From Ligustrum vulgare (taxonomy: Eukaryota; Streptophyta; Magnoliopsida; Lamiales; Oleaceae), in assembly GCA_963555705.1 (NCBI GenBank), contig OY743184.1, forward strand, positions 18,961,859-19,025,858: 64,000 bases of DNA, in the 5' to 3' direction. A model generated the notes under the pieces. That model did no database searches and was not told the DNA's origin. It was given only the letters and a program-made list of their open reading frames with translations. The translations under genes were made by a program, and so were the position numbers. Of this stretch, positions 1 to 64,000 are shown piece after piece (within the stretch, counting starts at the first letter, position 1; every line of letters starts with the position of its first letter).

Positions 1-169
1 GGTATTGTTTAATTTTTTTTAAATGAATAGTGATATTTAGGAGAATAGATGGTTGAATTTGGTTGAAATTCAAATGTTATGACTTAACTTTTAATTGATG
101 ATTGAAATTGAGTCTATGAAGGAAAAAAATAAAGAAACCCAAATGTTAGAATGCTTTTACGCTGCATTT

Positions 170-345
170 GGCCCTAGTTTGAGCCTCATTATTTCTTATT
201 AAAAATACAATTTTTTTCTGCAGTAATCAATTTCAATCATTCAAAAAAGTCAAGCCTACAATCTTTTACTTTTCAAATCACTTTTTAACCATTAAATTTT
301 CAAAATCCAAATTATAAATTGAAATAATGGGGCTCAAACAAGGGC
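170..345. mobile_element. MITE-like inverted-repeat element
   Basis: The left end begins GGCCCTAGTTTGAGCC and the right end, reverse-complemented, begins AGCCCTTGTTTGAGCC. Both continue into CATTATTTC, so about 23 of 26 bases match. The interior is AT-rich with no ORF. Short length and good terminal inverted repeats fit a non-autonomous DNA transposon. The flanking duplication is unclear (TTT on one side, TTA on the other), so the superfamily is not assigned. Confidence 0.5.
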
Positions 346-950
346 TTAGTTTTCCCATACCGACTCTTGGACTTCGGCTCATCAAGTTTCAAGTTTTAAA
401 GTGATTTTTTGTGCGCCAGTTCCTCAATTTTGTTAGTAAATCATTGCCACTCTTTTGCAATGATTTTCACTTATGTTTGAATCCACTTATTTCCATTAAT
501 AAATATTCCCTCCTTCTTTGTGATTTTGTAATTGCTTAAAGAAAATATAAACACTCAGAAGTGGAAGCATTTTAAGATTGGATTCCAAAATTTTCTTTTT
601 AGTGGCAGTAATGGATATTTAGGAGAAATTATGACAACACATTCAAATTTTTCTCAAAATACAATTAAGAGTATAGAGTGTTGATGAGCTGACAAACAGA
701 ACTATGACGTTTCTTATTTTATATCAAGAGGGAGAGTGGTGACAAATAAAATGAGATAAGAGTTCTGCAAGCTAACTGTCCTCTTTTAGAAGTAAAACCC
801 AGCAATTTGAAACTAGCATTTTATTTTTCGAGCTAGAAGTGATATACTGCTCATTGAGATGAGTAACAATCTAATTTAAATATTTTATTATTTAATATAT
901 TTTTTTAATAAATGACTCTGGAGGGACGTGGAGAAGCGGTATTGTTAATA
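346..950. other. AT-rich intergenic DNA, nothing recognised
   Basis: No ORF, RNA gene or terminal-repeat structure was seen in this stretch. It ends at the A that precedes the CTAG terminus of the Helitron that follows. Confidence 0.6.
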
Positions 951-1511
951 CTAGTGAATCATCCTGTGCGATGCACGGGAAGAAACTTCTAAATAAAAAT
1001 AATTCTATTCAAAATTAAATGAATCCATAAACAAAATAAATAACATTCACAAATAAGAAATAAGTTCATCATTTATTAGTTTCATGTATAAACATCAACC
1101 TTTTAGGGAGAAGTCATACATGCAAAAATGATTGTGCCTGACTCTTATTGATAGTCATGGCATATGACACCATCAATGAAAATTGTTTTTTTTTTTTTTT
1201 TTTTTGAAATCTAATAAGCATCCTAAAATTTGAATGACTCAACGATATTCTTGTAATAAAGAACTTATGTCCTGCATTACTATCAGATAAAATTTGACCT
1301 TATAAAATATGATCGTCAAGTTTTGTAACGATTATTTACTATCTCCTCGAACCAAAAATTCGCCTTGCAAAATGAACACTTAAAAATATAGGATCTCCAG
1401 TATTCATGCACTCTGAACATTCAAACAATAGATGAAAAAGTTAATAATAGAGACCATGCATATAAAGATAAAATTCAATATTTTGACCATTGACAATGAA
1501 AAACAACATGC

Positions 1512-1574
<63 letters not shown>

Positions 1575-3780
1575 AAATAAATAATTGCGATGTTGACAAA
1601 GATATTGCATCAAATTTATGATATTTTAGGTTTTCAATATTTATACAACTTAATTATTTTCTGATTGAAATTATAATTTACTATTGATCATCTCAATTTT
1701 TAGTTAAGTAAATTGGGAGACAATTTATATATTATTGTGAAAAAATATCATAAAATTTGAATTAAAATATAGCAAAGAATATCTTGGTATGGATAATTAC
1801 TTTTTGAAGTTTTAAAATTAATAGTTAGGACAAAAATCATTAATAACTATATCATTTCAAACAATATAGATAAATTTGTTATCCGTTAATGTTAAAAAAT
1901 GTGATATGAGACTTTTTGGAATAAAAAAATTAATTAAGAATTAAATGTAATTATCATTGAAATAATTTTGATAAATAATGCAATATAGGCAAGAACTTTA
2001 ATATGTATATGTAATAAATAACTTAAAAATAGGATTTAGTTATAAAAATTTCAATACAACGTGATTTATAAAAAAACAAATGTGTATAAATTCTAGATAT
2101 AATTTTAATTGAGAATTTGACATTAGATCTGTATGACTGAACCAAATATTTATCCATAAAATTAAGACCAATAAAATATCACAATTATTATAAGAAATTA
2201 ATTATGTATTAAATGTAATTATCTATAAAAATATTTAATAATTTAATAATACACTATAAAAAAGAACTCTAATTTTTAGATGTACTAAATAACAAAAAAT
2301 AAGATTATTTATAAAAAAAAATATATGTATGATGTGATTTATAATTTAGTACTCCCTCTATCCCATAAAGATAGTCCTCTACTTATTTTCACACAGATTA
2401 AGGACAAAATGAAATATAAAATATTAATTTCACTCTTAAAAAATAAAGTAGACTATCTTTTTAAGACGAATAAAAAAGAAATAGTGTACTATCTTTGTAG
2501 GACAGATAGAGTATTATATAGTAATAAAATTTCGAAATAATTTTTAACTGAAAATTTTACTTTGAATTTGTATAACTGAATACAAATATTTATTTGTAAG
2601 ATTGAAAACATTAGAAGAACACATTTTTTTTATGAAAAGAGGGGTTTTAACACAAAAAAATCAAATATAAATAAGTAAAATCAAAAAAATTATCGTTCTT
2701 ATATCATAAAAAAAAAAACTTCTCGGTAAAAGCAAATTAAAAATTAAAAAAAAATTCTAGTTTCTTGTTTTTATTATTTTTTATACAATGTGATATAGAA
2801 TTTCATCAAATATATATACTGACCCATGAATAATATGTTTTTCTTCACTCAACGGTCGAAATTAACATATTCATTCAACCCAAAACTATTCTAATTATCC
2901 CAACATTAGTTAACACATTGCAAACCCAACAGAGAAATCTAGAACATAATATAAATAGATTATTAACAAATCCTCTTATTAGTCCAAAATAATTTTGCAT
3001 TCTATATTGTTTTCGAAGCTTTCTCTACAATATTATTGTTTTAATATTTTTTTTTCCAGAAACTCAAATATATGTTCAACAACTCAAAATATCACAGGTC
3101 TTAAAGAAAATAGTAGTGCCAATCCTTTTTACTTTTTTCAAAAAATAATTTACGATTTTTTTATTTTCAATTGGTTCGTAATATTAATAACTAATAAGTA
3201 TTACCACCGCACCAAAAATTTTGAATCATAAAACGTGATAAATAGAAGGTGGAGTGGAGCGATCATGTTAAACAGTACACATTTTTTCAAAGAAATAACC
3301 CTTTAATTGAATCTTTTGTTATTGTGTATATCTTCATAATAATTATATATAACAGAAATGAAAGAAGTTGTATATAGGGAAATGGAAAAAAAAAAGATAT
3401 AGAAAACAAAAATGAATAAACAGATTTTGAAAAAGGAAAAAAAAAATGAAACAAATTCTTAAAAAGAAAATAACTGGCTTTCCAGTGTAATTAGGCGGCG
3501 GGAAATAGAAGTCATGTAAACACAATAAATATTGAAGACTGTAAGTAGATGTCAACGATTTTGAAAATAATAAATAAATATTGAAGGCCTAACTATTTTT
3601 TAAGTGAGTTTTGAAGTTGATTATTAGATGGGAGATATGAGTAGTGTAAACATGATAAATATTGAAATTCTCAAAAATTGGAAAAATAAATAAATAAAAT
3701 CTGTACATAGTACAAGAGTTTTGGAGGGAAACAGTGAAATTGACTGGGGTTGACTCAGCTACTTTTATATATTATATAGA
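951..3780 (-). mobile_element. Non-autonomous Helitron
   Basis: Read on the minus strand, the element ends with a short GC-rich hairpin (CCGTGC-ATC-GCACAGG, near 961-978), an 8-base spacer and CTAG, followed by T. This is the Helitron 3' signature (hairpin plus CTRR, inserted between A and T). The minus-strand 5' end at 3780 reads A|TCTATATAATATATAAAAG, the usual TC start of plant Helitrons. There is no Rep/helicase ORF, so it is non-autonomous. The interior is AT-rich and holds a TAA microsatellite. The 3' end is firm; the 5' end could be a few bases to the right, because GAT recurs in 3779-3796. Confidence 0.65.
1513..1569. repeat. (TAA)n microsatellite
   Basis: About 18 perfect trinucleotide units inside the Helitron. 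It produces a spurious poly-tyrosine frame on the minus strand. Confidence 0.95.
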
Positions 3781-5001
3781 TTATATAGATATAGATGAAG
3801 ATGGAGCCCTGTTTGTATTATGTTTTTGTATAATTGGTTGTTCAATATAGGATACTTGGGTGACACAAATATCTATGCACGACTCACGAGTTATCAATAG
3901 ATGAATTTTCGATCATGCAAAAGAATGATAACTCAAAGATTTTTGGTGTGTGAAACCTAAAACACCAAATACTGATAGGTTTTCTAAATTTCTATAAATA
4001 CTTTATAGGTTGACAAGCACATATGTCTCATGCCCCAGGATTTTGGCTGTGCCTATTAATAAGAATTCGTAGAGATAGACTTATGTTGAGTTGACTTTTG
4101 TGAGAAATCTTCTGATAAAATTTGCATCAATTGACTTTACTTTTGGAAACATGACCCCATGATAATCTTTGCTGCTTTTATTGTATGTTTTCTATAGGAA
4201 CTTGAATCTCAGATATATTGGGTGTCTTGAGTTGGTATATGGTGTTTGCTTTTGAGCAATTTTATTTTCTTGAAAGATACTGATAAATAGAAAGAGTTTA
4301 ACTAAGGTCTCTAACTATCGAGCACAAACAGTTTAGGTTGATGATGGATGAGAAACAAAAGAAATGGAACTTCTACGGCAGGTTCTTGGAAAGTTGTGAG
4401 GTAACTCCTAATGGAGGAAATGAGAAGGTTCTGTAATATGTTCTTCTAACGAAGAACTCAATAGTTTTGTAAGTTTTTCAGCATGATTTTGTATATGTTT
4501 TGAAGTGCTCTGCAGTTTAGTTATTACTTTCATATAAAACTTCAAGCTATAACATCTCTCTTTCTTTGAAATTAATAAGGTCAAAAGTTTTCAATCTCTC
4601 TTTCAGAATGAAACCATTCATCTTATTGAAGAGAAGAGAAGTAAATCCTAAGCAAAATTAAACAACTTGAAGGGACAAGGTTATTGCAAATGCTGCTGAG
4701 AGCGCAAGGATTAGGATGCATTGGGTGAAAAAAGAAGTGATTCAGGACCAAGTCAAAGTAAGACACCGCATATGTAAAATGTCATACAATTTGTCGCCTT
4801 CTAATAGCATTGCAACCTGAATTTAGCATGCATTTGCTGCGCTTATAGTTATCTTATTGTTGTTTATAGGTGTTGATCTCGATGGAGTTTGAAAGGAAAA
4901 GCAAGTGATCAAACCAGGCTTAAGCAGCTTGAACAGGCTGTATGCTTTTTTTTTTTTTTTTCATCTTTAATAACGTGATTTTGATTAAACTCTATTATGC
5001 A
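3781..5001 (+). other. Unrecognised exon-like fragments
   Basis: No long ORF. Splice-like punctuation is visible. A pyrimidine tract ending TTTCAG precedes a short open block at about 4607-4755 that ends in AAGTAAG. A TTATAG acceptor at about 4864-4869 opens a second block encoding a Lys/Gln/Glu-rich stretch before GTATGC near 4939. Similar punctuation is seen beyond the Tat element (about 17210 and 17750-18170). My inference is a decayed or captured host gene split by the Tat insertion. I do not recognise the protein. Confidence 0.3.
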
Positions 5002-5682
5002 TGTTGCGACCATACCTAAAATAAGCCCAGCCCATCATTTGTGGGGCCCACACGAGGCCCAATGGTTTCCAGTGATGCTTAGAGCCTAGGGCCTCACAGG
5101 TATCGAATCGCCGAGGTGAAACATTATCTGAAGCCTTTGTGTCCAAAATGGTTGACCGAACTGATACAATCCGAAGTGATGCCCCGAACCTCTGATGGGA
5201 CCAATCAATATGTTAGAGAAAGATATGACTTTCACTGCAAACTGTGACTTGATTAGACAGTGCCTTTATAAGGGATGTGATAGGACGACACTCCCCTATA
5301 GTAGGTAGCAATAATTATATCCAAGCAATTGGTTTACCTCTCCAATGGTTAGGGGCTTGACGTGTGTAAAGTATGACATGTGTCACCATCGGGAACAATA
5401 ATTTTAACTATAAATAAAAAGCATTTGCCTCCAAGAAAAAGGTTAGAAACTCAATATATAAAATTTCATTCCCTTTTCTCTCTTTTACACACTTATATTT
5501 TCCGCACCCAATTTATATTTACTAGAAATGAGTTCTTACTTAAGCATCGGAGTGCAAACGGGAGCCACCTTGGCCCCCTTTGCAGGCTGAATGTTTGTCC
5601 TAGTGCGCAAGAGATTCACGTATTCAAGAGGGAGGAGCTGAGACGTGTTGATTCAAGGTCCCACCAGTTTTTGTGGTCAATA
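5002..5682 (+). repeat. 5' LTR of the Tat element
   Basis: Matches 16392-17072 along its full length. It holds a TATA-like TATATAAAAT near 5454. The 102-codon frame at 5380-5688 is LTR sequence, not a gene. Confidence 0.9.
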
Positions 5683-5702
5683 TTTTGACATCATCTGTGA
5701 GA
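5683..5702 (+). promoter_or_regulatory. Degenerate primer-binding site
   Basis: Directly after the LTR the sequence reads TTTTGACATCATCTGTGAGA. It looks like the TTTGGCGCC-type primer site common in Tat elements with its CpG-rich part altered by C-to-T and G-to-A changes, as expected after methylation and deamination. The tRNA assignment is inference. Confidence 0.5.
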
Positions 5703-5959
5703 AACCACACTTCAAACCACGAAATCACATGTAAAAAGCTACAAGAAACCTTGAAAAAAGGCGAAAAACCTCTTGGAAAGGAGTGAATATAAACTATTCA
5801 ACCTTGGAAAAGGTATAAAACTTTGAAATATAAGTTTGTTCACCCTAAAAAGGGCCTAAAACTTTGAAATACAAGTTTAATCACCTTGAAAAGGGTATAT
5901 AACTTTGAAACATAAGTTTACCAGCTTTGAAAAAGGACATTAATTGACTTATTACGACA

Positions 5960-7690
5960 ATGAGTGAAAGTGATATTGATATTAACCCTCGAAGGAGTAG
6001 AGAAGGACAGTATGGTGGTGGGGAGGCACCTCAAGCAGGCCGTACAAGAATGCCAATGAGGAGGTCCCCCAACCTAATCCTCCACGCTGGCACCGAAACC
6101 TGCACATGCTGTGAGAAATGACACACATGGCTTCCCAATTATTGGAAATGCAAAAGCAACAGATTGAGCAAACTGCTACCATGAATGCCTACATTACAAG
6201 GGGGTATGTAGTGAATGAACCAATGGTACCACCGCACTAATCGCATCCACATTATTCACCCTCAGATGCAGGCACTACGTCATATTATTATAACGATCCA
6301 CCAATGTATGCCGAGGTGGACTCTGTTCCCCGCGACGAAGATGACCCGAAGTATGAAGAACCGGAAGAACACAGCTCACCGCCTGAATATCATGAAGAAG
6401 CTGCCCCCTCAAGATCTTGCAGTGTCTTTAGTCGCATCGGGGGACTATTCAGAGGTAAGGGAGAAGGTAGGGCTGAACAAGCTCGGCATCAGACACAAAT
6501 GCCCCAGAATAGGCGTTAGTGAAGGGCTAAATAAGCCCTTTCGCGGGGTCATGTGCCAAGAAATAGGTATGAGACGGGGACAGCTGAATGGCACCCACCG
6601 ACCCATGAGCCTAGAAATAGGCGGGAGAGGAGAACCGAAGAGGCTCACTCCCAAACCCAAGGGGATTCATAGAACTATCAAAGGCCTAATTATGGACAGG
6701 CTTTATCACCTTGGAGGTGGAGCCAACCTCAGCAACCCCATGGTCAATACCATGGCGCGGAAAAATCCGACCATGACAAAAATTGCCGTCGTATGAATTA
6801 AACGACGATGAGGAAATAAGCCCTTTTACAAAAGGCATTCGGAGGTGTCCAATACCCCCTACTTTTGAAATGCTAGATATACTCCGAGAGAGGTGACCCG
6901 ACGATCACCCACTAAACTATCATGCAAGTATGGAAATAGCCGGAGCCACTCCTGCGCTAAAATGTAAAGCCTTCGCCTTAACACTTGAGGGAAGTGCAAT
7001 ACGGTGGTACAAAAAATTCCCTCCTAGTTCACAGTTGGAGAGATTTGAAAACGGCCTTTAAGAATGACTTCGTTTCCTCCAGGCTAGGCCAACTTCCACT
7101 CCAACGCCTTCAAGATTTGAGGCAAAAAAGGGATGAGTCTTTGAAAGGCTATTTAGCCAGATTCACAGAAGAAATGCATAGATGTGAGAGCATCACAGAG
7201 GTGGAGATGTTCTCTGCCTTAAAAGGAGGCCTAGAAATGACCGATATGATTTGGAGAGATGTCCGAAGCAGGAAATCGAGGGACTACAATGCCCTCATGG
7301 ATTTGATGAAGGAGGAAATCATCTTAGAAGATATGGCAAAAGCCAGAGATAATCACTCACAGGAGAGATACAACACTGGGCACCAACCCGGAGTGGTTCA
7401 AAGAAAGGAGGTAATAAGGATCGGTTCGATAACCACCACGGTGGTGACCCACGCCCATTCCCAGGAACCGAATCTAGTTACACAGCGGGAATCACAGAAG
7501 CCATACCCAGTTTGCACTCTGCACTTCCCTTAGTGAATCCTACCATCGCTCCAAAAGGGACTTGTGGGAGCCGAAGTGGAAAGCAACCCATGATTGGGGC
7601 ATACTGTGTGTAACATTGATTCTATGGACACGCCACGGACGATTGTAGAGATATACAAATGCTAGTTGAAAAAAAGGTCAACGAGAGAAA
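5960..7690 (+). pseudogene. Tat gag remnant
   Basis: Retrotransposon gag (capsid/nucleocapsid) broken over several frames. The best block, 6985-7533, contains the conserved gag pattern SWRDLKTAF...LRQKRDESLKGYLARF, followed by a charged C-terminal part. A degraded zinc-knuckle region near 7600-7670 matches the intact C-x2-H-x4-H-x4-C motif in the second Tat copy (52541-52960). Frameshifts and a stop before the knuckle make it non-functional. Confidence 0.8.
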
Positions 7691-7994
7691 AGGATGAAGT
7701 AGGACCCCGAATAAGGGGAGGCAAAGCAGTTCGAATGACCAAAGGTTCAGCTGGATTGAGCAGAGAGACAACAAACGTTATCCTCCCAGGGAAGGAAACT
7801 ACAATCATCCCCGAGAGCAAGACCACAATAGAAACAAAGATCCAGTGCTTGATGAGGAAGCCAGAGAATTGCCCAATCCTCCAAATGATTCGCCGATCCG
7901 TGAGATCAATATAATATTTGGAGGGCCCCATCCAAGCGGGAGTACAAACAACTCCTAAAAACAGTACATAAGGGAAGCCAAAGAGCCCGCCAAC

Positions 7995-10900
7995 GTGAAT
8001 TATCACATAAATTCACACCCTGCTGGAATGTCAAGGACAGATCCAATCACATTTACCTTGGACGACGCGATCGAGGTGCATTTCCCACACAATGATGCGC
8101 TAGTAATTCGGATGGTGGTATCTAGAAATGGATTGTCCCGCATACTGAAGGATGATGGAGTCTCGATAAATGTTATTTATAGGGTAACCTATGAAAAGAA
8201 GGGAATTAGTACCCCCCTTGTTCTAGTCCCGGACCCCATAAATGGCTTCACCGGGGATAGCATCATCCCAGGGGATCAATAATCCTTATGATCGAGGTGG
8301 GATAGGCACCTACCATTGCTATGATGCCAATGGAATTTCTAATTGTGCATAAGACATCTTCCTATCATGTTTCAATTGGAAGACCAAGATTTATCGACTT
8401 AGGGGCTGTCACTCACACGAAGTACATCTGCATGAAATTCCCAACTACAAGTGGAATAGCTACTGTTAGGGGGAACCAGACCGAGACACAATCATGCTAT
8501 ACAAATGCAATCCTAAAGTTTCAAGATCGAACTATCAACATGATTAGCAATATAACGAAGGTCGAGACTGTCTCATATCCTGAAAAATTAGATGTCGAAC
8601 CTAATACAGGTAAAGATGTCACGATGAAGGAAGAGGAAGATCTGGTAGATTTAGACCCCAGAATGACTGGTACAAAATGTTGTACTGCTCCGGCTGAAAA
8701 GCTGGAATGCTTCTCCGTCAACCCATCAGACCCGATGAAGTAGTTGGAAATTGGGAAGGACTCATTGGTTGAACTCAAAGGGCAACTAAAAATCTTTCTC
8801 CTCCAAAATCTTGACGTGTTTGCGTGGAAACATGATGACATGGTAGGAATAGACCCTCAGGTAGCCTGCCATAGGCTCCAACTTGATCCGAGACACCCTG
8901 GACATAGACAGAAGAGGAGATCGATGAGTCCAAAGAAATATGAGGCCTTGAAAGAGGAGGTTTCGAAGTTGTAGAAAAATGGCTTCATTAGGGAATCTTG
9001 CTATCTGAAGTGGGTGTCAAACCCAATACTGGTCCTTAAGAAAAACGGGAAGCTACGGGTGTGCATAAATTTCTCGGACCTAAATCAAGCGTGTCAAAAG
9101 GATAGCTTTCCTTTGCCTCAGATTGATCAACTAGTTGACTCCACGGCGGGGCCTGAAATGTTAAGCTTTATGGACGCATACTCCGAATACAATCAGATCC
9201 CCATCCATCGATCCAATGAGGAGCACACCTCCTTTATCATGGACAGGGGACTCTACTATTATAGGTCCATGCCCTTCGAGTTAAAGAATGCAGGGGCCAC
9301 CTACCAAAGGTTAGTGAATCAGATTTTTTCAAAACAACTCGGAAACGCCATGGAAGTATATGTAGATGACATGCTGGTAAAAAGTATGGTCGCCTTAAAA
9401 CATGTCTACCAATCAGAAACATTTGATATATTAAGAAAATACTGAATGAAGCTCAACCCTGTAAAGTGTTCCTTCGGAGTAGCATCTGGAAAATTTCTTG
9501 GTTTCATGGTGAATAGTAGGGGAATCGAAGCAATCCAGAAAAAATCAATGCTTTGCTTGATATGAGCTCGGCCCGAAACCCCAAAGAAGTACAAAGCTTA
9601 ACTGGAAGAGTCGCTACTTTGAGCAGATTCATATCCAAATCTATCAATAAGTGCCTGCCTTACTTTAAGGTGTTGAAAGGAGGAAGAAGATTTCAATGGA
9701 CACAGGAATGCGAACAAGCCTTTACAGAGTTGAAGGTGTTTTTAGGACCGGCCCCTCTATTATCCAAGCCCAAGGCCGGGGAGCCACTGTTCTTATATTT
9801 GGCCATCTCCAAAGAGGTCGTTAGCTCCGTGTTGGTTAGAGAGGAGAACGGTAGTCAACTTTCAGTGTATTATGTGAGTAAAGCCATGTTGGACGCTGAA
9901 ACGTTCCACCCTGACATTGAGAAACTCGCCCTAGCCTTGGTCACAACGGCTACTTTCAGTCACATTCAATCCGAGTACTTACAAATTTTCCTATGAGACA
10001 AGTCTTGCAGAAACCAGATGTATCCGGAAGATTAATGAAGTGGACTGTAGAGATCAGCCAGTACGACCTACAGTATGTGCCTCGGACAACTGTAAAGAGC
10101 CAAGCATTATCCGATTTCATAGCTAAGTTTAAACATCCACCCGAGGTGGAGATGATTGGGAATTCATGAGATACTCACGAATGGGGGCTATTCTTTGATG
10201 GATCCTCTACCGAAGGAAGGGTTGGTGCTAGTATAATACTAGTAAGCCCAGAAGGGTACAAACTACACAGCGCAATCCACTTCGATTTTAGAGCTTCAAA
10301 CAATATGGCTAAATACGAAGCACTTAGGTCATGAGTGAAGCTAGCAATAGCCCTGAAAATCAGATCACTAACGGAGAATAGCAATTCTCAACTCATCGTG
10401 AGGCAAATCAATGGGCAGTTCGCCGCCAAGGAACTCGCCATGGTCGCATACTTGAAGAAAGTAAAATAGTTGGTAGCTCACTTTGAGAAATTTGAGTTGA
10501 TTCACATTCTCAGATCTGAAAACTTGAACGCAGATGCTTTGTCCAAGTTGGCAAGGAGCAAGGATGCCTAACTCCTCAACATGGTGCTCATTGAACATCT
10601 ACCGGTCTCCTCTATTGAACCAGGGGCAGAAATATGTGCAATAGCGGAGGAGAGCTCCTGGGTGACACCCATTCTTGCTTACTTGAAATATCAGACTCTG
10701 CCAGATGACCCGGATGAAGCTCAAAAATTACAAAGGTATGCAACTAACTTCATCCTCATCGATGAGTTGCTCTATAAACTAGTTACACCGAGGCTTTGTT
10801 ACTGTTCGTTAATCCACCAGAGGGCAAGTACATAATGATGGAGATCCATGAGGGCATTTGTGAAAATCATGTCGGGACATTATCCTTAGCTAGGAAAACT

Positions 10901-11895
10901 TTGAAACAGGGGTACTTTTGGCCCACTATGCAGAGGGACATGCATGACTTCGTCAGAAGGTGCGATAAGTGTCAGAGACATGCATCCATACCACACCGAA
11001 CACACCATGAATTGATAGTAGTGACTAGCCCCTGGCCTTTTGCAAAGTTGGGGGTCGACATTATTAGCCCCATGCCCAGAGGTAGTGGGAATAACTGCTT
11101 AGCGATCGTTGCGATAGACTACTTTACCAAATGGATCGAGGCAGAACCCTTGATGAAAATCACTAAAGCAAACACTTCCAAGTTCCTTTCGAAGAATATC
11201 ATTTGCAGGTTTGGAGTACCACACTCGCTGGTGACTGACAATGTGAAGCAATTCAAAAACAGAAAAGTTGATGAGTTGTGCGATGATTTGGGAATTTGCA
11301 AATTATTCTCATCACCACACCATCCGCAAGCAACTGGCAAGTCGAAGCGGTTAATAAGACCATCAAAAACACTTTAAGAAGGAAATTAGAATCAAAGAAG
11401 GGTGCTTGGGTAGATGAACTTCCCCAAGTCTTGTGGGTGCTTTGGACTACCTCTCACACCGCGACGAAGAGATCCCCTTCTCTATGACTTATGGATCCGA
11501 GGCAGTGTATCCAATAGAAATCGGAGTGCCATCCCCTCTCCAAATATATTATGAAGAAGCAACAAATGAAGAAGCTCAAAGGGAGAATTTAGATTTCCTC
11601 CTAGAAAGAAGAAACGAATAACAGGTTGTGATGGCCCGCTACCAAGAAAAGATGATCCGTTAATACAACAAGAAGGTAAAGAAATGATTCTTCAAAATTG
11701 GGGATCTAGTCCTCAAAAAGATCCTCCCTTCAACCCAGGAACTAGGAGTAGGGACTTTGGGTCCTAATTGGGAAGGGCCTTACAAAGTCATCACCAAGGT
11801 GATACCAGGGACTTATAGAATAGAAGACCTATCCGGAGTACTCTTGCCCAATCCTTGGGATACAGATCACCTTTGTCGCTATTTTCAGTAAAGGG
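7995..11895 (+). pseudogene. Tat pol remnant (PR-RT-RH-RH2-IN)
   Basis: Protease: 7995-8282, with the active-site motif changed to DDGVSIN (DDGASVN in the second copy). RT: about 8744-9500, with LRVCINFSDLN, FMDAYSEYNQI and the catalytic YVDD near 9358. First RNase H/connection: 9553-9996. Second RNase H: 10171-10572, with DGSS, a SNNMAKYEAL block and NADALSKLA. Such an added RNase H is characteristic of Tat elements. Integrase: 10796-11621, with an HHCC zinc region ending CDKCQRH, DDE-core aspartates in VDIISP and VTDN, and the C-terminal block ending near 11895. In-frame stops (for example 8743, 10333) and frameshifts (9445, 11340) break it throughout. Confidence 0.9.
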
Positions 11896-13009
11896 AGTTT
11901 CGCTTAAGTTTGTAATTTCCTTGTCTGACTCTATGGAAATTATATAATGAAGGGCTTCCTTATAAAAGTTCACACCAAGAAAACTCACTAGCATTGCCAA
12001 GTTAAACCAAAACGAAGCGCCAAGGTGCCTTGATGAAGAGACTAATGTCTTTGCCTTTTCTAAAATATATCTTTTCTTAGGCCAAGCAAATAACAACGAA
12101 ATTATCGAATTACTCTGTTTAGAATTTCCACGCAAGGGACTTCTGCGAATCACTTAGTGCGCCTCGACCAAAGGTGACAAACCTTCAACATCTGTAGCGC
12201 TCTATTTTTCTTGAAAGGAAAATGAAAGATTTCTTCTTTAATTAAGGAAGTGCTATGACCAATCTATGATTAAAATTACTTTGAAAGAAATAAGAGTGAA
12301 TCCTTTACATAATGGTTCTCGCAATCAAAAGAACCATGTTGATAAAGCGATACGCATTAGGGACTGTGGTGTAGCTAAGTTCAAGCATTTATCAATCAGA
12401 CCTAACCAGCAAACATAAACTTCTTAAACTACCAAGGTCTAAGGGACTATCATAATACAAATATCATACAAACACATGATTACAAAATATCATACAAGCA
12501 CATCATACAAATATGCAAATGGTGAATTTCGTAAAGGATTTCCCTACAAAAGTTTACGATAAAACTTGGTGTTGTCACTAATGCAATCAATCCATTTATT
12601 GATGTACCCCCTCTCGTGCAAAACACAAAGTTAAGGAATCCCCTAAAACAACTGACTCCGTCAATCCACACTATGCAAAATGTAAACACCTCGGTTATGA
12701 ATAGAGTACTTCCTAATACACAATAGCAATCCCCAAAACGGATCGGATTGCACCACACTATCAACGCAAATCAAGATTCACACCATAAAGTTATTCATTT
12801 CAAGCGAATTACAAATAATTGGAACACTATTAAACCTATCATCCAAACCCAATTGTATAACATGAATGTTCCTCATTTAGGTTTGAGGGACTATCATATG
12901 GAAAAACATCCACCAAAAATATCTACTTTGCGCAACAAAAGTAAAGAGAAATGGAATGGAATTACAAAAAAAATTAGAATCAAAGTTGCAATAAAATTTA
13001 CAAGGGGCA
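11896..13009. other. Noncoding part of Tat 3' region
   Basis: Sequence between integrase and the antisense ORF. Short ORFs on both strands here have no recognisable domains and are treated as chance. Confidence 0.5.
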
Positions 13010-15120
13010 ATAAAAATTATAAGGGGACGGATGTCCTAGGCTTTGCCAGTAGGGTTAATATCTTTTGTAGAAGTACCCTTAACAGGGCCTACAGAAGAGT
13101 CAACCTCAGTAGCATCTTGGGGATCTGGATAAAGTGCTTCTATCTTGGAAAGATCCAAGTCCAGGAAGCTCCCCGTTACATCCTTCAGGGTTCATATTCA
13201 GGAGTTTCCTCGAAAGTATCTTTGAAATTTTGGACTGCTTCGCCCACCTTGGTTCCAATCGCCTCCATCACTACAGCCTCAATAGCTTGACCTAAAACCT
13301 CTTGCACCTAGTATCCATGTGCTGCTCTAATGAGGTATAATCCTCCTCAATTTTCTTTCGAACTTCCACCTCCTTCTCCAATCGGCTAGTGACCTCTAGC
13401 ACCTCAGCCGTCAATTTGCTCCTCGCGGTATTAACTTCCTGCAAAGCCTCAGCATCCATAGCTTGGGCCTGATTAGCATCCTCCAGTTTTTTACACAAAG
13501 TTTCCACATCAGCTTCGGAAGCATGAAGGTCATGCTTCAATTTCTTGTTATCTTCTTGAAGGCATTAGGCGAGGGCCATGTCTTTCGAAGAGGATTTACG
13601 AGCTACTGAGAGATGATCCTTAAGATCGTTGATCTCCCTCAATATCTTGTCAGAGTTAAGAAGGGTTGTCCCAGCATCTCTTTTATCACGCTGCATCACT
13701 TTAACAGAACTGTTGCATAGTTAAAGCGACTCTAGCTGGAGGAGAGCTTGGGGAGTCCAACAAGCTGGGATCAAGTGTGACGTCCCTGGGAATGACGCTG
13801 GTTTTGATGCACTTAAGCTCCTCGGCTACAAGTCGGAGTCAATGTTATAGCCCAGCCTAGGGACGGAAATACAAGGGTCAACCTCTTCGAGTAATTTTAG
13901 TGGCGGAGGAGGGTTCATAGGGGTATCTTTGCCTCTCCTTAACCTCTTCAAAGGAGGAGGATCATCCTTCGACTCAACCTCGACAATATCATCCGAGGTT
14001 GTATCCTTCGACGAACCCCTCTTAGAGCCGACCTCTTTCTCACCTCTTCATTATGACCTTTTCCCTTAACCTGAGTTTGCCTTAGCCCAATCTTCTTTTT
14101 CACTTCTAACAATTGTGCCCCGGTCTAAGATATGGCCAGGGGAGGCAATAAAGCTGGAAGAGGACCCTTAAGTTGAGCAGAACGAATCTCAAAATTATCT
14201 TTAACCACCTCTAAGTTGAGGCCAGCCAGGATGGATCTCTGCTTCTTCTCTTCATCGCTCTGATGGGGGAGAGGCTTCGGGATCTTTATAGACATAAGGT
14301 CCTTAAAAAAAATCTTTGGAAAATCCTTCGAAGCTGGCCAATGTGTAACCAAATAGATGTTAAAGATAAAAACCTTCATTGAGAAAGACATGAGGTGAAA
14401 GGAGAAGTTAACTTACTGATAGTTCTTTCAAGGTCGAATTTGACAAAAAACTTATGAGATTGGATTACCCCTAACAGCCGATAGATCGTCTTTGGAAAGT
14501 GAGTAAGAAGGGATCTACCTTGAAAAGGAAAAGGAATAAAATAGGTAAGTGGAAGAAAAGAAAAGGACCTCATAAACCACACAATCACACATGATCAAAA
14601 CAAAGAGGGCAAGGCAAGAACTCACGAGGCAGAGAAAGAGTTCAGGGAACAGTGATTTCAGGAGCGGGGTCCATAGGCGAACTCTACATTCTCCAGCAAC
14701 CAAGAACCATTGGTTTCTCCAATTATTTATGGAGGTCGGATGTCCAATAATGACGGGAGAGTGAGAGCCTCGGGGAGCCAGATAGTACCAATCTTTTACA
14801 TCGGACCTCAAGTCTTTTCCCCTCCTCACTGACTTCTTCAAAATGTAAAGAGTGTGACAAACATGAAGAGAGAGGGGATGGTTCGGGTTAACCTCTTGTG
14901 ACACTAACCACGAGCCCACTGCTTGGGACCAAAAATTAGATATCAATTGATAAGGGCATAAATTATAGCTTCGGAGCAGCGCCCTGAAGGAAGGGTGGAG
15001 AGGAAGCCTCATCCCACACACCATAGCATCGTAAAATACTGCAACTTGGTTAAGGGGTGGACTACAGTGGCAACATGACGGGGCGGGATATATCAAGCGA
15101 ACCCCATCTGGCAACCTAAA
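13010..15120 (-). pseudogene. Antisense extra ORF (aORF) of the Tat element, with introns
   Basis: Reads opposite to gag-pol. The N-terminal exon (15114 to about 14626) has an MRLPLHPSFRALLRSYNLCP block. That pattern is typical of the plant family catalogued as putative gypsy-type transposon (transposase_28), which Tat elements are known to carry as an antisense ORF. Two canonical introns follow on the minus strand: 14625-14519 (GTGAGT...AAG) and 14416-14334 (GTAAGT...CAG), joining blocks with THFPKTIYRLLGVIQSHKFF and ASKDFPKIFF. Further on, 13540-13292 encodes a Glu/Lys-rich coiled coil, and the frame continues to about 13010. Frameshifts and stops make this copy dead. Introns can persist because they are in reverse orientation in the genomic RNA. 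Confidence 0.65.
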
Positions 15121-16378
15121 CTTCGAGGGAGCACCTATTAAATCTACCCACTAATTTCAGATTCCACCTCGCTGCTCTCCCATGACCTCGGATTTGGATC
15201 AGGGTTGGTATGATATCCTGGCATTTTGTTAACGGAATCAACCCAGTCTTCGACCTAGGTTATTTTTCCCTCAGACAGCCCAACATCCTCTCTATGTGCC
15301 CTAAAAGACGCCCTAATCCCCAAATTGGACTCTGAAACCCTTGAAGAGGATTCTGCCCCCTTCTCCTCCCTTAAGTCTTCATTCCGCTAGTTTCAAAGTT
15401 CTTGTAGTAATGCCTCCTCTTCAGCTAAAATATTGGCCATGTAGGGCTGGTACTTTTCTTCCTCACTGTCAGAATCATCCAAATATATTATGCTACTGCA
15501 TCTCTATTCCTTTTCCTTACTTGTTCCCTAAAAAAACTGGAACTAAAAACTGATAAAGACAAATAACAGAATCCTCTTAAGGGAATGGCTATTGCCACTA
15601 ACTCCTGTGAACCCCTTCCCCCAACTCTTTCCATTTTCCAAAACTTTGAACTTACCCAAAAGAAAAGAAGAACACCAAAGGGAATTTTCAAACAAGCACT
15701 CAAGAGTTGAAAACCAAAAGCAAAAAAAGCACACAAAGAAAAGAAAATTTACCTGAAGATGATAGGGATTATTGAACCAATACTCAATGGGGCGGCACAC
15801 CGATAAAAGGTTTTCATTGAAAAGGGATTCGAGAAATAGAAGCTATCAAAGGTCACAACAAGATTCTTGTAACAATGCCAAGGAAATGATTCTTGAATTA
15901 GAAGAGCTTTATAGGAGAATCTGAGTGATCCAACTTAATCTCCATGTAGAAAGATTAATCTAGACAGTACACGTCTTGATAGAAGAGTAAGTTAAAATGC
16001 CATCCGTTTGGGATTTGGAATAATAATAGCTATTCAACTGGTAGAGTGCGCTCTACGCGCATAAAAGCGTGCTTCTTAAGCGTTTCTTGAAAATGGGAGC
16101 TAATCATCTTTTTGCCATAAATGTGCCACTAGCAAAGCACTCTAGAGTCCCCAACATGTGCCTTAAAGGAAGAATAAACAAGAAGGCCCATATTTCTATA
16201 AGCATACGCATCACTATAAATCACTGAACTCACCACGGCTTTGGAATATTAATAATAAATTCAAAATTTCATGTTAATCCATGATTAGGTGATTGCTTCT
16301 TCAATGTGAACTTCCCAAAACAAATCATAGCTCCGGGTCTGTAACAAATCCAATCCGCCCATAAATGAACACATTAGA
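15121..16378. other. Noncoding 3' UTR of Tat element
   Basis: No domains recognised. It is upstream of the aORF on the minus strand and so may have contained its promoter. I see no clear TATA box. Confidence 0.45.
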
Positions 16379-16391
16379 TTTGAGGGACTAA
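16379..16391 (+). promoter_or_regulatory. Polypurine tract of Tat element
   Basis: TTTGAGGGACTAA lies directly before the 3' LTR start TGTTGCGA. Confidence 0.6.
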
Positions 16392-17072
16392 TGTTGCGAT
16401 CATGCCTATAATAAGCCCAACACGTCATTTGTGGGGGCCCACACGAGGCACAATGATTGCCAGCGATGCTTAGAGCCTAGGGCCTCACAAGTATCGAATC
16501 GCTGAGGTGAAACGTTACCCGAAGACTTTATCTTTGAACTGGTTGACCGAACTGATACAATACGAAGTGATGCCCCAGACCTCTGATGGGACCAGTCAAT
16601 ATGTCAGAGAAAGATATAACCTTCATTGCAAACTGTGACTTGATGGGACGGTACCTTTATAAGGGATGTTATGGGCATCACTCCCCTATAGTAGGTAGTA
16701 ATAATTACATCTAAGCAATTGGTTTACCTCTCCAACGGTTAGGGGCTGGACGTGTGTAAAGTATGACATGTGTCACCATCTGGAATAATAATTTTAACTA
16801 TAAATAGAACGCATTTGTCTCCAAGAAAAATGTTAGAAACTCAATATATAAAATCTCACTCCCTTTTCTCTCTTTTACACACTTATATTTCCCGCACCCA
16901 ATTTATATTTACTGGAATTGAGTACTAACTTAAGCATCGAAGTGCAAACAGGAGCCACATCGGCCCCCTTTACAGGCTGACTGTTTGTCATAGTGCGCAG
17001 GAGATCCACGTGTTCAAAAGAGATGAGTTGAGACATGTTGATCTAAGGTCCCACCAGATTTTGTGGTCAACA
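16392..17072 (+). repeat. 3' LTR of the Tat element
   Basis: Same length (681 bp) as the 5' LTR. Starts TGTTGCGA and ends TCAACA, followed by the candidate target duplication ATACA. Confidence 0.9.
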
Positions 17073-18511
17073 ATACATGTTTTGTTCTACTATTTAGAAC
17101 ATTGTAGGGTTCTTTGATATAAATAAATCTCTAAAAGCATTAACAACCTTCTATGCTCGAGACTTTGACTTCTTACTCCTCTTCTTCAATAACTTTTGTA
17201 ACCTTTTCAGGAGACTCCAATGGAGAATCAGTATCCTTTTCTAGTTTTGTTTCGAATTCTTTTTCAGCCTACAATTTGATAATATCAACTGTACGTGTAC
17301 TTAAGAATGTGATGATTTAAGGATATCCAACTTTGCTGGGGATTGAAAGGCAAACAAAAAATGTGAGGTACGAAAGGTGTAGATTATATGATATCATAAA
17401 GATTCAATAGGATTTATTTTATTTTTTTGTTCTTACACTTTGTTTGTAGTTTTATTTATTATTGATTATAACTTTTATTTTATGAAGTTCGGATGATGCT
17501 ATTTCTTGGACAATTTTTTGGTTTTTTTGAATGGGATTTTAAGTAGTTCCAGCGTTTTTTATTTATTTTATTTGATTCTATTATGTGAACTATAGAATTT
17601 CAATGCATTTTTTGAAATCTCCCAACTATTTTTAAGGCCTCTTTAACTTCACCATAGAATTGGAATTGCTCATATCAGAATGTTAGATGATTGTCTTGTC
17701 TTTTATCTCTTTGTTTTATGATGTTTATTTTCTATTGTTTTTGATCCTTTGATTAGAAAAAAACTAGAGGTGTCAAGAATGGGTTACCCATTTGGATTGG
17801 TGAACCATGGATTTTCCCAAATAGCCACTAAGGCTTATTTTCCCAAAAAAATAAACAAGAAAAAGTTAAATAAATTGACGGAAGTGGAGTGGAGTGGAGT
17901 GATGGAGATTCGGCCAGGCAAAGTGGGCTTTATCTCTCTAATGGCTGCCGTCCTATTTTACAAAATTTTAAATTTCAAGATGCCAAGGGGATATATAAAT
18001 GGGTTGGATATCAATATCTTTGCATCAAATTTACATGTGATCCTAAATGGCCGGAGATAACTTGCTTTCTAAAGTGACAAGTCGTGGTGAACATAAGATT
18101 TTAATTTGTGAAAAGGATGATCGCCGAACGAATAAGACGACATATGTAGTCTGCAAGAAAGTTCAATAATTTGTTACATCTTTTTTGTCTATGGGATTGA
18201 TATTTGAACATCAAAACTTGTAATTTGATGTATATGTTTGTGTTCTTTCTTCATTATATGTGTAGATAGTTATTCCATTTATCAAATCAATAATTCAATA
18301 AAAGACCTAAGAAAAAGAATTCATTTAATTAATAAGTTACAGTTAAAGATTATAAGGTCATATTTGTGTTACTAATTAATAGCAAATTGTTGTATAGATA
18401 AAAATAATATTATATAAAATGTCATGTAAGAAAAATGAAGTATTAAAACAGTATATAAATATATAGTGTTGTGTACGATAGTTTCCGTGCATCGCACAGG
18501 AGAAATGCTAG
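17073..18511 (+). mobile_element. Helitron 3' end with exon-like fragments
   Basis: Positions 18485-18500 form the hairpin CCGTGC-ATC-GCACAGG. After seven bases comes CTAG (18508-18511), then T. This is the same Helitron family terminus as at 951-978, in the opposite orientation. The 5' end is not identified and may lie left of the Tat insertion. Inside, 17749-18060 and 17889-18077 are overlapping open frames, and a block to about 18168 ends in KTTYVVCKKVQ. I do not recognise this protein. It may be captured host sequence. Confidence 0.5.
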
Positions 18512-18632
18512 TTTTCATAAAACTTTCAGTCACATATTTTATCAATAAAATAATCTACACATAAACTAAAAAAGTTCCTTACTTTTTAATCACACATTCT
18601 TCTAAAAATTTATTCTTACAAACCACATTATT
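18512..18632. other. Short AT-rich spacer
   Basis: Lies between the Helitron terminus and the truncated copia LTR. Nothing else seen. Confidence 0.5.
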
Positions 18633-18827
18633 TGAAGTAATCAAGTCCAAGTTGAAGCGGTCCATTCAAGTTGAACCAGACCATTTCTTAAAACAAGGTC
18701 ATAATTCCAACCGGTTAAATGACCTACTTAATCCTTGCCGTTGGATCTTATGAAGTGATCAGGAGCATCAATTTTATTGATAAGGGTTGATGATTCAGTT
18801 GATTCATCTGGCTTCTTCCAGACTCTT

Positions 18828-18873
<46 letters not shown>

Positions 18874-19147
18874 CTGATTTCATTTTTGTTCAAAACCTCT
18901 TAATCTTTGTGTAATATAATAGAGTTTCTTAGTGGATTTATAGTGAGTAGTCTGTAAAACTTTGTGGATCTTTGTGTTTAGTTTTGCGTGATTTTAAGTT
19001 TATGAGTTTCTCTCAGATTTGGTTTATTTCTTTAAAACTTTGAGTTTTTGTTTTGATTCGTTGATTAATAAGATTTTGAAGTTTCTCCGTGTTGATCTTT
19101 AAGTTTTTTGTGGTTTTGTTTGTGATTATGGGTTTAAACTCGTAACA
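18633..19147 (+). repeat. Truncated 5' LTR of copia element
   Basis: Aligns with 27733-28206 starting at GAAGTAATCAAGTCCAAG and ends CTCGTAACA. Contains a (CT)n tract at about 18831-18869 that is shorter in the 3' LTR. Confidence 0.85.
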
Positions 19148-19148
19148 G

Positions 19149-19160
19149 TGGTATCAGAGC
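19149..19160 (+). promoter_or_regulatory. tRNA-Met primer-binding site
   Basis: TGGTATCAGAGC, the standard plant copia primer site, one base after the LTR. About 970 bp of noncoding leader follows before gag. Confidence 0.9.
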
Positions 19161-20132
19161 CTTCGGGTTCTTGTTGAATTCGCTGAAATACAACACAAAC
19201 CCTAGAGATCCAGACTTGTTGAGGTTATATCTCTTGATTTCTGAAAGATCTTGAATTTCTTGTTAAAAATGTTTTAGGGTTTTCTGATTTCTTATTTTTC
19301 CTTAAGAATGTCTGTACAAATCTTTTAGATATGTAAGTTGGAAATAAAACTTTTTAATTTTTTCAAATCCTTTGTGTGAAATCTTTTCGATTTGTAAAGT
19401 TTCAAAAAATTTCTTTTGAAATTCTTCGTGGTGTTCTTAATGAAAGATTATACTTTATATATTTTATTTACGAAACCTTAGAAATTTATTTTAAAAGGGG
19501 TTTCTCTTATTTTCTGTATTCTGGATCTTTTTACTTTGTGTCAAAATTAAAAGATCCTAAAACTCAGGATAAACACTGTGATATCCTTCAGTTCTAATGG
19601 AATCTGACAATATCTAGGTGATCGAACTTGATGCATGCGACTGGAACTCACTGGACCTGATTTTTTTTTAAGATTGATGTAACCCTAACTTGCAAAAGGT
19701 GATATCATTCCTTACTGCATCTATTTTTTGGGTCTTATTCTTCTTTAAATTCTTGTTCTTTCCAAAAAGTTTCCCTTTTTTAACCTTCTGTTGGACCCTT
19801 TTACAAACCTTTGTCCAGGATTTCTTAAAAATTCGGGAATTTGAGGGATATACTAGAAGAACATCATTACTTAGTGTTCATATTCTTTTTGATTAATGCT
19901 TAGTGTATAGTTGTTTCTTTGTGTCTTGTGATCATCTTGATTACAATATTCTCAGACTTTGCATTTGTTGAATCTTTGTGATATATACATCATTCTCTTG
20001 ACTTAGTGTGTTGCCTCTGTTTGAAATACTTTGTGCAATTTACTTTGTGTATCTCTGCTTTTTCTATTTGTCTCATTTGAAAAATTAAGGCTTCATTAAA
20101 AAATTTCAAAACAGTTTTTTGTCATTCTCTGC

Positions 20133-20965
20133 AATGGCAACAATCAAAGTTGATGTTGAAATTTGGAATAGCAAATGAGACTCTAGTCTCTGGTGCCAGA
20201 AAATGCAAGCCTTACTTCTTCAAACGGAATGTGCTAAAGCTTTATATGCTTCTTAGCCTGACACATTAACACAAGATAGGCAGACTAAAATGGATGAGAT
20301 AGCTTGGTGTTCTTTATTTCTTCACTTATCTGATACTATTATTAGACAAGTAGGGGAAACTAAAACTACAAAAGAACTTTAGAATAAAGTTGAGGAAACT
20401 TGCCACACACTCACACTTCCTCATAAATGTTTTATGCGGAAGCAATACTTTAGTTTTAAGTTTGATCCTTCCAAAGATGCTGATGAAAACTTGAATAGAT
20501 TTAATAAAATTACTCAGAGCTTGAGGAGAAATTATCCGATGATCAAAAAGTAATCTATTTACTTAATGCTATGGGGGATAAGTATAAGGACCTAAGGAAT
20601 GCCTCAGAATATGGTGGATAGAAACTGAAAAATGAAATTATCCATACTTCCCTTAAGAATAAGGAGTTAGAAATGAAAAATGACAATAAAGAAGCCTATA
20701 ATGTGATAGGAACTTCTAATAAGAAAAGGAACTCCTTTAGGGATAACAAGACTTTGAGTAATTCCAACAAAAGTTGGAATACTGCTAGCAATAATAGTAA
20801 CTAGAATAATTTTAATAGTAAACTTGTTAAGGAAAATTATCGAATGAAAGGCATAGTTAATAGGTTTAAAGACTACAAGGGTCACGATAATTTCTTTAGA
20901 GTTAGGAAGTTTTATTATTGTGGTAAGCCTGATCATCACATTAAAGACTATTTTAAAAAGTAACA
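20133..20965 (+). pseudogene. Copia gag remnant
   Basis: ATG at 20133 opens a degenerate copia gag: an IWNSK..SSLWCQKMQALL-like start, and a CHTLTLPHKCFMRKQYFSFK block near 20400. A zinc knuckle near 20915-20960 reads YYCGKPDHHIKDYF; the last Cys has become Tyr. In-frame stops at several sites. Confidence 0.75.
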
Positions 20966-21029
20966 GGAAACAGGTAATAGTAATCAAACAGAGGCAATAA
21001 CTCAAAAAAATAGTAGAGTTGTTTATGTT

Positions 21030-21897
21030 ACAACTGAAACTGATACAAAAAATGAATAGATCCTTGATTCTGGATGTACTTTTCATATGTGTCCTGAAAT
21101 GAATTATTTGTTAATTTATGTGATGAATCATATAGATCTGTTAAGCTTGGAAATAACCTGACTTGTGACATTAAAGTTGTTGGTTTTGTTGAAACTTTAA
21201 AACAACAGGACACTTGTTTTAAATCAACCTAGATATGTCCCTGATTTAAAAAGGAATTTGATATCCTTAGGCTTTCTTGATAGTAAGTCTTATGATATTA
21301 GATTATATAAAGGTTGCCTAAGGATATCAAAAGGCAACATTTTACTTTCCTGTACTCCCAAAACAAATGGTATCTATAATCTGAAATCTTACCCTACCTG
21401 TGCTAAGTCTTTTAATGTTGTTTGTATAAATGATAAAACTGTTTTGTGGTATATAAGACTTGGACAATTAGGTGAAAGAGGTTTAAAATTACTTAAAAAG
21501 AAAGGAATTTTTGGTAATGATGCTTCACAAAAACTAAATTTCAGTGAAAAATGTGTTTTGGAAAAACAGAAAATGTCCTCTTTTGGTAAAGGCATTCACA
21601 AGTCAAATGATATTTTAGATTATTTGCATGCTGAGTTGAGGGGTCTTGCCCCAATTAATTCTGTTTCTGGTTTCAGATATTATCTGCTTATAGTTGATGA
21701 CAATTGTAAGAAAACTGAGGTTCATTTGTTGAAATCTAAGGATGCTACTGTGCGTGTGTTTAAAAAATGGATTACCTTGATTCAAAATTTGAAAGATTGG
21801 AAAGTGAGGACTGTTACATACAATCCACAGAAAAATGAGGTTTCTAAGAGGATGAATATGACTTTGTTAGAAAGAACTAGGTGTATGCTTGTTCACT
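21030..21897 (+). pseudogene. Copia protease/integrase remnant
   Basis: Protease-like LDSGCTFHM near 21061-21090 precedes an integrase region open from 21258 to 21897. It contains a degraded GAG-pre-integrase block (WYIRLGQLGERGLKLL) and DYLHAELRG, where the catalytic Asp of the usual LHSDLWG pattern is changed. The frame is cut at 21897 by an insertion. Confidence 0.75.
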
Positions 21898-23392
21898 AAT
21901 ATTTCGCGATGCGAAATAACCCCGCAAGTGTACGGGTCGTGAGAAGTAATAAAGTGGACCTAGGAGTCCTGATTATCGTCCTACGAAGACTGCTATTAAG
22001 TATTGAAATATTTTGTTTCTTATCCCTATTTGAACAGATGAATGTGTTTGATGTTTTAAGCTAAAACTAAGAAAATAAACTAAAAAATTAAAATTGCGAA
22101 TTTGTTTTGTTTTTAAAGATGATTTTAAAGTAGTTGGGAATCCCAATTTCACCTGGTCAATTAAATTAACTCCGATTCCATGTTTTATTTTCTAAATATG
22201 TACTCGGTCAATATCACTAATGTATATTGAAATTCCTCTCTCGAATTTAAATCAATCTACCTAAACAAGTCAACCATGTATCTCTACAAAGGGTTCGAAT
22301 ATTTCTTATCTAGATGCATAACACACAAGAATTCACATACGACCGCAATAATAAAAAGAGTATGTCTCTATCTCTTGTCCGATTATCGAATTTATTACCT
22401 TGATCTAAGTTATTAACTCACCTCTCGGATTATGGAAATAACTCATTAAATCATGAATAAGTGGCCAGTTCATTCACATATTAAACACAATAATAATTCA
22501 ATGCATGCAAAGAATCATTAAAACAATGAAATATTGGAATTAAAATAATGAAGTTAGGCTACATCGTTCATTCCAACATTGAAATTAGTTATACATCATG
22601 AATAAAGAACAAAAACAATAAAAATAATAATAACACATGATGGAGTTTTTGAAATTAACAAATCTTGCACCAAGAGTTGAATTCCCTTGTTAATCTTCTA
22701 ATCTCCACGCCTTTTTCCTTGCTTGAATCTCCCAAATAATTCATGTAAAATTACCAAGAAACTTCGTTTGGAGGCTGAGCAAAAGTCCCAAAATCATGCC
22801 CCCAATTTTGTATTTATATCTTAGGGCGAAAACATAATGAAAAGGGGGGAAAATATGTAAAACCCACGTGAAACTGCCCACAGTCGGCCCAATCAAAGAC
22901 CGGCGTGGCTGCGCAGTGAAATGGGGTGCGGCCACACAATTTCAGCGTTCAGAACCCTGTCCATTCTATCTCACGTCACGCGGCCTCGTATTGTAATGTG
23001 GTGAGGCCGCGAAGTTCAATCTGGTATGTGCAATATCCATCTTTTATTCCTTTTAAGTAGGTCCCCGTCTTTTATTTGCACTTCACTGCCTTCATCTTCT
23101 GATTTGAACATCTTGACCTCAAAACTTCTGGTTTTCTTCAATTAAGTCCTTTCTTCTATTAATTTCTTCAATTAAACCTTCAATCTTTTTACTTCTTCTA
23201 AGTTAAGACCAATTTTTGCTCCAACTGTCTTTAACTTGACCTTTATTTCCCTCAATTGCTTCCTTTTCTCACTTTTGGGATATAATCTAAAATAACAACA
23301 AATCAACACAACTTAGGTAAAATTTATTCTAAAACCAAAATGATATATCCTAATTTTAACATATAAATAAATGTATAAAATACACTTATCAA
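21898..23392. mobile_element. Unclassified 1.5-kb insertion in copia integrase
   Basis: Copia integrase coding stops at about 21897 and resumes at about 23393-23410 (SNLPKIFLGEAVKI-like). The intervening DNA starts near a TTTCGCGATGCGAAA palindrome (21902-21916) and CCCCGCAAGTG. It ends with TATAAAATACACTTATCA. It has no coding domain. I see no convincing target duplication, so exact ends and class are unknown. A noncoding LTR or TRIM-type sequence is possible. Confidence 0.5.
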
Positions 23393-24512
23393 TGTTGTTT
23401 GCTTCAAATTTGCCAAAAATTTTCTTGGGTGAAGCAGTCAAAATTGGTTCATATCTGATCAATTTGTCACCCTGCAGATTTGGAAAAAAAAAAACCCTTC
23501 TTGATTTTTCAAATTTAAATTTTTTTAGATGTACGGCTTAGATCAAACTTGATGCTAGATCTTTAAAATGTATTTTTATTGGGTATGGTGAAAGTGTCAA
23601 GGGTTATAGGTTGTGGGTGAAAGAATAGAAAGGCTTCAAGGTCATTATCAGTAGGTCTGTGGTCTATTATGAAAATATTTTTCCATGTAAAAAAGAAGTT
23701 TTTGATGATCCCCCTAGTGAAAAAGACTTCCTCACTTCTGAACTGAGTGTTGATAATTCTCACGAAGAGAGTGATTAGCCCCATACTCAGTTTCAGGTGG
23801 AGCAACCCCACAGTCTCCCATTGATGTTATTGAACCTGAGACTTTTGTTTCTATTACTGTTTCTATTCCTATATTTAAACTGAAAATGATTTCAATCTTA
23901 GAGTGACTATCAGCTCGCCAGGGATAGTACTAGAAGAAATATAAGACTTCCTTCTAGATCAGAGGATCCTGACTTTACATCTGCTTTTACATTCTCTGAA
24001 CCTATGCAGACTGAACTTAAATCATTTGAAGAAGTTGTTTCTTCAACTGATTCTAAACTGTGGCTTGCATTAATGCAAGATGAAATGGATCCTCTTATTA
24101 AAAAGGGCACTTGGATCTTAGTGGATATGCCTGAAAATAAGAGAAGAATTGACAGCAAATGGATTTTTAAAATTAAAGAAAGTGAATTAAAAGACATAAA
24201 CTTAGATACAAAGCTAGACTTGTAGCCAAAGATTTTTACAAAAAGAAGGAATGGATTACAATGAAAATTTTTCACCTATAGTTAAGTACACTTCAATCAA
24301 AATTTTGTTCCTTTTAGTTGCATAATTTGATTTAAAACTTGAACAAATAGATGTTAAAACAGCTTTCCTATATGGATATTTAGATGAAACAATTTATATG
24401 CTTCAACCTAAAGGATTTTAAAGAAAAGGTAAATCTGACTTAGTGTGTTTACTTGAAAAATACTTGTATGGTTTGAAACAGGCTCCAAGACAATGGTATA
24501 TGAGGTTTGACT
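23393..24512 (+). pseudogene. Copia integrase end and RT, first part
   Basis: Integrase C-terminal block, then RT: the WLALMQDEMDPL region at 24061, GTWILVD at 24107, then FSPIVKYTSIK, DVKTAFLYGYLDETIYM and YGLKQAPRQWY at about 24468-24500. The RT frame is interrupted by the solo LTR and resumes at 26738. Confidence 0.8.
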
Positions 24513-24517
24513 CTTAT

Positions 24518-25458
24518 TGTAGCAACCGAGAATTTTTAAATAAAATAAAATCATTTTTCTCGAAAAATGTGTCGCTAAGTTTTAACCCCAATTTTATTTT
24601 TGAAGGAAAGCGTGTTCATCTAGCTATTATAAAACAAATATAAATATATTCCAAATTGAGTTCAATCTCGAATATTTTAAATTATCAAATTCCTTGTCAA
24701 TTTTAAATCCAAATTGTAATAATTTTGAGTCCAATTTAATTAAGTCCAATATTTTATTATTTTGGGTGTAAAATTATATTGTCCAAATTTGATTATTTAG
24801 GCCCAATTAGAAAATTCTTGCAGCCCAAACCCACTTACAACCTAGAAATTTATGCCCTAACATATTACTATTCATTCACTCAATTTCTCCTTCCTCACAC
24901 TCTCACACAGCCAAGTAGAGTTTCTGGGTAACATTCTTCTCCTTGCAATCTGAAGTTTCAGATTTCACCACACCTCCAATCGAACCATTCACGACCAACG
25001 TCACCACCAGTAATCATCACCAACCACCACAGATCGGAACACCACCAATAAAGCTGCCATTTCCATCACCCAATCAAACCTCACTGCCAACCACCATAAT
25101 AGGCTGCCTTCAACATTCATTACACACATCACAACCAAGATCGACCACCTCCAACCTACTGCAAACTTAAAAATTGATCTCCTCCATAACCAAGAAACAA
25201 AGTAACCCAAGATGCCTATCTCGACCACCGGACTATATGTCGAAAAACCGCCAAACCCGACCTCGGTGTGCCACAATTTTGTCCAAAATCAGACTTTAAA
25301 TTTCTTTCTTTTCACACACCGTCACGCACCTCTACACTATCGCCACTCGACGGCGGTACCAGCGCCGGGTTTTCGCGGGTAACATGGATCACGCCCCTCC
25401 CCCTCCCCGTCCATGCGTCTCTGTGCTTTTGAGAGAGAGAGAGAGAGAGAGCGAGAGG

Positions 25459-25536
<78 letters not shown>

Positions 25537-26732
25537 ATGATATATGCATATATTTTGTTTAGTTTAAAAATTAAAAAAAAAAAAAAATTGCTTCTAAATC
25601 TCAAGTTTTTGAAAAAAATATCATTTCAATCCTTTTTCATTTTTTAAAACGTTTTTGTAAGCCCTATTTAGTTTTAAAATATCCCTAGTCAGTCCTTACA
25701 TTCTTGAAAAGTCTATTTCAGGCCCAAGTCTTAAAATATCTTAAAGATCAGCCTCTTTATTTATTTATTTATTTATTTTTAAAAACTCGCGATTTTAGTC
25801 CTCAAATTATTTTAAATAATGTTTAATTTGAGTCCCTGAACTTTTAAAAAATAAATTAGTCAGCCCTTTAGTTTCTGAAAATTCTGATTCAGCCCCAAAG
25901 TTCTTCAAATCAATTATTTTAGATTTTCAAACTCAATCCCTGAGCTTTTAAATTTTATTTTTAAAACTTCAAATTTCAAAATACTAATTTAGGATTTATT
26001 TTCTTATTGGCTAGACAAAACACACGGACAATTAAAAGATTGAAGTTACTTCCCGCTCCACTTTTTACGTGACTCGAGATAAATTGAGGTAGACTCGCCC
26101 CCACTAATTAGTTTATATTATAATTGCATGTGTTATGTGGATTTACGTGATTTATGTGCTTAATTGCATGAAACGAGACGAGACAAGACAAGACAAGAGT
26201 ATCTCTTATGAGATAAGAAGAAAAATTTATGTTATGCATGTCATAAGTTATATGCTTTATTTGCATAAGACAAGAATATGTTCATTTGCATTCACTATGT
26301 GATGCCAATTATTAAGAAGAGAATGTCATTGTATTATTTGCATAATTACGTGTTCAATTATCTTGTAAATTAATTATTGGCGATGAGTCTACTGAGTATT
26401 TTTTTGAAATACTCGTTCTGCTATTTTAACAACATTTTATCAGATTTCGGAGATGGTGGCGAATGAATGGCAATGATGGCAAACATAAGTTTTAAGTTTA
26501 TTTTTTTTAAAAAAAAAAGTCATGTTTATTGAACATTATTAATTCAACTCGTTGAAATTTGGAATTTCATGGAATGTTTTAAAGTAAATTTATTTAAATT
26601 TGAGTTATCGTTGCTAATTTCCAAATAAATGTGATGTTTAAAATTTAGTTTATATTCGAAATATTTTTTTAAATAGTTAGTTTTAAATGGACAACGTAGC
26701 GACCCGGGTTTTAAGGAACTCGGGGCGTTACA
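24518..26732 (+). mobile_element. Solo LTR, related to the LTR of the LOG-carrying element
   Basis: Starts TGTAGCAACCGAGAATTTTT, ends GGGGCGTTACA, and is flanked by the perfect 5-bp target duplication CTTAT (24513-24517 and 26733-26737). It is 2215 bp with no internal gag-pol, hence a solo LTR. The start and end closely resemble those of the LTRs at 44061 and 50321 (TGTAGCGACCAAGAATTTTT ... GTCGTCACA). It therefore belongs to a related family, probably chromovirus-derived. Orientation is taken from this similarity. Confidence 0.85.
25431..25530. repeat. (GA)n microsatellite
   Basis: About 100 bp of nearly pure GA repeats with a GCGAGAGGGAGG interruption, inside the solo LTR. It creates spurious Ser-Leu repeat frames on the minus strand. 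Confidence 0.95.
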
Positions 26733-26737
26733 CTTAT

Positions 26738-27490
26738 ATACAAAGTCTTAATTTCGAAAAGAGCAAATATGACAAAAGTAGTGAAACTGATTAGATGTAT
26801 CTTCTTTTATATATTGATGACATGGTTATAGTTGGTCCTAATAAGCATGATTTTAATCTACTTAAACATAAGTTACAATCTGAGTTTGAAATGAAAGATT
26901 TTGGACATGCTAAAAGAATTCTAGGTATGGACATATTTAGGAATAAGGAATCTGGAAAATTGTTTTTTGAGTCAAAACAATTACATTGAAAAAGTTTTGA
27001 AAATGTTCAATCTATCAGATTCTAAATTTGTTTCATTACCTCTACTTGCTCATTTTAAATTGTCAATTCATCAGTCACCTAAAACTACTGAAGAAGAACT
27101 TAGAATGCATGATGTGCCTCATTCTAATTTTGTAGGAACTACTATATATCATATCCTTTGTACTAGGCCAGACATTGCATTTTTTGTTAGTGTACGAGTA
27201 TGTTTATGAGTAATCCTATTGAATTGCATTGAGAAGCTGTGAAATCTTTGCTTAAGTATCTTAAAGGTTCTACAAAACTCAGTCTTATGTTTTCCAAATC
27301 TAAAAATTATTTCAAACTGAAAGATTTCGTAGATTCTGATTTTACAGGAAATGTTGATAACAGAAAATCCACTTTTGCATATTTTTTTACTTCAAATGGT
27401 TCCTGCATTAGTTGGAAAGCTCAGTTGGAGAAATTGGTTGCATTATCTTCAACTGAGGTTGGATATATTACAACCACAGATGCTGTTTAA
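26738..27490 (+). pseudogene. Copia RT second part and RNase H
   Basis: RT resumes with the catalytic YIDDM near 26808-26822 and FEMKDFGHAKRILGMDI. The RNase H region at 27239-27490 has KDFVDSDFTGNVDNRKST and WKAQLEKLVALSSTEVGYI. A frame change near 26985 and stops near 27207-27240 break it. The end of RNase H beyond 27490 is lost or decayed. Confidence 0.8.
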
Positions 27491-27620
27491 GAATGTATGT
27501 GGCTTATACTTAGTGGGTGCATTGATAATTCAAAGATGCTTTATCTTTTTTAAACTTAGTAGAGTTTTGATACTGCTGTGTATCTTTGTAGATACTATTG
27601 ATCCAATTGAGGTGGAGATT

Positions 27621-27922
27621 TGTAATACAATTGGACCAGATTCATTGTGTAGTCCAAATGCTAAAGCCTGAAATCGGAGAATCCCAGCCGGGTGAGGAAT
27701 TGGAACCTAAGACCATTTATTGTTTCCAACCCATTAAGTAATCAAGTCCAAGTTGAAGCGGCCCATTCAAGTTGAACTTGCCCATTATGTAAAATCGGGT
27801 CATAAACCTAGCCGATTAAATGACCTACTTAATCCTTGCCATTGGATCTTATAAAGTGATCTGGATTGTCCATTCTGTTGATAAGGGTTGATGATTCAGT
27901 TGATTCATCTGGCTTCTTCCAG

Positions 27923-27963
<41 letters not shown>

Positions 27964-28206
27964 TTTAAATATTTATGTAATATCAAAGAGTTTTTTAGTG
28001 GATTTACCGTCAACAATCTGTAAAACATTGTGAATCTTTGTGTTTAGTTTGTGCAAGATTTTGAGTTTCTTTCATATTTGGTTTATTTCTGTAAAACTTT
28101 GAGTTTTTGTTTTGATTCATAGATTAATAAGATTTTTAAGTTTCTTTGTGTTGATCTTCAAGTTCTTTGTGGTTTTGTTTGTGATTTTGGGTTTAAACTC
28201 GTAACA
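27621..28206 (+). repeat. 3' LTR of copia element
   Basis: Follows the polypurine tract GAGGTGGAGATT (27609-27620). Starts TGTAATACAATTGG and ends CTCGTAACA. Carries a (CT)n tract near 27928-27959. Confidence 0.85.
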
Positions 28207-28734
28207 CTCTGCTTTGAATGGTAAAATTGATGTGATTTTCTCTCCAAGATTGCATCCCTTTATGTCTCTAAATCCTTCATGGTTCATTAGGAGTCCCGAA
28301 AAGTCCCTAAACATTCAGATTTTGAGTCCTAATTAATTGGATCGGAAAAACAGCCAGCTCACCTGAAAGTACCACAACTTTTATCCATTTTTTATGAAGC
28401 TATACCAAACATGCATCCTTCTTTCTTTGGCTTAGCGATCAATTTATGACATTCAAAATCTGTCTCTTATGAGACTTTCTAAAACACAAGTTTAGATATT
28501 TAAACATAGCATACTGTTTTTTGAAGAATTTATTCAAGCAAGCATAAACTTGTAATTAATCGTAATACTTGGAATAAATTGGATTTCAATGAAGCCTAAT
28601 ACAGATCAACAAAAAGTAACGTGCATTTTAATAAATTTTCATTGAAAAACAATAGAACATATCTACAACATCGACATCTATTTGACATATCACCACTGAA
28701 TCCAATTGTCTGCCCACATTTTCACATCATATCA
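28207..28734. other. 3' flank of the AAA-ATPase gene, nothing recognised
   Basis: Presumably contains the 3' UTR of the minus-strand AAA-ATPase. I see no strong poly(A) signal and no other element. Confidence 0.5.
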
Positions 28735-30303
28735 TCAATGAGAGACATCTCCATTTTCTTTCACACCATTCACCTCAGGATGTTTAGAATCTTCACCATT
28801 TTCTTTCACTTCTTCATTAACTTTGCTATTTTCTTCTTTCTCTTTCTCTTTCTCAGCCTCTAGCTTCTTTTCTTCCTCATCTTTCGCTTTCGCTTCTTCC
28901 TCGGCCTTAGCTTTTGCTTCTTCTTCTGCCTTTGTTTTTGCTTCTTCCTCGGCTTTGGCTTTTGCTTCTTCCAGAGCCTTAATCAATCTCACCAAGCAAC
29001 TTTCCTCATCTTCTACACTTGATTTGGGCATCAAGTTTTCTGCAACATCTGCAGGTGTCATTTTGGTTTCCTGTAACATGTTATCGATCCTGCCAAACAG
29101 TTTATGAGACTCAAGATCCAAATAATTCTTTGCTAATACTTTGAATGCTTCGAAACTACAGTAAGATAATTCTATATGCTTATCCATTCTTCCTCGCCGA
29201 ATCAAAGCAGGATCTAGCTTTTCCACATAGTTCGTCGTGAAAATAATAATCCTCTCCCCGCCACAAGCTGACCACAGCCCATCAATGAAATTAAGAAGCC
29301 CGGATAATGTAACCCGACTTTTCTGGTTTTCATCCCTATTTTTCATCTCCGCCTTAACTGGATCCTTATCCTTTTCTTCCTTCTTTTCGTCGTCTGTCTT
29401 CTCCTTCTTCTTCTTCTCCCTTTGGCCCGTAAGATCAAGAGAACAATCGATGTCTTCTATTACAACAATAGATTTGTTAGACGTGTCTATCAGCAACTGT
29501 CTAAGCTCCGTGTTGTCCTTAACTGTCGTCAATTCAAGATCATAAACGTCATATTTCAAAAGATTAGCCATGGCAGCGATCATGGTTGACTTCCCAGTTC
29601 CAGGTGGACCATAGAGGAGATACCCCCGCTTCCATGCCTTGCCAATCTTGGTGTAATAGTCTTCCGCCTCAGTAAACCTGATCAGATCTTTGACAATTTC
29701 TTCCTTCTTGTTGGGATCCATGGCTAAAGTATCAAAACTTGCTGGATGTTCAAATGTCACGTGGCTCCACTTGGCACTCTTGTATCCATACCAATTATCA
29801 CTCTTATTGTTAGTGTACAATTTTCTCAGCCTTTCCTTAACAGTAATCGCTTTTCCGTCATCCAAAACATGTTTCAGATAAGAACTGGTGATCATATCCC
29901 TGTATTTTTTGTGGAAAGTGAGGGCGAAATATCTGTTGGCATCTTGCCTAGGATATAATGAAATCGATTGCCTGTCGGGAACGACTTGATCGGAAGCCCA
30001 CCAAAGCTTGATCCCCTGGAATTCATCGATGATCTCTTCGTGATCCGCCATGCTAAGAACTATAGACTGGCTGTCTTGTACAACATTGGCCTTTAGATGC
30101 TTCGCCTGCTTCGAGGAGTTCTTATTCAAATACCTTTCGATTGCAGCAAATGCTTTGCTGCGTTCAAATCGATCACCCTGGTATTCTGAAAATGTAATCA
30201 CGATGTAAGGATAGAAGAAATTTATGATTCTGTGGCTGTAAAGCTTTAGAGGTTTTCGAAGGTCATAGGGGAAATAATTTTGAAACATGGCATAAGCCAC
30301 CAT
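28735..30303 (-). CDS. BCS1/ASD-type AAA-ATPase (AAA-ATPase At3g28580-like)
   Basis: A 522-codon single-exon ORF from ATG at 30303. Plant genes of this family are usually intronless. The N-terminal hydrophobic segment (VAYAMFQNYFP) and the FFYPYI block form the AAA-associated ASD domain (about residues 1-110). The AAA core has Walker A GPPGTGKS (about 232-239), Walker B IVVIEDIDCS (about 279-288), and the sensor/arginine-finger region TTNYVEKLDPALIRRGRMD (about 356-374). A Lys/Glu-rich insert follows Walker B. The C-terminus is unusually long and acidic, with 8-residue KAKAEEEA-type repeats (residues about 446-480). ATP-driven membrane-anchored remodelling in mitochondria or ER is expected from the family. 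The open frame extends eight codons upstream (30327) without an ATG, and the ancestral start appears to have been upstream, so the start is uncertain. No in-frame stop; possibly functional. Confidence 0.9.
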   Translation of the reverse strand: MVAYAMFQNYFPYDLRKPLKLYSHRIINFFYPYIVITFSEYQGDRFERSKAFAAIERYLNKNSSKQAKHLKANVVQDSQSIVLSMADHEEIIDEFQGIKLWWASDQVVPDRQSISLYPRQDANRYFALTFHKKYRDMITSSYLKHVLDDGKAITVKERLRKLYTNNKSDNWYGYKSAKWSHVTFEHPASFDTLAMDPNKKEEIVKDLIRFTEAEDYYTKIGKAWKRGYLLYGPPGTGKSTMIAAMANLLKYDVYDLELTTVKDNTELRQLLIDTSNKSIVVIEDIDCSLDLTGQREKKKKEKTDDEKKEEKDKDPVKAEMKNRDENQKSRVTLSGLLNFIDGLWSACGGERIIIFTTNYVEKLDPALIRRGRMDKHIELSYCSFEAFKVLAKNYLDLESHKLFGRIDNMLQETKMTPADVAENLMPKSSVEDEESCLVRLIKALEEAKAKAEEEAKTKAEEEAKAKAEEEAKAKDEEEKKLEAEKEKEKEENSKVNEEVKENGEDSKHPEVNGVKENGDVSH

Positions 30304-30386
30304 TAGCCCTGCAACTGCATTGATCAAAGGTTCGCGATATAAAGTTTTTTATCTTTCTTATTCTGATTCAAAGTTAGGGTATAAAG

Positions 30387-30396
30387 TATTTATAAA
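30387..30396 (-). promoter_or_regulatory. Candidate TATA box for the AAA-ATPase gene
   Basis: On the minus strand TTTATAAATA lies about 85 bp before the ATG at 30303. The spacing is plausible for a plant promoter. Upstream DNA is occupied by a SINE. Confidence 0.4.
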
Positions 30397-30444
30397 TGAA
30401 TTAATGAAATATTGAGTTTTCTAAGAGTTAATTCCGTTCATTAG

Positions 30445-30955
30445 AGGCCAAGGATTGCCCTAGTGGGGGAGGCACCCCTTAGAGCATCTCCATGTATTTA
30501 GACCAAATTTGGTCGGAATTCTTTTTTTTCTCCAACAATTTATCCTAAATACATGAATTGTATTTTATTTATTTTTCTTATTATTATTTCTAATTTTACA
30601 AATTATTTATATATTCATTATCTATTTAATTAGTTTAATTTTATTTTAAATTAATTGTCAAAGATTTGGAAGTACCTAATAAGATGTTATTGTTGTGAGC
30701 GTAAAAAACTAAATTATTAAATTATTCATTTCAAACAATTACATCGAAGGCTTGTCTTCGAAAACAAATAAAAACATTTCTTCGAAAGCATACACCACAA
30801 TCTTTCAATTATAACTATTTGAATTAACATTATTGTTACTAGTATTAATTGTAACATTATCATATGCGGAAACAACAAATAATAATAATAACAATAACAA
30901 AAATAATAACAATTAAAATACAAAAAAAAAAAAACAATAACAACAACAACAACAA

Positions 30956-30988
<33 letters not shown>

Positions 30989-31266
30989 AACAACAATTAG
31001 TAAATTAAATAGATAAAATGAGGTTTATGAAAGAAAAAAATGTATTTACGTAAATAAATAAATGACATTTTTGTAATAAAAGCTCAGTGTTATTCCAAAT
31101 TTAGGATAGCACTTTTCTTTATCCGAAAATTGGAATAGAAATTGGGGGTATGGTTAGAGTGAAGAAAGATCCAAATTTAATCCACCTTGAAGATGGTCTT
31201 ATCAGGCTTGGTACCTGGGTTCGAACCTCAAGTTGGGGGTTTTCTTTGTCCTTTGTACAAAAAAAA
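30445..31266 (+). mobile_element. tRNA-derived SINE, split by a MITE
   Basis: Perfect 12-bp target duplication TCCGTTCATTAG at 30433-30444 and 31267-31278. Once the nested MITE (30482-31198) is removed, about 105 bp remain. They contain a box-A-like TTGCCCTAGTGG and a box-B GGTTCGAACC typical of RNA polymerase III tRNA promoters, and end in TTTGTAC plus an A run (31259-31266). Length, pol III boxes, A tail and target duplication together identify a SINE. It lies just upstream of the AAA-ATPase promoter. Confidence 0.8.
30482..31198. mobile_element. PIF/Harbinger-type MITE nested in the SINE
   Basis: Ends GAGCATCTCCATG ... and (reverse-complemented) GACCATCTTCAAG, with TTA target duplication at 30479-30481 and 31199-31201. 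No ORF. The interior has CAA/TAA repeats at about 30930-30990. Its termini match the larger element at 31738-33539, from which it is probably derived. Confidence 0.8.
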
Positions 31267-31278
31267 TCCGTTCATTAG

Positions 31279-31429
31279 GATCCATATGGTGTTAAGAGGA
31301 GTAAGAAATAGAAGATTTAGGGCTCTATCGTCACATTGATCAAAAGGTTTGGGATCCTAGCTGGAGTATTCCTATTTGATTCCTATATTGTCGCTAATGC
31401 TGACCAAAGCCAACGATCTGAGATTCTTA
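31279..31429. other. Short flank, nothing recognised
   Basis: Contains TTGATCAAAAGGTTTGGG at 31338, which resembles the sequence at the 5' end of the AAA-ATPase ORF near 30320. This may be a relic of its original 5' region. Confidence 0.35.
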
Positions 31430-31604
31430 GAGTTTGTTTGAAAATGAAATTTTTTTTGAGTTTTATAGTTTTTTTTAGTTTTTTAATAAATGTATAATTT
31501 AAAATTGTTTAAAAAGTCAACAATGGTGGACTTGACTGAGAATTGAGGGTTGAGATTGAATTTGAAAAATTGTGGTAAAAAAATCACATTTACCAAACAA
31601 GCTC
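31430..31604. mobile_element. Small Tourist-like MITE
   Basis: Terminal repeats GAGTTTGTTTG and (reverse-complemented) GAGCTTGTTTGG, with TTA target duplication at 31427-31429 and 31605-31607. 175 bp, AT-rich, no ORF. A diverged tandem duplication of about 75 bp follows (31606-31737). Confidence 0.7.
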
Positions 31605-32089
31605 TTAACTACATGCCATAGGCTTGCAAGTCAATATAATATGCCATTTCCAACTATTTACTTCAAATTGACTTGAGATTCTTAACTACACGCCACAGAC
31701 TTGCAACTCAACATAATATGTCATTTCCAACTATTTAGAGCATCTCCAAGGGTTCGGACCAAATTTGGTCCGGACTTTGTCCCAAATTTGATCCGAACCC
31801 TTTTTCTTCTCCAACAGTTTATCCCATATTTGGGATAAACTGTTTTTTATTTATTTTTCTTATTATTATTTCTAATTCTATAAATTAACATATGTATTTA
31901 TTATCTATTTAATTGGTTTAATTTTATTTTTAATTAGTAGTTAAAGATTTTGAAGTGCCTAAAAAAATGTCAATATTGTGGACGTAAAAAACTAAATTAT
32001 TAAAATATTCATCTCGAACAAGTACATTGAAGGCTTGTCTTCGAAAACAAATGAAGACATGCTTTGAAAACATACACCACATCGAAAAA

Positions 32090-32350
32090 TTAAAAAACAT
32101 CATCTTGATTTTGAGAATTAACAAATTGCTCCCACAAATGCTCAATTAAGGCATCTCGAAGTGCATAGTGGGCAGAGACATTCTTGATTTGTCTGTGACG
32201 AGCAAGAAAATTTTGAAAATGAACATTTTCATCCCGAACCATCTCAACTTCTGGGGGTGGTGCTTCGTTCCAATCTTTAATTGGGGCATCAACATCACGT
32301 TCATAAATAGAAGATGGGACAATTCAATTTCAACAGGCTTTGCAGATGAC
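32090..32350 (-). pseudogene. Harbinger transposase C-terminal remnant
   Basis: Minus-strand frame ending at the stop at 32092-32090. It encodes FLARHRQIKNVSAHYALRDA and then LIEHLWEQF, the conserved last segment of plant Harbinger (DDE_Tnp4) transposases. Only about 75 residues remain. The catalytic domain is absent. Confidence 0.7.
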
Positions 32351-32438
32351 ATGACCATTCAATAGCTTTCACCCATAAATAGAAGTGAGATGCAACAAAC
32401 AAGCATATTAACTTTGAAACATAATAGTTTGTGTATTC

Positions 32439-33025
32439 ATGGCGTCTAACCAACGGACATCGTCTTATACACACGAAGAGGACTTACATCTATGTCATAC
32501 ATACATAGATGTTTCCCAAAATCCGATTACTAGCATATATCAGTCGATGGACATGCTTTGGTCTCGAATTGAAAATGAGTATAACACCAATCTCCCAGAA
32601 TCTGTTACGCAACAACGCAACAAAAACTCATTGATGAAGCGTATGGGGGTGATTTCTCATGTAATGAACAAAATGGGGGGATGTGTAGCACAAGTTGAAA
32701 ACCTTAATCCAAGTGGTGCCTCTGAGCATGACATTGTAAATATTATTCTTATTGTTCTAGTTGTACATTGTTGAATTCAACTTAACATATGTTTTCTTTT
32801 CATTCTTTAGCCATGGCAGAAGTTCAAGAGGAGAACAAAATTTTACTAACTGATTTGTCAACTGTGACAAACCCTTATGCACACCAGTTCTTAGAAAATG
32901 AACAAACAAGAATTGCCCAAAAGAGAGCTGAACATCAAAGTTCAGGATCCCAGAATAACTCGATTTCCTTCGGTCAGTATTTTGGAGATATTCGAGGATC
33001 CTCAAGTGATCTTCCGGATTACTGA
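32439..33025 (+). pseudogene. Harbinger ORF1 (Myb/SANT-like protein) remnant
   Basis: ATG at 32439. The first block has SYTHEEDLHLCHTYIDVS, a second helix region with LWSRIENEYN, then NKMGGCVAQVENLNPSGASE. This is the usual trihelix/Myb-like ORF1 of plant PIF/Harbinger elements, often mis-annotated as a host gene. After DI a GTAAAT...TTCTTTAG interval (32737-32811) looks like an intron or a deletion scar. It is followed by AEVQEENKILLTDLSTVTNP to the stop at 33023. The middle of the protein is missing. Confidence 0.7.
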
Positions 33026-33542
33026 ACCATCTGGTCTACGTCTACCTAGTACTCTCGATTAGCTATTGTGTTATTTATGTTTAAGATTTGGATCGTGCGT
33101 TTGTCCCTATGTTGTTTTCGTGTAGTAGGTTCGTTTTCAATTTCCATGTTGAGAATTATTGTCTTTGTACCACTGTTCAGAAATTAAATTTCGATCATTC
33201 CAATTATAATTCGAACTACCGTTCTTGTTACTAGAATCCCTTATATAACATTATCATACGCGAAAACAACAAAAATTAACAATAACAAAAACAATAATAA
33301 TTAAAATACAAAAAAAAAAAAAAAAACAACAACAACAACAACAACAATAATAATAATAATAATAATAATAACAATTGATTAATTAAATAGATAAATGAGG
33401 TTAATGAAAATAAAAAATAAAAAATGGCATTTTTGTAATAAAAGCTTTATCCCAAATTTGGGATAAATGAATAGTGTTATCCCAAATTTGGGATAGCACT
33501 ATTCATTATCCCAAATTTGGGGTGCCCTTGAAGATGGTCTTA

Positions 33543-34589
33543 CCACAAATTTGAAGTAGACTCAAAACATACATTATTTAAAATTACTTTTCAATCACAT
33601 ATTTTATCTAAAAAAATCACATTCTTTATTTATAGTGTGTTCAACGGCTCCATTTTTTTTTATTTTTTTTTTTGGTATTTTAGAGGTAAAATTTGTTGTT
33701 AAAAATTGGATTTGTAGTTAAAAATTGGAGAGAAAAAAGTATATAATTAAAAAATTGTTTGATAAATTATATAGTTTAAAAATCCTTTGTTTGATAACAC
33801 TATTTGGTTTATAAATTGGTTTATTTTTTATTTTGGGGTAAAAAGTAGTGGTTGAAAATTGGAGAGAGAAATTGTGTAGTTTATAAATTAAGGCCTTTGT
33901 TTATAATCAGTTTATTTAGTGTATCTTGAGGTGGATGTTTGGTTTAAAACTGGAGAGAAAAAAGATATGTGGGTAAAAAATTGTATTGAAAATTAGACCG
34001 ATTATAAATCGGATTATAAATAGGTTACCGAACACAGGTGCCTCTGTTCAGAGGCTAGGAAACTGATTATAGTCACACACAAAATTGCGTATCTCGAGGT
34101 GAATATGACGTTAAAAATTGAAGAGAAAAAATATGTGCAATTAAAAAATTCACCTGCCCACGGAGCGTAAGTGTTAAAACGCCCATCGTGGACAGATGAA
34201 TGACACGTGTCCAATGTTTTAAAAAAATTGAACATGCGTCATTCATTTGCCCACAATGGACGTTTTAATACATGCCCAGTGAACATTTCTGAACCGAACA
34301 GTGGTTAGATTATTTCATTTACTAAATGCTTATAGTGCGTTCGGTGGCCATTAGTCGCTATTTTTTTTATTTTATTTTTTTGTATTTTCTAAGAAAATGT
34401 GTGGTTGAAAATTTGAGAGAAAAAATATGTACGGTTAAAAAATAGTTTAAGAAAATTGTATTGTTTATAAATTGTAATCATTTCGTAAAAGAACGATACA
34501 CAAGTATCGAACACAAAACAAAAAGTCACATCACAGTAGATATAAAACAAAAATATTCAATTTTCTAGTATTTACATCTCTATCCATCT
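33543..34589. other. AT-rich repeat remnants
   Basis: Several diverged copies of a GGTTGAAAATTGGAGAGAAAA-like phrase (about 33720, 33850, 33940, 34120, 34405) suggest a decayed tandem or MITE-derived repeat. No ORF. Confidence 0.4.
34174..34268. repeat. Imperfect foldback (about 95 bp)
   Basis: TTAAAACGCCCATCGTGG at the left pairs with CCACAATGGACGTTTTAA at the right. The stem continues through ATGAATGAC / GTCATTCAT. Either a small foldback MITE or a hairpin-forming remnant. Confidence 0.6.
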
Positions 34590-34598
34590 GTCATGTAT

Positions 34599-35921
34599 GA
34601 GTTAAATGCTTCCACTGCCACTGAACTATCAGAAATATACTTCAAATGCCATCGAACTTTGAATTATCTCTGGTGTGCCATTAAACTTCAAAGTAAAAAC
34701 CCTCATTGCCATTATACTATTTTAAATGTTCCTCAAATGCCATTAAACTTTAAATGGCATTTGGTGTGCCATTGAACTATTAAAAGAGTGCTCCACTTGC
34801 CATTATCTTCAAAAACGTTTAAATTGTTTTATTAATCAATTTATTTATTTTTTGATTTTTGTAAATGGATTTATTTATATTTTTTTTCTTTATTCAAGAA
34901 ATAATTTTCTCTTCATTATGAGAATATTAATGATGGGTAAAATTATGTTTATGTTGATTTTTTAACGATTTTTTTATAGAAATATGTTGTCCAAATTAAT
35001 CTAGCATTTCTTCTTGAAAAATGTTTTCTTCTATCATTATTTTTTATGAAATAGAAAATTATTTACAATAAAAACTGTTGAGATCGTACCCAAAAATGTG
35101 GCACATTGGGCCACCAGTGAAGGCCCACGAACTTTAACCCATGATTAAAAGTTCAAGATATCCCCTGGGCCAATGGCCGAGGTGGAAAAGCACGCGAGCT
35201 CCTATGGCTGAACTAGTTTGTGTCTAGCAGAGGCGCTTTATACTTAAAAGCACGCGAGCTCTTAACTAAATATATTACTCTGAACATTACAAGTTTTCTA
35301 TAAAAATAATCATTAAAAGCATGTACACAAATATATTTTTTATATGTCATGAATATTCTTAGAATGAAAAGAAATTAATTTCTTAAATCAACAAAAGAAA
35401 AATTATGAATAAATCCATTGCGTTAATGAATTTATATAATTATTATACATAAACTTTTCCATAAAAAAAGAACTCATTATGTTGTTTCAATTTCATTATT
35501 GTAAATGGATTTAAATTTTTTTCTCGATTAACACGGACAACACGTTTCTATATAAAAAAAATCATTGAAAGGCTCTATACAAATATATTTTTATATCTTT
35601 CATTATTATATTCATAATGAAGAGAAAATTCATTTTTGAATAAACAAAAAAAATGAATAAATCCATTTACATGAAACAAACAAAAAAATAATAATTAATA
35701 AAATAATTTGAAGAGAATGGCAAATGGGGTACCTTTTCAATAGTTTGGTGGCACATCAAGTGCTATTTAAAGTTTGATGGCATTTGGGGAACATTTGTAA
35801 TAGTATAGTGGCATTTGAGATGCATTATTGAAAGTTTAATGGCATTCTAGGAACGATTTAAAGTACAGTGGCATTCCAGAATCATTTTACTAAGTACAGT
35901 GGCATCTGGGGTGTTTAACTC
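34599..35921. mobile_element. MULE-like element with long inverted repeats
   Basis: Perfect 9-bp target duplication GTCATGTAT at 34590-34598 and 35922-35930. Ends GAGTTAAA and TTTAACTC. The outer about 200 bp on each side are inverted copies built from short phrases such as TGCCATTAAACTTT and GGCATTTG. 9-bp duplication plus long terminal repeats is the Mutator-like pattern. No transposase. Confidence 0.8.
35078..35275. mobile_element. Possible LTR fragment inside the MULE
   Basis: GC-richer island starting TGTTGAGATCGTACCC with GGGCCACCAGTGAAGGCCC, resembling the start of Tat LTRs. It includes a duplicated AAGCACGCGAGCTC (35195, 35248). No boundaries are clear. Confidence 0.3.
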
Positions 35922-35930
35922 GTCATGTAT

Positions 35931-37452
35931 GGTACCTCGTTCCAACCAGTAAGCAGTGACCACGAATAAAGATCAATTTTTCTAACGTGTCCAGTGGAAG
36001 AGACTAGTTTCTCTTATTGAATATTGGTTCAATAAATCAAAAAATTAATTAAATCATTGACTTTCTTTAAATTTTTGTCTTTTTTCTATATTATTCAATC
36101 TCAACCATTCATTAAAAGTTAAGATCATAATATTTGACTATTCAACCAAATCTAAATCATCTATTCTCCTAAAAACACTATTCATTTCAAAAAAACTCTT
36201 TTTAAAAATATCAAACACACAATAAGTATTGAAAACTGACTAAAGTAAGTCGACTTTTGCCAAATATTCAAACCCGACCCAATTCGTTTAAGCAAATTAG
36301 TTTGTCACTTCGTTGCTTCGGGGCGCAAAAACGTGGTTTAGATTTTTCAGCATGCATTGAAGAGTATATTTGGAATTTCGAAACCAATATCGGATGAATG
36401 AGAATTTACAGAGAATGAAAAATTTCTGGTTGAATTTTAACCATGCGATCACACGTAAAAAATATTATTTTCTATTTTCACGTAAAGCCGTGTGGTCACA
36501 CAATATTCCGAAAAGTTGTGTCTTTTCGAAGTGATGCATGGTTTGACTCCACACCACTTCATCTACAACCCTTCATCATCTATAAATAGGACCCTTGGAG
36601 TGTCCTATTCCTCACACCAATTATATGCTATCACAATATCATTCTCTCATCTTCCTTAAATCAAAATTCTTGCATTTTGTTGCATACATTTGATATTCTT
36701 TTTCATATTCATTTTTGGAGTACGAAAACCATATTTTGGTTCGTTGTGCCTATGTTTTGGAGTGCTACAAATACAAGTAGGAGTTGATTGCCATAAATCA
36801 TAGGCACCGTTGCACGGCAAATTTGACTTAAGGACAAAGTGATCAACACTTGCCTCGACTTTATCTTTTTTTCTTCTCTTTTCTTTTTTTGTTTCCTTAT
36901 CGTTATTCTGTTCAAATTTCGGCACGGGTTTACATATAATTATCTTATTTTTGTGGCGTCACTATACACAAAATATTCCAACATCTGTTTGATACACATT
37001 TATTCAAATCACTTTTTAATCACACACATTCCCCAAATCGCTTTTCAGCCACATGTTTTACACCTTGAAAACACAACAGTCTTTTTTTTTTTAAGATTAA
37101 ACACAACATTCTTTGTTTATAAACAAAAACTTTTTACCAAACTGAACATAAATGAATAATGTGACATTGTACTTAAGAATCTTCAACACTACTTTCAGCT
37201 TTGAATGTCCAGTTGAGGTGACGATAATGTTGAGCAATGGGTCATTGTCCAGATAAAATGTCTAGCTATTTTTTTGACAAATGTCAAGAATTGTTTAGAT
37301 GGCATAACTAATGTTGGACATTGTCTAGCACAATTAGAGATGGTAATGAGTCGGGTATAGGTCGGGTTTTCCAAACCCGTACCCCCACCCACAAAAGATT
37401 TATAACATCCATACACTACTCATTACCCATTTAAAAATGGTAAGTCTGGGAT
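35931..37452. other. Intergenic, with an LTR-like promoter region
   Basis: Contains a strong TATAAATAGG at 36581-36590 followed by a CT-rich leader, resembling a retrotransposon LTR U3/R region. No matching LTR or coding domain is found. Near 37345-37390 is a GGTCGGG/CCCGTACCC inverted phrase common in plant repeats. Confidence 0.35.
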
Positions 37453-38234
37453 TGATATGATCTGTTATGGGGATCACGAAGAATACGCGGAAATTAGACT
37501 CGAAACTCCGAAAAGCCCCAAATCCAATTGGTAGACGATAACAATGCAACCCCGACCTCACGACACAAGAACCAGGGGTATATTAAACCCGATACCCGTT
37601 ACGATGCAGAGATAAGAACCACAAAGGGGTGAACGCCACAAAGGTTGTCTAATTCTTTTGATAAGTTCGATTTGTTCAATAAGAACGAAGAAGAATAAGG
37701 GAATAACTCACCTTCAATTATCAAAATCTCAACGTTGTATTTTACAATGGAAAAGAAACATAATATAGTAAACAAAACATGAAAAAATAACCCTAGCCGC
37801 AAAACAACAATTAAAACGCGTCGTAGTTACGACCGTAAGTGACCCTCGGGTCCAAAAGTTGTTTTATTTCTTACGGCCGTGACATAGATGAATCAAAATC
37901 CCATAATTCAATTACGGCCGTGAAAAGGAAGTTTACGGCCGTAAGTCCCTTGCTGCCCAATTTATGCGATAGAGAAGTTACGATCGTAACTTCAGCCTTT
38001 ACCGTTGTAAAAGACCTTCTGCCTTCTTCTCTGGTTGTTCTTTGACCCAAATGCATTGTAATGGTTTTGGCTCTTCTTCCTTCTCGTCATCCATTGAAAA
38101 TGGAGTCTTCGACCTTGCACTTGAGCACTCGTCCATCCAAGCTTGCATAAATCCTTGCATTGCCTAGCCTCGTTATTGGACCTACCGGAACATGAAACAG
38201 GTCCTTGCTCGTTGGGCCACTCCGGTACTCATCA
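37453..38234 (-). repeat. 3' LTR of chromovirus remnant, with TTACGGCCGTAA cluster
   Basis: On the minus strand it starts TGATGAGTACCGG after a polypurine tract AATAGGGAGGGGA (38235-38247) and ends GATCATATCA. Between 37813 and 38010 it holds about six versions of the palindrome TTACGGCCGTAA. Confidence 0.65.
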
Positions 38235-38249
38235 TCCCCTCCCTATTGA

Positions 38250-41200
38250 AAATGATTCATCCTCGAATCATCACCTGCATCAAACATAGAAAGGCCAGCG
38301 ACATAAAAGAAGCATATACATTATACTCACCTGGAAGATCCAGCTTGTATGCATTTTCGTTTATCTTCTCGATGACTTCAAAAGGTCCATCTCCCCTTGC
38401 TGCAACTCAGATTTTCGTTGTGTCGGGAACCGCTCCTTTTGCAAGTACATCCACACCCAATCACCTGATTCAAATGTCACATGCATCTGCCCTTTGTTTG
38501 CTCGGGATACATAATGCTCGTTCTTCTTTTCTATTTGGTCCATCACCTTCTCATGGATTGACTTTACAAGCTTAGCCTTTTTCTCCCCGTCCAAACTGCT
38601 CCTTTCATCTACAAGCAAATGAATTAAATCAAAAGGAGTTAATGGGTTGAAACCACAAACAATCTTAGAAGGTGAATATGATGTAGTAGAATGCACAGCC
38701 CTATTATAAGCAAATTCTACAAATGGTAAACACTCTTCTCAACTTTTCAGGTTCTTATTTATGATGGTGCGAAGGAGTTGGGTTAATGTTCTATTTACTA
38801 CCTCTATTTGTCCATCAGTTTGAGGGTGACATGTAGTTGTAAACAACAATTTGGTACCCATCTTCCCCCAAAAAACATTCCAGAAGTAACTAAGAAACTT
38901 AACGTCTCTATCAGATACAATGCTCCTGGGTACCCCATGTAGGCTTACAATTTCCCTAAAGAATAAATCTGCTATATTTGTAGCATCATCAGTAATGTGA
39001 CATGGGATAAAATGTGTCATTTTGCTAAACCTATCTACTACCACAAATATGGAATCCCTACCTTTTTTTGTCCTAGGCAAACCTAAAACAAAATCTATAG
39101 ATATGTCCACTCAAGGTTCATTAGGCACATGCAAATGAGTGTACAATCCCTATGGTAGGACCCTAGACTTAGTCTGTTTACAAGTCATGCATCGATCACA
39201 AATGTGATAAACATCTTTTTTTTCATTTTAGGCCAATAAAAGTGTTCCTACAATATTTCTAAGATTTTTAAGACACCAAAATGTCCCATTAACCCCCCAC
39301 CATGAGCCTCACGCACTAACAATTCACGCATAGAACAATTTGGTATACAAAGTTTATTTTCCCTAAACAAGTATCCTTCATGCCTATAAAACTTATCAAT
39401 CGCACACTTTTCACATGAAGCATAAATGGTAGAAAAATCAGGATCATCAACATACATACCTTTAATATATTCAAACCCAAGCAACTTTGCATTTAAATAA
39501 TTTAGAAGTACGTACCTACAAGAAAGGGCATCTGCTACCACATTCTCCTTACCTTGTTTGTAGCGGATGACATAAGGAAATGTCTCTATGAATTCCATCC
39601 ATCGAGCATGCCTTTTATTTAGCTTACCTTGCCCCTTGAGATGCTTCAGTGACTCATGATCAGGGTGTATGAAAAATTCTTTTGGCCACAGATTGATGAG
39701 ATCCCAATCGAGGAATCTCGTCGAACAACGTGGAATAACGAAATTAAAACCTAGAAAAGATCTAGATCAGATTTAAACACAAAAATAAACAAGAACACAA
39801 GGAAATAAATAACGGAATTAAAGATAGATCGACGATAAAACTTTGACCCGACAATCACGATGCAATTAATGACGATGCGGATTGAAGAACCAAGATTGGT
39901 GAACGCCACAAGGGTTGTCAATTCCTTGATAAGTTCGTTGGGTGAACGCCACAAAGATTGGATCTTTGATAAGTTTAAGAAAAAGGGAATAACTCAACCT
40001 TTCAATTTTGGAGAATCTTCTCTCAATTTAATTCATAAACTCAAACTGTTCTTTACAATCATGAAAAGGAATATATATAAATAAGAAAAATAACCTAGCC
40101 GGTAATTGGGCTAAAAATAGAATTCTAATTAAACTAAAATAGGAAAATAACTTAAAAACGGAAAAATAATCAAGAAAACACGAAAATCCGAAAAAATCAT
40201 ATTTACGACCGTGATGAACTCATTTACGGCCGTAAATGACTTTCTGTTTAAGACTTACGGTCGTAACCATTTTTACGGCCGTGATGAACTCATTTACGGC
40301 CGTAAATAACTATGAAATTTTGTAATTCTTCATTTAAACCCGAGGCGGAGTTACGACCGTGAGAATTATTCTTTACGGCCGTAATGAAGGTTCTGCTCAA
40401 ATTTGCAATAGCTGTGTTACGTCCGTAACTTCCACTCTTACGACCGTAAGATGACTTCTGCACATTTTTCCCCTCTGAACTTCGATTCCTTGCTTCGGCT
40501 TGATCCTTTCTTCCTCCTGGCTCGACCCCAACACGGAACTTGCTCCATTTTCCACATAGATCACCATTATACATCTGATGGCTCGACTTCGCCCTTCGAT
40601 GCCTGGTCCAGAACGTATCACAAATAGTGCTGCTACGTTTCCAATGCTCGAATAAGAGAATAAAGCTCCTTGTCATATGTTTGGATAGTTTAGTGCTACC
40701 CCATTCAATTTTTCACTAAAATACGCGATTGGCCTCTTTTCCTGCATAAGAACAGCTCTAATTCCTAATCCTGATGCATCACACTCCATCTCAGAAGTTT
40801 GGTTAAATTTAGGTAACGCCAAAATCGGTGCAGAACATAACCTATCTTTAAGCAAATTAAAAGCATTTTCTTGGGCGACCCCCCAATGGAATCCTGCACT
40901 TTTCTTAACTATTTCTGTGAGTGGTGCATCAAGTGTACTAAAGTCCTTAACAAACCTCTTATAGAAACCAGCTAACCCATGAAAGCTCCTAACCTCAGTA
41001 ATGATTTTTGGGGTTGGCCACTCTTTAATGACTCGAATTTTCTCTTCATCAACTTCAACACCATTACCACTAACAACAAATCCTAGAAAACCACTTTCTC
41101 CATGCAAAAAGTACACTTTTTAAAATTAGCATATAGTTTTTTAGTTTTCAAAACTTCCAAAACAGACCTTAAATGTTCAATATGATCACCTAAGCTCTTA

Positions 41201-42412
41201 CTATATACCAAAAATATCATCAAAGTATACCACAACAAATTTTCCAATAAAAGCACGCAAGACATGGTTCATTAATCTCATGAAAGTACTAGGTGCATTA
41301 GATAGGCCAAATGGCAGAACCAACCATTCATATAAACCATATTTGGTTTTGAAAGCGATTTTCCATTCATCACCTTCATTCATGCTCATTTGGTGATAAC
41401 CACTTTTGAGATCTATTTTACTAAACATACATGCCCCATGCAACTCATCAAGCATATCATCTAATCTAGGTATAGGATGGTGATACTTTACCGTGATATT
41501 GTTGACTGCTCTACAATCCACGCACATCCTCCAAGTTCCATCCTTCTTGGGCACTAGCAAAACTGGTACTGCACATGGGTTCATGCTTTCTCTGAATTAG
41601 TCCTTGCTCAACAATTCCTCAACTTTCCTTTGAAGCTCCTTTGTTTCTTCCGAATTACTCCTATAAGCTGGCATGTTCGGGATGACAGCTCTTGGCACGA
41701 AATCAATTTGGTGCTCAATCCCATGAATAGGTGGAAGCCTGCTAGGTATTTCCTCGGGAAACAAGTCTTCAAATTCTTGCAAAAGAGACACAGCTAAACT
41801 AGGGAGGGGGTGGTTAGCCTCATCAAGTGCAAGGAAGGATTCCTTGTACATTAACAAAATCACTGGCTTATTTTCAAAAATGGCTCTGGTAATCTCACTT
41901 TGTTTTGCGTAGAAGCTCACTTTTGTTTTCACTCTGTTTTCTTTTCTGGCACTCTTCACACCCTCTCTTTTTCTGGGATCGTGGTCTCAACTCTCTTTTA
42001 ATCACTCAATTCTCCTTTTTCTGGGATCATGGTCCCAACTCTCTTTTGTTCACTCAACTCTCCTTTTTCTAGGAACGTGGTTCCAACTCTCTTTTTCTCT
42101 TCCTCACTTTTTAGTTTTAATTGGTCCTCATAGACCTGTTGTGGTGACAAAGGCATAAGTTTGACATTTTTCCCATCTTTGGTGAAGGTGTATCTATTTT
42201 TATAACCGTCGTGAATAACCTTTCTATTAAATTGTCACGACCAGCCCAACAAGATGTGCCCCGCATACATGGGAACCACATCACAAACCACCCTATCTTC
42301 ATACTTCCCAATTGCAAGATCAATTACCACTTGCTTATTCACCTTAATCTCTCCCGGCTCATTTAACCACTGCAGTCTGTAAGGCCTAGGGTGTTTTAGT
42401 ACAGGTAGACAC
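38250..42412 (-). pseudogene. Chromovirus pol remnant
   Basis: Reading right to left: protease part KYEDRVVCDVVPMYAGHILL (about 42300-42235). RT follows in two blocks, 41959-41597 and 41584-41201, with [32 protein letters not shown] and the catalytic YFDD. RNase H is at 41116-40673 ([10 protein letters not shown]). After the solo LTR the RNase H tail, zinc-binding region (39598-39248) and integrase core (39110-38739) follow. The last block, 38696 to about 38320, ends in a GDGPFEVIEKINENAYKLDL C-terminal motif. Frameshifts between blocks and stop codons make it non-functional. Confidence 0.85.
39694..40620 (-). mobile_element. Solo LTR with dense TTACGGCCGTAA palindromes
   Basis: 927 bp, TG...CA ends, flanked by CAGAT (39689-39693) and CAAAT (40621-40625), a 5-bp duplication with one mismatch. 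It splits the host RNase H codons precisely: host sequence rejoins as a continuous HYLWPKEF-type frame. Shares the phrase GAACGCCACAA and the palindrome cluster with the LTR at 37453-38234. At least eight palindrome copies lie between 40200 and 40455. Confidence 0.8.
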
Positions 42413-44055
42413 TTTCCAGACACTACCCCAAATGCACACTTCGCTGGATTGAGTTTCATTCGATATTTCCTCAACACCTCGAAGGTCTCTGATAAATGGC
42501 GGATATGATCCGCGGCGACCATGCTCTTGACCAACATGTCATCGACATACACCTCCATGGCGTTTCCCAATTGTTCCGAAAACATGCGATTCACCAGCCT
42601 TTGATAGGTAACTCCCGCATTTTTCAAGCCGAATGGCATTGCTTTGTAACAATAGAGTCCTCTATCTGTTATAAACGAAGTATGCTCCTCGTCCGATTCA
42701 CACATGGGGATTTGATTGTACCAGGAGTAGGCATCCATGAAGCTCAGCAGTTCATGCCCTGTTGTTGAGTCAACCAACTGATCGATCCGGGGCAGTGGGA
42801 AACTGTCTTTTGGACATGTCTGGTTCAAGTTTGAAAAATCAATACATACCCTCAATTTCCCATTGTGTTTTGGTACCAACACAGTGTTTGGTACCCACTT
42901 CGGATAGCGGGATTCTCTGATGAAGCCATTTTTCAACAGCTTCGTGACCTCGTCTTTCAAGGCCTCATATTTGTCTGAACTCATGGGTCTTCTCTTCTGC
43001 CTATGCCCGGGGCTTCGAGGGTCAATCTGGAGTCTGTGGCAGGCCTCTTTAGGATCAATCACAACCATGTCGCCATGCTTCCACGCGAATACATCGAGAT
43101 TTTTAAGTAAGAAATTCTTCAATTGATCTTTGTATTCAATTGGTGAATCCAACCCAATCTGCAATTCCTTGATTGGGTCATGTGGGTCTACGCCGAAGCA
43201 TTCTAGCCTTTCTGCCGAGGTGTAGCAATTGTCTCCTGCAATTCTTGGTTCCAGATCTTCCAAGTCTTCTTCTAGTGTCATCGTGATGTCCTTATTTTCA
43301 AAGAGCTCTCCACCCAATCTTTCAGGGTCTGGAGCAGCCTCGGCCATGGCTACATCGCTATTCATGTTCAAACTTCGATCTTGAAACTTTCGGATTGCGT
43401 TCGTGTAACAGGCCCGCGACTCAGTTTGGCTTCCCCTTAAAATTGCAACGCCATGCTCCGTGGGGAATTTCATGCAAATGTATTTCGTATGCGTTGCAGC
43501 CCCCAAGTCAATGAGGCCTGGTCTCCCAATTGAGCCATGATAGGAGGATATTTTGTCCACAACCAAAAATTCCATGGGGATTCTAGAAATAGTTGGTGCT
43601 TGCCCCACCTCAGTTATTAGGGTTATGGACCCTCTGGGGTTATGTTGTCTCCCGTGAATCCATATATTGGATCTGAGACCAGAATAAGGGGAGTGTTGAT
43701 CCCCATTTTATCGAACGTTACCCCGTAAATCACATTTACCGAGGCACCATCATCAACCATCATCCGTGATAACCCATTCCGAGCCACCACTACCCTGATA
43801 ACCAATGCTTGTGGGGGAAATGTACTTAAATGGCATCGTCTTGGGTGAATGTGATTGGCTCTGTCCGAGGCATCCCTAAAGGATGTGAATGGATATGGTA
43901 ATTCACGTTGGTGAGTTGTTTGGCCTCTCTGATGTACCTCTTTTGGGAGTTGTTTGTGCTCCCGCCTGGGTGGGGGCCTCCCAGTATTGTGTCAATTTCA
44001 CGAATGGGGAGGTCGGCCACAGGTACAGGTGGTTCCCGTGTATCTTTAGCATGCG
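42413..44055 (-). pseudogene. Second Tat element: protease and RT part
   Basis: Minus-strand pol of a Tat element closely related to 5002-17072 but better preserved. The protease block 43805-43623 has an intact VDDGASVNVIY. The RT ORF 43608-42413 has LRVCIDFSNLNQTCPKD, FMDAYSWYNQIP and catalytic YVDD. The 457-codon frame (43608-42235) passes through the junction at about 42408-42412 into chromovirus protease without a stop, so its last about 60 residues belong to another element. The gag part is at 52541-52960, separated by the LOG-carrying retrotransposon. Confidence 0.85.
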
Positions 44056-44060
44056 CCAAG
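44056..44060. repeat. Target-site duplication CCAAG, left copy
   Basis: CCAAG precedes the LTR start TGTAGCGACC. An identical CCAAG follows the right LTR at 52536-52540. Removing the element and one copy restores the Tat reading frame. Confidence 0.95.
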
Positions 44061-44354
44061 TGTAGCGACCAAGAATTTTTACGCGATTAATAATTATTTT
44101 AATAGAAAATCGTGTCGCTACTATTTCACCCATTTTTATTAAGTAACGCCGTGACGTATTCGTATAGCCAAGTCAAGAAATAATCGAGATCGTTCGATTT
44201 TAAATTAAATTCCGAATTTCTAAAAATATCTCCATTCTCTTGATTTAAAATATATTAAGTCCAAGTACTTAATTCAATGTTATCCCAATATTTATTTATA
44301 CAAAAATTACTTTTATTATTGAAATTAAGAAAATATATGCAAGCATGGGAGGTT

Positions 44355-44844
44355 CCATTATATGTAATCATGAAGAGCATAATATTTGTATAAATATGGA
44401 AAAGTATATGAATGATTTATATACTCCATTATATATAATCATGAAGAGCATAATATTTGTATAAATATGGAAAAGTATATGAATGATTGATAAGACTCCA
44501 TTATATGTAATCATGAAGAGCATAATATTTGTATAAATATGGAAAAGTATATGAATGATTTATATACTCCATTATATATAATCATGAAGAGCATAATATT
44601 TGTATAAATATGGAAAAGTATATGAATGATTTATATACTCCATTATATATAATCATGAAGAGCATAATATTTGTATAAATATGGAAAAGTATATGAATGA
44701 TTGATAAGACTCCATTATATATAATCATGAAGAGCATAATATTTGTATAAATATGGAAAAATATATGAATGATTGATAAGACTCCATTATATATAATCAT
44801 GAAGAGCATATTATTTGTATAAATATGGAAAAGTATATGAATGG
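44355..44844 (+). repeat. Seven-unit 71/72-bp tandem array in 5' LTR
   Basis: Units start CCATTATAT at 44355, 44426, 44498, 44569, 44640, 44712 and 44784. They alternate two spacer types (TTTATATACT and TTGATAAGACT). The same array is at 50615-51104 in the other LTR. Confidence 0.9.
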
Positions 44845-45069
44845 TGCTTTACTTTAAGAAAAGGATGTGTTAAAATTAATAGAATTGAATGATTATGTTT
44901 ACAATATGCCAACTTTATACATCTATTTAAACCCATCTCTTTTACACACAACTCTACACATATACACTTATTTCCAATCTCTTGACAAAATCCACAAGTA
45001 AGAGAAATTCAAGGTGGTCAAGAAAGTTTTGGTCCATTTACTACTACACTTCATTTTAATCTTTTAAAA

Positions 45070-45225
45070 GGTAAGTATATTTTATGTTTTTATGAAAAGT
45101 AAGTATGTTTTTATGAAAGGTAAATACACCTTATGTTTTTATGAAAAGTAAGTATATTTTATGTTTTTATGAAAAGTAAGTATGTTTTTATGAAAGGTAA
45201 ATACACCTTATGTTTTTATGAAAAT
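45070..45225 (+). repeat. GTAAGTATGTTTTTATGAAA tandem array, short form
   Basis: Short repeats of about 24 bp rich in TTATGTTTTTATGAAA. In the 3' LTR the corresponding array (51330-52024) is 539 bp longer. Confidence 0.85.
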
Positions 45226-45738
45226 GTTTGGATCATTGCTATGAAATCAATCTCACAAGATTGTTATGGGTTCCATATGATATGTTTATGATTATGCTAA
45301 GGGGACCGGAGTTTAGTAGCGCTACACATAAGAATTCTTGCCATTTAAGTTCGGTAAAATTCTTGTGTCTCCCTATGTTTATGAGTATTTCGATCCTATC
45401 CTATGTTATGATGAAAATGATCCATATGCTTTCAAAAGAAAATTTATGCTTGGTATACTTACTGGGATTTTATAAATCTCACTCCACGATATTTACCATT
45501 TTCAGATAATTGAAGGTTCGAGGCGATCAACATGGAAGTGGCAAAAGTGGTTAAGATTGATGAGATAATTATGTTGAACTTTATGTAAGAAAATTATGTT
45601 CTATTTTTATTCACAAATAAAATTATGGGATTCTAATTATTCTTTTGAATAATTTTACATTACTATTTAAGTCTCGATAATATGATATGAGTCACTTTTA
45701 GTGGCACTCGAATGGTCGAGAATTCGGGTCGTCACAGT

Positions 45739-45750
45739 TGGTATCAGAGC
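45739..45750 (+). promoter_or_regulatory. tRNA-Met primer-binding site
   Basis: TGGTATCAGAGC two bases after the 5' LTR, the standard plant primer for minus-strand DNA synthesis. It fixes the element's orientation as plus. Confidence 0.93.
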
Positions 45751-45961
45751 AAAGAGTTTTAAAAACGATTCTGTAGATTTTTGAAATTTTATTTCTTTAA
45801 AAAAAAAAAAAAAATCACTATTCACGTGAACAGTAAAACGACGTGCTATTCATGATGAACAGTGAACGAAATCACTATTCATTATAAAAAAAAAAAAGTT
45901 GAATTTTCACATGTCAAGTATGGTTATGATTTTGAAAAGCATGATGAAATTTGATGTGCGA

Positions 45962-46020
45962 ATTTCAAGGACAAAATTCATTTTAAGCAAGGGAGTTTGT
46001 AATGTCCTGAAAATTTTATG
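45962..46020 (+). repeat. Internal second polypurine-tract/LTR-start-like junction
   Basis: AATTTCAAGGACAAAATTC, then an AAGCAAGGGAG purine run, then TGTAATGTCCTGAAAATTTT. This is the order pol-tail, polypurine tract, LTR start of a related element. It suggests the interior was assembled by recombination with another LTR element, whose LTR fragment continues to the right for an unknown distance. Confidence 0.5.
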
Positions 46021-46646
46021 GAATATAATTAGTTAGTGATATGATGTTTATATTGATGTGTTTGATAAATTTCTAGAAGTTCGGGGACTAAAGGAAAAAT
46101 AAGATTTGACGATAAATTTTATTTGGGTTAAGTTATTAATTGTTGATGGGGAGATAATTACTATATCGATATTGGATTTGTTTTGAAGATTGTGATTAAT
46201 TAGGAATTATGATTCAAGAAAATGTTGATTTGGATACAACCACATTAAATTATTGTTGATTAAAGGAAAATAAGATTATATGAAATATTTTAACTCATCA
46301 CTCTACTATGTCACTCTCCACGTATTGACTCCTCGAACCAGGTATGTTATATGCTTTGCAAGTCATTTACGATTTTATTAAGACATGTTAAGTATGAAAT
46401 CTTCATATGTTATGAATCTTTAAGTGAAATATACATGTTGAGTATGATATGAATTGATAGAAGCCTGAATTTTAATTTATTCCTTTTTATGTAGAATCAT
46501 GAGACATAGAGGATATTGATATGAATTTTGGTTCATATTAAGCTTAGTAAGACTGACTAAATTAGAAAAATAAGTTGGTTCGTAACTTTTGCCAAAAAAT
46601 ATATGGAATAATATATTAAACAAACAAAATTAATAATGAATTTGTA
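46021..46646. other. Noncoding interior
   Basis: AT-rich, no ORF. Possibly the remainder of the LTR fragment starting at 45999. Confidence 0.4.
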
Positions 46647-46830
46647 CAATAATTTATCCCTTTATCACTACCTTTGTGTAAAAACAAGGGAAAAACTGTG
46701 GATGGTTATTAGTACTTCCTCTTCAAGTTTCAATTTTCGGTTCAATAATTTATCCCTTTATCACTACCTTTGCTTAAAAGCAAGGAAAAACTGTGGATGA
46801 TTATTGGTACCACTCTTCAAGTTTCAATTC
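46647..46830. repeat. Two-copy 96-bp repeat with hairpins
   Basis: Copies start CAATAATTTATCCC at 46647 and 46743. Each contains a hairpin-capable block (CCTTTGTGTAAAAACAAGG and CCTTTGCTTAAAAGCAAGG) and ends in CTTCAAGTTTCAATT. Confidence 0.75.
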
Positions 46831-47665
46831 TGAAAAAAATTCGGAAAGAAAGAAAGAGAACGGGTGTTGAGCATAATGGGAATAATATGACTTAAGAATG
46901 ATTTTCAAAATAATTGTTGTCCTCGAGTTTAGAAATGATGAACCTTAAATGGACTTTGCATAATTGATTTTAGACATGGCACTAAGTATAAGAAGTCAAC
47001 AGAAATGATTAGAAATATGTTCAGATTATCTATCATTTAGATTTAATGAGAAATAGCGAGCCAATTTTATGAAGTTTTATGAGATGTTAAGATTATAAGT
47101 GATATGATTTTAATGAGACTTTTATGAGAAGCATTATGAAGTTAGAGATTTAAAGATTTGGTTATTGGGAATTAAGTAATGGCTATTATGTTGAGTAAGT
47201 GAATTATGCCTCTATATTGAAGAGAAATTTATTATGAACTTTGGCCTTGTGATATTGAAAAATATGATTTGAAATTGTTATGTTGAGGAATTATGAATTG
47301 AATTATGGGATATTTTTTTGATGATATTGAAGTGTTGGAATCGTTTTCAATATTTTTAGATCGTTGTGATCAAATGTGGAGTTATTTATTATTGTGAGTT
47401 ATGAAGTATGCTTATGGTTTGGGATAAGTCCAAATTTCAAAGGAAACTCTGCCTAGAATTTTATCGTTTGGAATTAAGAGCATAGTATGGTATGCAATCA
47501 CTAAGAGAATTGAGGTTAGACATGCAAATTCATTTACATCACAAACGAGATTTAGTAGATGATAACAGAGATATTATTATTTTCTCGTAAGGAGAACACA
47601 CAAGAGTCACACTGGAAAGAAATACATGAAACACGCAAAAGCAAAAGAAAGCAACATGGGAAATT
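46831..47665. other. Noncoding interior
   Basis: No ORF, RNA gene or repeat recognised between the hairpin repeat and the stem-loop array. Confidence 0.4.
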
Positions 47666-47896
47666 CCTCAAATTGAGAGATGTGTTTCCGGAGTAGCCGT
47701 ATCCTACCACCTCTGACCTTTTGAGGAAATAAAGAAACCTTCAAAGAGGTGTGTTTCGAGAGTAAGAATACTCCGTAATCTACCACCTGGAACCTTTGAG
47801 GTACACACAAGATTTAAACATTAAGGAAATCCTAGGAAATTAGAGGGGTGTCTCGAGAGTAAGAATACTCCGTACTCTACCCCCACCTATTCTAAG
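47666..47896 (-). repeat. Three tandem stem-loop units after the LOG stop codon
   Basis: Units at 47666-47726, 47738-47801 and 47831-47896. Units 1 and 2 begin CCTCAAA or CCTTCAAAG and end TTTTGAGG or CTTTGAGG, so each folds back on itself. A GGTGTG...CCACC inner pair follows, and units 2 and 3 share the core hairpin GAGTA-AGAA-TACTC (47760-47773 in unit 2). Sequence varies while pairing is kept in several places, hinting at RNA structure. On the minus strand the array starts within three bases of the LOG stop codon and would be in its 3' UTR. Confidence 0.6.
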
Positions 47897-47898
47897 AT

Positions 47899-48552
47899 TC
47901 ATAAAGTTAAGTTTACATTAACCGGACTCCATTTTCGCTTGATTCCCCTTCCTTGCGACCAATCTATCTTAACCCCTGCTGGATCTTGTATTGAGATATA
48001 TGACTGCAGCTTATCCAGTAGTTCATCAATAGTAGGAGCAGAAATAAGGAGCCTTCTGGAAAATGGAGAGATGAATCCCTGTTCCACAGCATAATCAAGA
48101 AAGGTTAACAAGCCATCAAAGAAATTGTTAACATTCAGAAGCCCAATAGGCTTAGTATGGAGATCTAGTTGAGCCCACGAGGTAATGTTAAAGATTTCTT
48201 CTAAGGTACCAAAACCTCCGGGCAGGGCTATAAAGGCATCAGAACCATATAGCATACAAGTTATGCGTTCATGGATGGATAAGGTTTGAACTTCATGCCC
48301 TCGTGTTTTTCCTGCAACATCTACCAAAGGGACAGGTATGACACCGATTACTTTTGATTTCTCTGTAATAGCAGATTGGGAAACACAACCCATTAGACCA
48401 CTGCTACCACCCCCATATACAAGAGTGATACCTTTTTCCCCCAGTTTCTTTCCAAGATCTACGGCCGCTTCTAGATAACTGAAGCCTTTCCCCACTTTTG
48501 ATCCACAAAATACACAAATAGTTTTGATCTGTCGAAGTTTTGGTGCTTCCAT
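47899..48552 (-). CDS. LOG-like: LOG-family cytokinin riboside 5'-monophosphate phosphoribohydrolase, retrotransposon-borne
   Basis: Intact 217-codon ORF, ATG at 48552, TGA at 47901-47899, normal length for LOG proteins. LOG enzymes release active cytokinin bases from cytokinin nucleotides in cytosol and nucleus. Conserved features: Rossmann start TICVFCGS (11-18), the nucleotide-binding LVYGGGSSGLMG (44-55), IGVIP (69-73), SDAFIALPGGFGTLEEIF (104-121) with Glu119 of the PGGxGTxxE motif, and KPIGLLNVNNFFD (134-146). The usual motif Tyr is Phe (residue 114), and the Arg-Lys pair before it reads Arg96-Ile97, so activity needs testing. It has no introns, whereas plant LOG genes normally have several, which points to a retrocopy. 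It lies antisense inside an LTR retrotransposon, 296 bp downstream of a second ORF on the same strand, with a TATA-like site of its own. Confidence 0.93.
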   Translation of the reverse strand: MEAPKLRQIKTICVFCGSKVGKGFSYLEAAVDLGKKLGEKGITLVYGGGSSGLMGCVSQSAITEKSKVIGVIPVPLVDVAGKTRGHEVQTLSIHERITCMLYGSDAFIALPGGFGTLEEIFNITSWAQLDLHTKPIGLLNVNNFFDGLLTFLDYAVEQGFISPFSRRLLISAPTIDELLDKLQSYISIQDPAGVKIDWSQGRGIKRKWSPVNVNLTL

Positions 48553-48626
48553 CTTTGATAGTATAGAAGAGAAAACTTACGAAGAAGATGTGATTTTGGG
48601 ATGCCTGAACTATGAAATATGTTTGA

Positions 48627-48636
48627 CTATTTAAAG
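48627..48636 (-). promoter_or_regulatory. Candidate TATA box for the LOG ORF
   Basis: CTTTAAATAG on the minus strand, about 75-85 bp before the LOG ATG. It would give a short leader and allow transcription independent of the LTR. Inference from sequence only. Confidence 0.4.
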
Positions 48637-48727
48637 CCGGAAAAATTTACTGTTTTTGATTGATTATGAAAAAGTAAAGATTTATTTTTGACAAAATCGG
48701 CCAACTTTTGACTGTTTTACCAAAGAT

Positions 48728-48743
48728 ATCACCTTTCGGTGAT
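48728..48743 (-). promoter_or_regulatory. Perfect 6-bp hairpin with GAAA loop upstream of LOG
   Basis: On the minus strand ATCACC-GAAA-GGTGAT, a GNRA-type tetraloop hairpin in the gap between the two ORFs. If the two ORFs share a transcript it would be a stable structured element. Function unknown. Confidence 0.45.
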
Positions 48744-48848
48744 TTATTTCCAGCTTTATCAAAACTCGAGAAAGGAAAATATATTTTATTTCCAAAACGC
48801 GTGAAAGAAAACAGCAAAATATTTTAAATGTGTATCAAGAGATTTACC

Positions 48849-49448
48849 TTATATCATTGTTGAACTGCCAGAAGCCTCATTTTGTAAAACAGACTGGCAA
48901 ACAGGATCTTTTGCTATTATATTTTGGAGACTATAACGATTTTTGTCCTCGTTAAACTGAGCGTATAAGGAGAGAAGTTCACGTTGCACATAACCACTTG
49001 GGTGCGTCTCAAGAGTCAGTCGAATATCATCCAAAGACTCCTTACTCAGTCCACCCTTTATGAATTTGATTTTATCATCCCGATTAGTAGAAGAATATCC
49101 TACTGTTTTGCAACGAGTATCACAGTTCCAACGAGCACATTTGTAGCAACCATTCAGCCTTTTTGCTCTTCGTTTCTTTGCGAAGGTGCTTTTGCCTAAA
49201 CCAGGCATGTGCTTTGGAAATGTCATAGGTAATTCACCAGATAGTCGAACCTTTGCTTCGATCAACCAGCGAACATCTTCTGAAACACCATGAGCCATCA
49301 GCAACCTCAATCTTTCGAGTCTTATTCGATAGATTTTCCTCAGATCATTCATTGGAAGACTGGAATAATACTTGCGAATGTTTGTAAGAATGATATCCAT
49401 GTTTTTGATGGATCTAACCTCTTCCCAGCATGAACTATTTAAAAGCAT
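48849..49448 (-). CDS. Basic Cys-rich protein of unknown function in the LOG-carrying element
   Basis: Intact 199-codon ORF, ATG at 49448 (a second ATG is at codon 17), TAA at 48851-48849. I do not recognise it as a plant family. Visible features: an Arg/Leu-rich helical N-terminal half (LRKIYRIRLERLRLL, 36-50), a strongly basic stretch KKRRAKR (91-97) and, right after it, Cys101-x2-Cys104-x4-Cys109-x3-Cys113, a possible zinc-binding or nucleic-acid-binding motif. The C-terminal half is mixed helical, ending near VLQNEASGSS. The basic-then-Cys layout is reminiscent of the small nucleic-acid-binding proteins of some filamentous plant RNA viruses, but Cys spacing differs and this is only a suggestion. 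Same strand as and upstream of LOG, so the two may be a cassette. Absence of stops suggests recent capture or selection. Confidence 0.7.
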   Translation of the reverse strand: MLLNSSCWEEVRSIKNMDIILTNIRKYYSSLPMNDLRKIYRIRLERLRLLMAHGVSEDVRWLIEAKVRLSGELPMTFPKHMPGLGKSTFAKKRRAKRLNGCYKCARWNCDTRCKTVGYSSTNRDDKIKFIKGGLSKESLDDIRLTLETHPSGYVQRELLSLYAQFNEDKNRYSLQNIIAKDPVCQSVLQNEASGSSTMI

Positions 49449-50305
49449 TAAGGATCGGAGGGAATCCGCGTGATATTGATTCCAGCAAGAAAGCGTGGAA
49501 TAGAATAATGGAAAAGAGGGAACAAGAGTTTATGCGCCGTTTACTTTCTTGATAAAAGGAAGATTTGATGATGACGGGATTTGAGATATGGAATATTTTC
49601 TTGGATTTTTGGGTACTGATATTTTGATATAATAATCAAGGTATAGAAATAATACGGGGATACGTGAAAGTGAAATAATGACTGTATTGAATCAGGATTA
49701 ATAAGTTTGTGCAAGTGAAAGGAATACCTTACGGGAAATGTTATGATATTTGAGTTAAGAATTTTAATTATTTGGGAGATATTTGTTTATTGAATTTTGC
49801 AGAAATTTTGGGTTACAAATATTGGAAAGATAAACTGATGATTATGTTGATATGTGAATAACATGTTTGGGTATATTACATAGAGAATATTCAGGTAATC
49901 GTTTTAATTATTTTGGGATATTTGGTGATAAGAAGAAATGACAAATTATTATGGTATGATATGTTAGTAAAGATTTATTGAAATTTTAGAGATATTAATA
50001 CGAATATTTGAGGTTACATGATACGATGATAAGTGACAGGTTACATGAGTACTACAAGATATGATGAAATATCACATACGATTGGAAATTTTCATTTTGA
50101 GTTAGAATTTATGAGTAGACACATATGTCTATTATTGATAAGAAAAATACATGTTCTTAAGAAAACAAAGAGATGCATTTAGTAAAAGTCCAGTGGGTTA
50201 GATATTATAATGATGAGATTACTAAGAGAAAGAAGAGAAGAGATTCTGATTAAGTGTTCAGAAATCATAAGATCAAGTAAGTTTAATTTCGAGGACGAAA
50301 TTATT
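49449..50305. other. Noncoding interior before the polypurine tract
   Basis: No ORF or repeat recognised. On the minus strand this is the upstream region of the 199-codon ORF and may contain its promoter. Confidence 0.4.
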
Positions 50306-50320
50306 TTAAGGGGGTAAGTT
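50306..50320 (+). promoter_or_regulatory. Polypurine tract of the LOG-carrying element
   Basis: TTAAGGGGGTAAGTT directly before the 3' LTR, preceded by AATTTCGAGGACGAAATT, a phrase typical of the pol end of plant chromoviruses. Confidence 0.85.
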
Positions 50321-52535
50321 TGTAGCGACCAAGAATTTTTACGCGATTAATAATTATTTTAATAGAAAATCGTGTCGCTACTATTTCACCCATTTTTATT
50401 AAGTAACGCCGTGACGTATTCGTATAGCCAAGTCAAGAAATAATCGAGATCGTTCGATTTTAAATTAAATTCCGAATTTCTAAAAATATCTCCATTCTCT
50501 TGATTTAAAGTATATTAAGTCCAAGTACTTAATTCAATGTTATCCCAATATTTATTTATACAAAAATTACTTTTATTATTGAAATTAAGAAAATATATGC
50601 AAGCATGGGAGGTTCCATTATATGTAATCATGAAGAGCATAATATTTGTATAAATATGGAAAAGTATATGAATGATTTATATACTCCATTATATATAATC
50701 ATGAAGAGCATAATATTTGTATAAATATGGAAAAGTATATGAATGATTGATAAGACTCCATTATATGTAATCATGAAGAGCATAATATTTGTATAAATAT
50801 GGAAAAGTATATGAATGATTTATATACTCCATTATATATAATCATGAAGAGCATAATATTTGTATAAATATGGAAAAGTATATGAATGATTTATATACTC
50901 CATTATATATAATCATGAAGAGCATAATATTTGTATAAATATGGAAAAGTATATGAATGATTGATAAGACTCCATTATATATAATCATGAAGAGCATAAT
51001 ATTTGTATAAATATGGAAAAATATATGAATGATTGATAAGACTCCATTATATATAATCATGAAGAGCATATTATTTGTATAAATATGGAAAAGTATATGA
51101 ATGGTGCTTTACTTTAAGAAAAGGATGTGTTAAAATTAATAGAATTGAATGATTATGTTTACAATATGCCAACTTTATACATCTATTTAAACTCATCTCT
51201 TTTACACACAACTCTACACATATACACTTATTTCCAATCTCTTGACAAAATCCACAAGTAAGAGAAATTCAAGGTGGTCAAGAAAGTTTTGGTCCATTTA
51301 CTACTACACTTCATTTTAATCTTTTAAAAGGTAAGTATATTTTATGTTTTTATGAAAAGTAAGTATGTTTTTATGAAAGGTAAATACACCTTATGTTTTT
51401 ATGAAAAGTAAGTATATTTTATGTTTTTATGAAAAGTAAGTATGTTTTTATGAAAGGTAAATACACCTTATGTTTTTATGAAAATTAAGTATGTTGTTAT
51501 GAAATGTAAGTATATCTTATGTTTTTATGAAAATTAAGTATGTTGTTATGAAATGTAAGTATATCTTATGTTTTTATGAAAATTAAGTATGTTGTTATGA
51601 AATGTAAGTATATCTTATGTTTTTATGAAAATTAAGTATGTTGTTATGAAATGTAAGTATATCTTATGTTTTTATGAAAATTAAGTATGTTGTTATGAAA
51701 TGTAAGTATATCTTATGTTTTTATGAAAAGTAAGTATGTTTTTATGAAAGGTAAATACACCTTATGTTTTTATGAAAAGTAAGTATGTTTTTATGACAAG
51801 TAAGTATATCTTATGTTTTTATGAAAAGTAAGTATGTTTTTATGAAAGGTAAATACACCTTATGTTTTTATGAAAAGTAAGTATGTTTTTATGACAAGTA
51901 AGTATATCTTATGTTTTTATGAAAAGTAAGTATGTTTTTATGAAAGGTAAATACACCTTATGTTTTTATGAAAAGTAAGTATGTTTTTATGACAAGTAAG
52001 TATATCTTATGTTTTTATGAAAATGTTTGGATCATTGCTATGAAATCAATCTCACAAGATTGTTATGGGTTCCATATGATATGTTTATGATTATGCTAAG
52101 GGGACCGGAGTTTAGTAGCGCTACACATAAGAATTCTTGCCATTTAAGTTCGGTAAAATTCTTGTGTCTCCCTATGTTTATGAGTATTTCGATCCTATCC
52201 TATGTTATGATGAAAATGATCCATATGCTTTCAAAAGAAAATTTATGCTTGGTATACTTACTGGGATTTTATAAATCTCACTCCACGATATTTACCATTT
52301 TCAGATAATTGAATGTTCGAGGCGATCAACATGGAAGTGGCAAAAGTGGTTAAGATTGATGAGATAATTATGTTGAACTTTATGTAAGAAAATTATGTTC
52401 TATTTTTATTCACAAATAAAATTATGGGATTCTAATTATTCTTTTGAATAATTTTACATTACTATTTAAGTCTCGATAATATGATATGAGTCACTTTTAG
52501 TGGCACTCGAATGGTCGAGAATTCGGGTCGTCACA
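50321..52535 (+). repeat. 3' LTR of the LOG-carrying element
   Basis: 2215 bp. Nearly identical to the 5' LTR: by eye I find three substitutions (A/G near 50509, C/T near 51192, G/T near 52314). The main difference is a 539-bp expansion of the TTATGTTTTTATGAAA array at 51330-52024, including five near-identical 49-bp units GAAATGTAAGTATATC...ATTAAGTATGTTGTTAT. Confidence 0.93.
51330..52024 (+). repeat. Expanded tandem array in 3' LTR
   Basis: Contains several higher-order units. A 49-bp unit with AAATTAAGTATGTTGTTATG is found only here, and a unit with GACAAGTAAGTATATC is repeated three times near its right end. Confidence 0.9.
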
Positions 52536-52540
52536 CCAAG
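52536..52540. repeat. Target-site duplication CCAAG, right copy
   Basis: Identical to 44056-44060. Confidence 0.95.
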
Positions 52541-52960
52541 GCAGTATCCTGGCCCCTATTCCTGTCTCTTTGACGATTGTCAATTCTTTCCTTAGTTGAG
52601 TTCTTCCACGGAGCTCTCCTATCAGCTCGGTTGAACTTCTGACCACCAGTTTTTTGAGTTCTCCCTGTGTCGGGAGGATAGTCACCTGCCCTTCTCCCCT
52701 GCGCCTTTTGGTCAACTAACATGTGGATTTCCCAACAATCCTCCGTTGCGTGACCGTAATATCTGTGATAGGCGCAGTAAGCCCCAATCATAGGCTGCTT
52801 TCCACTTCGGCCACTTTCCACTCTCCCTTGAGCCGTGGGAGGATTTTGAGAAGGGGTGTTAGAGTGCAAGTGAGGGATAGCTTACGTGATTTTTGTGGCA
52901 AAGCTAGATCCTGTCCCCGGAAATGGACGAGGCGCGCCACCTCGGTTACTGCCGACCCAA
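52541..52960 (-). pseudogene. Second Tat element: gag C-terminal part
   Basis: Minus-strand gag with the intact knuckle C-x2-H-x4-H-x4-C (CAYHRYYGHATEDC, about 52780-52740) and a basic tail RADRRAPWKNSTKERIDNRQ. A stop interrupts the frame near 52880. The frame joins the pol part at 44055 when the LOG-carrying element is removed. The right edge abuts a copia fragment at about 52960 with no LTR, so the element is truncated. Confidence 0.85.
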
Positions 52961-53423
52961 TTTGGATTGGGGCTCATGTCCTGACACTAGGAAATCTGTG
53001 ACCGGCTATTGTATGTTTCTTAGTGATTCAATTGTATCTTGGAAGGTAAAGAAACAAACAACCATCTCTCGTTCTTCGACTGAAGCCGAAGATAGAGCAC
53101 TGGCATCTAATGCAAGTGAATTGGTTTGGATTCATCAACTGCTCAAAGATTTTCATGTTAATATTTCCTGTCCAGCTCTTCTTTTCTGTGACAACCAGGA
53201 AGCGGTCCACATTGCCTCAAATCCCACTTTTCATGAGCGCACGAAACATATCGAGATAGACTGTCACTTTATCCGCGACAAAATCACAGAAGGTTTCATC
53301 AAACTATTGCCCATTCGTTCTCAGCATCAACTGGCAGATGTGTTCACCAAGCCCTTACCTTCTACTCAACTCTTTCCTCTTTTATCCATGATGTCCATCA
53401 AAGATATCCATGGTCCATCTTGA
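52961..53423 (+). pseudogene. Copia RNase H C-terminal fragment
   Basis: Frame reads [20 protein letters not shown], then [56 protein letters not shown] and [12 protein letters not shown], the end of a plant copia polyprotein. It is well preserved but only the last about 150 residues are present. It abuts the Tat fragment directly, with no LTR or target duplication at the junction. Confidence 0.85.
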
Positions 53424-53630
53424 GGGGGAGTAATAGAGTTAGTTACCAGTTGGTTGTACAGTTATAGTTACAAGTTAGTTGTATAGTTAACAGTTAATTA
53501 GCTTAACAGTTGTAATTAGTTAAATGATGCTCACTGTATATAAACGAGACTCTATATTTTAGTTGAATAATAATTCAATTTTCAGCTCATCTTCTACCTT
53601 CATCACTGAATTCTCTGCTTAATATCTTCT
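53424..53630 (+). repeat. Copia 3' LTR, partial
   Basis: A polypurine tract GAGGGGGAG (53421-53429) precedes TAATAGAGTTAGTTACCAG, an LTR start with altered first bases. It contains TATATAAACGAGACTC (53536) as TATA/leader and ends near CTGCTTAATATCTTCTCA. Short LTRs like this are common in copia. The end is approximate. Confidence 0.6.
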
Positions 53631-54827
53631 CAATTTTCCCTCTTCTATCCATTTATGAAAATATCTTTTCCTCAAATTGAGGATTGGTATCGGTTGACTC
53701 GATTGAGTTCCAGTACGTGTATAATCGGGACATCGAAGGGTAGGAAATTGACAACTACGGTAACTATAGACGCATCGATGACCTACGATGAGGATAAAAC
53801 AGAGCACGAGTCTCTGTCTCTCCACACTATCTAGCAGAATTTTCCTAGGTGCCCCACAGATGCTGTTGCCTCTCCCTTTTATAAGGTTTCTCCACATGTG
53901 CCTCCTAACCAAATGCCCAACAGATTTTATTCTTTCCCAGCTTCTAGAATACTCCTACGTCTCTGATACGTTTTTTGAATTGGGGTTCTATCATATTTCA
54001 CATTTAAAAAGGTAGTTAGCAGACATTTACTCTGCTTTATGTGAGATCTAACATAGTTGAGACTGCCTAAATCTACTCTATTATCTACAAATCCTAAAAC
54101 AAAACAGCTTCACCCTGACATAAGTTTGTCATTCTAGTTCTAGATTAAGGGTCAAAAAAGGAGTAGGTAGTTTCCGAAAATATGAAATATCTACTTCCCT
54201 TGGATCCAAAAGAATAAGGTAAATGAACTTGTCGATTGGACGAATCAAATGCTTCTCTTTTCAAAGTTACCAACATTTTCATGAATAAACTGGAGCTAAA
54301 TATGAAGTTATCCAAAAAAAAATATCTGAAAAATAGTTAGTAGGTCAAATGCAGGTACATCAAGTTTTCTACTGCAAAACCTTAACTCCACTACTCATCT
54401 CGCTACGCTATCAGATTGGGAAAAAAAAAAAAGGAACAATACCATAAAATAATTCAAAAAAGATCATTTACTGGTAATTACGAAAGATACATTCATCAAA
54501 AGTATTTGTTGTAGACTTGTGGTGCTACTTTAAGCTATTAGGAAAAGCAACCATTCAATAGCAATCAAGATCTGTTTACTAAAGCCGAACTGTAAGTGAC
54601 AGAAGACTTTGAATATTTTTAAATGTATGTGTTTGCTGTCAACTAACAATACATCAGGACCAAATTGGTCAATGGCTTCAACACGCAAAATTTACTTTCT
54701 CAATGCACAAACAAGAAGCCAAAATACATGGAGAACGTGGACAAGGGGCAGCAAGAATAACAAAATTTAATTAAGTGTAGGAAAAAAGTCCATAGAAAAA
54801 CGAACAGTGAAGATGAAAGTTCAAGGA
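53631..54827. other. Intergenic, possible LTR relic
   Basis: On the minus strand CTTATAAAAGGGAGAGGC near 53885 followed by a leader looks like an LTR promoter relic. The rest shows no ORF or repeat with clear ends. Confidence 0.35.
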
Positions 54828-56834
54828 TACAAGGTGCTATATTTGGTGGAACTGCATTTTGGGAATATCTGCAGAAATAGACATAAATTGGCACATCAGT
54901 ATAAATGCAACTCATCAACCAGATTTCAGTAAAAAAAACCTCGCCAGGACAAAAACTGCAATTCATATCCACAAAAAACCCATACCAGAAACATTAACAA
55001 CTTCTTTGAGACATAATGCAAGTCGTGAGGATATGGCACTATCCACAAATACATTATACATAAGAGTGCAGTGCACACTCTACAGGAAATCAATCTGAGA
55101 AGCCCTACAGCATTCAGAATCATATGTGAAAATGCATCTTTGCAGCTGCCAGCTCGTTCTTTCATTTGTTGCAGTGGCACTTAATATACCATTTAACTAG
55201 AGATCAGAAGCAAGTATATGCTCCACCACCTCCTGCTGGTAGTTTACAGCCATCCACATTCGCTTTACTACTACTTTCAGTTGTCTTTTACAAGTGGAAG
55301 AAATGTACATAATTTGTCTCACATGTTACCTTGAAAGCTCTTTGTGCTATCATCAATTTTATAGGGTTCATTTTATTTATTCCATTGATAATTACTTCCA
55401 AACGACATCTCCACCTCAATTTGGAAACAAAAGAAGATACTGAAGGAGCATATTTCCATGAAAGAGAAAACTTAATTTGAAGACTGAATTCTCTTCACCG
55501 ACTAATTTTCAACAGCTCATTTGGCCAGATAGCTAGACTTGTAAGTTTATTATTTCATTGCATGAAAACTTCAAAATTACAAGTGCTGCTTGTATACCAT
55601 CGTGTAATAATGTTGAAGGAAATCAACTGTCATGATAAATTCTTCTGAATTCATAAGCCAAAAAAGCCTACTTGCTAAGGTGCAGTAAAACTAAAATCAG
55701 AATTGCAACCAATGGTTATGCATATATGAATTAAACAAGGACATTTGAAGTGTTGATTCATTTTTACAAGGAAACGTTGAAAAAAGAGTTCTAATGGCAA
55801 AACTATTGCTAGTAAAATGACATTTTCCAAAGAATTCCATAAACAATCTTTAAGAAAAATTCACCTCGTGAAATCATCAACCAAATTGATTGTAATATTT
55901 GGTTTCCAATATGATATCCATTCAACTGGTCCACCTTCTCTGTGTTCAAATTGATCATCTTCAGTTACCTAAAGCAGATTTATTCAACAAAGCCATAAAT
56001 TTCTACATATAACATAAAAAACAAACACGTGCAAGAAAATCTTAACATCGCCACAGGGTATTCAAATTCATAACTTCATCTATAGCCCAGAATGAAAATT
56101 ACGAAGCAAGGATGACAACCAAATGGCTCATGAGGTTGAGTAGAAACCAGCAAACAAGCATTTCAGTGTGTACCTCAGAGACATTTCACCACCACTAGAG
56201 TCTTCTGAATTCCCCAACAGAGACTTCCTTTAGTCGGCTTTTGACTTGGGAAAATAGGTTACAACAGCTAAATGCAAGGACAAAATCTTGTTAGTTTTAC
56301 ATTATTACAACATTTCTACATTTTAACGAAGAGGGGGAAAAATTTAATCAGTTAATATGATCTTATGGTGGGTTCGCCCGAAGGCAGCGAATGTCTGGTA
56401 TTCAGGATCGTTGGGATCTGGTGGGTAACCAGAACGTGCAAAGAATACATGAGCATAGAGACTCCCATTGTGCTTTAAAGCCTGAGAGGTAAATCACAAG
56501 TAATATAATTTTCTACTTTTGGTAAATAAATCCTTTTTTAAGTTAACAGCTTTGATGAACAATGAATAAAAGAAATCCAACACAAGCATTGATAACGTCT
56601 AGGAGTATTTGATGGAATAAACATCCAGAAGTTTGATTATGCAATTGCATAAAAAATACATCACTATAGCATGTCAATAAATCATACCTCAGAAGGATAG
56701 TACTTCAACGATATAGACCTGGTACTGTCTGGACCCCAAACTGCATAAGGTATATTTGTCTCATGCCAAAAAAGTGATCCTTCACTGCCAAAATCATTAA
56801 ATTGTTCCTGCTCTGAAAGGTACAACCACATATC
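54828..56834 (-). pseudogene. CLPTM1-like: CLPTM1-family gene fragment (decayed)
   Basis: Five exons on the minus strand match plant CLPTM1 (cleft lip and palate transmembrane 1-like) proteins, membrane proteins of the endomembrane system. 56834-56688: DMWLYLSEQEQFNDFGSEGS to KYYPSE (49 codons, phase 0). 56481-56367: LKHNGSLYAHVFFARSGYPP to GRTH. 56267-56174: VVTYFPKSKAD, then stop. 55968-55865: EGGPVEWISYWKPNITINLV. 54868 to about 54828: YSQNAVPPNIAP. Most junctions keep AG/GT signals and phases. Defects: an in-frame TAA at 56232-56230; the exon-2 donor reads AT instead of GT (56366-56365); exon 5 decays after NIAP; the first exon and the whole C-terminal transmembrane half are missing. Remnant or captured copy, not functional. 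Confidence 0.8.
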
Positions 56835-57057
56835 CTGAAAATGAATATACAGAGATTTCAAGTTCGAGTGCAGACAATGAGTGGAAAATCAAAGAGATGA
56901 TCAGTTTTGGCCAAAAAATGAAATGATGTGAAATTTTAGAAGTTTAAATCCAAAATCTTTGATACAGAAAGATATCTATTCAATTTGTAAGTAAATTATA
57001 CTCGATCCAGCAAACAAGATTTAAGTTAATAGTTAATAGAACAGGAGACGGTATGCT
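56835..57057. other. Intron-like sequence upstream of CLPTM1 exon
   Basis: AT-rich sequence ending at the hAT target duplication GGTATGCT (57050-57057). The missing first CLPTM1 exon was not found here. Confidence 0.4.
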
Positions 57058-58022
57058 CAGGGGGGGATGCACAGCATGGCGAGCCGACGCGGCCGCCCAT
57101 GCTGGATCCGCGAGAAAAAAAATAATGGGTCATAATGAATTTGTTTTTTGAGCTAACGCCTAACAATGAAGATAAAAATGAAAGAAAATGAAAATCAGGT
57201 TTTTGGTTAAAAATAATGGCTGACTTAGCTTGATTGATGAAGAATTTCTCGAGAAATATGTTGTGAATCAGATTCTCATATGTATCTTCATCATTTCCAC
57301 CGGTTTATTTTATTTTATTTTTGCAAGAGCCCAAAAGCTATCTGTATTTCTTCTCTCTCCCGGCGGAGACCAGGAGCAACAATGAAGAAAACCCCCTTGC
57401 TTTCTCTCTATTAAGTAATATATATAGAAAATGATATTTACATTCTAGGCTCTTCATTAAATAATTACATGCTAGGTCAATCTATATTAGTTGTGATCAA
57501 TTTTACCCATATCTTTGTATAATCACCAAAGTCCCTCAAATTTATATTAGGTAGTCTCAACCCCTAGTCTGACGTGGAATTGGACCAATAAGCTCGTTGA
57601 CTGTTGACTAGATGACTTTTGACCTTGACCAGAATTATGGATATAAAAGCCCTGTTATGGAGAAATTTCTCCAACTGAAAAAGAACAGAATTTTATTCTC
57701 AAAGACAGTCTGAAAAAAGTGAATAGTTTTAGGGATTTATCTAACTGAAGGGCTGAAAAGACAGGTAATGAAGAGGAGGGCAGTGATGGAAGGAGCTCAG
57801 GAAGGAGCGAGGAAATTTACTCACTTAATACGGAATCACTTGATGACTCGGAAGGAGACTCTAAGGAAGGGAAGGAGGATTCTACTGGTCGGAAGTCATT
57901 AAGTTATGGAACTTTGGCTAATGGCCTATGCAAACCATGCTAGGACAATAAGTTACTCGAACTTTGACCGTTGACGAGTCAACAGCCACCCTAGCTGAAC
58001 AAAATTTATGGATCCGTCACTA
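57058..58022. mobile_element. Non-autonomous hAT-like element
   Basis: 8-bp target duplications GGTATGCT (57050-57057) and GTTATGCT (58023-58030), 7 of 8 matching. Ends CAGGGGGGGATGCA and (reverse-complemented) TAGTGACGGATCCA, 9 of 14 matching, consistent with a CAGTGGCGGATCCA-type hAT terminus. No transposase. The left end holds a GC-rich inverted pair CAGCATGG/CCATGCTG around GCGGCCGC. Confidence 0.65.
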
Positions 58023-58243
58023 GTTATGCTTACAGATCAGGTAAGCGTGTGAGAGAGAAATGAATGTATCGCAATTTTTCCTAAGAAAATTGGCTTTAAA
58101 GGCAGTTGTTTATGTTTTCCTTTTATAAATAGTCACAAGAAGTTTTTTAGACATCATTTAAACAAATTCAGAACATATATACCAAAAATGCCTAAGAAAA
58201 TATGTTGTAAGCACATTTTTTTGGAAATAATTGCCTGCAACTA

Positions 58244-58410
58244 CGTCCCTGTTTGGTAGAAATTAAAATCTAGATTTTAATCTAAGTCAAAGTCAACAAT
58301 CAATCTAAACCACAGATTTTGTGGGACCTACAACTTTTCAACCACACATCTTATCAACTTTTATCAAAATCTACTAAAAATCTAATTTTAATCTCCACCA
58401 AACAGGGGCG
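58244..58410. mobile_element. Small TA-flanked MITE
   Basis: Ends CGTCCCTGTTTGGTAGA and (reverse-complemented) CGCCCCTGTTTGGTGGA, with TA on both sides (58242-58243, 58411-58412). 167 bp, mostly imperfect inverted repeat of AAAATC/GATTTT phrases. Fits a Tc1/mariner-like (Stowaway-type) MITE by duplication, though the TIR is not the classic Stowaway one. Confidence 0.65.
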
Positions 58411-58412
58411 TA

Positions 58413-59460
58413 TCATAATTATTCTCCATTCACTGACTTCAAGAGCAAGTCAGCCAAAACTAGGAACCAAAAAGTCTATTGAAAAAGATGAGTTGGACAA
58501 ATAGCAATTCATATAATTCCAAATTATCCCATTAGGAAAAACAAAAAATTGAAACTGAAGGGAAAAAAAAAAACAAACAAACAAACAAACAAACAACAAC
58601 AAAACTCTGCAAGAAGAATCTTCCTGTGATAAAGAGTTACTAGAAAGAGAGAGAGGGGGGGGGGGTGTAAGGGGATCTGGAAAAGAAAGACTAGTCACGC
58701 TGTTTCTTGTTCATATATTCCAAAAGGATGGAAACACTAGTCATGATACAAAGATGCTACTACCCAGCAGATGATAAAAGATTGAAATCCTTGATATGGA
58801 GGTAAAATGTCATACGATCATACATAGTTCCTCCAAATGTCTTATGTACTATAGCCCTCAAACCCTCAAGAAATCCCTCCACTGAATACTTTAATAAATA
58901 TGTTTATATTGAATAGTTAAACCCAAAATTCCACTTTGCTATATGAAACACGTCTCCATGGATACTTAGATCAAATTTCCGCCAATTTCATTAAAAGTCA
59001 AAAACTTCCTCTTGTATACCAGTTTAGTGAAAGATCCGAGAATGATGAAAGATTTAGTTAAAAATCATTCCTCTAGCATAACGCTTTTTGGACCATCTCT
59101 CATCTAGACTCCTCAAGTGCTCTCGACAATTTGGTTGCAAAATTTATCTTCTTTAAACAACCACACATTAATAAAAACTACAAAAGATGCCACCAGCTGA
59201 ACTGTTAGATTGATATTTCCTAATTGTTAACAGTTTCACTTCTCCAAACACTACAAAACAAGCCTTTTTCACCAGTTCAGACTTACCAAGATTCAACTTT
59301 ATTAGACAAATCAAACTATAAACAATTTGATATAAAGCTATCTTATATTTAAGAAAACTTCTAAAGAACCCCAGATCATCACAATTTCAAAATCAAGTTT
59401 TTCAACATTTTGATTGAAAAATCATCTTTTGAACAGCATCTCCTCGAAGTTCCTCGAAAT
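58413..59460. other. Intergenic, nothing recognised
   Basis: Contains an (AAAC)n tract (58572-58600) and a GA/G run (58646-58665). No ORF of interest. Confidence 0.5.
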
Positions 59461-59463
59461 TAA

Positions 59464-60625
59464 GGCCCCGTTCAGGGCCGTTCTCTTTGCTATTTTCAGC
59501 TCGTTTTGAGTTTTCGATTTTTGGAAATATCGAAAACGCGTTCACTTTGCCCATTTTTAGAAACGCGTTTTCCAAAACACCAAAAAAAATCCAAAGGAAA
59601 CTCAAAACGAGTTTATTGCGTTTTGGATATTTTGTATTTCAAAGTCAAAAACGACCAAAACGTTTTTTTTTTTTTTTTTTTTTTTTGTAAATGTGAGACA
59701 CTTCCTTCACTTGAAATTCTTATATTATTTTTCCATTATATATAAATCCATGTTAAGATTATTTTTTTTCGTAATTTTTTTATTTATTATTATTATTATT
59801 TTTTTAAATGTGAGACACTTCCTTCACTTGAAATTCTTATATTATTTTGTCATTATATATAGATTCATATTAAGATTTTTTTTTTTTTTTTTGTAAACTT
59901 TTTTTTTTTTTTTTTTGTAAAAGTGAGACACTTCCTTCACTTGAAGTTCTTATGTTATTTTGTCATTATATATAGATCCATGTTAAGATTTTTTTTTTTT
60001 TTTAAAAGTGAGACACTTCATTCACTTGAAGTTCTTGTATTATTTTGTCATTATATATAGATCTATTTTAAGATTATTATTATTTTTTTGTAAATTTTTT
60101 TGTATTTTTTATTTATTATTTTTTTGTAAAAGTGAGACACTTCCTTTACTTGAAGTTCTTATGTTATTTTGTCATTATATAGATCCATATTAAGATTTTT
60201 TTTTTTTGTAATTTTTTATTTATCATTATTATTATTTGGTAAATGTGAGACACTCGCTTCACTTGAAGTTCTTATGTTATTTTGTCATTATATATAGATC
60301 CATGTTAAGATTTTGTTGGTATGTGATTAAATTTTTGTTTAGCTGAAACAATATTAATGATGAATTTATTGATATAGAGAACTAACTGACTTATTAACAT
60401 TAAAATTAATGTAATTCAACAAATCAACCATTTTTTACATATAAAATATCACAAAATAAATATATCAAAAAATTACAAAGTAAACGCATTTTTTAGATTT
60501 CTATTTTTTAAAACAGTTTTCCAAAATTACAAAGAGAACATATTTTCAGCAATCCCAAAACAAACAATCAAAATCCAACATTCAAAACTCAAAATCCAAA
60601 ATCGAAACACAAAGAGAACGGCCCC
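59464..60625. mobile_element. PIF/Harbinger-like MITE with internal minisatellite
   Basis: Target duplication TAA at 59461-59463 and 60626-60628. Both ends carry GGGCCGTTCTCTTTG (left within 59474-59490, right reverse-complemented from 60625). Inner blocks repeat AAACGCGTTTT/AAAACAGTTTT phrases. No ORF. The middle is a six-copy minisatellite. Confidence 0.7.
59686..60312 (+). repeat. Six-copy minisatellite
   Basis: Units of about 75-125 bp, each with GTGAGACACTTCCTTCACTT, then a TTCTTATATTATTTTGTCAT-like part and ATCCATGTTAAGATT, separated by poly(T) runs of different length. Copies start near 59690, 59808, 59930, 60008, 60133 and 60246. Confidence 0.9.
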
Positions 60626-60628
60626 TAA

Positions 60629-61404
60629 GTGTTTTGAACATTGTGAAATTGTCTTTTATCAATGAGGCAGCTTCACTAAAACTTTGAAGGATCAGAACAT
60701 GTTGAATTATTATATTGAGATCTCATTTTTCAGGCAGAGCCATTTCAATCCTTTAAAATCAAGTCTTTTGACAATACTAGTGAAGGTCTCGTACTCGTAT
60801 AAGAACCGTCTTGCAGTCAAGTTTATTAGCGTTATTAAAATATAAATTTCAAATATTCAATAACTTTTACTTAGACATATTCACAATTATCCTAGAAATT
60901 TAGAGCATCAATCATCCACTCTTAACAGTGCGAAGAAGAGCAAGAACACAATAAACATTTTTCATAGTTCATGGCGGTAGAGAAATAACACGCAAATGTA
61001 TAAGTTCGAAGACCTTATAACATTTTTAATTTTGGAATGGAAGGCCATAAATAATTATTTGAGAAGCATCTTACAGTGGACTTCATAATGAGCTTGTTCA
61101 AATCAGTGTAAGATTGTCTACATCCAACAAACATGACAAGTGATTCTGATAATGTATACCATTGAGAATGCAGCTCCCACCTACACCACCATCAACCCAC
61201 ATCGTGATAGAGATTCCAAAATATAAGAGAACTTCAACGAGACGATGTTCAAAAACTTATAGAACTAATGTTTCTCACCCACGATATTTAATATATCATC
61301 CTACAGAAGAATTAAGAAATTTGAGAAACCATCATATTAAACTTAACTATATTTTAAACTTAAATTCATACAAGAAAAACTGAATAAAGAAGAGAGAGAA
61401 CCAC
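60629..61404. other. Intergenic, nothing recognised
   Basis: May include further decayed PDS5 introns or exons, but no readable motif was found. Confidence 0.4.
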
Positions 61405-62970
61405 AGAATGACTTTGATATTGGTGTGATGCCTCAGCCGTAAACTACAACCCTGAGGATAGCTAGTGTTTATGTCAAGAAGACTTGCAAAATGTTTCCAA
61501 ATATTGGAGTATTATAACTGGTGAAGAATCTGAAAATTCTCCTCTGCCCTTGCAGGATCAGTGAAACAGAGAGATAACACGAAAACAAAATGTTACTTTC
61601 TTCTAGAGCTGAATAGCATCACCTTCCTGCATTGCAAGAAAAACCGATCATTTCATCAAAGTTCCAGAATAATTATTTCTCCTGCCTCAGTTATAGAAAT
61701 ACAAATTACGAACCTGCACACCTGTGATAATTGTCTGAGGGAAAGATTCTTCATAAACTCTTGTTCCATATAATTTACTGCTAAGCAGTAATTTTGAACA
61801 TGGCAAAAGTTCATCTAAGAACCACATTGAAACTTATTACAGGTAATAAGAAGAATTACGACAAACCTTTGCTTCTGCTCTAGTATCTTTTCAAGAGCAT
61901 TACCTTCATTTTGTCAAATCCAGAGAATATCCTAACCCAATATTTCAATTTATCTTTGAATAAAAAATCAATTGGGAAAAGGGATAGACATAAAATGGGT
62001 TCAATGGTATCTGATCTGCATGGAAATATCAAGCATTTGATAACATATCCTAGATGTCAAAAATTCATATGTCCGGCAATTTTGTAGCCAAGTCTCTTAA
62101 ATTTTTTGGATCAGCTTTTCAAAGAAACAAAGTTACAATCTAACAAACATATAGGAGATTTTAGGTTCAAAGATCGACAGCTTCCCTTTTCAGGATCTAG
62201 ATGTATTATGTTTCAAAATGCATGTTCAAATTCCATCCTTAGCCAGTTAAGTAAATCGTCCACAACCAAAAATTCAATAACATATCTGAAATCTTCTTTC
62301 CAACAATCCTATCATATTCATCAGTCATTGTCGATTCACTTAAACAGTTCAAACAATGGACCCGGTATATGTCAGCTAGCCTCTCCATTGTATAAATTTT
62401 AACAGAGAGCTGGATACATGTAGAAAATAGTTATCATAATATTAATGGAGGTAGAAAATAGTTATCATAATATTAATGGAGGATGTGTTAAATATAAAAA
62501 ACATACAAGGTGTACAAGCAGAGATGGCTATACTTACAGATTTGTCTCGCGCGCATTTAGCTATCAGCTTGATAGTTCCAACAGGCATGGATGTGAGGGC
62601 GTGATACTCTACATCAGAAAGCACACAAACAACTTGTTTGAGGACGACATCATTGTAGTCCAGCAGCTGGTCACAAAGTGCAGCTAGAAAATTTGTAGAG
62701 ATCTTTATAAATTAAGACATGGGAGGTATGATGAAAAGTAACAATCTATAAAGTCTTTATATGTCATTTGAGGAGTTTCAGCTCTAAAAGGATCTGCCAA
62801 AAGACAAATTTTCATGCGCTCAAGAACAGACATTCTAACCTCCAATGTTGTATCAATTAATCTTTTTAAAAACTCCAAAAAGATCGGTTGGAAAGATTCA
62901 TAGATATCAGGTCCCAGCATAGCAAAAAGGTCACCCACTAAGCTCACCGCTTTTAAACGAATGATTATGC
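61405..62970 (-). pseudogene. PDS5-like: PDS5-like sister-chromatid cohesion gene fragment (decayed)
   Basis: Several minus-strand exons match plant PDS5, the HEAT-repeat cohesin regulator. About 62960-62765: RLKAVSLVGDLFAMLGPDIY and EFLKRLIDTTLEVRMSVLER. 62683-62538: ALCDQLLDYNDVVLKQVVCV to AKCARDKS, with intact AG and GT. About 62402-62280: YTMERLADIYRVHCLNCLSE. About 61937-61863: RIFSGFDKMK, then after a one-base loss NALEKILEQKQR. About 61632-61405: EGDAIQL, stop, KKVTFCFRVISL, frameshift, CFTDPARAEENFQIL. Frameshifts and stops in at least two exons make it a pseudogene. N-terminal exons and everything C-terminal of this block are absent. It lies on the same strand as and upstream of the CLPTM1 fragment. 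Confidence 0.75.
62420..62481. repeat. Two-copy 31-bp tandem repeat
   Basis: GTAGAAAATAGTTATCATAA plus ATTAATGGAG occurs twice in direct succession in a PDS5-like intron. Confidence 0.9.
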
Positions 62971-64000
62971 ATTGTGCTCGATATTCCTTTTTTTTTTTTT
63001 TTTTGTTACTCAATTGTTTAAGATGTTGTGCATATGTTCCAACAACATCGATATCTTTTTTATTTCGAGATGAGAATAATTGTTCACTTCCTCATTGGAT
63101 GAACAATTGGCAGCATAGGAAAAAGGAGAAAAAAATTAATGTTGGAATGGGAAATGAAAAACGTAAGATTTGAAGTTAAAATATATGGAGAATTTATTTA
63201 CTGTGAAAGAAAAAATTAGTTTTTCTAAGAAAAAATGTAAATAAACATAGAAATTGAATATATTAAACAAAAGAAAATAACTCTGGTTGATAGTGCAAAA
63301 TAATACCTTCAAAGTTATTTGACGAAAAACAGATTTCTCATGAGCAAATGAGACGCATATGGTGTGTGGTGGGAAAAAATAACAAGCAAATTAAATATTA
63401 TATCTGATCTGTTGATCTAGCATATGTAAACCTGCACAAAATTAAAAGAAAAAGAACGAGAAGTAGATTAGGGAACGAGAAAGAAAAGTTATAGAGAATT
63501 ATTCTGACGCACTCCAGATACATTTTCTACATTTGACAAACTCATCAGAAGGTTAAAAGAAAGATATATTGGCTCACTGGTATTATTTCTCCAGAGGATA
63601 AGGCAGTAGAAATCGAATAATTTATTGTTGAACAGAGAAAACAATGAAAATATAAGTCAAATCTTGTACGGATCTTGCAAAACAAAGTCTAAACCCTTAC
63701 CTAAAATCCCGATTTTCCTTAAAATTGAAAATGAAAGTAAGATTTCTCTCAACATAAATATGGAAAGAAATAATACCTTATTTGGCAAAAGCAGACATAA
63801 TTCTTGTTTGAACCACCCAAAAGAAAGAACACCTTAACTGGTGAAAGAAAAACTTTTATTGAGTTCGCAACTACATTAAAATGTTCCAGTCGGTCATTTT
63901 GACAAATGGTCAAGCTTTTTAACAAAACATTCATATGTTTAAAATAAATATAATGAAAGATTTTTATTCTTTGAGCATTTTTATAATTTTTATTCCTCGG
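62971..64000. other. AT-rich DNA, nothing recognised
   Basis: No ORF with a recognisable domain. Could be intronic sequence of the original PDS5 locus. Confidence 0.5.

Follow-up and report, generated by a model that had tools for sequence, protein, structure and literature searches.

An antisense NABP–LOG gene pair in a young, amplified LTR retrotransposon family of Ligustrum vulgare lacking gag-pol

The window is a 64-kb stretch of Ligustrum vulgare DNA. Positions 44061–52535 are occupied by a young non-autonomous LTR retrotransposon which carries intact LOG and NABP genes and no gag-pol (Table 1). The features of LTR retrotransposons were present: direct LTRs with TG...CA ends, target duplications, a primer binding site (PBS), and a polypurine tract. 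Alignment of the LTR pair gave 3 mismatches over 1,676 columns and a single 539-nt gap inside the 49-nt tandem array; the greater length of the 3' LTR is thus due to a change in this array. When the flanks were joined without the element, one reading frame stayed open across the insertion site. The orientation of the element was set as plus from the position of the PBS. The primer site and polypurine tract named in an earlier sequence-only reading were both found on this strand, and TGGTATCAGAGC is presumably a primer site of the initiator Met-tRNA type. Among 35 internal stop-to-stop pieces of at least 45 aa, two were LOG and the neighbouring NABP ORF, and 33/33 others gave no Pfam match above the cut-off. 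Weak sub-threshold matches occurred in two of these 33 pieces (E 0.085 and E 0.091). No further copy of the element was detected within the 64-kb window. The element itself has no reverse transcriptase, and its placement with Athila or with chromoviruses would be a guess from end motifs.

Table 1. Features of the element and its insertion site (positions in the window)
Feature	Position	Strand	Remarks
5' target site duplication, CCAAG	44056..44060	+	same 5 nt recur at 52536-52540
5' LTR, TG...CA, 1,676 nt	44061..45736	+	holds ~71-nt and 49-nt tandem repeats
Primer binding site TGGTATCAGAGC	45739..45750	+	PBS-like, seen directly in the sequence
AATAAA	47390	-	509 nt past LOG; candidate polyadenylation signal
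LOG-type phosphoribohydrolase, 217 aa	47899..48552	-	PF03641, TIGR00730; PGGxGTxxE intact
TATA-like GCTTTAAATAGT	48626..48637	-	~73 nt ahead of LOG ATG
AATAAA, three times	48681..48790	-	between NABP stop and LOG TATA; candidate polyadenylation signals
NABP-type zinc-finger protein, 183 aa from second Met	48849..49400	-	ORF opens at 49448
TATA-like GCTTTTAAATAGT	49434..49446	-	~33 nt ahead of inferred NABP ATG
Polypurine tract, AAGGGGG	50308..50314	+	purine run preceding 3' LTR
3' LTR, TG...CA, 2,215 nt	50321..52535	+	539 nt longer than 5' LTR
3' target site duplication, CCAAG	52536..52540	+	

The LOG ORF is intronless and antisense to the element. Its profile scores were above the curated cut-offs (PF03641, E 1.2e-33; TIGR00730, E 3.6e-48). 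The NCBIfam equivalog CtkRMPhLog was not reached (108.5 bits vs. 300), a cut-off which host plant LOGs may miss too. The structure model had a mean pLDDT of 82.5, falling below 50 in the tail (residues 200–217), and its top fold match was AtLOG3 (2a33), with 52% identity in that match. At the C-terminus, a basic patch is followed by the tail VNVNLTL. LxLxL, the EAR corepressor motif, ended 93/120 LOG relatives vs. 0/120 host proteins, the control set being composed of LOG1/3-type proteins only; the window tail, VxLxL, is a weakened form and not strict LxLxL. The 30 host LOG1/3-type proteins grouped in a clade (support 1.0) that did not include the window LOG. The core TTTAAATAG was located at most 120 nt from LOG in 30/30 copies. 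AATAAA hexamers are common in DNA as AT-rich as this.

A second intact ORF (48849–49448, minus strand) lies beside LOG. A start at 49448 was rejected in favor of 49400, where translation probably begins because relatives begin there. The protein contains a basic stretch, KKRRAKR, followed by C-x2-C-x4-C-x3-C, and scored 32.4 bits with PF05515 (cut-off 23) and 23.0 bits with PF01623 (cut-off 20.9). By profile, it belongs to the viral NABP/carlavirus family (Viral_NABP / Carla_C4) but is borne by a retrotransposon and not encoded by an RNA virus. The TATA core was found at most 80 nt from NABP in all 28 copies having the start string, out of 30 copies examined. No NABP relatives were detected among 159 pattern-matched stretches in IMG/VR. 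One remote LOG-like locus (L001) was found in the IMG/VR search. The antisense orientation of LOG and the intact NABP partner had been missed in the sequence-only reading.

In the source genome, the best 150 of 9,449 first-look LOG candidates were scored, and all 150 were full length, with at least 99% identity and without stops. For NABP, the best 150 of 8,801 candidates were scored, all with 100% identity. Each of the five fully read copies had its own perfect target duplication (TGATT, GTTTA, TACAC, AATTG, and TATCA); together with the window (CCAAG), six insertions had six different perfect 5-bp duplications. The left end of locus L033 was outside the stretch read. The LTRs were not identical within 5/6 insertions. 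NABP adjoined LOG in 30/30 loci, 23 of them gapless and without stops. These data show a mobile, recently and heavily amplified family in which NABP and LOG are linked. The sequence-only reading had described a young LTR element with perfect CCAAG duplications and near-identical LTRs, a LOG that is intact and without introns standing where gag-pol would be, and a hormone gene moved by the element, and on all these points it agreed with our results. Copies with different target duplications and conserved LOG ORFs, which it had named as proof of a mobile family, were indeed found.

Two further sequences bear on the origin of the cassette. An older, diverged copy in the same genome (L074) contains NABP, then LOG, then the polypurine tract, and a related contig (L002) contains integrase, NABP, and the polypurine tract, without LOG. 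The two are alike in NABP and the next 59 nt (78.5%), and similarity returns at the polypurine tract (80.9%); LOG is located between these regions in L074 only. The L074 LOG ends with LDLELRL, in which LxLxL is present, and reads PGDFGTLEQ where PGGxGTxxE is expected; its enzyme motif is therefore broken. No convincing remnant of the L002 integrase was found near the window NABP (best match 19 aa, E 4.7) or in the 6 kb around L074, and ~4 kb upstream of the L074 NABP held no recognizable integrase. A remnant of the L074 post-LOG region adjoining the window LOG was only hinted at by two 12-nt matches (E 0.03). The arrangement supports derivation of the cassette from a Ty3/gypsy-type element whose env position is taken by NABP, accompanied in some copies by LOG. 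The window LOG appears to descend from an older lineage carried by elements, because NABP co-travels with it, the L074 pair is diverged, and the protein is outside the host LOG1/3 clade. An ancient retrocopy may be the root of this lineage.

The following overall explanation seems probable to us. The locus is one member of a non-autonomous LTR family, amplified heavily and not long ago, with an antisense two-gene cassette, NABP then LOG. A gag-pol donor would mobilize the element in trans, and each of the two genes would be driven by a TATA promoter of its own. NABP would have a nuclear role in silencing or transcription, resembling its viral relatives, LOG would release active cytokinin, and across a large part of the family the LOG tail may have TOPLESS, a corepressor, as a further binding partner. 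The two proteins together would favor cells that are dividing or have weak silencing, from which new insertions are passed on. More tentatively, and with rather less than even confidence, we suggest an effector cassette. Its NABP, of virus type, would enter the nucleus as a suppressor of silencing or a transcription factor, and its LOG would have gained a basic tail able to bind TOPLESS. This cassette would have arisen at the env site of a Ty3/gypsy element and later been inverted to antisense, promoters included, within an element devoid of gag-pol, whose burst it then drove by reprogramming host cells. Exchange of NABP between elements of this type and flexuous RNA viruses, in either direction, may also have taken place.

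Alternatively, NABP and LOG could be inert cargo in a very successful parasite of an autonomous element that they used to serve, their antisense orientation being accidental. The absence of gag-pol in the window element and the loss of strict LxLxL in its lineage are in line with such a history. When loci were picked by non-coding DNA, LOG was open in 23/30; in the remaining 7/30 it was cut, stopped, shifted, shortened, or absent, as expected of passive cargo. The LOG dN/dS analysis proposed in the sequence-only reading gave signals on both sides. Among young copies, 13 synonymous and 19 non-synonymous changes were counted over 156 and 495 sites, respectively, and the pairwise dN/dS of 0.41 is a weak selection signal. 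Between the window and the diverged L075 subfamily, however, LOG differed at only 10/651 nt (3 aa) vs. 7–13% substitution in the flanks, with a dN/dS of 0.21 (NG86) or 0.15 (ML); the value for NABP was 0.26. By these ratios, purifying selection is shown to act between subfamilies. The LOG dS (0.04) is below the flank divergence, and conversion or recombination may therefore contribute. The identical TATA core ahead of both genes in L075 also argues against inert cargo, which we regard as fairly unlikely. A dN/dS of 0.05 from the 30 best LOG places was set aside because these places were ranked by protein identity.

The NABP could also be an independent basic zinc-finger protein that merely fits the viral profile. 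The match spans ~61 residues, most of them in the basic and cysteine-bearing region, the structure model is too poor to test the fold (mean pLDDT 56), and the L002 and L074 proteins narrowly missed the PF01623 cut-off of 20.9 (20.4 and 20.3, respectively). Both of them nevertheless passed PF05515, like the window NABP, and all 20 aligned members (the window and 19 relatives) matched both viral families at E<=0.01, so that we find an independent origin unlikely. Quite unlikely, in our opinion, is that the LOG fold, instead of making cytokinin, breaks down an AMP-like molecule such as a nucleotide immune signal, or is a mere scaffold for the tail. LOG structures 5zbk and 5zbl bind AMP, and L074 retained the tail while losing the enzyme motif; against this, PGGxGTxxE is kept in the window LOG and 107/120 relatives, the nearest folds are cytokinin-type LOGs, and an alternative substrate has no direct support.

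A LOG mRNA, reverse-transcribed and captured, was the origin proposed in the sequence-only reading; the uptake from the host into the window element would then be recent and NABP unrelated. The intact, intronless ORF agrees with it, but the older NABP–LOG pair of L074, the NABP–LOG fusions in Orobanche gene models (4 among the 120 relatives listed), and the separate clade of host LOG1/3 proteins make it very improbable. An assembly artefact, with the near-identical, repeat-rich LTRs being one duplicated or collapsed repeat, is refuted in practice by the six different target duplications and the differences between LTRs found in the genome search.

The mobile DNA of this just-multiplied element thus carries and multiplies a hormone gene together with NABP, its virus-like partner. 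Extra ORFs occur in plant retrotransposons, and one of those described here has an RNA-virus relative of studied activity. Both proteins can be assayed in leaf; it is therefore directly testable whether retrotransposons bear host-acting effectors. LOG gene-family surveys in such genomes will be swamped by element copies.

Athila-like elements with similarity to LOGL4 were reportedly described by Steinbauerova et al. in 2011. Citrus and Populus Ty3/gypsy consensus sequences, found via reverse transcriptase, contain a YgdH/LOG domain (PMC9289625), contrary to the view in the sequence-only reading that no LOG-carrying family had been described. Like them, the window family has a LOG-family ORF in a eudicot LTR retrotransposon; unlike them, it has no pol, its LOG is antisense, and it has an NABP partner not mentioned in the relevant passages of that paper. 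LOG-like domains in Ty3/gypsy elements are thus already published, and for the virus-type partner, the LOG tail, and the antisense cassette we found no report. Host LOG1/LOG3 enzymes (2a33, 1ydh) share the fold and PGGxGTxxE with the element LOG but form a separate clade, and the basic patch with the LxLxL tail is missing in 120/120 of them. Antisense accessory genes in Ty3/gypsy elements are also represented by Grande gene23, whose product is nuclear and which has its own promoter, and by the antisense ORFs of RIRE2 and Retand (PMC7264820, PMC11963269); in contrast to the window, these encode unrelated or TRP28-type proteins and lie beside pol. Extra ORFs of plant retrotransposons were described as without similarity to viruses in a 2020 review (PMC7264820), and recombination with an unknown virus is given as one possible origin in PMC11963269, an idea with which the window case agrees. 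The carlavirus and mandarivirus CRP/NABP proteins likewise combine a zinc finger with a basic stretch (PF05515/PF01623; PMC12172455), whereas the window NABP is retrotransposon-borne, present in many copies, and about 180 aa long. RNA-virus-related genes in plant DNA are also known as endogenous non-retroviral RNA virus sequences, such as the betaflexivirus replicase piece in the cucumber genome (PMC3136472); unlike that piece, the window NABP is a conserved gene that mobile elements have spread.

The element under study is a precise, young insertion of an LTR element. CCAAG was read once at each border, the LTR ends were TG...CA, and a primer site (TGGTATCAGAGC) and a purine run (AAGGGGG) were present. 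The two LTRs differed by 3 mismatches in 1,676 aligned columns and a single 539-nt array gap. With a substitution rate of 0.7–1.3e-8 per site per year, the 0.18% LTR difference corresponds to an age of roughly 70,000–130,000 years. These data, together with a 217-aa LOG ORF, agree with the sequence-only reading, which had described a young LTR element with an intact LOG. A 49-nt tandem repeat made the 3' LTR 539 nt longer than the 5' LTR, the rest being 99.8% identical; LTR length also varied in other copies of the family. One reading frame stayed open once the flanks were joined, so the element was inserted inside a gag-like ORF. The host is another Ty3/gypsy element: the gag-like ORF cut by the insertion belongs to it, and an ORF for reverse transcriptase (PF00078) flanks the insertion on one side. 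The window was dense in nested elements.

Among 35 internal stop-to-stop pieces, 33 had no Pfam match above cut-off; the remaining two were NABP and LOG, intact ORFs that both run antisense to the element (minus strand). NABP scored 32.4 bits with Viral_NABP and 23.0 bits with Carla_C4, above their cut-offs of 23 and 20.9. LOG was under the cut-off of the narrow equivalog CtkRMPhLog (108.5 of 300 bits), and its predicted structure (pLDDT 82.5) fitted Arabidopsis LOG3 (2a33) best. A TATA-like string, picked after the sites had been seen, preceded each gene; the full string occurred twice in the window and nowhere else there (expected 0.14; two occurrences in 0 of 100 shuffles), and its core TTTAAATAG six times. 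The core preceded LOG in 30 of 30 copies and NABP in all 28 with the start string located, as is expected of near-identical copies; it was also kept in the diverged L075.

Coordinates of features in the window and in the older genomic copy L074
Feature	Position	Strand	Remark
LTR-element insertion	44061-52535
Host Ty3/gypsy element	42235-43608, 52531-52869	-
Tandem repeat, 5' LTR	45062-45237
Tandem repeat, 3' LTR	51322-52036
NABP ORF	48849-49448	-	probable start 49400, 183 aa
LOG ORF	47899-48552	-	217 aa; PF03641 and TIGR00730 well over cut-off
L074 NABP and LOG	1471-2019 and 634-1410	-
Ty3/gypsy integrase pieces	10847-11828, 39218-38619		match L002 integrase
530-aa open ORF	28735-30327	-	Walker-A-like GPPGTGKST; resembles plant AAA-ATPase (by eye)
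ORF similar to Ty1/copia pol end (by eye)	52923-53423	+	without Pfam match

Searches of the source genome (1.385 Gb, 51 contigs) gave 150 scored LOG places, all full length, at least 99% identical and stop-free, and 150 scored NABP places, all 100% identical; 150 is a lower bound for both, and the first-look candidates (9,449 and 8,801) do not equal copies. NABP adjoined LOG in all 30 fetched LOG loci, including the window, with the full span in 27 (4 with a 1-nt gap) and part in 3; it was gapless and stop-free in 23. Six copies were fetched with both sides, the left end of one falling outside its stretch. The other five had perfect, differing duplications, TGATT, GTTTA, TACAC, AATTG and TATCA, with 7/1844, 3/1874, 3/2412, 9/2042 and 0/1706 LTR mismatches, respectively. 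The mobility proposed from the sequence was borne out by these insertions with different target duplications and by the conserved LOG ORFs. Some family places recurred every 6.5–6.8 kb. This spacing roughly equals an LTR and an internal region together and hints at arrays of LTR-internal units with common LTRs. Rows of 3–5 NABP places, spaced 6.6–6.8 kb apart in the same orientation, were seen at C22:1306460-1326777, C23:10311325-10338627 and C6:13822851-13836916.

For a coding-blind sample, loci were picked by non-coding DNA (46850-47500); 40 places were scored, giving 30 loci, window included. LOG was open in 23 of the 30; the others had a 30-nt deletion (1), a 1-nt shift (1), one stop (2), a partial or rearranged LOG (2) or none (1). 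Among open copies, pairwise dN/dS was 0.41, and distinct changes relative to the window were 13 synonymous (156 sites) and 19 non-synonymous (495 sites), which points to mild constraint on LOG within the young family. Judged by its sequence, L075 represents another subfamily of the element, to which rows listed on C1-C23 (67% to L002 NABP) would also belong. Its LOG differed from that of the window at 10/651 bases and 3 amino acids (dN/dS 0.21 by NG86, 0.15 by ML), and NABP dN/dS was 0.26. Mismatches, gaps included, were higher in intergenic (19/291 columns), downstream (41/581) and upstream (88/739) DNA, so LOG was the most conserved stretch compared. The L075 LOG protein (C11) was 98.6% identical to that of the window, with flanks 7–13% diverged.

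L002 (3,330 nt), filed in a public Candidatus Nomurabacteria bin, is most likely plant retroelement DNA and likely a contamination there. Its integrase (rve, H2C2) is followed, after a spacer of 192 nt, by a sense-oriented NABP and then TTGGGGGG; NABP dN/dS against the window was 0.19 and 0.16, with dS near-saturated. The L002 NABP as query located L074 in the window's genome, with NABP, 60 nt, LOG and then TTTGGGGG; no integrase was found in 6 kb around this locus. L002 and L074 matched at 78.5% across NABP and 59 nt past it, and at 80.9% at the polypurine tract; LOG lay between these matches in L074 alone. A related element therefore has LOG, in sense, where env would be; either L074 gained the gene or L002 lost it. 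The L074 LOG (51% identity to the window LOG) had a broken motif, PGDFGTLEQ, and ended LDLELRL; with PGGxGTxxE lost and the end kept, it is possibly a tail-without-enzyme form.

The EAR motif is LxLxL or DLNxxP, chiefly C-terminal (excerpts of PMC9956375), and pathogen effectors are reported to reach TOPLESS via EAR motifs (PMC7446885, PMC8126959). Strict terminal LxLxL was found in 93/120 LOG relatives, the best 120 of 7,051 matches (E<=0.001) chosen by protein match and not by place in an element, vs. 0/120 host proteins, which were LOG1/3-type only (retrieved with Arabidopsis LOG3). For full-length rows alone, the counts were 90/101 vs. 0/85; at 80% identity, 33/40 relatives vs. 0.09 by shuffling. 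A basic patch was present in 105/120 relatives listed vs. 1/120 host proteins. The window LOG ends VNVNLTL, not strict LxLxL.

Reevesia pubescens supplied 38 of these best 120 LOG matches. The NABP search gave 413 matches (E<=1), with PF01623 in 120/120 of the best 120 of 413; organism-named relatives among the matches listed were all plants (Orobanche, Populus, Xanthoceras, Acer), and four Orobanche gene models held a LOG domain in the same protein. Four NABP/LOG entry pairs shared, by eye, source and contig size above 1.5 kb (1524, 1558, 4511, 8723), which is only suggestive of linkage, as coincidences on contigs too short for both genes also occurred. Two Xanthoceras sorbifolium LOG gene models (P0122, P0123; 336–359 aa) resembled, by eye, two tandem LOG units.

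LOG enzymes release active cytokinin. The window element would be mobilised in trans, and weakened silencing (NABP) together with cell division (LOG) would increase inherited transposition. According to excerpts of PMC12172455, viral CRPs, the probable relatives of NABP, act as silencing suppressors; the CRP encoded by Chrysanthemum virus B functions as a transcription factor and causes hyperplasia. The sequence-only reading knew of no LOG-carrying family; this does not hold, as Ty3/gypsy elements with LOG-like domains are already published (excerpts of PMC9289625). Neither the NABP partner nor the LOG tail was seen described in the available portions of open-licence papers. One possible source of antisense ORFs is an unknown virus (excerpts of PMC11963269). 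Grande gene23 (PMC7264820), which lies antisense in its element and has a promoter of its own, is a precedent for the arrangement proposed for the window cassette.
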